A stretch of DNA of 44,648 nucleotides from NCBI GenBank assembly GCA_021297985.1, contig JAJTGU010000222.1:1-44648 (forward strand), in the 5' to 3' direction. A model generated the notes under the pieces. The model made no database searches and was not told the origin of the DNA. It saw nothing but the letters and a program-made list of their open reading frames with translations. Below, piece after piece: positions 1 to 44,648 of the stretch. Positions within the stretch are counted from its first letter, which is position 1, and each line of letters opens with the position of its first letter. The position numbers were made by a program, and so were the translations under genes. The DNA comes from Rubrivivax sp. GTDB taxonomy: Bacteria; Pseudomonadota; Gammaproteobacteria; Burkholderiales; Burkholderiaceae_C.

Positions 1-1
1 C

Positions 2-778
2 TTCAGCTACGACTGCGAGCGGGTGTTTTCGCCCCAGCGCTGGGCGCTGGCCGGCGAGGCCGGACGCTTTCTCGATCCCTTCTATTCGCCGGGCAGCGAC
101 TTCATCGCGATCGGCAACACCTACATCGCCGAGTTGGTGGCACGCGACCGCGAGGGCAAGCCGCTCGCCGCCCACACCCAGATCTACGAGCAGATCTTCA
201 AGAGCTTCTACGACAGCACGCTGGCGCTGTATGTCGACCAGTACGGCCTCTTCGGCGCGCCCGAAGTGCTGCCGCACAAGATCATCTGGGACTACACCTA
301 CTACTGGAGCGTGCTGTCGCAGCTGTTCGTCCAGCAGCGGCTGGCCGACATGGCCTCGCTCGCGGTGCTGAAGGCCGAGCTCGCCAGCTGCCAGCGCTTG
401 AACCTCGCGGTGCAGGATCTGCTGCGCGAGTGGGGCCGCGTCAGTGCCCACCGCAACGCGCCGGTGATGCTCGACCAGGCCAAGCTGCCCTGGTTTGCCG
501 AGCTCAACGGCAGCCTGATGGACGAGCCGCTGTCCGACACCGCCTTTCGCGCCCGCCTGCGCGAGGCCGCCGAGCGGCTGAACGCACTCGCCCACGAACT
601 GCTGGCGCGGGCCCTGGCCGAGCATCCGGCCCTGGCTCCCGGGGCCGTTGCCGCGCTGCGCGCCGCCATCGCCGAAGGCATCGCCCCGCAGCGCGACTTC
701 GGCAGCATGCTGTTCGCACCGTCGCACGCACCGACCGGCAGCGGCGCGCGCAGCGAGCCCGAACTCACGGCGGCGTGA
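2..778 (+). CDS. Flavin-dependent (tryptophan) halogenase-like / FAD-dependent oxidoreductase, C-terminal part, truncated by the window edge
   Basis: The frame is open upstream of the listed GTG (FSYDCERVFSPQRWALAGEAGRFLDPFYSPGSDFIAIGNTYI). The WALAGEAGRFLDPFYSPGSDFIA segment is typical of halogenase-like FAD proteins found in aryl polyene/xanthomonadin-type clusters. Confidence 0.6.
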   Translation, partial: FSYDCERVFSPQRWALAGEAGRFLDPFYSPGSDFIAIGNTYIAELVARDREGKPLAAHTQIYEQIFKSFYDSTLALYVDQYGLFGAPEVLPHKIIWDYTYYWSVLSQLFVQQRLADMASLAVLKAELASCQRLNLAVQDLLREWGRVSAHRNAPVMLDQAKLPWFAELNGSLMDEPLSDTAFRARLREAAERLNALAHELLARALAEHPALAPGAVAALRAAIAEGIAPQRDFGSMLFAPSHAPTGSGARSEPELTAA

Positions 779-1320
779 ACGCACCGGGCGGCGTCCAGTT
801 GCGGCCGCTGGCCGACACCGACCTGCCGCGGCTGCACCGCTGGCTGCACGAGCCGCACGTGCTCGAATGGTGGGGCGGCGAGGACGCTGCGCCCACGTTG
901 GACGAGGTTCACGCCCACTACGGCCCGCGCATCCGGGCCGAAGACGGCGTGCAGGCCTGGATCGCCTTCAAGACCGGACCCGACGGCGCCGAGCAGGCCA
1001 TCGGCTACGCCCAGTCCTACACCGCCATGGGCTCGGGCGACGGCTGGTGGGCGGACGAGACCGACCCCGGCATGCGCGGCATCGACCAGTTCCTCGCCGA
1101 CGGCAGTCGTCTGGGCCAGGGCCTGGGCACCCAACTCGTGCGCGCGCTCGTCGACCGGCTCTTCGCCGACCCGGCGGTGACGCAGATCCAGACCGATCCG
1201 CACCCCACGAACAGACGCGCGATCCGCTGCTACGAAAAGGCCGGTTTTCGTGCCGTGGAGGAGATCGTCACGCCAGATGGGACGGCGCTGTGGATGGTGC
1301 AGCGAAGGCCGCGAGTCTGA
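775..1320 (+). CDS. GNAT acetyltransferase, AAC(6')-like
   Basis: GTG start overlaps the stop of the upstream gene (GTGA). Contains LRPLADTDLPRLHRWLHEPHVLEWWGG, SRLGQGLGTQLVRALVDRLF and DPHPTNRRAIRCYEKAGF, including the GNAT acetyl-CoA-binding Q/R-x-x-G-x-G motif. Confidence 0.7.
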   Translation: MNAPGGVQLRPLADTDLPRLHRWLHEPHVLEWWGGEDAAPTLDEVHAHYGPRIRAEDGVQAWIAFKTGPDGAEQAIGYAQSYTAMGSGDGWWADETDPGMRGIDQFLADGSRLGQGLGTQLVRALVDRLFADPAVTQIQTDPHPTNRRAIRCYEKAGFRAVEEIVTPDGTALWMVQRRPRV

Positions 1321-1346
1321 CTTGCGCGCGGCCGATCACCTTGAAT

Positions 1347-2150
1347 TCAAGGGGACGTCAGATCCCGCCCACGCACGATGCAGATGCCCTGGGACTGCAG
1401 CAGATGCAGGAACCGGCCGCCGGAAAGCGCCGCGAACTCGGCCTGCCGCGCGTGGGCCAGCGGATCCTGGGCGTCGGTCGGCGTCGCAGCAGGGTGGCAG
1501 ACCAGCAGCGCGCCATCGGGCAGCTTGGGCAGCCAAAGCCGAAGCAACCTGCGGTAGTCGCGGTTGAATCCATAGAGCCCCGCAAGGTGCTGCGTCTGCA
1601 CAAAGCCGGCACGGGTGACCGCGGCTGCAAAACCATGGGCCGCCGCGTCGAGCACCGCGCGCTTCAGAAGACTGCGACTGGTGTTCGCGGACGTCGACAT
1701 CCCGCGCAGGTACGGCAGCGGGCCGCTGTAGCGACGGCTCAAGCACTCCAGCAAGACATCGCGCACCTGGGCGAAGCAGTGCACGTGCTCGTGACCGTCG
1801 ACGTGATCCGGGCCGCAGCCGGCCACGTCCTCGAAGTGGTCGAGCTGACGCTCGATCGCGTCGCGCAGGCTCGACAGGCTCAACTGCCGTGCCATTGCAC
1901 GGACCAGCAAGCGCGAGACCTGCATGCCCGGGCGGCTGTCGAAGACCGTCGTCAGGTTCAGGTGCAGGCCGACATCCAGCTGCTTGAGCATCGGCCGCAG
2001 CAGCCCGAAGTCGTCGCGCCAGCGGGCCGATGTGCTCAGGCAGCTCACTGCCGACACGCGCCCCTGCTTGCAAAGCCGCGCAATGCCGCGGCTGACCCCC
2101 GCGCTCGCGGCAAAGTCGTCGGCACAGACCACGATGCGGCGCAAGCTCAT
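1347..2150 (-). CDS. ChbG/YdjC-family carbohydrate deacetylase (NaxD/LgmC-like)
   Basis: MSLRRIVVCADDFAASAGV (metal-binding DD) and GPDHVDGHEHVHCFAQV (DGHxHVH). Overlaps the upstream GtrA gene by 4 nt. Confidence 0.8.
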   Translation of the reverse strand: MSLRRIVVCADDFAASAGVSRGIARLCKQGRVSAVSCLSTSARWRDDFGLLRPMLKQLDVGLHLNLTTVFDSRPGMQVSRLLVRAMARQLSLSSLRDAIERQLDHFEDVAGCGPDHVDGHEHVHCFAQVRDVLLECLSRRYSGPLPYLRGMSTSANTSRSLLKRAVLDAAAHGFAAAVTRAGFVQTQHLAGLYGFNRDYRRLLRLWLPKLPDGALLVCHPAATPTDAQDPLAHARQAEFAALSGGRFLHLLQSQGICIVRGRDLTSP

Positions 2151-2551
2151 CGGAACACCCACCCTTGCGACAGCGCATAGGTGCCAAGCGCTGCGGCGAC
2201 CAGGGCAACACCCAGGCACCAAGGGAACGGCCAGGCCGTGTGCTGCAGCAAAGCCGCGCACAGCAGCAGGTTGACGAGCAGGCCGAGTGAGGCCACCACC
2301 ACATGCCGAGTCATTCGATGGACCTGTGCGCGGCGCGCCTGGCTGCGCGCAAACGTCACCCGCTGGTGGAAGAAGAAGCTGACCGGCAGCGCGCCGGCAA
2401 AACCGATGACGTTGGCCAAGCCGGCGCTTGCGCCGAAGCCTTCAATGGTGATCGCCAGCACCCAATGGACGGCCGCCGCCAACGCGCCCCCGACGGCGAA
2501 GCGGACGGGTTGCGCCGCCCGCTGGCGGGCCTGGGTCCACAGCGGCCTCAC
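2147..2551 (-). CDS. GtrA-like small four-TM membrane protein (putative polyprenyl-P-sugar flippase)
   Basis: VRFAVGGALAAAVHWVLAI...NVIGFAGALPVSFFFHQRVTFARS. GTG start overlaps the GT2 stop (GTGA). Confidence 0.75.
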   Translation of the reverse strand: MRPLWTQARQRAAQPVRFAVGGALAAAVHWVLAITIEGFGASAGLANVIGFAGALPVSFFFHQRVTFARSQARRAQVHRMTRHVVVASLGLLVNLLLCAALLQHTAWPFPWCLGVALVAAALGTYALSQGWVFR

Positions 2552-3549
2552 ACCGCTGTCGGCTGGCGACCGATGTCCCTCGCCACCACATAGGCGGGAC
2601 GTCGCTTGACTTCGCGGAACACCTCGGCCAGGTACTCGCCCAGGAGTCCGATGGACAGCAACTGCAGCCCGCCCAGCACGAGCACGCTGACCACCACGGT
2701 CGTCCAGCCCGGGATCTCGTGGCCCCAGATCAGCGTGCGCATCAAGAGGAAGGCGCCGTAGCTCACGGACGCGAGCGAGACGCAGGCCCCTATGCCGGTC
2801 CACACCCGCAGCGGCACATCGCTGAAGCAGAGCACACCGACGCGCGCCAGCGACAGCAGCGAGCGCCAGGCGAAGGTGGTCTGGCCGCCGTTGCGCCGGC
2901 GCGGCGTGTAGGGCACGCGCGCGACGCTGAATCCGACCCAGCCGTACTGCCCCTTCATGAAGCGCGGCTGTTCGGGCATCTGGCGCAGGGCCTGCACGAC
3001 CGTGCGGCTCATCAGTCGGAAATCACCCGCGCCGTCTTCGATGGGAACACTGGCGATGCGCCTCAGCAACGCGTAGAACGCGCGTGCGGACACGCGGCGC
3101 CAGCCGCTGTCGGCGCCACGATGCTCACGCATGGCCACGACGTTGTCGAAGCCCGCGAGCCACCGCTCGAACAAGGCCGGCAACAGCGCCGGCGGATGCT
3201 GTCCGTCCGCATCCATGAGGATCACGGCGTCGCCGTGCGCATGGTCCAGGCCCGCCCGGAGCGCGGCCTCCTTGCCGAAGTTGCGCGACAGGCACAGCAG
3301 CCGCAGCGGCCAGTGCAGCGTCCACTCGGACACGACCGCGGCCGTGTTGTCCTGACTCCCATCATCCACGACGACGACCTCGAAGCGTGGTGACAGCGTG
3401 GGCAGCACGGTCATCAACTCGTTCAACAAGGCGGGCAGGTTGACCGCTTCGTTGAACGCGGGGATGACACAGCTCACCAAGGGCACCTCGCGCTCGATGG
3501 CCGCCTGCACGCGCGTCAACGCGGCACGATCGACGCTCTCGTCACTCAC
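2548..3549 (-). CDS. Family 2 glycosyltransferase, polyprenyl-phosphate-sugar synthase type (ArnC/GtrB/LgmA-like)
   Basis: VSCVIPAFNEAVNLPALL, VVVVDDGSQDNTA, SRNFGKEAALRAGLDHAHGDAVILMDADGQHPP, two C-terminal TM segments. GTG start overlaps the end of the GT39 gene. Confidence 0.85.
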   Translation of the reverse strand: MSDESVDRAALTRVQAAIEREVPLVSCVIPAFNEAVNLPALLNELMTVLPTLSPRFEVVVVDDGSQDNTAAVVSEWTLHWPLRLLCLSRNFGKEAALRAGLDHAHGDAVILMDADGQHPPALLPALFERWLAGFDNVVAMREHRGADSGWRRVSARAFYALLRRIASVPIEDGAGDFRLMSRTVVQALRQMPEQPRFMKGQYGWVGFSVARVPYTPRRRNGGQTTFAWRSLLSLARVGVLCFSDVPLRVWTGIGACVSLASVSYGAFLLMRTLIWGHEIPGWTTVVVSVLVLGGLQLLSIGLLGEYLAEVFREVKRRPAYVVARDIGRQPTAV

Positions 3550-5038
3550 GGCAGCGCCCCGGCGCAATGGCTGCGACCTCCAGCACGGCAAGCGCCGTGG
3601 CGGTGCCATGCGCATAAGGCGCCTGCAGGCGGCCGCGGGCCATGATGCAGTTCTCCAGGCCCCAGGGCAGTGCGGGCGGGAGAGCGTCCAGCAGAGACAA
3701 CAGCAACGCACCGCCACGCTCGATCTCGGCACGCCCGATCCAGGGCGTTTGCGAGGGCGGGTCGCCAGTCAGAACCAGGGGCCGGCCTGGCATGCGGGCG
3801 GACACGGCACCGGCCTCCCACGCAGGCCCCACCAGCACAGCCGGCCGCTCCGCGGCGGTGGCGGCCCGCCACCACGTCAATGCCTGCCCGGCGAGGGCCT
3901 GCGACGGGTAGGCGCTGTAGCGCTCCTCGGGCGGGGCGTGGTCCATGCGCATCAGCAGCGAAACAGCCGACAGCCCATGGGCCACGAGCACGCCCACGAC
4001 CACAGCCATGATCGCGGGGCGCCGGTTCCGGCGTACCAGACACACCGCCAGGATCGGAATGAGCAGCAGTGTCACGGAGGTGCCCCAGTGGTTCTGCAGG
4101 CGCACACCGAAGAGCAGGACCAACGCCACCAGCCCCAATGCCGGGGCCAGCACGATGGCGGCTGCGATCCGGCCGGACGTCCTCTTCGCAGCCGCCCGGG
4201 TGCCGCCACCCAGCAGACTCGTCAGCACCAACGCGACGCCCAACGCCACCAGCATGGGCAACACGCGCACAAACTGCTGACCCCAGAAGCCCAGCAGAAC
4301 CCTGAACCGCTGCGGCGCGTCCAGGCCGGCGCCCAGTGACGTGCTCGCATAGCCCAGTGTCGGCCACTGGTTGAGCTGTGCCCACCACAGGTGAGGTGCC
4401 ACCACCACCGCAGCCACGACGCAGGCCAGCAGCGCCCCCGGCAGCAGGCGGCGCCGCGCGGCGCCCGCGGATGCCGCACCCACGGCCCACAAGGCCACCG
4501 GCACGCTCAGGAACAGCAGCATCTGGTACTTCACCAGGGTGCCGGCACCGATGCTCAGGCCCAACAGCGCAAAGTGTCGCCAGCGTCCGTCTTCGAACAG
4601 CCGCACGCAACTCCAGAACAGCAAACCCACCCACGGCAGCATGGCGCTGTTGTGATTGAAGAAATGGCCGCGCGCGCTGAAGAAATAGACCGCACTGCCC
4701 AGCAGCACGGCGCACAGCGCACTGCGCTCGTCGACCAGGCGGCGCGTCGCCAGCCAGACCCACCACAACCCGATCCCGGTGCACAGGTGGCCCAGCGTGT
4801 AGCTGGTGAGCGTCGGGTCGAAACCGAGCTTCAGCGCAAAGTGCATCACCCAAGTGGGCAGCGGGGGGTGTTTCCAGTAGCCCCACTCCAGGCTGTGCGC
4901 CCAGTTGAGCTGCTCGATGTTGTCGCCCGGCGGGCTGGCGTAGTGGCCAACCGCAAAGGCCGTCCAGCACGTCGCGTGCAGCACCAGCCAGCCCAGCAGG
5001 GCTGACTGCGGCGCGACCAGAGCCGACAGGCTTCGCAT
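3542..5038 (-). CDS. GT39-family (ArnT-like) polyprenyl-P-sugar-dependent membrane glycosyltransferase
   Basis: GDNIEQLNWAHSLEWGYWKHPPLPTWVMHFALKLG and many TM segments. Confidence 0.8.
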   Translation of the reverse strand: MRSLSALVAPQSALLGWLVLHATCWTAFAVGHYASPPGDNIEQLNWAHSLEWGYWKHPPLPTWVMHFALKLGFDPTLTSYTLGHLCTGIGLWWVWLATRRLVDERSALCAVLLGSAVYFFSARGHFFNHNSAMLPWVGLLFWSCVRLFEDGRWRHFALLGLSIGAGTLVKYQMLLFLSVPVALWAVGAASAGAARRRLLPGALLACVVAAVVVAPHLWWAQLNQWPTLGYASTSLGAGLDAPQRFRVLLGFWGQQFVRVLPMLVALGVALVLTSLLGGGTRAAAKRTSGRIAAAIVLAPALGLVALVLLFGVRLQNHWGTSVTLLLIPILAVCLVRRNRRPAIMAVVVGVLVAHGLSAVSLLMRMDHAPPEERYSAYPSQALAGQALTWWRAATAAERPAVLVGPAWEAGAVSARMPGRPLVLTGDPPSQTPWIGRAEIERGGALLLSLLDALPPALPWGLENCIMARGRLQAPYAHGTATALAVLEVAAIAPGRCRE

Positions 5039-5086
5039 GCCTATCCTGGGTGGACTGAACTCATCTCCGCAGTGTGTGCAACCAAC

Positions 5087-5103
5087 CTTAGGACAAACTT
5101 AGG
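5087..5103 (-). promoter_or_regulatory. Perfect direct repeat CCTAAG-TTTGT-CCTAAG upstream of the GT39 ATG; candidate PmrA/BasR-type response-regulator box
   Basis: Plus strand reads CTTAGG ACAAA CTTAGG at 5087-5103. The 11-nt period matches OmpR-family half-site spacing, and the PmrA consensus is CTTAAK-N5-CTTAAK. Confidence 0.5.
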
Positions 5104-5120
5104 CTCTGTCGGAGCGAGGC

Positions 5121-6566
5121 TCATGGCGACCGTCGGGCATGACCTGAAGACCAGCCCGGCGTGTCATGCCCCGGCGGCACCGAGGGCCGCGCCCAGCGTG
5201 CCGGCGTGTGCGAGAACTGCGCCGGATGCCGTAGCGCGGCCAGCCGCCCGAAGCCGCTGTCGGACTCTTCCATGAACGGCTCGATCGACGGCGCCTGCAC
5301 GTCGAACCCGCCCTCGATACGACCGAGCGAGCGAATCCACTGCGCCGTCTGCACCAGCGACACGCGCACCAGCCAGCTGCCGCCTTCACGCTGCTGGCGC
5401 ATCAGCGCGGCCTGGGCCGCGAAGGCCATCAGGTAGCCGCTCGCGTAGTCGATCATCTGGCAGGGCCAGGGCTTGGGTGACGTGGCACCGGCAGCTTCGG
5501 CTTCAGCGTGGTTGAAGCCGGTGGCGGTCTGCACCAGCGAATCGAAACCCCGGCGCCCGGCCCAGGGCCCGACGTGCGAGTACGCACTCAGCGACACGAC
5601 GACGATGCCCGGCCGGAGCGCGGCCAAGGCCTCAGGTGGAAAGCCATGAGCGGCCAGCGCGCCGGGGCGGTAGCCCTGGACGAAGACGTGGGTGTCGGCC
5701 AGCAGCGAGCGCAGCGTGGCGCGGCCGGCTTCGTTGCGCAGGTCCACCTGCACCGAGCGCTTGCCGCGGCTGGTGTCGGCGATGTGCTCGATGTTCGGCA
5801 GGTGCGGGCCGTTGACGAGCATCACGTCCGCGCCGTAGGCAGCCAGTGCACGCCCGGCCACCGGGCCGGCGAGGATGCGGGTGAGGTCGAGCACGCGAAT
5901 GCCCTGCAGCGGCGGGGCGTCCGGCGCTGGCAAGTCGGGCCAGAGGCGTGGAGCCACCTTGCTTCCACCGCCGTCCAGCCGTTCGATCGAGAACACCGGC
6001 AGCGCCGACACGGCAGCGGCCTGGGGGTGCGCGTCCCACTGCGCGAAGGGGCGTGCAGCGGCGACCACGGCGCCGGCATTTGCCGCCGCGTCCTCGAAGT
6101 CCTCAGCGCGCCAGGCCGCAAGAGCCGCGGCCACCTGCTGGCGCGTCGTGTCGGCGCCGCGCGGCAGCCCCAGCACCGCCAGTGCCGCATCGCGGTGGTG
6201 CGCAAAGTTGGCGTGGATGCGCACATGTCCCGGCTGCGCGATGCCGCCGCAGGCGTACAGGCCCGAGAGCTTGTCCCAGACCTCGGGCGTGCGGCCGTCG
6301 AGACGGAAGCTGCCGGTGCATTCAAGGGTCGCGTGCACGGCGTCGACCGCCACGTGCTGGCGCACCCCGCCGCGCGCGGCCCCGAGCACCGCCGCCGCCA
6401 ATGCCGCCGTGCCGATGCTGGCGAGCGCCGCGGTGGTCAGGCAAAACGACGTCGGCAGGACCGGATCGCGGCCCGTGAGCTCCAGGCCGTCGAGTGCGTC
6501 GGCCGACAGGCCCGCCCGCTGCCACAGGCCGCTGGCGGCTGCAGTGGCAAGGTCGTGCCGGCTCAT
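5121..6566 (-). CDS. Class III (CaiB/BaiF family) CoA-transferase
   Basis: PPLQGIRVLDLTRILAGPVAGRALAAYGADVMLVNGPHLP...DTSRGKRSVQVDLRNEAGRATLRSLLADTHVFVQGYRPGAL. The start MSRHDLA sits 5 nt after the GT2 stop. Confidence 0.85.
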   Translation of the reverse strand: MSRHDLATAAASGLWQRAGLSADALDGLELTGRDPVLPTSFCLTTAALASIGTAALAAAVLGAARGGVRQHVAVDAVHATLECTGSFRLDGRTPEVWDKLSGLYACGGIAQPGHVRIHANFAHHRDAALAVLGLPRGADTTRQQVAAALAAWRAEDFEDAAANAGAVVAAARPFAQWDAHPQAAAVSALPVFSIERLDGGGSKVAPRLWPDLPAPDAPPLQGIRVLDLTRILAGPVAGRALAAYGADVMLVNGPHLPNIEHIADTSRGKRSVQVDLRNEAGRATLRSLLADTHVFVQGYRPGALAAHGFPPEALAALRPGIVVVSLSAYSHVGPWAGRRGFDSLVQTATGFNHAEAEAAGATSPKPWPCQMIDYASGYLMAFAAQAALMRQQREGGSWLVRVSLVQTAQWIRSLGRIEGGFDVQAPSIEPFMEESDSGFGRLAALRHPAQFSHTPARWARPSVPPGHDTPGWSSGHARRSP

Positions 6567-6571
6567 CAGCG

Positions 6572-7351
6572 TCAATCCTGAAACGGCGGAAGCCGTTGCC
6601 AGCGCCGCCACAGAAGCATCGGCAGCCGCAGCACGAACTCCACCATCAGCCGGGTGTGCATCCAGGTCAGCAGCAGGTTGTCGCGGCCGTAGCGGAAGTG
6701 CGAGACGCCCCCTTCGTCGGCGCGCAGGTACTTCACGGGCGCGTCCAGGTTCAGCGGCTTGACGCCGCGCCAGGCCAGGCGGACGACGGCCTCAGTGTCG
6801 AAGTCGAAACGGCGCATCCAGCGCTGGCCGCGCATCACCGCACGCAGGCCCTCGACCGGATAGACCCGAAAGCCATACAGCGAGTCGGCAATGCCGGCGC
6901 CGAGCGTTTCGAGATTCGTCCAGCCGTTCGAGACCCGACGCCCGCGCACGCGCAGCAGCGGCGCGCTGGCGTCGAACACCGGGCGTCCGAGCACCATGGT
7001 CTCGGGTCGGGCGACGGACGCGGCCATGAAGGCCGGGATCAACCCGGCCGGGTGCTGGCCGTCGCTGTCCATGGTCAGCACGTGGCTGAATCCTGCGGCC
7101 ATTGCGGCGTCCACCCCGTGCAGCACCGCCGCACCCTTGCCCTGGTTCTGCGGCAGCACGAAGACCTTCAGCCCGGGGTCCGCGGCCTCTGCGGCCTGCA
7201 GGGCCTGGGCCGTGCCGTCGGTGCTGCCGTCGACGACGACCCAGACCGGGCCCCAATGCGCACGCGCAGCGGCGACGGTGGCAAGCACCTGCGGGCCGGT
7301 GTTGTAGCTCGGGATCAGCACCAGATGGCTGGTGCTCGGCGTGGGACTCAA
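6572..7351 (-). CDS. Family 2 glycosyltransferase
   Basis: HLVLIPSYNTGPQVLATV, VVVDGSTDGTAQAL, NQGKGAAVLHG, MDSDGQHPA. TTG start overlaps the stop of the acyltransferase (TTGA). Confidence 0.8.
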   Translation of the reverse strand: MSPTPSTSHLVLIPSYNTGPQVLATVAAARAHWGPVWVVVDGSTDGTAQALQAAEAADPGLKVFVLPQNQGKGAAVLHGVDAAMAAGFSHVLTMDSDGQHPAGLIPAFMAASVARPETMVLGRPVFDASAPLLRVRGRRVSNGWTNLETLGAGIADSLYGFRVYPVEGLRAVMRGQRWMRRFDFDTEAVVRLAWRGVKPLNLDAPVKYLRADEGGVSHFRYGRDNLLLTWMHTRLMVEFVLRLPMLLWRRWQRLPPFQD

Positions 7352-8118
7352 GGTACGGCCACGGGCTTGAACGGCGACAAGTGCACCTCGCTGGCGAGGT
7401 AGGCCTCGATCTCGCGCTGCTGGGCGGCGGGGTCCTCGCTCGGCGCAAAGCGCCGGCCAAGGCGGACCGTGAACACCGCCGGCAGCCGCGGCAGCCGCCA
7501 GGCCGGCCAACCCTTGCCGAGGTAGGGCGAGTCGGTGTCGATGATGACCGTCTGGATCGGCACGCCGGCGCGCGACGCGATCAGCGACATGGCCGAGTGG
7601 CAGGGGTTCAGCGGCCAGCGCGTCGTGCGCGTCCCTTCCGGAAACAACACCAGCTGGCCCCCGGCCTGCAGATCCTCGACCGCACGCTTGACCATGCTGA
7701 AGGTCGCGTCGTTGCGGATGTAGCGGGCCAGACGCACCGCAGCGCCGAGCAGCGGGTTGTTCACGAGGTTGGCCTTCATGATGCAGGCCGCCCGCGGGAG
7801 CCGCGCCACCAGCATCACCGCGTCGAGCATGCTCGGGTGGTTGGCGACGACGATCAGGCCACGCTCTTCGCGCAGCACATCCAGTGATTGGGCGTGCAGT
7901 TGCAGCATCCGGGTGGCGCCGGTCATCAACCAGAAGAGCCCGTACCCGCGCGAGATCGCGGCGCGGCCCACGACAAGCCCACGGGCCCGCGGCAGCAGCG
8001 GGTACAGCAGTGCCGCCAGCGCGTTCCAGAGCAGCGAGCCGATCAGCAGCGACAGCAGCAGTGCCATCAACGCGGGCCATGCGACAGCACGGACCAGAGG
8101 GTGGTTCCAGAGTTTCAA
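7348..8118 (-). CDS. PlsC-like 1-acyl-glycerol-3-phosphate acyltransferase family protein
   Basis: VVANHPSMLDAVML (NHxxxxD) and VLFPEGTRTTRW. Overlaps the chorismatase by 4 nt. Confidence 0.85.
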   Translation of the reverse strand: MKLWNHPLVRAVAWPALMALLLSLLIGSLLWNALAALLYPLLPRARGLVVGRAAISRGYGLFWLMTGATRMLQLHAQSLDVLREERGLIVVANHPSMLDAVMLVARLPRAACIMKANLVNNPLLGAAVRLARYIRNDATFSMVKRAVEDLQAGGQLVLFPEGTRTTRWPLNPCHSAMSLIASRAGVPIQTVIIDTDSPYLGKGWPAWRLPRLPAVFTVRLGRRFAPSEDPAAQQREIEAYLASEVHLSPFKPVAVP

Positions 8119-9179
8119 GCCGCGACCCCCGCGGCGGTGGCGGGGACCGGCATCGGATCGAGGTGGCCTTCGATCTCGACCAGCAGTTCACGGCGGCAGA
8201 CATCGGCCCGCAGGTACACCGCGCGCCGGGCCGCCGGCTCGCCCCAGGCCGTGGCCAGCTCGTCCTGCACTGCCGCCAGGTCGCGGGCGTGGCGCACGTA
8301 GACGGTGGCCTCCAGCTCACGGGCGTGGCGGCCGGCCAAGGCTGGCCGTTGGCGTGCCGCTTGTGCCAGCACCGCGTCCAGGTTGGCCAGCGTCTCACGC
8401 GTCTGGGCTCGCACGTCGCCCGGGTGGCAGGACCCGTGGCCGACGATGCTCGCGGTGCCCGAGACCATCAGCGTGGACCGGTCGGGCTCGAAGTCGACCA
8501 GGCTGGCGCGCGAAAACGTCGGTGCCTTCGGCCCGTATTGACCCGGGTAGCGCCAGGCCGGCACCTGGCGCGGGTTGTCGACCGCCTCCGTGGGGACCGC
8601 CCCGGCAATGAAGCGCAGGCTCAGGACGTCGCCGTCCACCCCCAGGGCACAGGCCGCCGGCGACCCGGCAAAGGCGTCGTGACCCTCGGCAATGAACGCG
8701 GCCTGGCGGCCGATGTTGAACTGCCGGTAGCGCTCGCTGGCTTCGGACGGGGCATCCAACGCAGCCGCGTCGTCGTCGTGGATGGCGGGCAGATAGTTCC
8801 AGACCCGCAGCAGGCGGGGCACACCGGCGTCACGCAGGCTGGCAAAGACGTCGGCATAGGCGGCGCGCGCCAGGTCGGCCAGCGGCCTGCCGCCGCAGAC
8901 CTGATCCAGGGCACCAAAACACAGCCCCCCGGCGGCGCGCCAGTGCACGCCACCCCGGCGACCTTCGCGCAGCGGACCGGCCGCCCACAGGCCATCCCGT
9001 GCCGCCTGGGCCATGGCCGGAGCCAGCAGCGCCGCCGGCGGACGCCCAGGGCAAGGGCCAGGGCCGGAGCCGGCCGACCAGTCGAGTTCGCCCAGGCAGT
9101 TGCCCTCAGGCGCTTCGCTCGTCGAAGCGGCGCCGCCGACGCGCCGCCACGGTGGGGAGATGAAAACGGAGCGAAGCAT
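8115..9179 (-). CDS. FkbO/Hyg5/XanB2-family chorismatase-like protein
   Basis: RVWNYLPAIHDDDAAALDAPSEASERYRQFNIGRQAAF...PRQVPAWRYPGQYGPKAPTFSRASLVDF...LMVSGTASIVGHGSCHPGDVRAQTRETLANLDAVL resembles the chorismatase fold (YjgF-like repeats). Confidence 0.75.
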   Translation of the reverse strand: MLRSVFISPPWRRVGGAASTSEAPEGNCLGELDWSAGSGPGPCPGRPPAALLAPAMAQAARDGLWAAGPLREGRRGGVHWRAAGGLCFGALDQVCGGRPLADLARAAYADVFASLRDAGVPRLLRVWNYLPAIHDDDAAALDAPSEASERYRQFNIGRQAAFIAEGHDAFAGSPAACALGVDGDVLSLRFIAGAVPTEAVDNPRQVPAWRYPGQYGPKAPTFSRASLVDFEPDRSTLMVSGTASIVGHGSCHPGDVRAQTRETLANLDAVLAQAARQRPALAGRHARELEATVYVRHARDLAAVQDELATAWGEPAARRAVYLRADVCRRELLVEIEGHLDPMPVPATAAGVAA

Positions 9180-9382
9180 CCTGAGCGGGCGAAAAGCCGC
9201 GAATTATGTCGGCTGCGTGCCTCACGTCGACTGGAGAGACCTCTCCCAAATCGGTCACGTTGCGATCCGGTCAGGCCGTGTCTCTTGCCGCTTCCCGCCG
9301 GGGTCGGACGGCTATGATCGCGGGCCGGTTTTCAGCCTCTCTTCCCACCCAGGCCTACCGCCTCGACCCACCCGACCGACCC

Positions 9383-9625
9383 ATGAGCGCGCTCGAAGAA
9401 ATCCAAGCCCTGGTCCACAAGAAGTACGGCGTGGATCCGGCGACGCTGGACCCCAACGCCTCGATGCGCGAAGCCGGCATCGACTCGCTGACCCTGGTCG
9501 AGATCCTGTTCGCGGTCGAGGATCACTTCGGCATTTCGGTGCCCGAGAAGTACAACGCCATCGACACGATGGCCGAGCTGGCGGCGGCGGTCGAAGAGCT
9601 GCGCGCCGAAAAGCTGGCGGCCTGA
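9383..9625 (+). CDS. Acyl carrier protein
   Basis: 80 aa, phosphopantetheine attachment motif AGIDSLTLVEILFAVEDHFG. Confidence 0.9.
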   Translation: MSALEEIQALVHKKYGVDPATLDPNASMREAGIDSLTLVEILFAVEDHFGISVPEKYNAIDTMAELAAAVEELRAEKLAA

Positions 9626-9654
9626 GCCTGCGACGTCGCGCCGATGACCCGCCA

Positions 9655-10896
9655 ATGACCCGCCGGGTAGCCGTCACCGGCCTCGGGGTCGTGTCGCCCC
9701 ACGGCGACGACACCGACACGATGTTCGCGGCGTTGATGCGCGCCGAATCGGCCGTGCGGCCGGTGTTCCCCGATCTGCCCAAGGCCGCCGCGGCGGCCTG
9801 TGTGGCCTTCGACGAATCGCGCTGGTTCAGCAAGCTGCAACTGGCCGGTGTCGACCGCGTGAGCCAGATCGCCGTCGCCGCAGCCGACCTGGCCCTGAAC
9901 CAGACCGGGCTCCCACGCAGCGCGGCCATCGACCGCACCCGGGTCGGCGTGTTTGCCGGCTGCGGGATGGGTGGCGCCGCCGCGCTCGAGGCGGCCTACC
10001 AGGCCAGTACCAAGGCCGGATCGGGCCCGGTACGGATCCCGCCATTGACGATCCCGGCCTTCATGCCGAACGCACCCGCAGCCCATGTGGCGATGCGCCA
10101 GGGCGTGCTGGGGCCGGTCATCACCTACTCGGTGGCCTGCGCCTCGGCCGCCGTGGCCATCGGCGAGGCCGCCAAGGCGATCCGCGCCGGCGAGATCGAC
10201 ATCGCCATCGCGGGTGGCAGCGAAGCGCTGATCGTGCCCGGCGTCGTCCAGGCCTGGCAGGCGATGCAGACGCTGGGGCAGTTCGAGCCGGGCAACGCCG
10301 AGTCGGCCGCACGCGCCTGCAAGCCCTTTGCCGCCGACCGCAGCGGCTTTGTGCTTGGCGAGGGCGCGGCCTTCCTGGTGCTGGAGTCCGAAGACTTCGC
10401 CCGCGGCCGCGGAGCCTCCATCCACGCCATGCTCGCGGGCGCCGGTCTGTCGTGCGATGCCACCCACCTGACCAAGCCCGACTCCCCCGGCCAGCAGCGC
10501 GCCTTGCGCGCGGCCTTGGCCCAGGCGGGCCTGGTGCCGGCCGACATCGGCTACTGCAATGCCCACGGCACCGCGACGCGGATCGGCGACGTCGTCGAAT
10601 GGGAGGCCCTGGCAGCGGTCTTCGGCCCGGCCCTGGCCGACCTGCATGTCAGTTCGACCAAGGCCCTTCACGGTCACCTGCTCGGCGCCACGGGCGCGCT
10701 CGAGGCCGCAATCACCGTCCTGGCCTTGCGCCATGGCCAGTTGCCACCCAACGCCCACTGCGAGCAGCCCGACCCGGCCTGCCCGCTGAATCTCGTCCCC
10801 GGCAGCGGCATGCAGGCGCCGGGACTGCGCGCCACGATGAGCAACTCGTTCGCCTTTGGCGGCACCAATTCGGTCCTGGTGTTCGTCCGCGACTGA
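9655..10896 (+). CDS. Beta-ketoacyl-[ACP] synthase (FabF/KAS II-like)
   Basis: VAVTGLGVVSPHGDD, active-site Cys in YSVACASAAVAIGEAAK, NAHGTATRIGD, STKALHGHLLGATGALEA, NSFAFGGTNSVLVF. Confidence 0.92.
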   Translation: MTRRVAVTGLGVVSPHGDDTDTMFAALMRAESAVRPVFPDLPKAAAAACVAFDESRWFSKLQLAGVDRVSQIAVAAADLALNQTGLPRSAAIDRTRVGVFAGCGMGGAAALEAAYQASTKAGSGPVRIPPLTIPAFMPNAPAAHVAMRQGVLGPVITYSVACASAAVAIGEAAKAIRAGEIDIAIAGGSEALIVPGVVQAWQAMQTLGQFEPGNAESAARACKPFAADRSGFVLGEGAAFLVLESEDFARGRGASIHAMLAGAGLSCDATHLTKPDSPGQQRALRAALAQAGLVPADIGYCNAHGTATRIGDVVEWEALAAVFGPALADLHVSSTKALHGHLLGATGALEAAITVLALRHGQLPPNAHCEQPDPACPLNLVPGSGMQAPGLRATMSNSFAFGGTNSVLVFVRD

Positions 10897-10956
10897 GCCC
10901 CGTCGGCAGGGCCGCGAGCGGGCCGCCCAGGTGCGGCCGATACACTCGGCCGCGCC

Positions 10957-12750
<1,794 letters not shown>

Positions 12751-12889
12751 ACCCCGTTGGCGCCCGGGGCCAGCCGGTGCCGCCGCGAGTAAAGATCTGC
12801 ACGGCCCTTGCCGACCAGGGCCGGAACGGCGCATGCTGGAGCCTGTGCGCCCCATCCTGGCGCCGGCTCGACATTCTCAGGAGGTCGCC

Positions 12890-13429
12890 ATGAACAAGCT
12901 CCGTACCCTTTGGCAGAACCTGATCGCGCTCGCGGTCGCCACCCTGGCGTCGTCCGCCGCCCTGGTCATGGCGACCCATGCCCATGGCGCCGGCGCCGTG
13001 AAGGTTCAGTTCATCGAATCCGAGAAGTTCGCCGACGCCGGCGAGACCGCCTACGACCGCGAGCGCCACCTGCGATCGCTGCGTGAACACATGGTGGCGA
13101 CCTGGTCCTCGCGCCTGCCCGATGGGCAGACGCTGGAGCTTGAGGTGCTTGAGCTCGACCTGGCAGGCATCGTCTGGCCCGGCAGCGCACGCGACATGCG
13201 GATCGTCAGCGGCCGTGCCGACGCCCCGTCGGCCACCTTGCGCTGGAGCCTGAAGACCGGCGACGGACGTGTGCTGCAATCGGGCACCGGTCGCATCGTC
13301 GACCTTGCCTATTTCGACACCGCAGCATGGCTTCATCGCAACCCGGGCGACCTGCCCTACGAAAAGCGACTTCTGGACCGCTGGTTCTCCAGCCAGATCG
13401 CCACCACCGGTACCGCCGCGCCGCGCTGA
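12890..13429 (+). CDS. DUF3016 domain-containing exported protein
   Basis: Signal peptide-like N-terminus, then VKVQFIESEKFADAGETAYDRERHLRSLREHM...GIVWPGSARDMRIVSGRADAPSATLRW. AGGAGG Shine-Dalgarno before the ATG. Confidence 0.75.
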   Translation: MNKLRTLWQNLIALAVATLASSAALVMATHAHGAGAVKVQFIESEKFADAGETAYDRERHLRSLREHMVATWSSRLPDGQTLELEVLELDLAGIVWPGSARDMRIVSGRADAPSATLRWSLKTGDGRVLQSGTGRIVDLAYFDTAAWLHRNPGDLPYEKRLLDRWFSSQIATTGTAAPR

Positions 13430-13929
13430 GCACAGCGCTGGTCGCGACCGTTCTTGCGGCGGCGGCAACGCTGCTGCCGGCAAGCCCGGCCCGGGCCCAG
13501 GCGGTGGTTGCCGCCTCAGCGTCGGCGCCGCTGCCCCCGTCCATCGAAGACCTGCTGCAACGCGCCGCCGCCGAACCGGGCGCCGAGCGCACCGAGTCCG
13601 GCATGGTCTACCGCGTGCTGAAGGCTGGCGGCGGGGCCTCTCCGGGAGGTCCGAACGACACCGTGCGGGTGCACTACCGCGGCACCTTTCCGGACGGGCG
13701 CGAGTTCGACAGCTCGCACAAGCGCGGCCAGCCGGCGATGTTCCGCCTGAACCGCGTGATCAAGTGCTGGACCGAAGGCGTGCAGAAGATGAAGGTCGGT
13801 GGCCGCGCCAAGCTGACCTGCCCACCCAACCTGGCCTATGGCGAGCGCAATGTCGGCGACGGGTTGATTCCGCCCGGCTCGACCCTGGTCTTCGAGGTCG
13901 AACTGCTGGGCGTTCTGCCGACGCCCTGA
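13327..13929 (+). CDS. FKBP-type peptidyl-prolyl cis-trans isomerase, exported
   Basis: GMVYRVLKAGGGASPGGPNDTVRVHYRGTFPDGREFDSSHKRGQPAMFRLNRVIKCWTEGVQKMKVGGRAKLTCPPNLAYGERNVGDGLIPPGSTLVFEVELL. Start codon uncertain (see findings). Confidence 0.88.
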   Translation: MASSQPGRPALRKATSGPLVLQPDRHHRYRRAALSTALVATVLAAAATLLPASPARAQAVVAASASAPLPPSIEDLLQRAAAEPGAERTESGMVYRVLKAGGGASPGGPNDTVRVHYRGTFPDGREFDSSHKRGQPAMFRLNRVIKCWTEGVQKMKVGGRAKLTCPPNLAYGERNVGDGLIPPGSTLVFEVELLGVLPTP

Positions 13930-13945
13930 AGCCGGCCGTGCCCGG

Positions 13946-14866
13946 TCAGGCGGGCGGCGACGACCGACGCAACCGCTGCACCGCGGTCACCAGCAGAAGC
14001 ACCACGATCCCGGCCAGCACGCCGACCCCGGCCTCGGCCAGGGTCGACGCCAGCCACTGAACGGCCCCGGTCAAGCCGCCCATCAGGGTTTCGATGCCAT
14101 GGTGCAGTGCCGGCCAGCCATGGACCAGGATGCCGCCGCCGACCATGAACATGGCCGCGGTACCGGCCACGCTCAGGGCCTTCATCAGCCAGGGCGCCAG
14201 GCGCAGCAGGCCCCGACCCAAGGCCTGCAGCACGGCATGCCTGGTGCGACTGAGCCAGAGGCCGAAGTCGTCGAGCTTGACGATGCCGGCGACCAGACCG
14301 TAGACCCCGACCGTCATCGCGACCGCGATGCCCACCAGCACGGCAACCTGGGTGCCGAAGGCCTGGCCATCGACGGTACCCAGCGTGATCGCGATGATTT
14401 CGGCCGACAGGATGAAGTCGGTCCGGACCGCACCCTTGATCTTGTCGCGTTCGAACTGCGCCAGGTCCACCGTCGGGTCGACCAGCGCCTGGGTCAGGTC
14501 GGCACGGTGCTGGGCTTCCTCGTCCTTGCTGTGCAGGAATCGATGGGCAAGCTTCTCGGCCCCTTCGTAGCACAGGAAGGCGCCACCGAGCATCAGCAGC
14601 GGCTTGATCAGCCAGGGCGCAAACGCGCTGATCGCCAGAGCCGCGGGCACCAGGATGGCCTTGTTGAGCATCGAGCCCTTGGCCACCGCCCAGACCACCG
14701 GAATCTCGCGCTCGGCCTTGACGCCGGCGACCTGCTGGGCATTGAGTGCGAGGTCGTCACCCAGCACCCCGGCGGTCTTCTTGGCCGCCACCTTGGAGAG
14801 GATGGCCACGTCGTCGAGGACGGTGGCGATGTCGTCGATCAGAGCCAGCAGAGAGGAAGCAGCCAT
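13946..14866 (-). CDS. DUF808 family (YedI-like) membrane protein
   Basis: [65 protein letters not shown]. Confidence 0.9.
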
Positions 14867-14935
14867 GGCGCCGGATTGTCCACGGCGCCAGGGGACAAAG
14901 GTCGGGGACGCGTCAGGTCGACGTGCGAGCCCCGA

Positions 14936-15166
14936 TCAGCAGCACACCTGGCGCACGACGGCCGGCATCGCGAACTCGCGGCCGACCACAGCGCGGGCAT
15001 AGAGATAGTTCTGCAAGGCCCGCGGCGCGAGATGGTCCATCACGACCCGCCCGAACTCGTCGCACGGGAAAGCAAGCGCGCGACCGGGGTTGAACAGCGA
15101 CTCGAACCGCAACTCGAAGCCCGGCTCTGCGGCGGCCGGGAGGGCAAGCGACATGGGCGTGGACAT
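14936..15166 (-). CDS. Small conserved hypothetical protein
   Basis: MSTPMSLALPAAAEPGFELRFESLFNPGRALAFPCDEFGRVVMDHLAPRALQNYLYARAVVGREFAMPAV resembles a short conserved Burkholderiales protein; start codon ambiguous (ORF extends to 15208). Confidence 0.55.
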   Translation of the reverse strand: MSTPMSLALPAAAEPGFELRFESLFNPGRALAFPCDEFGRVVMDHLAPRALQNYLYARAVVGREFAMPAVVRQVCC

Positions 15167-15316
15167 GGTGGCAGGACGAAGCAGAGTGACGTGACCCGAG
15201 AACGCCACTGTGCGCCGGTCGGTTCACCGGCGCACGTGGAAGCCCGCCAAGGAGCGGGTCGGATCGTGTCGAATTGGCGCGTCAGCGGCTTTCCGACAGA
15301 CGGCCGTCCTCTGCCT

Positions 15317-16264
15317 TCAGGAGGCCCGGCGGCGCGCGACGGCACCCACGGCCAGCAGGCCCAGGGCCATCAGGCCGTAGGTTGCCGGCTCGGGCACCAC
15401 GGCCACCGCGGCCGCACCGACCAGGGCATGCGCACGCGCCGACGGGTGCAGCGCGTCTGAGAACTGCGACACGTTGCACGAAATGCCGAACGAGCCCTGG
15501 AAGGTGCCACAAGGCGTGAACACGTTGGTGATGCCGTAGACCGCACCGCCGTTGTTCAGCGCATCGTTGCGGATCATGTTCCCCAGGCCGGCCAGGTCGA
15601 GGAAGCTCACGGTCATGCCCAGGTTCTGGGCATGGGTGACGACCCCGCCGATGCGGGCATTGAACTCGTTGGTGGCCTGAGTCGACACGGCCACCAGTCC
15701 CAGGCCGAGGGCTTCGGGCGTCTGGCCGAGATCCGGCAGGTTGGCCAGCAGCACGTTCTTGGCGCCCTTGGCCGCCAGCAGGCCCACCGCCGCCTTCAGG
15801 TTGTTGGTGGCGGCAATCGCCACATCGTCGATCAGATCCGGGTTGCCGCTGCGGGCGTCGCGCATGTCGTTGCCACCGGCGACGACCACGTAGAGCGCAT
15901 TCGGATCGGCTGCCGGGATGGCACCGGTGAAGCCACCCACCTGGGCCAGCAGGCTCGGGATCGATCCCCCGGCGGTGCGCGCGCCGCCCCAGGCGAAGTT
16001 GTTGCCGCCCAGCAGGCTGGCCGTGGAAGCGCCGGCGTGGCCGATCCCGGCGGCCAGGTACTCGACCCAGACCGGGCCGTCGGAGAAGCGACCGTTGAAG
16101 TACGGCGCGCCCGGCGTTGTGAAGCCCGTCGCGGCGTAGATGTTGCCGGTGTCCGAGAGGCTGTCGCCAAAGAAGTAGGCGTTGCTGAACGCGTGGGCGC
16201 CGGTGGACGCAAAAGCGGCGGCCAGGGCGGTCGCGGCTAGGGATAGGCGGAAAGAGCGGGTCAT
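15317..16264 (-). CDS. SGNH/GDSL hydrolase with PEP-CTERM sorting signal
   Basis: Signal peptide, FGDSLSDTGN (GDSL block I), VVAGGNDMRD, DALHPSARAH (Asp/His block V), C-terminal VVPEPATYGLMALGLLAVGAVARRRAS. Confidence 0.9.
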   Translation of the reverse strand: MTRSFRLSLAATALAAAFASTGAHAFSNAYFFGDSLSDTGNIYAATGFTTPGAPYFNGRFSDGPVWVEYLAAGIGHAGASTASLLGGNNFAWGGARTAGGSIPSLLAQVGGFTGAIPAADPNALYVVVAGGNDMRDARSGNPDLIDDVAIAATNNLKAAVGLLAAKGAKNVLLANLPDLGQTPEALGLGLVAVSTQATNEFNARIGGVVTHAQNLGMTVSFLDLAGLGNMIRNDALNNGGAVYGITNVFTPCGTFQGSFGISCNVSQFSDALHPSARAHALVGAAAVAVVPEPATYGLMALGLLAVGAVARRRAS

Positions 16265-16403
16265 GTCGTGTCTCCAGCGGGCTCGTGTGTCAAGGCTTCG
16301 CCAAGTTATCACGCGCCGCCGGCGCCACGTGATGGGGACGACCCCGGTTTGGGCCGTACACCCCCGCAACTGCGGGGCCTGCCAAGCCGTCGCAGGCGAC
16401 GTT

Positions 16404-18797
16404 TCAGCGCGTCTTGCGCGGCGGCAGGCCGGTGTGCTGGGTCAGGATCCGGCCTTCGGTCACCGCCGAGCGGCGGGCACCGGCGCCCGTGCTGTTCTTG
16501 CGACGGGCACTGGCATAGCCCTCGTCGGCCGTGGGCTGCCAGGTCGGGATCAGCTGGTGCTTGCCGTTGCCGATCAGGTCGGCACGGCCCATGTCCTTCA
16601 GCGCTTCGCGAAGCAGTGGCCAATTGGCCGGGTCGTGCCAGCGCAGGAAGGCCTTGTGCAGCCGGCGGCGCTTCTCGCCCTTCACGATGTCCACGCGCTC
16701 GGCCCGGCGGCCGGGCCCGACGTCGCGGCTGATGCCACGAAGCGGGTCGAGCTGGGTGTGGTACATGGCCGTGGCCGTGGCCATCGGACTTGGATAGAAG
16801 GTCTGCACCTGGTCGGCCTTGAAGCCGTTCTTCTTCAACCACAGCGCGAGGTTCATCATGTCCTCGTCGCGGGTGCCGGGATGCGCGGCGATGAAGTACG
16901 GGATCAGGAACTGCTTCTTGCCCGCGGCACGGCTGGCCTCGTCGAACAGTTTCTTGAACTGGTCGTAAGCACCGATGCCGGGCTTCATCATGCGCGACAG
17001 CGGCCCTTCCTCGGTGTGTTCGGGCGCGATCTTGAGGTACCCACCGACATGGTGGGTCGCGAGTTCCTGGATGTACTCAGGACTCCGGACGGCCAGGTCA
17101 TAGCGCAGGCCGCTGGCAATCAGGATCTTCTTGACCCCCGGCAGTCCGCGTGCGCGCCGGTACAGCGCGATCAGCGGGCCGTGGTCGGTCTTCAGGTTCG
17201 GGCAGATGCCGGGGTAGACGCAACTCGGCTTGCGACAGGCCGCTTCGATCGCGGGGCTCTTGCAGCCGATGCGCCACATGTTGGCGGTCGGCCCGCCGAG
17301 GTCGCTGATGACGCCGGTGAAGCCCTTGACGCGGTCGCGGATCGCCTCGATCTCGCGCACGATGGAGTCCTCGCTGCGGCCCTGGATGATGCGGCCTTCG
17401 TGCTCGGTGATGGAGCAGAAGGTGCAGCCGCCAAAGCAGCCGCGCATGATGTTCACGCTGAAGCGGATCATCTCCCAGGCCGGGATCTTGGTCGCGCCGT
17501 CGTGACTGCCCTGCTCGTCGGCATACACCGGGTGCGGGCTGCGGGCGTAGGGCAGGTCGAACACGCGGTCCATCTCGGCCGTGGTCAGCGGGATCGGCGG
17601 TGGCGTGATCCAGAGGTCGCGGTCGCCATGGCGCTGGACCAGCGCGCGGGCATTGCCGGGGTTGGTCTCGAGGTGCAGGACACGGTTGGCGTGCGCATAC
17701 AGCACCGGGTCCGCCTTGACCTGCTCGTAGGCCGGCAGCCGGACCACGGTCTGCTCGCGCGGCGGCAGTTTCAGCGCGCCGGAGGCCGGCTTCTTCAGCG
17801 ACACCGGCATGGCCACGGTGGCAAGAGCAGGCATGCCTGACGGGACACCGGCCTCAGTGGGCGGCGCCTCGCCCTTGGCACAGTCCGCGCCCTTGGCGGC
17901 CGCCACCTCCTGCGTCGTCAGGTAGGGGTTGATGTGCTCGTCGATCCGGCCGGGTCGGTCGACCTCGGTCGAGTCGAGCTCGAACCAGCCCGGGCGCGCC
18001 GACTTGACCATGAAGGCGGTACCGCGCACGTCGTCGATCTGGTCCACGGGTTCGCGGCGGGCCAGCCGGTGGGCGATCTCGACGATCGCCCGCTCGGCGT
18101 TGCCGTAGACCAGCAGATCGGCCTTGCTGTCGACCAGGATCGAACGGCGGACCTTGTCCTGCCAGTAGTCGTAGTGGGCGATGCGGCGCAGGCTGGCCTC
18201 GATGCCGCCGATGACCACCGGAACGTCGGGGAATGCTTCCTTGCAGCGCTGGGTGTAGACCAGGGTCGCCCGGTCAGGCCTTCGCCCGCCGGCGCCGCCG
18301 GGTGTGTACGCGTCGTCGCTGCGCACCTTGCGGTCGGCGGTGTAGCGGTTGATCATCGAATCCATGTTCCCGGCCGCGACGCCGTAGAACAGCTTGGGCC
18401 GGCCCAGCGCCTTGAACGCGTCGGCCGACTGCCAGTCGGGCTGGGCCACGATGCCGACGCGAAAGCCCTGGTCCTCAAGCACTCGCCCGATCACCGCCAT
18501 GCCGAAACTCGGATGGTCGACGTAGGCATCGCCGGTGACGATCACGATGTCGCACTCGTCGTAGCCGACCTGCACCATCTCGTCGCGGGTGGTCGGCAGG
18601 AACGGCACCGGGCCGAGCCGCTTGGCCCAGTACGGCCGCCATTGGCCCAAGGCCTTGGGCACGGCGGGGGCCGGGGTCAGCGAAGCAAGGGTTTCGGCGG
18701 TCACGAAGAAGGCGTCCAGCGACGGGCGTTTGGCAACCCGCGGATTGTCCCCGCATGGCACCAAGCCGGCGCAGCGCGGGGGATTGCAGTCCTGCAC
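16404..18797 (-). CDS. YgiQ family radical SAM protein
   Basis: [33 protein letters not shown] (CX3CX2C); N-terminal [33 protein letters not shown]. Confidence 0.93.
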
Positions 18798-18874
18798 AAC
18801 AAGCGCACGGTTTGCGACACCGCGGCGGGACGTCGGGGTCTCAAGCTTGGGCGTGCGGGACCGAAACCCAAGCC

Positions 18875-19270
18875 ATGGACATCCTCGTCACCTCCATGGT
18901 CCTGCTCGTGGGCAGCCTGTTGGCCATCGCACTGGCGATTGCCGGCTGGGAGGCCATGCAGCGCAGCGTCACCGAACAACTCGCCCGCGAGGCGCTCATG
19001 GCCAACGCGCAGGAACTGGAGCGGCCGTTCCTGCCGTCGTGCCCGGCCCCTGGGGAGTTGCCGGTTGCGGCCACCGGGTCGCCCGCTCCGGCAACGCCGG
19101 GCGAGCCCGAACGGCGGCGGACCCTGGTCGACTCGACCTTGGCCCACGCCGCCAGACCCGCAGCGCCGGCGTCAGCCAAGGCTGCGTCGCCAGAGGGTTG
19201 GCCCGACACCGAGCCCATGGCTTCAATCGTCGCCGAGGAGCGGCAACCCTTGGATCTCGTGCTGCACTGA
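18875..19270 (+). CDS. Hypothetical protein with one N-terminal TM segment
   Basis: [32 protein letters not shown]; the rest is low-complexity. Its 3' end overlaps the convergent ABC gene by 48 nt. Confidence 0.45.
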
Positions 19271-21190
19271 GGCCGCGGCACGAGTCGCCGGCCTCGGCGT
19301 GGCGTCGGCGGCGCCCACCATGGTCGCGTCGCCGTCCTCCTCGCCGAGGAAACCACCGCTCTGGTGAGCCCAGAGCCGGGCGTAGATGCCCCCTTGCGCA
19401 AGCAATTCCGAGTGGCTGCCGGTCTCGACGATCTGCCCCTTGTCCATCACGACCAGGCGATCCATCGCCGCAATGGTCGACAGCCGGTGGGCGATCGCGA
19501 CCACGGTCTTGCCTTCCATCAGGTTGTAGAGGGACGCCTGGATGGCCGCCTCGACCTCGCTGTCGAGCGCACTCGTCGCTTCGTCGAGCAGCAGGATCGG
19601 TGCATCCTTCAGCATCACACGGGCGATCGCGATGCGCTGGCGCTGCCCGCCCGACAGCTTGACGCCCCGTTCGCCGACGTGGGCGTCGAAACCCTTGCGG
19701 CCTTTCGGGTCGCTCAAGCCCTGGATGAACTCGGTCGCTTCGGCACGTTCGGCCGCCGACACCATCTGGGCTTCGGTCGCGTCGGGCCGGCCATAGACGA
19801 TGTTGTCGCGCACCGACCGATGCAGCAGCGAGGTGTCCTGGGTCACCATGCCGACCTGCCGGCGCAGGCTCTCCTGCGTCACGCACGCGATGTCCTGGCC
19901 GTCGATCAGGATGCGGCCGCCGGCCATTGCGGCAGCACCATCACCCGCCTTCGGCAGGTCATACAGCCGCAGCAGAAGGTTCACGACCGTGCTCTTGCCA
20001 GCGCCTGAACGGCCGACCAGACCGATCTTCTCGCCCGGCCGGATCGTCAGGTTCAAGCCCTGCACGACCGGTTTGCTGCCGCCGTAGGCAAAGCTGACGT
20101 CCTCGAAGCGCACCTCGCCCTTGGGCACCACCAGTGCCTGAGCCGCCGGGGAGTCCAGCACCGCTCGCGGCCGCGAGAGCGTCTGCAGGCCGTCCTCGAC
20201 GGTGCCGATGTGCTCGAACAGCGAACTCATCTCCCACATGATCCAGTGCGAGATGCCGTTCAACCGCATGGCCATCGCCGTGACCGCAGCGAACGCGCCG
20301 ACACCGACCTGCCCTTGTTGCCACAGCACCAGGCAGCCCAGCGCACTGCCACCGATCAGCAGCACCGACAGCGTCTGGTTCACGATCTCGAAGCCGGTGA
20401 CCAGGCGCATCTGGCCGTGCACCGTCACCATGAACTCCTGCATCGCATTGCGCGCAAAACCCGCCTCGCGTTGCGAGTGCGAGAACAGCTTGACGGTCGC
20501 GATGTTGGTGTACGCGTCGGTGATTCGCCCTGTCATCAGCGACCTCGCGTCGGCCTGTGCCTGCGCGACGCGACCCAGTCGCGGCACGAAGAAGCACAGC
20601 GCCACCGCATAGAGGACCAGCCAGATCAGGAACGGTGTCACCAGCCAGGCGTCGAACGCGCCGACGATGCCGACCATGGTGACGAAGTAGATCGCGACGT
20701 AGATCAGGATGTCGGCAACGATCAGCCACACATCGCGCACCGCCAGCGCCGTCTGCATCACCTTGGTCGCGATGCGGCCGGCGAACTCGTCCTGGTAGAA
20801 CGACATGCTCTGCTCGAGCATCTGGCGGTGGAAGTTCCAGCGCAGCCGCATCGGGAAGTTGCCGAAGATGCCCTGGTACTTGACCAGTGCCTGCAACGCC
20901 GCGAACGCGATGCTCAGCAGCAGCACGCCACCCAGCATCCACAGCGTGCCGCCATGGGCCGAGAAGAAGCTCGCCGGTGGCGTCTTGCCGAGCAGATCGA
21001 TGATGTGCGCCATCATCGAAAACAGCAGCGCCTCAAAGGCGCCGATGGCCGCTGTCAGCAGCGTCAGCAGCAGCAGCCAGCCGCGCAGGCCTTAACTGTT
21101 GCGCCACATGAAGGCCAGGAGTTTCCTGGGCGGCGGAGGTGGCAAAGCCTCGGGGTACGGCGCGACCAGGCGCTCGAATCGTTGGAACAC
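19223..21190 (-). pseudogene. ABC exporter (fused permease/ATPase, MsbA-like) with an in-frame TAA near the 5' end; intact downstream ORF 19223-21016
   Basis: ATPase domain: Walker A GRSGAGKST, signature LSGGQRQRIAIARVMLKDAPILLLDEATSALD. In-frame reading upstream of the listed ORF gives a GTG at 21190: (V)FQRFERLVAPYPEALPPPPPRKLLAFMWRNS*GLRGWLLLLTLLTAAIGAFEALLFSMMAHIID, with stop at 21094-21092. Confidence 0.65.
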
Positions 21191-21570
21191 GGGGAACCTC
21201 TCTCCCTGTACACGTCAGTCCACCCGAACCTGTCCCCGCGATTGGCCTTCAACGGCCGGGGCACAGGTCCACGGAGGGTGCCGCCGAACGGGCGACACCC
21301 CTTGCCGATCGTCGGATCAGCAGGCGGCAGCCCGCAGGCTGCAAGGGGGTCGGATGGCGGTCTTCATCGGGTGTCCTTGAGGCCGGTGATGGCCGAGGGA
21401 GCCCGGATCATAGGGCGGCAAAGCGCCGTTGTCGTGGTGGGCAACGCCACAGGCCGGCCCCTTTGTTCTGGGGGGGATGGTCCTGAAACCGGACAAGCGG
21501 CCCGCGAACGGCGACGAGCGGTTTCCGCCAAATCACCCACTTCGATTCCGAACTCGAATAATCGCCAGCC

Positions 21571-22038
21571 ATGCGACAGCGTCCTGCAACCCCACATCGG
21601 TCTGGTCGTCGTGGCTTCACGCTGATCGAGGTCATGATTGCTCTGGTCGTCATTGCCTTGCTGGCGGCAGTGGCGTACCCGGCCTACACCTCGGCCATCG
21701 CGAAGAACCGGCGCGCCGAAGGCGTTGCCGCCATTGCCGCCGTGCAGTTGGCCCAGGAACGCTGGCGCTCCAACCACGACACCTACAGCAACTCGTTCAC
21801 GGATCTCAAGGTCGGCGAGTACTCCAGCCCGTCGGGCTATTACAAGCTGGCGATCAGCGGCAACGACGATGTCGGCTACACGGTCACGGCAACGGCCGAA
21901 ACCGGCAAGGCCCAGGCCAGCGACACGAACTGCGTCCGCTTGCAGATCCAGGTCGAGCGCTCCATCCTGACCTATCGCTCGGGCGCGAGCGCCGGCGCGC
22001 TCGACGAGACCAATCAGCACAAGTGCTGGAGCCGCTGA
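21571..22038 (+). CDS. pilE: Type IV pilin PilE-like
   Basis: RRGFTLIEVMIALVVIALLAAVAYPAYTSAI prepilin peptidase site and N-helix; C-terminal cysteines. Confidence 0.85.
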   Translation: MRQRPATPHRSGRRGFTLIEVMIALVVIALLAAVAYPAYTSAIAKNRRAEGVAAIAAVQLAQERWRSNHDTYSNSFTDLKVGEYSSPSGYYKLAISGNDDVGYTVTATAETGKAQASDTNCVRLQIQVERSILTYRSGASAGALDETNQHKCWSR

Positions 22039-22643
22039 TGCGCCCGGACCGTCGCCAACGTGGCGTTACCTTGACCGAGCTGATGATCACGGTGGTGATC
22101 GCGGCACTGATCCTGACCTTCGCGGTGCCGTCGTTCATGGAGCAGATCGAGCGCCAGCGCCTGAAGTCCGTGCACGACGAACTGGTGGCGGCCATGCAGC
22201 TCACGCGCATGGAAACCCTGTCGCGCAACGCGCCAGGCTTCGTGAAACCTGGCAGCAACGACAGCCAGACCTGCTACCTCCTCGCGCTGAACACCAGCTT
22301 CACCAGGACCCCGCCGGAGGGATGCGACTGCGGCCGACCGGACAACGAGGCGATCTGCTTGCACGCAGAGGCCAAGCTGTTGGGCGTCGTTCGCGTGCCT
22401 CGGAGCACGGGTGTCACCGTGTCGCTCTACAAGGACGGCGCACCCGACTTCGTTTACTTCAACCGGGCCTCCGGGGGCCTGGAGGTCTTGGTCAACGATT
22501 TCGGCCAGACCAAGCCGACCGAGTACGGATTTCGCATCAAGGGTTCACGAGGAGGCGAGATCCTGATGATGATGGGTGTCGCCGGCCGTCCGAGTTCCTG
22601 CCAGGTCGGCGGAACGAACCTCGGCCTGAAGCAGTGCCCCTAG
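22038..22643 (+). CDS. fimT: GspH/FimT family minor pseudopilin
   Basis: RRQRGVTLTELMITVVIAALILTFAVPSF. ATG overlaps the pilE stop (TGATG). Confidence 0.8.
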   Translation: MRPDRRQRGVTLTELMITVVIAALILTFAVPSFMEQIERQRLKSVHDELVAAMQLTRMETLSRNAPGFVKPGSNDSQTCYLLALNTSFTRTPPEGCDCGRPDNEAICLHAEAKLLGVVRVPRSTGVTVSLYKDGAPDFVYFNRASGGLEVLVNDFGQTKPTEYGFRIKGSRGGEILMMMGVAGRPSSCQVGGTNLGLKQCP

Positions 22644-22659
22644 TGCACAGACCGACACC

Positions 22660-23406
22660 ATGAGAACCGAAGCCAGGCGTCTGCTGTCCAGGGGTATTTC
22701 GCTCGTCGAGCTGATGGTCGGCATCGCTGTCGGCCTGTTGGTGGTTGCGGCCGCGACGACCATGGTGACGGCGCAGTTGGGCAGCACCCGCCAGGTGTTG
22801 CTTGAAACCCAGCTCGATCAGGATCTGCGAACCGCCGCGGAAGTGGTCACGCGCGAACTGCGCCGCAGCAGCGCCAGTGTCATCGAAGGCTTCGGCCTCT
22901 GGTACTCGACGGGGCAGTTGCAGACCAACGCGACCGACGGAATGGCCGCGGACCTGACCCCTGGCGATGCCAGCAGCATTTCGATCCGGTACCGGCGCGG
23001 ACCCGGCGAGGAGGGCTTCGGCTTCAAGCTCGAGAACGACACCGTGAAGATGCTGATTCCAGATGGCGGCGCTGGGGTCTGGCAGGAATTGACCGACCCC
23101 CTCAGCGTCAAGATCACCAAGTTCTCGATCGACACCAAGAGAGCCGGCGGGCGTGAACGGTCGGACAACCTGGAGCCGCACATCATCCCGTGCCCATATC
23201 TTTGCCCGGACGGCACCACCGACTGCTGGCCACGCGCCAGGCCGCAGGAATACACACTGAGCATCGAGGGCGAGTCGCTGCGCGATGGGACCGTCCGACG
23301 CAGCTTGAGCACCAGTGTGGCCACCCGGTCCTTGACCACGTCGTTCGAAGTCTTTCCCGGCCAGCAAGGTCAGAACAACCAAGCCTGCCCGACCCTGCCC
23401 AACTAG
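22660..23406 (+). CDS. pilW: PilW family minor pilin assembly protein
   Basis: LSRGISLVELMVGIAVGLLVVAAATTMV, and TAAEVVTRELRRS typical of PilW. Confidence 0.8.
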   Translation: MRTEARRLLSRGISLVELMVGIAVGLLVVAAATTMVTAQLGSTRQVLLETQLDQDLRTAAEVVTRELRRSSASVIEGFGLWYSTGQLQTNATDGMAADLTPGDASSISIRYRRGPGEEGFGFKLENDTVKMLIPDGGAGVWQELTDPLSVKITKFSIDTKRAGGRERSDNLEPHIIPCPYLCPDGTTDCWPRARPQEYTLSIEGESLRDGTVRRSLSTSVATRSLTTSFEVFPGQQGQNNQACPTLPN

Positions 23407-23409
23407 ACC

Positions 23410-24948
23410 ATGGCGTCACTCCTGCACACTGCCGCATCCTCCGGTCCCTCCCGGTGGCGGAATCGTGCGCCTGCGCGCGGCGCCGCCACCCTGGCGGTCG
23501 TCATGGTGCTCTTCTTCCTGGTTGCGATGGTGGCGGCCTACAGCAACCGCAGCCTCATCTTCGATCAGCGCACGTCGAGCAATCAGTTGCGGGCGACCGA
23601 GGCTTTCGAGGCCGCCGAGGCCGGGGTCGAATGGACGCTCGCGCAGCTCAACTCCGGGCTGACCGACAACACCTGCAAGCCGTCGACGACCGAAGACGAC
23701 GATGCCCACCGGACGTTCCGCGACCGGTATCTGCGCATCGCGAGCACCGTTGCTGCGACCGGCCTGCCCAACGGAGCCGTGACGGCACTGAACAACACGG
23801 ACAACACGTCGATCCGGGTGCGGTGCGTCTTCAGCGGGGGCGATCCCGACTCGATCGCCTGGAACTGCACCTGTGGACAGCGCAACGTGGCCGTCGATCC
23901 CCCGTCGCGTCCGGCGGGTAACCAGCCGGCACCGGCATTCACCGTGTCGTTCGCCGTCGACACAGCCGCCAACGTTGATCAAGACCCGCTCCCGCGCACG
24001 GCGATCCGGATCATCTCGATCGGATGTTCACAAACCGGGGCCTGCTTCAGATCCACGCCGGCCGCCGATGCCAGCAGTTCGGTTTCTGCGATCTACGCCC
24101 ATGTGGCCTTGCGACCGGCGTTGCGCACCCAGCCCAGTTCCGCGCTGACCGTTGGCGGCAACGTCAACGCACTGCCGGCCGGCGGGTTTGCCGGCGGGGC
24201 TTCGGTGCGACTGATCAACGATCCCCAGGTGGCCATCCGTGCAAACCGCGTGGCGGTCAGCAACGGATTCACCGTGGTCGCAGGGGGCACGGTCGCGACG
24301 GCCAACCTGGACCCGGTTTCGATGCCCGGAACGCCTGGACTGGCCAGCGTCGCGCAGAACGATGCCACGTTGGTACCCGCCGCGATCAATGCCGCTGCCT
24401 TTCCGCCTGCGGGCCTGAGCAGCGCGGATCGATTCTTTGTGCTTCACCTGGGCATGACACCCGATCAGTACCGCCGCCAACCTGCCGTTGTCGTCCTGGA
24501 CTGCAGCAGCGTCTGCTCGGCCGCCAAAGTCAAGACGGAAGCAGCGCGCAACCCGGGCTCGCCGATCTGGCTCACCGGTGGCGGCGGACTGCTGCTCGAC
24601 GAGGACCTCGGCGAACAGAACAACGTTGCCAACGGCTCACAGCCTGCGGCTCGGGGGCCTCTGATGCTGGTGGTCGAAGGGCCGGTCGACGCCAGAAGCG
24701 GCGTCGACTTCTGGGGTGTGATCTACGGCCGCAGCGCCGACTGGATCTGGACCGTGGACGGCAGCGTCTCCATCCGCGGAGCCATCATCGGCGAAGGCAA
24801 CTTCAGCGTGGTGGCGGGCGCCAGCCTGCCGCAGTTGCAGGTGGATTATTCGGACGCCCAGGCGCTTGGCGTCTTCAACTTCCTGCGCACCCGCGCCGGC
24901 AGCTATGCCCGTGTGCCTGCGGGCTGGCGCGACTGGTACGCTGAATGA
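23410..24948 (+). CDS. PilX-like minor pilin, unusually long
   Basis: RGAATLAVVMVLFFLVAMVAAYSNRSLIFDQRTSSNQLRATEAFEAAEAGVEWTLAQLN; position between pilW and pilV. Confidence 0.7.
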   Translation: MASLLHTAASSGPSRWRNRAPARGAATLAVVMVLFFLVAMVAAYSNRSLIFDQRTSSNQLRATEAFEAAEAGVEWTLAQLNSGLTDNTCKPSTTEDDDAHRTFRDRYLRIASTVAATGLPNGAVTALNNTDNTSIRVRCVFSGGDPDSIAWNCTCGQRNVAVDPPSRPAGNQPAPAFTVSFAVDTAANVDQDPLPRTAIRIISIGCSQTGACFRSTPAADASSSVSAIYAHVALRPALRTQPSSALTVGGNVNALPAGGFAGGASVRLINDPQVAIRANRVAVSNGFTVVAGGTVATANLDPVSMPGTPGLASVAQNDATLVPAAINAAAFPPAGLSSADRFFVLHLGMTPDQYRRQPAVVVLDCSSVCSAAKVKTEAARNPGSPIWLTGGGGLLLDEDLGEQNNVANGSQPAARGPLMLVVEGPVDARSGVDFWGVIYGRSADWIWTVDGSVSIRGAIIGEGNFSVVAGASLPQLQVDYSDAQALGVFNFLRTRAGSYARVPAGWRDWYAE

Positions 24949-26156
24949 AGCCCACCCCCTTGTCGAACCGCCCCGGGCGTGGCCAGCGCGGCGTTGCGCT
25001 GATCGAAGCGCTGGTTGCGCTGGCCGTGATGGGCTTCGGCATGCTGGCGGTGGTCGGGACCATCGGCACGCTGCGGCTGAATGGCGACGTTTCGCGCCAG
25101 CGCAGCGAGGCCCTGCGCATCGCCCAGGACCAGATCGAGGAGTGGCGCGGTTACAGCGTTCTCGACACCACCGCTGACGGAAGGCGAATGGCCTACGAAG
25201 ACATCGTGACCGAGGACAGCTTCACGGTGTCGCGCGCCAACACCACGTTCACGGTCAGGCGATGGGCGCGCGAGGAAGCCGACGTGGCCGGCACTCAGCG
25301 CCCGCAGCGCAAGCATGTCCTGGTGACGGTGCAGTGGTGGGATCGCGTCAGCGACCCCGACAACCCCGACGACAAGCCCCAGGAAGTGCGCTTGTCGAGC
25401 ATGATCGCCGAGGCCGATCCGGCGTTGCGCGCCGTTGGCGTCGCGGCCCCTGCAGGCATCTGGTCGCGCCCGGCCTTCGGCCGAAGTGTCACCGTGCCGC
25501 AAGGTGCGCGTCAGATCAGCGAGGGCCGGAGCGTTCTGGTCCCCCCTGGACAAAGCGGTGGCGACCGCGTCGCACTCGTGTTCAACAACTTGTCCGGCCT
25601 GATGCAGCGCTGCGTCACCCCGGCCCAGACGACCGAGACGGTCGACGAAGCGGACCTGACGGTCGCCAACTGCGGCTCGGACTTCTTCCTGCTGATGCAG
25701 GGCTTCATCCGCTTTTACCTGACACCTTCCGCGACCGCCTTGACCCGAGCCAACGAGATGCGCGTCGCAACCGATGCGCCTCCGGTTGCGCCTGAGGTTG
25801 CCGTCGACCGCACCGAGCCCCTGGTCGGAACAGACACTTGCTTCGTATCCAAGAACGGCAATGTCTTCGAGTACTACTGCGTCGTCTATGCATTCGACGG
25901 CAGAGGTTGGTCCGGATCGCTGCGGGTGGACCTGCCGGGCTTCACCATCGGAGGCGCCGCTGCCGAGTACCGGGTCTGCCGCTTCTTCCCGGTCACCCGG
26001 ATCGAGAGCGGCGTGTCGTTCCAGGATTCCGTGAACCGGAATCTGCTGAACCAGAATCTGGTCATTACGACTGGCGCCAATACCGTGCCTACGAACGGCT
26101 GCAACCTCACCAATGCGGCCGGTCCAAGGGTCTGGCACCACCAACCCCCGAACTGA
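24945..26156 (+). CDS. pilV: PilV-like minor pilin
   Basis: RGQRGVALIEALVALAVMGFGMLAVVGTIGTLRL. Start overlaps the preceding stop (ATGA). Confidence 0.75.
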   Translation: MKPTPLSNRPGRGQRGVALIEALVALAVMGFGMLAVVGTIGTLRLNGDVSRQRSEALRIAQDQIEEWRGYSVLDTTADGRRMAYEDIVTEDSFTVSRANTTFTVRRWAREEADVAGTQRPQRKHVLVTVQWWDRVSDPDNPDDKPQEVRLSSMIAEADPALRAVGVAAPAGIWSRPAFGRSVTVPQGARQISEGRSVLVPPGQSGGDRVALVFNNLSGLMQRCVTPAQTTETVDEADLTVANCGSDFFLLMQGFIRFYLTPSATALTRANEMRVATDAPPVAPEVAVDRTEPLVGTDTCFVSKNGNVFEYYCVVYAFDGRGWSGSLRVDLPGFTIGGAAAEYRVCRFFPVTRIESGVSFQDSVNRNLLNQNLVITTGANTVPTNGCNLTNAAGPRVWHHQPPN

Positions 26157-26216
26157 GCAACCGCCGCGGGTCGGGCGGATTCGCAGGCGCCGCAGCGGCA
26201 AGCTCACGCCTTGACC

Positions 26217-27359
26217 ATGCTTTCGCCCCTGGACCTGCAACGCCTGCGCGATGCGCTTTGCCAAGCCGAAAACGCAATCGGCCTGAGCGACCCGAACCCG
26301 CGGGTTGGGTGTGTGATCGGCCACCGGGACGGTCGCGTGCTTGGCGTCGGCCACAGCCAGCAGGCCGGCGGGCCGCATGCCGAAGTCATGGCGCTGCGCG
26401 CGGCCGCCGCCCACGGGGCCAGTGGCGTGTCAGGCGCTACGGCGTGGGTGACTCTCGAGCCCTGCTGCCACCACGGGCGGACCCCCCCGTGCACCGATGC
26501 CTTGATCGCCGCGGGCATCGCCAAGGTCGTCATCGCGCTGCGCGACCCCTACCCGGCCGTCGATGGCCAGGGCATCGAGCAATTGCGCCGCGCCGGCATC
26601 GAGGTTGTGGTCGCGGAGCTGGACCCAGCCCCTGAGGCTCAGGCGCTGGTCACGGCTGCCACCGAGCTGAACATCGGCTTCTTGCACCGCGTACGGACGG
26701 GCAGGCCGTGGGTGCGAGCCAAGCTGGCGACGTCGATGGACGGCCGGGCGGCGTTGCCCGACGGACGAAGCCAGTGGATCACGTCAGAGGCGGCCCGCGC
26801 CGATGGCCATGCCTGGCGGGCCCGCGCCGGCACCGTGCTGACTGGAATCGGCAGCGTACTCGCCGACGACCCGCGAATGGACGTGCGAGGCCGCGCCATT
26901 CGCCGACAGCCGCCCCGGGTGGTGCTGGACAGTGATGCCCGCCTGCCAGCGTCGGCCCGGCTGCTGCACGTCGAAGGTGGCAGCGACGTCACGGTCTTCA
27001 CAAAGCCGGGGGCCAACCCCCTGAACCCCTGGCAGCGGCGGGATGGCGGCTTGGTGCACCACCGAACGCTGCCCGTCGGCCCGAGCGGCGGATTGGACCT
27101 GCCGACACTGGTCCGTTTGCTGGGTGACGAACACGTCAATGAACTCCATGTCGAAGCGGGTCCCACCCTGAGCGGAGCCTTCCGGGATGCCGGACTGGTC
27201 GACGAGTGGCTGATCTACCTCGCTCCGAGGCTGCTTGGCCAAGGCCGGAACGCACTGATGAGCATGGGCGAAGAGGCCCTGAGCGATCCGCCGCCTTGGC
27301 GCATCCAGGACTCGGCGCCTGTCGGCAACGACCTTCGAGTCCGTTTGCGTCGACGCTGA
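26217..27359 (+). CDS. ribD: Bifunctional riboflavin deaminase/reductase RibD
   Basis: NPRVGCVI, GGPHAEVMAL, TLEPCCHHGRTPPCTDALI (Zn deaminase motif), RPWVRAKLATSMDGRAALPDGRSQWITS, HVEAGPTLSGAF. Confidence 0.95.
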   Translation: MLSPLDLQRLRDALCQAENAIGLSDPNPRVGCVIGHRDGRVLGVGHSQQAGGPHAEVMALRAAAAHGASGVSGATAWVTLEPCCHHGRTPPCTDALIAAGIAKVVIALRDPYPAVDGQGIEQLRRAGIEVVVAELDPAPEAQALVTAATELNIGFLHRVRTGRPWVRAKLATSMDGRAALPDGRSQWITSEAARADGHAWRARAGTVLTGIGSVLADDPRMDVRGRAIRRQPPRVVLDSDARLPASARLLHVEGGSDVTVFTKPGANPLNPWQRRDGGLVHHRTLPVGPSGGLDLPTLVRLLGDEHVNELHVEAGPTLSGAFRDAGLVDEWLIYLAPRLLGQGRNALMSMGEEALSDPPPWRIQDSAPVGNDLRVRLRRR

Positions 27360-27396
27360 ATCCGCGACGGATCCAGGGCCTGTACCAATCGTCACA

Positions 27397-27417
27397 GGTG
27401 TCGGAATTCTTGACACC
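27397..27417. promoter_or_regulatory. Inverted repeat GGTGTC-N9-GACACC, candidate enhancer (activator) site upstream of the sigma-54 promoter
   Basis: GGTGTC GGAATTCTT GACACC, perfect 6-bp arms, about 64 nt upstream of the -24 GG. Confidence 0.4.
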
Positions 27418-27479
27418 GCCGGCCCCCCGTTCACGGGGGCAGTTGACGCAAGTGCCTGATTGGAAAGGGATCTGAAAGG

Positions 27480-27495
27480 CGGTACGCTCTTTGCT
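27480..27495 (+). promoter_or_regulatory. Sigma-54 (-24/-12) promoter for the PEP-CTERM gene
   Basis: CGGTACGCTCTTTGCT against consensus TGGCACGNNNNTTGCW, with exact GG-N10-GC spacing (GG 27481-27482, GC 27493-27494). Confidence 0.65.
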
Positions 27496-27562
27496 AACGA
27501 TTCAGACGAAAGGGCGCTTCGCGATCCTGAAGCGTCCGACAACAGTTTTTTGGAGCCCTTGA

Positions 27563-28315
27563 ATGAACAACCGGCTTGCTCGCCCCTTCTTCGCCGCCTT
27601 GCTTGTAGGCGCCACGCTGACCGGCACAGCGTACGCCGACCCGGTCAAGGACGTCGGGGAATTCTCCAGCTTCTTCGGGTTCACCCCGATACCCGGTGGT
27701 TCCATCACCGGTGACGCCAAGACCAAGCGGGACGCTTTCGCGGCCAACCTGCTCAACCAGTCCACCTACGGTTTCGAAGGCACGAACGTCGGGTTCCCGT
27801 TCACCAGCTTCACGGCCACCGGGACCTACGGCGAGAAGACTTTTGATCTCGATCCTGACGACCGTCTGCTCGCGAACAACAACCCCGCCGCGGGTCGATT
27901 TGCGACTGACGGCCAGGCCTGGGCCGAGATGCGCAGCTCGACGATGACCTGGGACTTCAGCGCCAATCCTCTGCACGCGCTGGGCTTCTTCATGTCCGAC
28001 CTGGGCGACTTCGAGACCGACATCGTCTTCACGCTGTACGCCGTCGACGGCACCCAGAAGGTCTTCAACATCAGCGGCGAACTCAACGGGCAGGCACCGT
28101 CGGGCGGCCTGGCCTTCTTCGGATTCACCGACAGCACCGGCGCGAGCTACAACCGACTGATGGTGAGCGCCGACCTCCGCAACGACGCGTTCGGCATCGA
28201 CGGTGTCGTCACTGGCGCGGTCCGAGGTGCGGATCCGAATCCGGTTCCCCTGCCCGGTACGCTGGCCCTTGCCGCGGCTGCACTCGGCCTGATGGCCATG
28301 CGCCGCCGCGCCTGA
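27563..28315 (+). CDS. PEP-CTERM (VPLPGT variant) exported protein
   Basis: Signal peptide MNNRLARPFFAALLVGATLTGTAYA; C-terminus PNPVPLPGTLALAAAALGLMAMRRRA. Confidence 0.85.
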   Translation: MNNRLARPFFAALLVGATLTGTAYADPVKDVGEFSSFFGFTPIPGGSITGDAKTKRDAFAANLLNQSTYGFEGTNVGFPFTSFTATGTYGEKTFDLDPDDRLLANNNPAAGRFATDGQAWAEMRSSTMTWDFSANPLHALGFFMSDLGDFETDIVFTLYAVDGTQKVFNISGELNGQAPSGGLAFFGFTDSTGASYNRLMVSADLRNDAFGIDGVVTGAVRGADPNPVPLPGTLALAAAALGLMAMRRRA

Positions 28316-28323
28316 GTCGCCCG

Positions 28324-28347
28324 TTGAGCCCGCCATCGCGGGCTCAA
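28324..28347. terminator. Hairpin with 10-bp stem after the PEP-CTERM gene
   Basis: TTGAGCCCGC CATC GCGGGCTCAA. Confidence 0.6.
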
Positions 28348-28355
28348 GACCGGTC

Positions 28356-28380
28356 CAGCCCGCTTCGGCGGGCTGTTTCT
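28356..28380 (+). terminator. Rho-independent terminator
   Basis: CAGCCCGC TTCG GCGGGCTG followed by TTTCTCTT. Confidence 0.75.
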
Positions 28381-28445
28381 CTTGTGTCCACGCTGTCGTG
28401 CACGCGACCCTTCGCCCTGGACACCCCCTCCTACAATCCGGGACC

Positions 28446-29546
28446 ATGTTGATCGCACCGATTCCCGAACTCGTCGCCGAGCTGGCCGCAGGACGCATGG
28501 TCATCCTGGTCGACGAGGAAGACCGCGAAAACGAAGGCGACCTGGTTCTGGCAGCCGAGCACGTGTCCCCCGAGGCGATCAACTTCATGGCCCGGCACGC
28601 CCGCGGCCTGATCTGCCTGACCCTGACCCGGGAGCGCTGCGAGCACCTGAAGCTGCCGCCGATGGCGGCCCAGAACGGCACCGTGCACGGCACCGCGTTC
28701 ACGGTCAGCATCGAGGCCGCCAGCGGCGTCACGACCGGCATCTCGGCGGCCGACCGTGCGCGCACCGTACGAGCCGCAGTCGCGCGCGACGCCAAGGCCA
28801 GCGACCTGGTCCAGCCCGGCCACATCTTCCCGCTGCAGGCGCAAGACGGCGGCGTTCTGGTTCGCGCTGGCCACACCGAAGCCGGCTGCGACCTGGCCGC
28901 GATGGCCGGCCTGCTTCCGGCAGCCGTGATCTGCGAAGTCATGAACGACGACGGGACGATGGCCCGTCTTCCAGAACTCCAGGCTTTTGCCGCCACCCAC
29001 GGACTGAAGATCGGCACCATTGCCGACCTGATCGGCTGGCGCAGCCGCAACGAGACCCTGATCGAGCGCCTGGGCAGCCGGATGCTGGTCACGGCGCAAG
29101 GCGAGTTCCGCTGCGATGTCTTCAGCGACCGAGCGGGCGGCGTGCACCTGGCGCTGTCGTGCGGACACTGGAAAGCCGGCGACGAGGTCACCGTCCGTGT
29201 CCACGAGCCGTTCACGGCGATGGACCTGCTCGACACCCAGGGCAGCGGGCACTCATGGCCGCTGCCGGCGGCCTTGCAGGCGCTGCAGGACGCCCGTCCA
29301 GGCGGTGTCGCGGTGCTGCTGAACGCCAATGCGGCTGCCGCACAGTTGCTGCCGCACTGGCTGGGCAAGCCGGCTCCGACCGCTGCCGCCAAGCCCGCAA
29401 TGGACCTGCGGACCTACGGCACCGGTGCGCAGATCCTGCGCCAGCTCGGCGTACAACGCATGCGTCTGCTGGGCAATCCACGACGCATGCCCAGCATGGT
29501 CGGCTTTGGCCTTGAGGCGACGGCTTTCGTCGCCGCTGCGGCCTAG
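28446..29546 (+). CDS. ribBX: 3,4-dihydroxy-2-butanone-4-phosphate synthase fused to a degenerate GTP cyclohydrolase II-like domain (RibBX type)
   Basis: [36 protein letters not shown] and [12 protein letters not shown] (RibB). The C-terminal half lacks the GCHII Zn/catalytic block (ECLTGD...RCDCG). Confidence 0.88.
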
Positions 29547-29607
29547 TCCGGGCCATCCTCTCCAACTGGCGCGCCCTCGGCGCCCACTTCCTGCGAAAGA
29601 CCCTGCG

Positions 29608-30072
29608 ATGCAAGACGCCGACCGTGGCACCAGCGGCGAGTTGATCGGCGAAGGCCTGCGTGTGGCGATCGTGCGCGCCCGCTTCAACGACGCCATCACC
29701 CAGCGCATGGCCGAAGCCTGCCTGGCCGAGCTGGTGCGGCTCGATGTCGCCGCGGCCGACATCCGCCACGTCACCGTGCCCGGGGCGCTGGAGATTCCAC
29801 TCGCGTTGAAGGCGCTCGCCGACGCCGAGGAGCACGACGCGCTGGTCGCGATCGGCTGCGTGATCCGCGGCGAGACCTACCACTTCGAGCTCGTGGCCAA
29901 TGAAAGCGGCGCCGGCATCTCCCGCGTCGCGCTGGACCACGGCATCCCGATCGCCAACGCCGTGCTGACCGTCGAAAACGAGGCTCAGGCCTGGGCACGC
30001 GCCGAAGACAAGGGCCGCGACGCCGCCCGGGTGGCGGTCGAGATGGCCAACCTTCTGGAAGACCTCTCTTGA
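29608..30072 (+). CDS. ribH: 6,7-dimethyl-8-ribityllumazine synthase
   Basis: [55 protein letters not shown]. Confidence 0.95.
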
Positions 30073-30617
30073 GCTCCGCCCCCGCAGAACCAACGCTGAA
30101 GCCCCAGGGCCCGACGCGCAAGCCCGCGATGGCGCCGCGTCGCCGCAGCCGCCAGCTTGCGCTCCAGGCCCTCTACCCGTGGCTGCTGGCGGGCGCGCCG
30201 CTGGCCGCCGAAACCGCCCCTGTGGTCGCCCAGGCACGCGAACTCGAGGGCTTTGCCAAGGCCGATCAGGCCCACCTGGACGCCTTGCTGCACGGCGTGA
30301 TGGCCGACGCCGAAGCGCTGGATGCCGTCTTGCGGCGTCATGTCGACCGCCCGACGGCGCAGCTCTCTCCGGTCGAGCGGGGGATCCTGCTGATCGGCGC
30401 GTTCGAACTCTCGAAGTGCCTGGAAGTGCCGTACCGCGTCGCCATCAACGAAGCGGTCGAACTGGCCAAGGCCTTTGGTGGGACCGACGGCCACAAGTAT
30501 GTCAATGGCGTGCTCGACAAGGCCGCCGTTCACTGGCGGGCCATCGAGGTGTCCGAGCGCCAGGGCCAGCGCCGGGTCGCGCAAGAGGCCGGCCGCGAAG
30601 CCGATCCGGCGGCGTGA
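30069..30617 (+). CDS. nusB: Transcription antitermination factor NusB
   Basis: [70 protein letters not shown] start overlaps the ribH stop. Confidence 0.92.
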
Positions 30618-31819
30618 GCGCCGGCGCGCAAGCAGCGCCGCGCACCGCGGCCCGGCTCGACCGCATCGAGCCCTTCTGGGTGATGGAGTTCGCCAAGCTG
30701 GCGCAGCAGGTTGCACAAGGCCCGGCCTGCGACCCTTCGCGCGGCGGTCGGTCGATGCTGTACCTGAACATCGGCGAGCCCGACTTCACGGCACCCGAGC
30801 GGGTGCGGGAGGCGGCTCAACGTTGCCTGGCTGCGGGCCACACGCAGTACACCCAGGCCACCGGCCTGCCGGCTCTGCGTGGGGCCATCTCAGCCTGGTA
30901 CGCGAGCCGATTCGGCCTGGCGGTGGACCCTGGCCGCATCGTGCTCACGGCAGGGGCGTCGGCAGCCTTGCAGCTGGTCTGCCTGGCGCTCTTCGAGCGC
31001 GGCGACGAGGTCCTGCTGCCCGACCCCAGCTACCCCTGCAACCGCCACTTCGTCGCCGCCACCGATGCGCACGCGGTGCTGGTGCCGGCCGACGCCCACA
31101 GCCGATGGCAGCTGAGTGCCGCGCAGGTCGAGGCCCACTGGAACACGGCCACCCGGGGCGTGCTGCTGGCCAGCCCCAGCAACCCGACCGGCACCTCGAT
31201 CGCGGCCGACGAGATGGCCCGCATCGTTGCGGCGGTGCGCGCGCGCGGCGGCGTGACCATCGTCGACGAGATCTACCTCGGCTTGAGCTACGACCCGCGC
31301 TTTGGCCGATCGGCCCTCGCGCTGGGCGACGACGTGATCTCGGTGAACAGCTTCTCCAAGTACTTCAGCATGACCGGCTGGCGCCTGGGCTGGCTGGTGC
31401 TGCCGCCCGCACTGGTGGCGCCGGTCGAGCGGCTGGCGCAGAACCTGTTCATCTGCCCGTCGACCCTGGCCCAGCATGCCGCCCTGGCCTGCTTCGAGCC
31501 CGAGTCGATCGCCGAGTACGAGCGCCGGCGCGAGGCCTTCCGGGCCCGCCGCGATGTGGTCGTGCCGGCGCTCGAGCGGCTCGGCCTGCCGGTGCCGGTC
31601 CAACCCGACGGCGCCTTCTACGCCTGGGCCGACGTGTCGCGGCACGCCGACTCGAGCTGGGCGCTTTGCGAGCGCCTGATCCACGAAGCGCAGGTGGCCT
31701 TGACGCCCGGTCGCGACTTCGGTCCGGCGCATGCGGAGCGGCACCTGCGGCTGTCGTTCGCGAGCAGCCTGGAGCGGCTGGAAGACGCGCTGCACCGCAT
31801 CGGCCGCGTCCTGGGCTGA
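30614..31819 (+). CDS. PLP-dependent class I/II aminotransferase
   Basis: LYLNIGEPDFTAPERV, LLASPSNPTGTSIA, VSVNSFSKYFSMTGWRLGWLV-type lysine region. GTG start overlaps the nusB stop. Confidence 0.9.
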   Translation: MSAGAQAAPRTAARLDRIEPFWVMEFAKLAQQVAQGPACDPSRGGRSMLYLNIGEPDFTAPERVREAAQRCLAAGHTQYTQATGLPALRGAISAWYASRFGLAVDPGRIVLTAGASAALQLVCLALFERGDEVLLPDPSYPCNRHFVAATDAHAVLVPADAHSRWQLSAAQVEAHWNTATRGVLLASPSNPTGTSIAADEMARIVAAVRARGGVTIVDEIYLGLSYDPRFGRSALALGDDVISVNSFSKYFSMTGWRLGWLVLPPALVAPVERLAQNLFICPSTLAQHAALACFEPESIAEYERRREAFRARRDVVVPALERLGLPVPVQPDGAFYAWADVSRHADSSWALCERLIHEAQVALTPGRDFGPAHAERHLRLSFASSLERLEDALHRIGRVLG

Positions 31820-31966
31820 GGCGCCTGCCGGCACCCCTGGCGCCTGAAACAAGCGTCAGAAATGGTCACACCGGCGTGCACGGTGCCCGGTATCCGTCAT
31901 CTTGGGGGCAAAAGCCGGTCAATTCGGCAGTTCCAAGGCCGCGCGATTGAATAAGCTGGCGGGACT

Positions 31967-33685
31967 GTGGCTGTGCAACTCTTTACGCGCCGCGGCCGTG
32001 AGCAACGTGAGGTGCCCGCGACCGAATTCATGTCCACGGTGGCCAGCCTGCCACCGGGGGCGGAGCCCTGGGCCAGCGACTCCGAACCTCTGAACCTCGA
32101 CTCGCAGCCGGTGGACTCGCTGCCTCCCGACTCGCAGCCGGGGCTGGACAGCCAGCCGGCGGCCATCGACTCGGCCCCGACCCGCAGCGCGAGCAACGAC
32201 GGCGTCACCCGCCCGGTGGTCGAGCGCATCGGCCGCTACGCCGTCAAGCGGACCATCGCCGATGGTGGCCTGGGCCAGGTGTTCGAGGCCTGGGATCCGG
32301 TGCTGTCGCGCACGGTTGCGATCAAGACCTTGCAGTTCGGCACCACACCAGGCGAACGCGCGACGCTGGACCGGCTGTTCCTGGACGAAGCGCGAGCGGT
32401 CGCCCGGCTGTCGCACCCGCACATCGTGACCGTCTTCGATGCCGGGCTCAGCGCCTACGGCGCGTACATCGCGATGGAAAGGCTGGAGGGGCGTGACCTG
32501 CGCGACGCGCTTGCTGGCGGCTGGCGTCCCAGCCCGGCGCGCGCTGCGCAACTGGTGCGCCGGATCGCCGACGCGCTGTCGTACGCGCATGCCCACGGCG
32601 TGATCCACTGCGACATCAAGCCAGCCAACATCTACCTCACGGCACGGGGCAAGCCCAAGGTGCTGGACTTCGGCATTTCCCGGCTGGTTCAGGAGAACGG
32701 CGTCGTTGGCGATCTGCCCAGCAGTTTCGGTGGCATGGTCACCGGTTCGCCGCACTATCTGGCTCCGGAACAGTGGTCGCGGTCCAGGATCGACGCCCGC
32801 ACCGACCTGTACGCGCTGGGGGTCGTCTTCTACGAGCTTCTGGCCGGGCGCAAGGCCTTCTCCGGCGACAACCTCGAGCAGATCCGGAATGCGATCGAGC
32901 TCGGTCACCCGGCACCGGCGCACGAGTTGCGTCACGATGTCCCCGAAGCCCTGTCGATGATTGCCGCCCGCGCCATGGCGCGCGACCCCGCCGCGCGCTA
33001 CGCCACGGCGCAGGAACTGTCGCAGGCGCTGAGGCGCTGGCTCGCCGAGACCCATCCGGCACGCGCCGATGACGGCGCGGCCAACGGCAGTCCGGGGGAC
33101 CCGGTCAGGGCCAAATCGCCGGGGCGCATCGGCCGCTGGGCCCTGGGCGCCGCGGTGCTTGGGGCCGCATGGGCCGGCGCGGCCATTCTCTGGTCCCAGC
33201 GCAATGCAAACCCCGCTACGACCGGGCCGACGCCGCAGGCAACGGCTCCTGCGCCGGCCGTCGACGCCCCCACGGTCCCGGCCACCATCACCGCCGCTCC
33301 TGGGGAGACCCTGGCCACCGCTGTGACGGCGCCCGCATTGATCGCGAGCCCCGATGCGAGTCCTCCCGCACGTCCGGTCGCGCCGACACCACCGGCCCGT
33401 GCCGAGCGTCCCGCTGCCGCCACCGCGCGCGTGGCGCAAGGGGCCGAAGCCAGCGTGGCCGCACCCGCCACCGGCGTCGTGCAGTTGGCGATCAGCCCCT
33501 GGGGCGAGATCGAGGTCAACGGCCAGATCCGCGGAACCGCGCCGCCCCTGGCGACCCTGGAGCTGCCGCTGGGCAGCCACAGCATCGTCGTGCGCAACTC
33601 CGACTTCCCGGCCCACGCGACCACGGTGCGTGTCAGCGCCGAGCAGCCCGCTCTGGTGCGACACCGCTTCGCGACAACGCCATGA
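31967..33685 (+). CDS. Serine/threonine protein kinase with C-terminal TM and PEGA domain
   Basis: IGRYAVKRTIADGGLGQVFEAWDPVLSRTVAIKTL, HGVIHCDIKPANIYL, VLDFGISRL, YLAPEQWS; TM LGAAVLGAAWAGAAILW; PEGA-like VQLAISPWGEIEVNGQIRGTAPPLATLELPLGSHSIVVRNSDFPAH. Confidence 0.9.
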   Translation: MAVQLFTRRGREQREVPATEFMSTVASLPPGAEPWASDSEPLNLDSQPVDSLPPDSQPGLDSQPAAIDSAPTRSASNDGVTRPVVERIGRYAVKRTIADGGLGQVFEAWDPVLSRTVAIKTLQFGTTPGERATLDRLFLDEARAVARLSHPHIVTVFDAGLSAYGAYIAMERLEGRDLRDALAGGWRPSPARAAQLVRRIADALSYAHAHGVIHCDIKPANIYLTARGKPKVLDFGISRLVQENGVVGDLPSSFGGMVTGSPHYLAPEQWSRSRIDARTDLYALGVVFYELLAGRKAFSGDNLEQIRNAIELGHPAPAHELRHDVPEALSMIAARAMARDPAARYATAQELSQALRRWLAETHPARADDGAANGSPGDPVRAKSPGRIGRWALGAAVLGAAWAGAAILWSQRNANPATTGPTPQATAPAPAVDAPTVPATITAAPGETLATAVTAPALIASPDASPPARPVAPTPPARAERPAAATARVAQGAEASVAAPATGVVQLAISPWGEIEVNGQIRGTAPPLATLELPLGSHSIVVRNSDFPAHATTVRVSAEQPALVRHRFATTP

Positions 33686-34119
33686 AGCGCGTGGTGAGGC
33701 TGGCGGGCCCGGTGTCGATGCTGGTCCTGTCGATGCTGCTGGTCGGCTGCATGGCACCACCACCCGCAGCCCACCCGGCGGCGCCGTTGCCGCCTCCACC
33801 GGGCCTCACCGACCTGCTGGAGCGTCCCGCCGAACGTGCCTTGTTCGACGGCATGAAGGCCTACGACGACGGGCAGTACACACAGGCCGAGGCGCGGCTG
33901 CAGGCGGCCCTGAAGGCCCCGCTGGCGAGCCCACGCGACCGGGCCAGCGCCTGGAAACTGCTCGCCTTCATGCATTGCGCGGCCGGTCGAACGGCCGAAT
34001 GCGAAGCCGCCTTCCGCGACGCGCTCGCCGCCGATCCGACACTGCAACTCAGCCGCTCGGAAGCCGGCCATCCGGCCTGGGCGCCGGTCTGGCAGCGGCT
34101 GCGCCCGGCACGCCCCTGA
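33682..34119 (+). CDS. TPR-like lipoprotein, possibly TssQ family
   Basis: Lipobox LLVGCM; YDDGQYTQAEARLQAALKAPLASPRDRASAWKLLAFMHCAAGRTAECEAAFRDALAADPTLQLSRSEAGHPAWAPVW. ATGA overlap with the kinase. Confidence 0.6.
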   Translation: MKRVVRLAGPVSMLVLSMLLVGCMAPPPAAHPAAPLPPPPGLTDLLERPAERALFDGMKAYDDGQYTQAEARLQAALKAPLASPRDRASAWKLLAFMHCAAGRTAECEAAFRDALAADPTLQLSRSEAGHPAWAPVWQRLRPARP

Positions 34120-34120
34120 T

Positions 34121-34160
34121 CCGGTCCGATGCAGTCTGATGCGGTCCGATGCGGCCCGAT
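34121..34160. repeat. Four imperfect tandem 10-bp units
   Basis: ccggtccgat / gcagtctgat / gcggtccgat / gcggcccgat. Confidence 0.6.
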
Positions 34161-34240
34161 CCGTCGGTCGCAAGGCCGCATGCCCAGAGGTGCGACCGCA
34201 GACCGCCGGAGAGCCTCGCCGCTATGATCCCGGCCCGTCC

Positions 34241-34669
34241 ATGCCGTTTGCCGCCACTCCCACTGCACCGCCCTTCGTGCACCGCGTGCGCGTGTACTGG
34301 GAAGACACCGATGCCGGCGGCGTGGTGTTCTACGCCAATTACCTGAAGTTCTTCGAACGCGCCCGCACCGAGTGGTTGCGCGACCTCGGACACGGGCAGC
34401 AGGCGCTGCGCGAAGCGACCAATGCCATCTTCGTCGTCAGCGACACCCGGGTGCGCTACCACGCGCCGGCACGTCTGGACGACGAGCTCGATGTCACGGT
34501 TGAACTTCGCGAACAGGGCCGCGCCTCGATGCTCATCGGCCAGCGCGCGCTGCGCGATGGCCTGCTGGTGGCCGAAGGCGAGATCCGCATCGGCTGCGTC
34601 GACGCGACCAGCTTCAGGCCGCGCCGCATCCCCGAATCACTGGCCAACGTCGGCCACCCGCCGCCTTGA
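34241..34669 (+). CDS. ybgC: Tol-Pal system-associated acyl-CoA thioesterase
   Basis: HRVRVYWEDTDAGGVVFYANYLKFFERARTEWLR. Confidence 0.93.
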   Translation: MPFAATPTAPPFVHRVRVYWEDTDAGGVVFYANYLKFFERARTEWLRDLGHGQQALREATNAIFVVSDTRVRYHAPARLDDELDVTVELREQGRASMLIGQRALRDGLLVAEGEIRIGCVDATSFRPRRIPESLANVGHPPP

Positions 34670-34687
34670 ATCGAACCCCTTTCACCG

Positions 34688-35398
34688 ATGACCCCTGACC
34701 TGTCGATCACCGCGCTCGTCCTGCAAGCCAGCCTCGTCGTGCAGCTCGTGATGGCCGGCCTGGTCGTGGTGTCGCTGGCGAGCTGGACCGTGATCTTTGC
34801 CAAGCTGATCGGCCTGAAGCGCGTCCGAGGTGGCAACGAGGACTTCGAGCATGAGTTCTGGAGCGGTCGCAGCCTGACCGAAATGAACGCTGCGGTGGCG
34901 ACCAAGGCCAAGACGGTGCCCATGGAGCGCATCTTCGCAAGCGGCATGAAGGAATTCCTGAAGCTTCGCGAGAAGCGCCTCGATGCCGGCGCCCAGCTCG
35001 ACGGCGCGCGGCGGGCCATGCGCGCCAGCTTCCAGCGCGAAATGGACGTGGTCGAAAGCCGGCTGTCCTTCCTGGCGTCGGTGGGCTCGGTGTCGCCGTA
35101 CGTCGGTCTCTTCGGCACGGTGTGGGGGATCATGCATGCCTTCGTCGGCCTGTCGAACATGCAGCAGGTGACGCTGGCCAGCGTGGCCCCCGGCATTGCC
35201 GAGGCGCTGGTCGCCACCGCGATCGGCCTGTTCGCGGCGATCCCGGCCGTCATCGCCTACAACCGGTTCGCACGCGACATCGACCGCATCGCGATCCAGC
35301 TCGAGACCTTCATCGAGGAGTTCAGCAACATCCTGCAGCGCAACGCGGGGATGCAACCGTCCCCGACCGTCGCACCGGCCGTGACCGGATCGCGCTGA
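34688..35398 (+). CDS. tolQ: Tol-Pal system protein TolQ
   Basis: MTPDLSITALVLQASLVVQLVMAGLVVVSLASWTVIFAK; SVGSVSPYVGLFGTVWGIMHAFVGL. Confidence 0.95.
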   Translation: MTPDLSITALVLQASLVVQLVMAGLVVVSLASWTVIFAKLIGLKRVRGGNEDFEHEFWSGRSLTEMNAAVATKAKTVPMERIFASGMKEFLKLREKRLDAGAQLDGARRAMRASFQREMDVVESRLSFLASVGSVSPYVGLFGTVWGIMHAFVGLSNMQQVTLASVAPGIAEALVATAIGLFAAIPAVIAYNRFARDIDRIAIQLETFIEEFSNILQRNAGMQPSPTVAPAVTGSR

Positions 35399-35402
35399 GC
35401 CC

Positions 35403-35837
<435 letters not shown>

Positions 35838-35846
35838 GCCGCCGCG

Positions 35847-36710
35847 ATGACGGCCCTGAGCGCACGAGCCACCGACCCGCTGCTGCCGCGTGCGCCGGAC
35901 GGGCTGGCAGGGGGTCTGGCCCTGGCGCTGGTCGCCCACGCCGCCCTGCTGGTGGCGCTGACACACGGCGTGCAATGGAACCGGGAGCAACCGGTCGTGG
36001 TGGTCGCGGAGCTCTGGTCGGCCGTGCCGCAGTCGGCACCCGCACCGCCGCCCGAGCCGGCACCGGCTCCAGCGCCCGCCCCGGCCCCAACGCCGGTGCC
36101 GGCCCCGACACCTGCACCGGCTCCGGCCCCCGCCCCTCGCGAGGCCGACATCGCAGTCGAGCGGGAACGTCAGAAGGCGCGCGAGACCCAGCAGCGCGAA
36201 GCGCAGCAACGCGTGGCCGAGGCCGAAGCCGAAAGGAAGAAGCGTGCCGCTGAACGCGCATCTGCGGCTGCTGCTGCCGCCGCTGCTGCCACCGCTGCGG
36301 CCGAACAAGCCGAAGCCAAGGCCGCGGAGGAACGCATCGCCAGACAGCGCGAGGAAAACCTGAAGCGCATGCTCGGTCAGATCGAAACCCAGCCCGGGGC
36401 AACGGGCCGTGGCGGCAGCGCCAGCAGCGAGGCCGCACCGTCAGCGGGCTACGTCGCCAAGCTGGTGTCGGCGATCCGCGAGAACATCAAGACCCCCGGC
36501 GGCCTGCCGCCCGGCAACCCGATGGCCGAGGTCGAAGTGCGTGCGGCGCCGGGCGGCACCATCGTCTCGCGCCGGATCGTCAAGAGCAGTGGCGTACCGG
36601 CGTGGGACGATGCGGTGCTGCGCGCGATCGACCGCACGGCGCGCCTCCCGCGCGACGAAAACGGCCGCGTGCCGGCGGTGCTGATCGTGGAATTCAGGCC
36701 GCAGGGCTGA
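35847..36710 (+). CDS. tolA: TolA / energy transducer protein
   Basis: N-terminal TM, (AP)n linker, Lys/Ala/Glu-rich coiled coil, C-terminal VSAIRENIKTPGGLPPGNPMAEVEVRAAPGGTIVSRRIVKSSGVPAWDDAVLRAIDRTARLP. Confidence 0.9.
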   Translation: MTALSARATDPLLPRAPDGLAGGLALALVAHAALLVALTHGVQWNREQPVVVVAELWSAVPQSAPAPPPEPAPAPAPAPAPTPVPAPTPAPAPAPAPREADIAVERERQKARETQQREAQQRVAEAEAERKKRAAERASAAAAAAAAATAAAEQAEAKAAEERIARQREENLKRMLGQIETQPGATGRGGSASSEAAPSAGYVAKLVSAIRENIKTPGGLPPGNPMAEVEVRAAPGGTIVSRRIVKSSGVPAWDDAVLRAIDRTARLPRDENGRVPAVLIVEFRPQG

Positions 36711-36715
36711 GGGCA

Positions 36716-38602
36716 TCACGCCACCGCGCCGGCGACGGCCGCGGCCGCATTCGACGGGATCTCTGCGGTCACAGCGGGGCACGCAGAAGCCAAGGCTTCG
36801 TTCATGCACGCCCGCAGGCGAACCGGCCGCACCGGCTTGCGCAGCACGGTCAGGCCGGCGTTGGCCGCACAGGCCAGCAGAGTGCTGTCGCCATCGCCCG
36901 AGACCAGCAGCACCGGAAGCCCGGCCCCCAGACGGTTGCGCAAGCCGATGGCGGCCTGGCAGCCATCGTCGCCGACCGCAAGCCGCAGATCCGCAACCAC
37001 CAGTTCGGGCCGGTAGCCGCGGTCCACCTGCGCCAGTGCTTCCGCGGTGCTCTCCATGTGGCACACCTGGCAACCCCATTCGCGCAGCAGCAGGCCCATC
37101 GCGTCTGCGGCGACGAGGTCGTCTTCGATCAGCAAAAGCCGCCGGCCGAACAGCAGGTCGCCCTGGGTGGGTGTCGCGCCCGCCACGCTCGCGGTCCGAC
37201 CCGGCGTCATGGCCTGGGGTGTCGGCGCAGTCGGTGTGGGCGCCGCGGCCGACGGCAGTCGGATGCTGAAGCGGCTGCCCTGTCCAAGCGTTGAGTCTGC
37301 GGTCACGCCAAGGCCGAGCAAGTCGCTCAAGCGCTTGACCGTGGCCAGACCCAGGCCGTGGCCGAGATGCGCTTCGCGGCCGGGTTGGCCACCCCGGTAG
37401 AACTCTTCGAAGATGCGCGGCAGTTCGTCCGCCGGGATGCCGATGCCGGTGTCGAGCACCTCGATCACGATGTTCTCGCCGTCGCGCGTGGCCTGGGTGC
37501 TGACCTGGCCGACCTCGGTGTAGCGCACGGCGTTGGACAACAGGTTGGCCAAAACGCGGCGCACCAGCCGCGGGTCGGTCCGGACCCAGCAGCCCGCCGC
37601 ATTGCCGAGCTCGACCTGCATGCGCAGGCCCTTGGCGCGGGCGACCGGCTGGTGGACCGCAACCGCCTCGCGCAGCAGCTGCGCCAGGCTCACGGTCTCG
37701 GGACGCAGCGGCACGCGACCCGCGTCGAGCCGGGCCAGTTCCAGCAGTTCGTCGACGACCTGCTCCATCCCGGCAATGCAGTCGACGATTCGCGACGACA
37801 CCAGCTGGACACCCGCCGGCGTTCCCTGCTGACGCAGCAACTGAGCGTACAGACCCAGCGCATGCAAGGGCTGGCGCAGGTCGTGACTGGCGGCTGCGAA
37901 GAAGCTCACCTTCTCCGCGTGGGCGCGTTCGGCCATGGCGCGGGCGGCCGTGCCCAGGTCGTTCTGTTCACGCAGGGCCTCGATCAGCTGGAGGTTGCGC
38001 GTCCGCTGGGCCTGCGCATCGGCATGAAGGCGCGCCTGGCGGTAGCCGCTGCTGAGCACATACAACGCCATCAGCAGCGTGAAGGCGGCCAGCGAATGGT
38101 GCAGTCCACCGATCCACAGGTCGCGCAGCGCCAGCGGCAGCATGATGCCCAGCACGTACGCCACCAGGACCGGGAACACGCTCGCCAGGTGCACCACGCT
38201 GCCCAGCGCCACCCCCAGCAGGGCCACGTGCAGCACCAGTTCGGGCAACCAATCCGTGGGCGCCAGCTGCAACCAGGGTGCAAGGCCCCAGGCCAGGGCT
38301 TGCACCAGGGCGCTGACCAACAGCCATCGCTTCCACTGCGACAGCGCATGGCGTTGATGGGCGCGCCGGTGGTAGGCCGCCAGTGCCAGCCGCAGCAAGC
38401 GCACGGTCACGAACAAGCCCAGCCACACCGCGAGCGCCGTCGTGCTGACCGAGCCCGAAAGAGCCAAGGCCAGGGCCGACGCGCTGAAGATGCCGACCAC
38501 GGCCGAGACCGTCGTCCCGAGGTAGAACAGCCCGATGTCGTCGGCCGAGGTCGCGGCCCAGATGCGCCGCAACCCCCCGACGAGGTCCAGGTTCATCGTC
38601 AC
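36716..38602 (-). CDS. Hybrid sensor histidine kinase with C-terminal receiver domain
   Basis: H-box FFAAASHDLRQPLHALGLYAQ, N-box NLLSNAVRYTE, G-boxes DTGIGIP and GHGLGLATV, receiver LLIEDD...LVVADLRL...KPVRP; several N-terminal TM segments. Confidence 0.93.
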   Translation of the reverse strand: MTMNLDLVGGLRRIWAATSADDIGLFYLGTTVSAVVGIFSASALALALSGSVSTTALAVWLGLFVTVRLLRLALAAYHRRAHQRHALSQWKRWLLVSALVQALAWGLAPWLQLAPTDWLPELVLHVALLGVALGSVVHLASVFPVLVAYVLGIMLPLALRDLWIGGLHHSLAAFTLLMALYVLSSGYRQARLHADAQAQRTRNLQLIEALREQNDLGTAARAMAERAHAEKVSFFAAASHDLRQPLHALGLYAQLLRQQGTPAGVQLVSSRIVDCIAGMEQVVDELLELARLDAGRVPLRPETVSLAQLLREAVAVHQPVARAKGLRMQVELGNAAGCWVRTDPRLVRRVLANLLSNAVRYTEVGQVSTQATRDGENIVIEVLDTGIGIPADELPRIFEEFYRGGQPGREAHLGHGLGLATVKRLSDLLGLGVTADSTLGQGSRFSIRLPSAAAPTPTAPTPQAMTPGRTASVAGATPTQGDLLFGRRLLLIEDDLVAADAMGLLLREWGCQVCHMESTAEALAQVDRGYRPELVVADLRLAVGDDGCQAAIGLRNRLGAGLPVLLVSGDGDSTLLACAANAGLTVLRKPVRPVRLRACMNEALASACPAVTAEIPSNAAAAVAGAVA

Positions 38603-39204
38603 AGCAGCGCGCGCTCGCGCGCGACCGCCACCAAGTGGGTGCGGTTGCGGGCGCCGAGGTTGCTCATCAGCCCGGTGATGTGCAACTTGACGGTCCGTTC
38701 GGCGATGCCCAGCTCGCGGGCGATGCGCTTGTTGGGTTGGCCGGCGGCGACCAGGGCCAGCACCTCGCGCTGGCGCAGCGTGGTCCGCACCCCCGACGGG
38801 ACGGCCACTGCGGCCGGGCTGGCCAGATCAAAACTCACGCCCCCTTCAGCGACCGCGCGCAAGGCCTGCAGCAGCGCCGGCAGGCCGGCGGACTTGCCGA
38901 TGAAGCCGCTGGCTCCGGCCGCGCGGGCGGTGGCCATCAGTTCGGCGGTTTCTTCGCCAGAAATCAGCACCCGTGCGAGCCACGGGAATCGACTGCCAAA
39001 CCCACGCAGCAGCTCGATCCCACTGGTCGAACCGAGGCGGTAGTCGATCAGCGCCATGTCGAGTTCGGGGTCCTGCGCCGCCAGCTCGAATGCCTGCTCC
39101 AGCGTGGCAGCGGTCTGGACCTGGATGGTCGGGTCGGCCTGGCTGAGGGCATGGGCAAAGCCAAAGGAAAACAGCGGATGGTCATCAACAAGAAGCAACT
39201 TCAT
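38599..39204 (-). CDS. LuxR/NarL-type response regulator
   Basis: MKLLLVDDHPLFSFGF, ALIDYRLG, LRQREVLALVAAGQPNKRIARELGIAERTVKLHITGLMSNLGARNRTH. Confidence 0.93.
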   Translation of the reverse strand: MKLLLVDDHPLFSFGFAHALSQADPTIQVQTAATLEQAFELAAQDPELDMALIDYRLGSTSGIELLRGFGSRFPWLARVLISGEETAELMATARAAGASGFIGKSAGLPALLQALRAVAEGGVSFDLASPAAVAVPSGVRTTLRQREVLALVAAGQPNKRIARELGIAERTVKLHITGLMSNLGARNRTHLVAVARERALL

Positions 39205-39398
39205 GACGACACTGTAGCGACGTGGGACCGCTGCACACGCCACCCGTGATGGGGAGTTGCGTCGCGCATGGCCCACACCTGCCCTTCGAGGCATGCCCCC
39301 GCGCAGGGCAACTGCCCCTTGGGCCTATGGTCGGGCGAAGAACGGCTCGTGAGCATCGGCGGCTCCGTTTTCTTCTGCCACTCCGTTGGCGCCCGAAC

Positions 39399-42380
39399 AT
39401 GACGAACCGTCCTCGCCGTTCACGATTGGCCCTTGCCGCCTCAGCCACGCTGGGCAGTGTCGGCAGCACCCTGTTGATCGCCTTCTCCGTGCCGGTCCAG
39501 GCGCAATCACCCACAGCCGCGCCAGAACGCATCGAGATCACCGGTTCGCGCATCCGTTCGCTGGCCGCGATCTCGTCGTCGCCGCTGCAGGTGATCGACG
39601 CCCGCGACATCGCCGCCTCGGGCGCCACCAACCTGCAGCAATTGCTGCTGAAGAACCCGGTCGCTGCGTCCCCTGCGATCAGCCGTACCAACAGCAACTT
39701 CAGCACCTCGAGCGCCGGTGTCGCGACGATCGACCTGCGCAACCTGGGCACGTCGCGCACGCTGGTCCTCATCAACGGTCGGCGCACCGTGGCCGGCGTG
39801 CCGGGCGAAAGCGCGGTCGACCTCAACACCATCCCGACCGAGTTCATCGAGCGCGTGGAGATCCTCACCGGCGGTGCCTCGTCGCTGTACGGATCGGACG
39901 CGGTGGCCGGTGTTGTCAACATCGTCTACAAGCGCCACTTCGACGGCCTGAGCCTGGACGCCCAGGTCGGGCAGAGCGAAGAAGGCGACGACAAGAAGAA
40001 GAAGTTCTCCCTCACTTTCGGCAGTCGAGGCAACGACGGCCGGACCTCGTTGATGGGGCACCTGGCCTTCTCTGACCAGGGCGCGGTCTTCTCGCGCGAC
40101 CGCGACGCCTCCAGCATCGACCAGATCTCCCGCGGCACACGCGGCCCGGCCGCGGCGCGCCAGCCCGGCGACCTGTTCATCGCCGACCGGCCGTTCTTCT
40201 CAGGCTTCACACCGCAAGGCTACTTCTTCACCGACAACAACACCTTCACCTACAACCGCGCCGGACAGCCCGTTGGCGCGAACACCAATGGCACCGACGG
40301 TGCCGAGGCCACGGGCTTCAACCGCACCCAGTTCCGCACGATCGCGCTGCCGACCCAGCGCGCGCTGCTGGCGACCAAGGCCGAACACACGATCACGGAC
40401 GCGCACTCGGTGTTCATGGAAGGCAGCTACGCGCTGACCAAGACCCGCACCGAACTCGAGCCGTTGCCGCTGGCGTCGAACGACATCCTGCCGGCGCGCG
40501 GCGGGCAGGTACCGGCCGGCCGCATCGTCAATGGCCAGCTGGTGCGCAACCCCTTCGTGCCCGACCACATCTGGAACGACATCAGCGACACCGACGGCGA
40601 CGGCGTGCCGGACTACTTCTTCACGCGCCGGATGAGCGAAATCGGCAACCGCGGCAACCAGGCCGACCGCGACACCTTCCGCTTCGTGCTTGGGGGCCGT
40701 GGCGAGATCGCGGGCCGCATCAGCTACGACGCCTACGTGGGCTACGGCGCCACCAAGGAAGCGCAGACCACCAGCGGCCAGGTCAACGTGCTGAACTTCC
40801 GCAACGCACTGGACGCCGTGCGCGACACCAACGACGTCGACGGCGACGGCGACCGCAACGAGGTGATCTGCGCCGATGCCGATGCCCGCGCCCAGGGCTG
40901 CGTGCCCATCAACGTGTTCGGCCGCGGCGCCATCAGCCCGGCAGCGGCGCGCTATGTCGGCGCACCGGGCTCGTTGACCACCTCAACCACCCAGCGCGTC
41001 GCGGGCGTCACCTTCTCGGGCGACGCGATGCAGCTGCCCGCCGGCCCCCTGGGCTACGCCTCGGGCCTGGAGTGGCGCAAGGAGTTCGCGCGCAGCGAGT
41101 TCGACGCACTGGCGCAAGCGGGCCTGAACGGCGGCAACGCGATCCCGCCGACCAGCGGAGGCTTTGACGTGACCGAGGCCTTTGTCGAGCTGCGGGTGCC
41201 GCTGCTGAAGGACCGCCCCTTCGTCAAGGCGCTCAACGCCACGCTGTCGGCACGTGCCAGCGACTACAGCACCGTGGGCAATGTCAGCAGCTGGAACACC
41301 GGCCTCGAGTGGAGCGCCACAGCCGACTTGAAGCTGCGACTGTCGCGCACGCAATCGACCCGCGCACCGAACATCAACGAGCTGTTCTCGCCACCGAGCC
41401 AGACCTTCCCCACCGGCCTGTCGGACCCTTGCGTCGGCGTCACCGCCACGTCCACGGGCACGGTGTCCGAGCGCTGCCGCGCCACACCGGGCGTCAATGC
41501 CAACATCACCGCCAACGGCGGCACGTTTGCCGCCACGCAGGCCGACATCCAGGGCATCAGCGGCTTCGACCGAGGCAATCCGAACCTGAAGGAAGAGGTG
41601 GGCCGGTCGACCAGCATCGGCGTCGTCTACGCTCCGGGGTCGCTGGGCCCGGTGCGCAACCTGACGCTCACGCTGGACTACTTCAAGGTCGACATCGCCG
41701 ACGCCATCGTGCTGACGCCCAGGCAGTTCGCCTTGAGCCAGTGCTACGGCGGCAATGCCTCGTTCTGCCGGTTCGTCACCCGGCGCGTCAATGCCACTGG
41801 CCCCAACAGCGCAGGTTCGATCTCGTTCGTCGACAGTGAGCAGTCCAACAGCGGCGGCAGCGGTGTCGAGGGCGTGGACCTGACGGCAGCCTTTGCGCTG
41901 CCGCTTGCGGGTGGCCGGCTGAACACGAGGCTGGCCTGGACCTGGCTGAAGGACGGCTTCGAAGTCCCGCTGAAGAGCGCGCCACGCGACCGGTTTGCCG
42001 GCGAGATCGGCAGCGCCAAGCACAAGGCGGCGCTCGATCTCGGCTACAGCCTGGGCGCTTTCGGCATCCGGACCACGACCACCTACATCGGCAAGTCGGC
42101 GGTGGACGACCAGTTCCTGGCCGGCAACTTCACGCCCGCGGGGCGGGTGCCGGCGGGCTCGGTCACGGTGCCGGCCAAGACCTACCTGGACCTGCAAGCC
42201 ACCTGGCAGGTGCAAAAGCGCGTCGAGCTCTACCTGGGCCTGGACAACGCGCTGGCGACCCGCGCCCCGCTGATCCCCAGCGGTGCGTCCGATGCCAGCA
42301 CCACCGGCGCCGAGACCGATGCCGCCACCTACGACCCCATCGGCCGACGCTGGTACCTGGGCGTGCGCGCCAGCTTCTGA
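39399..42380 (+). CDS. TonB-dependent receptor
   Basis: Signal peptide, ERIEITGSRIRSLAAISSSPLQVIDARDI, plug VATIDLRNLGTSRTLVLINGRR, VEILTGGASSLYGSDAVAGVVNIVYKR, C-terminal YDPIGRRWYLGVRASF. Confidence 0.95.
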   Translation: MTNRPRRSRLALAASATLGSVGSTLLIAFSVPVQAQSPTAAPERIEITGSRIRSLAAISSSPLQVIDARDIAASGATNLQQLLLKNPVAASPAISRTNSNFSTSSAGVATIDLRNLGTSRTLVLINGRRTVAGVPGESAVDLNTIPTEFIERVEILTGGASSLYGSDAVAGVVNIVYKRHFDGLSLDAQVGQSEEGDDKKKKFSLTFGSRGNDGRTSLMGHLAFSDQGAVFSRDRDASSIDQISRGTRGPAAARQPGDLFIADRPFFSGFTPQGYFFTDNNTFTYNRAGQPVGANTNGTDGAEATGFNRTQFRTIALPTQRALLATKAEHTITDAHSVFMEGSYALTKTRTELEPLPLASNDILPARGGQVPAGRIVNGQLVRNPFVPDHIWNDISDTDGDGVPDYFFTRRMSEIGNRGNQADRDTFRFVLGGRGEIAGRISYDAYVGYGATKEAQTTSGQVNVLNFRNALDAVRDTNDVDGDGDRNEVICADADARAQGCVPINVFGRGAISPAAARYVGAPGSLTTSTTQRVAGVTFSGDAMQLPAGPLGYASGLEWRKEFARSEFDALAQAGLNGGNAIPPTSGGFDVTEAFVELRVPLLKDRPFVKALNATLSARASDYSTVGNVSSWNTGLEWSATADLKLRLSRTQSTRAPNINELFSPPSQTFPTGLSDPCVGVTATSTGTVSERCRATPGVNANITANGGTFAATQADIQGISGFDRGNPNLKEEVGRSTSIGVVYAPGSLGPVRNLTLTLDYFKVDIADAIVLTPRQFALSQCYGGNASFCRFVTRRVNATGPNSAGSISFVDSEQSNSGGSGVEGVDLTAAFALPLAGGRLNTRLAWTWLKDGFEVPLKSAPRDRFAGEIGSAKHKAALDLGYSLGAFGIRTTTTYIGKSAVDDQFLAGNFTPAGRVPAGSVTVPAKTYLDLQATWQVQKRVELYLGLDNALATRAPLIPSGASDASTTGAETDAATYDPIGRRWYLGVRASF

Positions 42381-42610
42381 TTCCCGCAACCCCGCAACGA
42401 GCCGACCCTCCACTGCGACATCGGCGCTGCCTGGATGGATTGGCGGCGATCGGCGCGTCTGCACGGCGTCGAGAGTCGCCCAAGGCCACCTCGGGCGGTT
42501 GAGGTCGAGGCAGCAGGCCTGGCGGTCCCGGCTCCCTTGGATCATGGTTGCGGTCGTTGCGCTGTCATCGGCGGCGGGCACATTCACCTCCACATCCACC
42601 GGAGGAAACC

Positions 42611-43891
42611 ATGCCATCGTCAGTTCGTCACCGCGCCAGTCTTTGCGCCGCCGCCATTGCCCTGGTTCTGGCCGTTCCGCAGGCGCTCCAGGCCGCGCCA
42701 CTCGAGTACATCGGCCAGCAGATCGTCCCCACGGGAACGGTCTTCGCCGGTACCACGGTCGGCGGCCTGTCGGGAATCGACCGCGCCGCGGGCAGTTCGC
42801 GATTCCTCGCGATCAGCGACGACCGCAGCAGCAGCCCGGCCAACGCCGCGCGCTTCTATGAGCTGAGTCTGGAACTGGGGCAGTTCGTGCGCTCGGCGAC
42901 GCCCGGCCAGGCGGGTGTGAAGTTCGAGTCGGTGACGACGATCCTCACGCCGGCGGGAGCACCGTTCGCCCTCAATCAGGTCGATCCGGAATCGCTGCGC
43001 ATCGATCCGCGCAGCGGCAACCTTTACTGGACCAATGAAGGCCAGCGCGCCGCCGCCGGCTTGCAGAACCCGACCGTGCGCGAGATGTCGCCCTCCGGCA
43101 CCCACGTGCGCGACTTTGCCGTGCCGACGCGCTACAACCCGGCCGGCCTCGGCGCCGCCGATCCGGGGATCCGCAACAACCTGGCCTTCGAGAGCCTGAC
43201 GCTGTCGGTCGACGGCCGCACGCTCTACACCGCGACCGAAAACGCCCTGGTGCAGGACGGTCCGGCCGCTTCGCTGGCCAATGGCTCGTCGTCGCGCATC
43301 CTGTCCTTCGACGTCGCGAGCGGCGCTGCCGGCGCCGAGTGGGTCTACCCGGTGTCGCCGGCGGCGCTGGCGCCCAACCCGGCGGGAGGCTTCGTGACCA
43401 ACGGCCTGGTCGAGTTGCTCGCCGTCGGAGACCGCCAGTTCATCGCCGTCGAACGCTCGTTCTCAGCCGGCGCGGCCACGCCCGGTGTCGGCCCCAACGG
43501 CCTGCCGACCGGCAACACGATCCGCCTGTATCTCGTCGATGCCCGCCAGGCGAGCGACGTGTCGGGCATGGACGCGATCAACGCCGGTGTCGTCGCCGCC
43601 ACCAAGACCCTGCTGCTGGACCTGTCGACCCTGAAGAACGACGACGGCAGTGCACTGGCCACCGACAACATCGAGGGCATCGTCTGGGGCCCGGAGTTCA
43701 ACGGCAAGCCGACGCTGATCCTCGTGTCGGACAACAACTTCGGCGCCACCCAGTTCACCCAGTTCGTCGCGCTCTCGGTGACGTCACCCATCCCCGAGCC
43801 GGCCATCGCCAGCCTGATGCTGCCGGGCCTGGCCCTGCTGGCCTGGCGTCGGCGTCAGGCGGCGCGCCCCGGGGTCGCTTCGCCGCACTGA
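42611..43891 (+). CDS. Esterase-like activity of phytase family protein with PEP-CTERM signal
   Basis: Signal peptide; GGLSGIDRAAGSSRFLAISDDRS, DPESLRIDPRSGNLYWTNEG, DNIEGIVWGPEFNGKPTLILVSDNNF; C-terminal PIPEPAIASLMLPGLALLAWRRRQ. Confidence 0.88.
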   Translation: MPSSVRHRASLCAAAIALVLAVPQALQAAPLEYIGQQIVPTGTVFAGTTVGGLSGIDRAAGSSRFLAISDDRSSSPANAARFYELSLELGQFVRSATPGQAGVKFESVTTILTPAGAPFALNQVDPESLRIDPRSGNLYWTNEGQRAAAGLQNPTVREMSPSGTHVRDFAVPTRYNPAGLGAADPGIRNNLAFESLTLSVDGRTLYTATENALVQDGPAASLANGSSSRILSFDVASGAAGAEWVYPVSPAALAPNPAGGFVTNGLVELLAVGDRQFIAVERSFSAGAATPGVGPNGLPTGNTIRLYLVDARQASDVSGMDAINAGVVAATKTLLLDLSTLKNDDGSALATDNIEGIVWGPEFNGKPTLILVSDNNFGATQFTQFVALSVTSPIPEPAIASLMLPGLALLAWRRRQAARPGVASPH

Positions 43892-44001
43892 CGGTGGATG
43901 AAGCGGCGGGTTCAGGTTGCACCACCTGAGCCGGCCGCGCAACGGCCACGCAACGGGCTGCACCGAGCATGCCGCGACTCACACCCCACCAGGAGAGCCG
44001 C

Positions 44002-44648
44002 ATGACCCGATACCAGCTTTGTCTCGCCCCGGCCTCGATGGCCACTTTGTCGCTGTCCACCCCGGCGTGGGCGGAATCCTTGCGCGTCACGGTCTCCGGC
44101 GTCTTCACTCCCGAGACGCCGACCTTGGCTTTCAGCGCGCCAGGGGCGGCCTGGTCGATGTCCTTCGTGGTGGATCGCGAGCCGGCGCCCATCGGCGTCG
44201 GCGTCCTGACCCAACCGGACGCTTTCGTGACCGTACCGTTCAGCGAGTTCCAGCTCCTGGTGAACGGTGTCGAGGTGGCCCCGGCCCTTCAGGTGACCTT
44301 CTACTCCGGCCCGAACGACGGCGGCATGGATGTGTTCTTCAGCCCGGTCGAGCCGGGAGTGCAGGACTACCAGGCCATCGGAACCTCGGGCGCGGCCTTC
44401 TACAGCGGCAGCGAGTTGGCGCCGCGGGTCGAAACGGGCAGCTACCCGACGTTCAGCGCCGGATTCACCGGCCTGTATGTCGTCGACTTCGCCAACAAGT
44501 ACTGGCAACCCGCAAGCGTGGTCACGATCAGTGCCGTACCTGAGCCGGCCGCCTGGGCGTTGATGCTCGGCGGCATCGGTCTGCTGCTGGCGCAGCGGAA
44601 CCTTCGTGCGAAGCGTCAGGTCGGGCTCACGGCCCTGGGGCAAGACCC
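44002..44648 (+). CDS. PEP-CTERM exported protein (3' end beyond the window)
   Basis: MTRYQLCLAPASMATLSLSTPAWAESLRVTVSGVF...SAVPEPAAWALMLGGIGLLLAQRNLRAKRQ; no stop before the window edge; AGGAGAG Shine-Dalgarno. Confidence 0.8.
   Translation, partial: MTRYQLCLAPASMATLSLSTPAWAESLRVTVSGVFTPETPTLAFSAPGAAWSMSFVVDREPAPIGVGVLTQPDAFVTVPFSEFQLLVNGVEVAPALQVTFYSGPNDGGMDVFFSPVEPGVQDYQAIGTSGAAFYSGSELAPRVETGSYPTFSAGFTGLYVVDFANKYWQPASVVTISAVPEPAAWALMLGGIGLLLAQRNLRAKRQVGLTALGQD

Follow-up and report, generated by a model that had tools for sequence, protein, structure and literature searches.

A four-gene module in a Rubrivivax genome that joins a probable NaxD-type hexosamine donor pathway to a GT39 transferase of a separate, non-ArnT sequence class

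The module described here lies within a 44,648-nucleotide stretch of Rubrivivax sp. DNA (contig JAJTGU010000222.1), which we refer to as the window, and comprises the four minus-strand genes listed in Table 1 together with an upstream direct repeat. All four are open reading frames, and their Pfam scores are well over the curated cut-offs, so that the names GT39, GT2, GtrA and YdjC given to them in an earlier note on this DNA are correct. Consecutive reading frames overlap, by 8 nt between GT39 and GT2, 4 nt between GT2 and GtrA and 4 nt between GtrA and YdjC, and translational coupling of the module genes, as that note proposed, is therefore likely. The GC content of the module (68-70%) is that of the window (69%), and GC and GC3 resemble those of the neighbouring genes; composition thus gives no sign of recent transfer. 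No YdjC other than that of the module was found in the window genome (4.73 Mb). The same combination of genes is seen again in dozens of genomes and is therefore not a product of chance.

Table 1. Genes of the module and the direct repeat upstream of it, with coordinates in the window.
Feature	Coordinates	Strand	Description	Pfam match (bits; cut-off)	Proposed role or position
Direct repeat	5087..5103	-	Perfect repeat, CCTAAG-N5-CCTAAG		48 nt upstream of the GT39 start codon
GT39 (PMT_2)	3542..5038	-	Integral-membrane glycosyltransferase, KHPP type, 498 aa; motif DNIEQLNWAHSLEWGYWKHPPLPTW	PF13231 (81.7; 26.1)	Proposed terminal hexosamine transferase
GT2	2548..3549	-	Polyprenyl-phosphate sugar synthase (GtrB/ArnC type), GTG start	PF00535 (107.5; 23.3)	
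GtrA	2147..2551	-	GtrA-type small membrane protein, GTG start	PF04138 (62; 26.1)	Proposed flippase
YdjC	1347..2150	-	YdjC/NaxD-like deacetylase	PF04794 (156.8; 29.7)	

Upstream of the module, on the same strand and separated from it by 82 nt, is a CoA-transferase gene, beyond which are a GT2, an acyltransferase and a chorismatase-type gene that as a set resemble xanthomonadin-type pigment clusters. To the left are a gene for an AAC(6')-like acetyltransferase and, cut by the contig end, a fragment that resembles a halogenase and matches no Pfam family. The module had been placed between pigment-cluster genes, a description that holds for its right side, after the CoA-transferase, but not for its left.

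The direct repeat shares the 11 bp spacing of PmrA-type boxes (published box TTTAAG-N5-TTTAAG; PMC10927774) and departs from the HTTAAD consensus. It is the only occurrence of YYTAAG-N5-YYTAAG in the window genome, for a pattern that was shaped after the site had been spotted by eye, and a search of the window for the consensus PmrA box found none. Box-like sequences were found upstream of module genes at 4.1%, compared with 0.85% of random pieces from the same loci at the same score, a comparison in which intergenic composition is uncontrolled. The corresponding modules of A. baumannii and Bordetella are controlled by a PmrA-type and a Bvg-type regulator, respectively. The repeat is possibly a site for a PmrA/OmpR-type response regulator, and we offer it as a lead only.

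A close parallel to the GT2, GtrA and YdjC genes is seen in Acinetobacter baumannii, whose ChbG/HpnK-family deacetylase gave the best E-values among plasmid records searched with the window YdjC. The A. baumannii locus that we retrieved has the order deacetylase, GT2, GtrA, GT39, adjoins gyrA, and carries two overlapping one-mismatch copies of the PmrA box approximately 85-115 nt upstream of the deacetylase; it is from these repeats, which fit the PmrA-regulated naxD operon, and from the gene content that we identify the locus as naxD. The window YdjC matches A. baumannii NaxD with 34.7% identity over 262 aa (159 bits), the two GT2 proteins share 43% identity over 306 aa, and the GtrA proteins 28% over 123 aa. 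Among PDB sequences the window GT2 matches sll0501 at 267 bits and ArnC at 143 bits. Catalytic residues of YdjC are conserved, with D11, D12, H63, D118, H120, H122 and H219 unchanged across 56 relatives. The YdjC protein scores 56.8 bits against the HpnK model TIGR03473 (cut-off 232.6) and 60.8 bits against the ChbG model NF002559 (cut-off 227), and A. baumannii NaxD has similarly low scores with both models. The association with the hopanoid pathway that the earlier note had named as grounds for abandoning its proposal is thus not seen, the protein being far under the cut-off and not HpnK-like. The GT2, GtrA and YdjC genes very probably constitute a donor half of the NaxD type.

A different relationship is seen with the GT39 gene. 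A. baumannii GT39 matches E. coli ArnT at 122 bits and the ArnT model at 186 bits (under the model cut-off of 567), whereas the window GT39 gives only 21-24 bits with these two proteins (21 to A. baumannii GT39), values that are not significant, and matches none of the NCBIfam models, the ArnT model included. The ArnT motifs RYA and YFEKP hold residues needed for activity (PMC5377068); RYA and EKP are absent from the window GT39, which has D..E...W and KHPP instead. Among the sequence rows compared, DE.RY is present in 36 of 42 of the ArnT type and none of the 113 of the window GT39's family, and KHPP in none of the 42 and 112 of the 113, although the latter count is partly built in, since some of these rows were retrieved by a pattern containing KHPP. 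By sequence, the KHPP-type and ArnT-type GT39s are thus two clean classes, and the window GT39 belongs to the KHPP family, which is apparently so far unstudied. Within this family it is the longest branch of the GT39 tree (1.82 changes per site) and has no close sister, such that its acceptor may differ even from that of its relatives. No tie to O-antigen or protein glycosylation, the other association that had been proposed as a refutation, was found for the GT39, and a search of plasmid records with it recovered only two Variovorax records.

The predicted structure is informative in another respect. The AlphaFold model of the window GT39 has a pLDDT of 91 and a pTM of 0.91, and its best Foldseek matches are 5f15 (E 2.3e-7, TM 0.63) and 5ezm, the structures of Cupriavidus metallidurans ArnT with and without undecaprenyl phosphate, which are thus the nearest solved structures. 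The GT-C fold of ArnT is common to other GT-C enzymes, and fold alone is no proof of membership of the ArnT family. The earlier description of this protein as ArnT-like is therefore appropriate to the predicted fold, and probably to the chemistry, but not to the sequence.

GT39 relatives are present in 44 of 200 genomes of the family to which the window genome belongs (the window genome counted), as identified by a search made without the KHPP-containing pattern, and YdjC relatives in 156 of 400. Apart from the window genome, the first draw comprises 199 genomes (taken as G001-G199), and among these a NaxD-like YdjC is present in 42 of the 43 that carry a KHPP GT39 and in 33 of the 156 that do not (Fisher p 2.9e-21); counting by genus, which is only a rough control for relatedness, gives 31 of 32 (p 2e-14). 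KHPP GT39s thus track NaxD-like YdjC proteins, a co-occurrence that does not identify the acceptor. In 58 of 80 named loci, however, the KHPP GT39 does not lie beside YdjC. Seventy-three retrieved loci contain both YdjC and GT2. At a distance limit of 7 kb, an ArnT-type GT39 is present in 25 of them, a KHPP-type GT39 in 24, both in 11 and neither, at the thresholds used, in 13; these loci were picked by the same queries, and the counts therefore do not estimate frequencies in the population. Modules in which GT2 and YdjC are accompanied by the KHPP type only are seen in Ottowia, Acidovorax, Glaciimonas, Snodgrassella and Nitrincola, with Acidovorax sp. Leaf160 as one example, and both types share a locus in Comamonas, Limnohabitans and Methylococcaceae. 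Many Achromobacter species, as well as Snodgrassella from the bee gut, also have GT39 relatives.

The window genome, whose assembly is 96% complete, yielded no ArnT-type GT39. Weak second matches to PMT_2 and GtrA on another of its contigs (C59) were considered and rejected, this locus having no GT2 or YdjC relatives. Just one of the five congeners in the 400-genome draw (G095) carries a relative of the YdjC, and the locus concerned includes an ArnT-type GT39. Its GT2 comes closest to that of the window (50%), and this genome also carries an unlinked KHPP GT39.

Comparison of the trees provides an evolutionary context for these arrangements. ArnT-type and KHPP-type modules are intermixed in both the YdjC and the GT2 trees, in which the starred branches alone force several switches of GT39 type, and in the GT39 tree at least 12 changes of the KHPP-only module label are required on starred branches, a label that also depends on the length of flank retrieved. 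The terminal transferase has thus been exchanged repeatedly, with a KHPP-type GT39 replacing, or joining, an ArnT-type one, and the intermixing suggests that the two types have interchangeable roles.

Enzymes of the GT2/GtrB, GtrA, NaxD and GT-C types provide the steps of loading, deacetylation, flipping and transfer. A plausible scenario for the window module is that GT2 would transfer an N-acetylhexosamine from a UDP-sugar to undecaprenyl phosphate, YdjC would remove the acetyl group to leave a free amine, GtrA would help the lipid-linked hexosamine, which might be GlcN or GalN, to cross the inner membrane, and, in the periplasm, GT39 would attach it to lipid A or inner LPS. The transfer would lower the negative surface charge, and an antimicrobial-peptide phenotype might be expected to follow. 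The module would then act like those of naxD and lgm, save that its terminal transferase is a KHPP-type GT39. That the module makes a lipid-linked hexosamine, and that its non-ArnT GT39 places this sugar on lipid A or LPS, is the account that we favour, with somewhat better than even confidence. The long branch of the window GT39 and the many KHPP GT39s that lie apart from YdjC weigh against it.

Other readings differ from this mainly in the identity of the acceptor. One that we consider unlikely is that KHPP GT39s are separate polyprenyl-phosphate-hexosamine transferases that share the NaxD-type donor pathway with ArnT-type enzymes and act on something other than lipid A phosphate, such as the core of LPS, a different glycolipid of the outer membrane or, in this genome, the pigment lipid. 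A little less probable is the narrower proposal that the hexosamine goes not to lipid A but to an LPS core sugar, Kdo or some other glycan in the periplasm. GT39-type transferases with polyprenyl-phosphate sugar donors use such acceptors in some other bacteria, the KHPP family is separate from ArnT, and genomes in which an ArnT-type module is accompanied by an unlinked KHPP GT39 (such as G133) suggest one donor serving a second acceptor; however, the replacement of ArnT-type by KHPP-only modules on the YdjC and GT2 trees is most simply understood if the acceptor is the same. We regard as improbable that this is a true lgm, naxD or FlmK module, in which the GT39 is a highly diverged ArnT ortholog that adds GlcN or GalN to a lipid A phosphate as in Bordetella and Francisella. 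Both the ArnT structures as nearest solved folds and the match of the donor half to the naxD operon are as this predicts, but the distribution of DE.RY between the two types argues against it, as do the 11 loci in which the types are side by side; with two clean classes that also coexist, the KHPP type is not simply ArnT diverged in place.

The neighbouring genes raise the further prospect that the module decorates a xanthomonadin- or aryl-polyene-type pigment lipid, given that the pigment-type genes are a short way upstream in the same orientation, beyond the closely spaced CoA-transferase, and that the window GT39 is unusually divergent. This is very unlikely, since no pigment genes were found beside the modules of relatives, nine congeners have the CoA-transferase without the module (with pigment-type genes near it in just one of the nine), and the possible regulatory repeat sets the module apart; the pigment neighbourhood looks incidental. 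Membership of the same Pfam family could also place YdjC in hopanoid (HpnK) or chitobiose (ChbG) metabolism, in a cluster unrelated to LPS, but this is scarcely credible given its scores with both models, its coupling to GT2, GtrA and GT39, and the absence of genes for either pathway next to the module.

If transfer of a hexosamine to lipid A or LPS by the KHPP-type GT39 is the correct account, then the modification of LPS with amino sugars, by which resistance to polymyxin and host peptides can arise, has a second GT39 family that is missed by ArnT-based annotation. The window GT39 has relatives in about one-fifth of the genomes sampled from its bacterial family. We offer as a testable rule that a NaxD-like deacetylase should be required wherever a genome carries a KHPP GT39. 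A literature search on hexosamine modification of lipid A in Acidovorax, Comamonas and Variovorax yielded nothing relevant.

Among known systems, E. coli arnBCADTEF, which places L-Ara4N on lipid A, has in common with the module the logic of GT2 loading, deprotection, flipping and GT-C transfer, but uses another sugar pathway, the deformylase ArnD, the flippase ArnE/F and an ArnT-type GT39, where the window has YdjC, GtrA and a KHPP GT39. In Francisella, FlmF2, NaxD and FlmK (a GT2, a YdjC deacetylase and a GT39) work together. The Francisella enzyme is counted among the ArnT family proteins (PMC5377068), and FlmK is thus by published description an ArnT-family terminal enzyme, whereas the window GT39 is of the KHPP type. 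The Bordetella lgmA-D locus is likewise reported to have four genes and to modify lipid A phosphates with a hexosamine (glucosamine) through the ArnT-type LgmB (PMC11895810, PMC11401268, PMC5454989), the published description of which as an ArnT ortholog (PMC5454989, PMC5377068) sets the window GT39 apart. The genome contigs contain no exact counterpart of a published B. holmesii primer, used to look for lgm, and the retrieved loci no convincing near match. The proposal that the module has the same combination as Lgm and FlmK therefore stands for three genes of the four (GT2, GtrA and YdjC) and fails for GT39. The PmrAB-regulated naxD operon of A. baumannii, which adds galactosamine to lipid A, has all four gene types in common with the window module but in an unlike order, and its GT39 is ArnT-like, with no detectable similarity to that of the window.

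Loci L141, L153, L133, L144 and L166 carry an ArnT-type GT39 and a KHPP-type GT39, the latter being the family of the window protein, adjoining a single GT2/YdjC pair. The likely reading of this arrangement is that one donor serves two acceptors or positions. A third type of terminal transferase is perhaps represented in four loci of one genus (L077, L078, L079 and L081), in which YdjC, GtrA and GT2 genes are accompanied by a GT39 with weak sequence similarity to that of the window (42-51 bits).

Other features of the window, and one of a second contig, are listed below. At the left end, the AAC(6')-like gene is placed immediately after the halogenase-like fragment, for which searches of Pfam and NCBIfam models returned no matches. 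To the right, the chorismatase of the pigment-type group is FkbO/Hyg5-like and is transcribed leftwards, and the acyl carrier protein and ketosynthase genes that follow it are divergent, on the plus strand. The distant second PMT_2-type protein of the window genome adjoins one small multidrug-resistance-type protein and one prenyltransferase-like protein, as judged by eye.

Other features of the window and of a second contig of its genome
Feature	Location	Strand	Remarks
Halogenase-like fragment	1-778	+	Truncated by contig end; assigned by eye
AAC(6')-type aminoglycoside acetyltransferase-like gene	781-1320	+	NF012165, 255.7 bits, slightly below cut-off 280
Pigment-type genes	6572-10896		GT2, acyltransferase, chorismatase, then ACP and ketosynthase
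Minor pilin-type genes	21429-26156	+	N-methylation and PilX_N motifs
Distant second PMT_2-type membrane protein	Contig C59, locus L197, about 7245-10547		

Three plasmid-collection matches (H4-H6) are A. baumannii "plasmid" records of 3.7-4.1 Mb each, and these look like mislabelled chromosomes. In A. baumannii CP040041, the last gene (L072, 7168-8814) of the naxD operon encodes an ArnT-like GT39 that scores 186 bits against the ArnT model. The lipid A galactosamine transferase has been described as unknown (PMC12330716), and this GT39 is an obvious candidate for that role.
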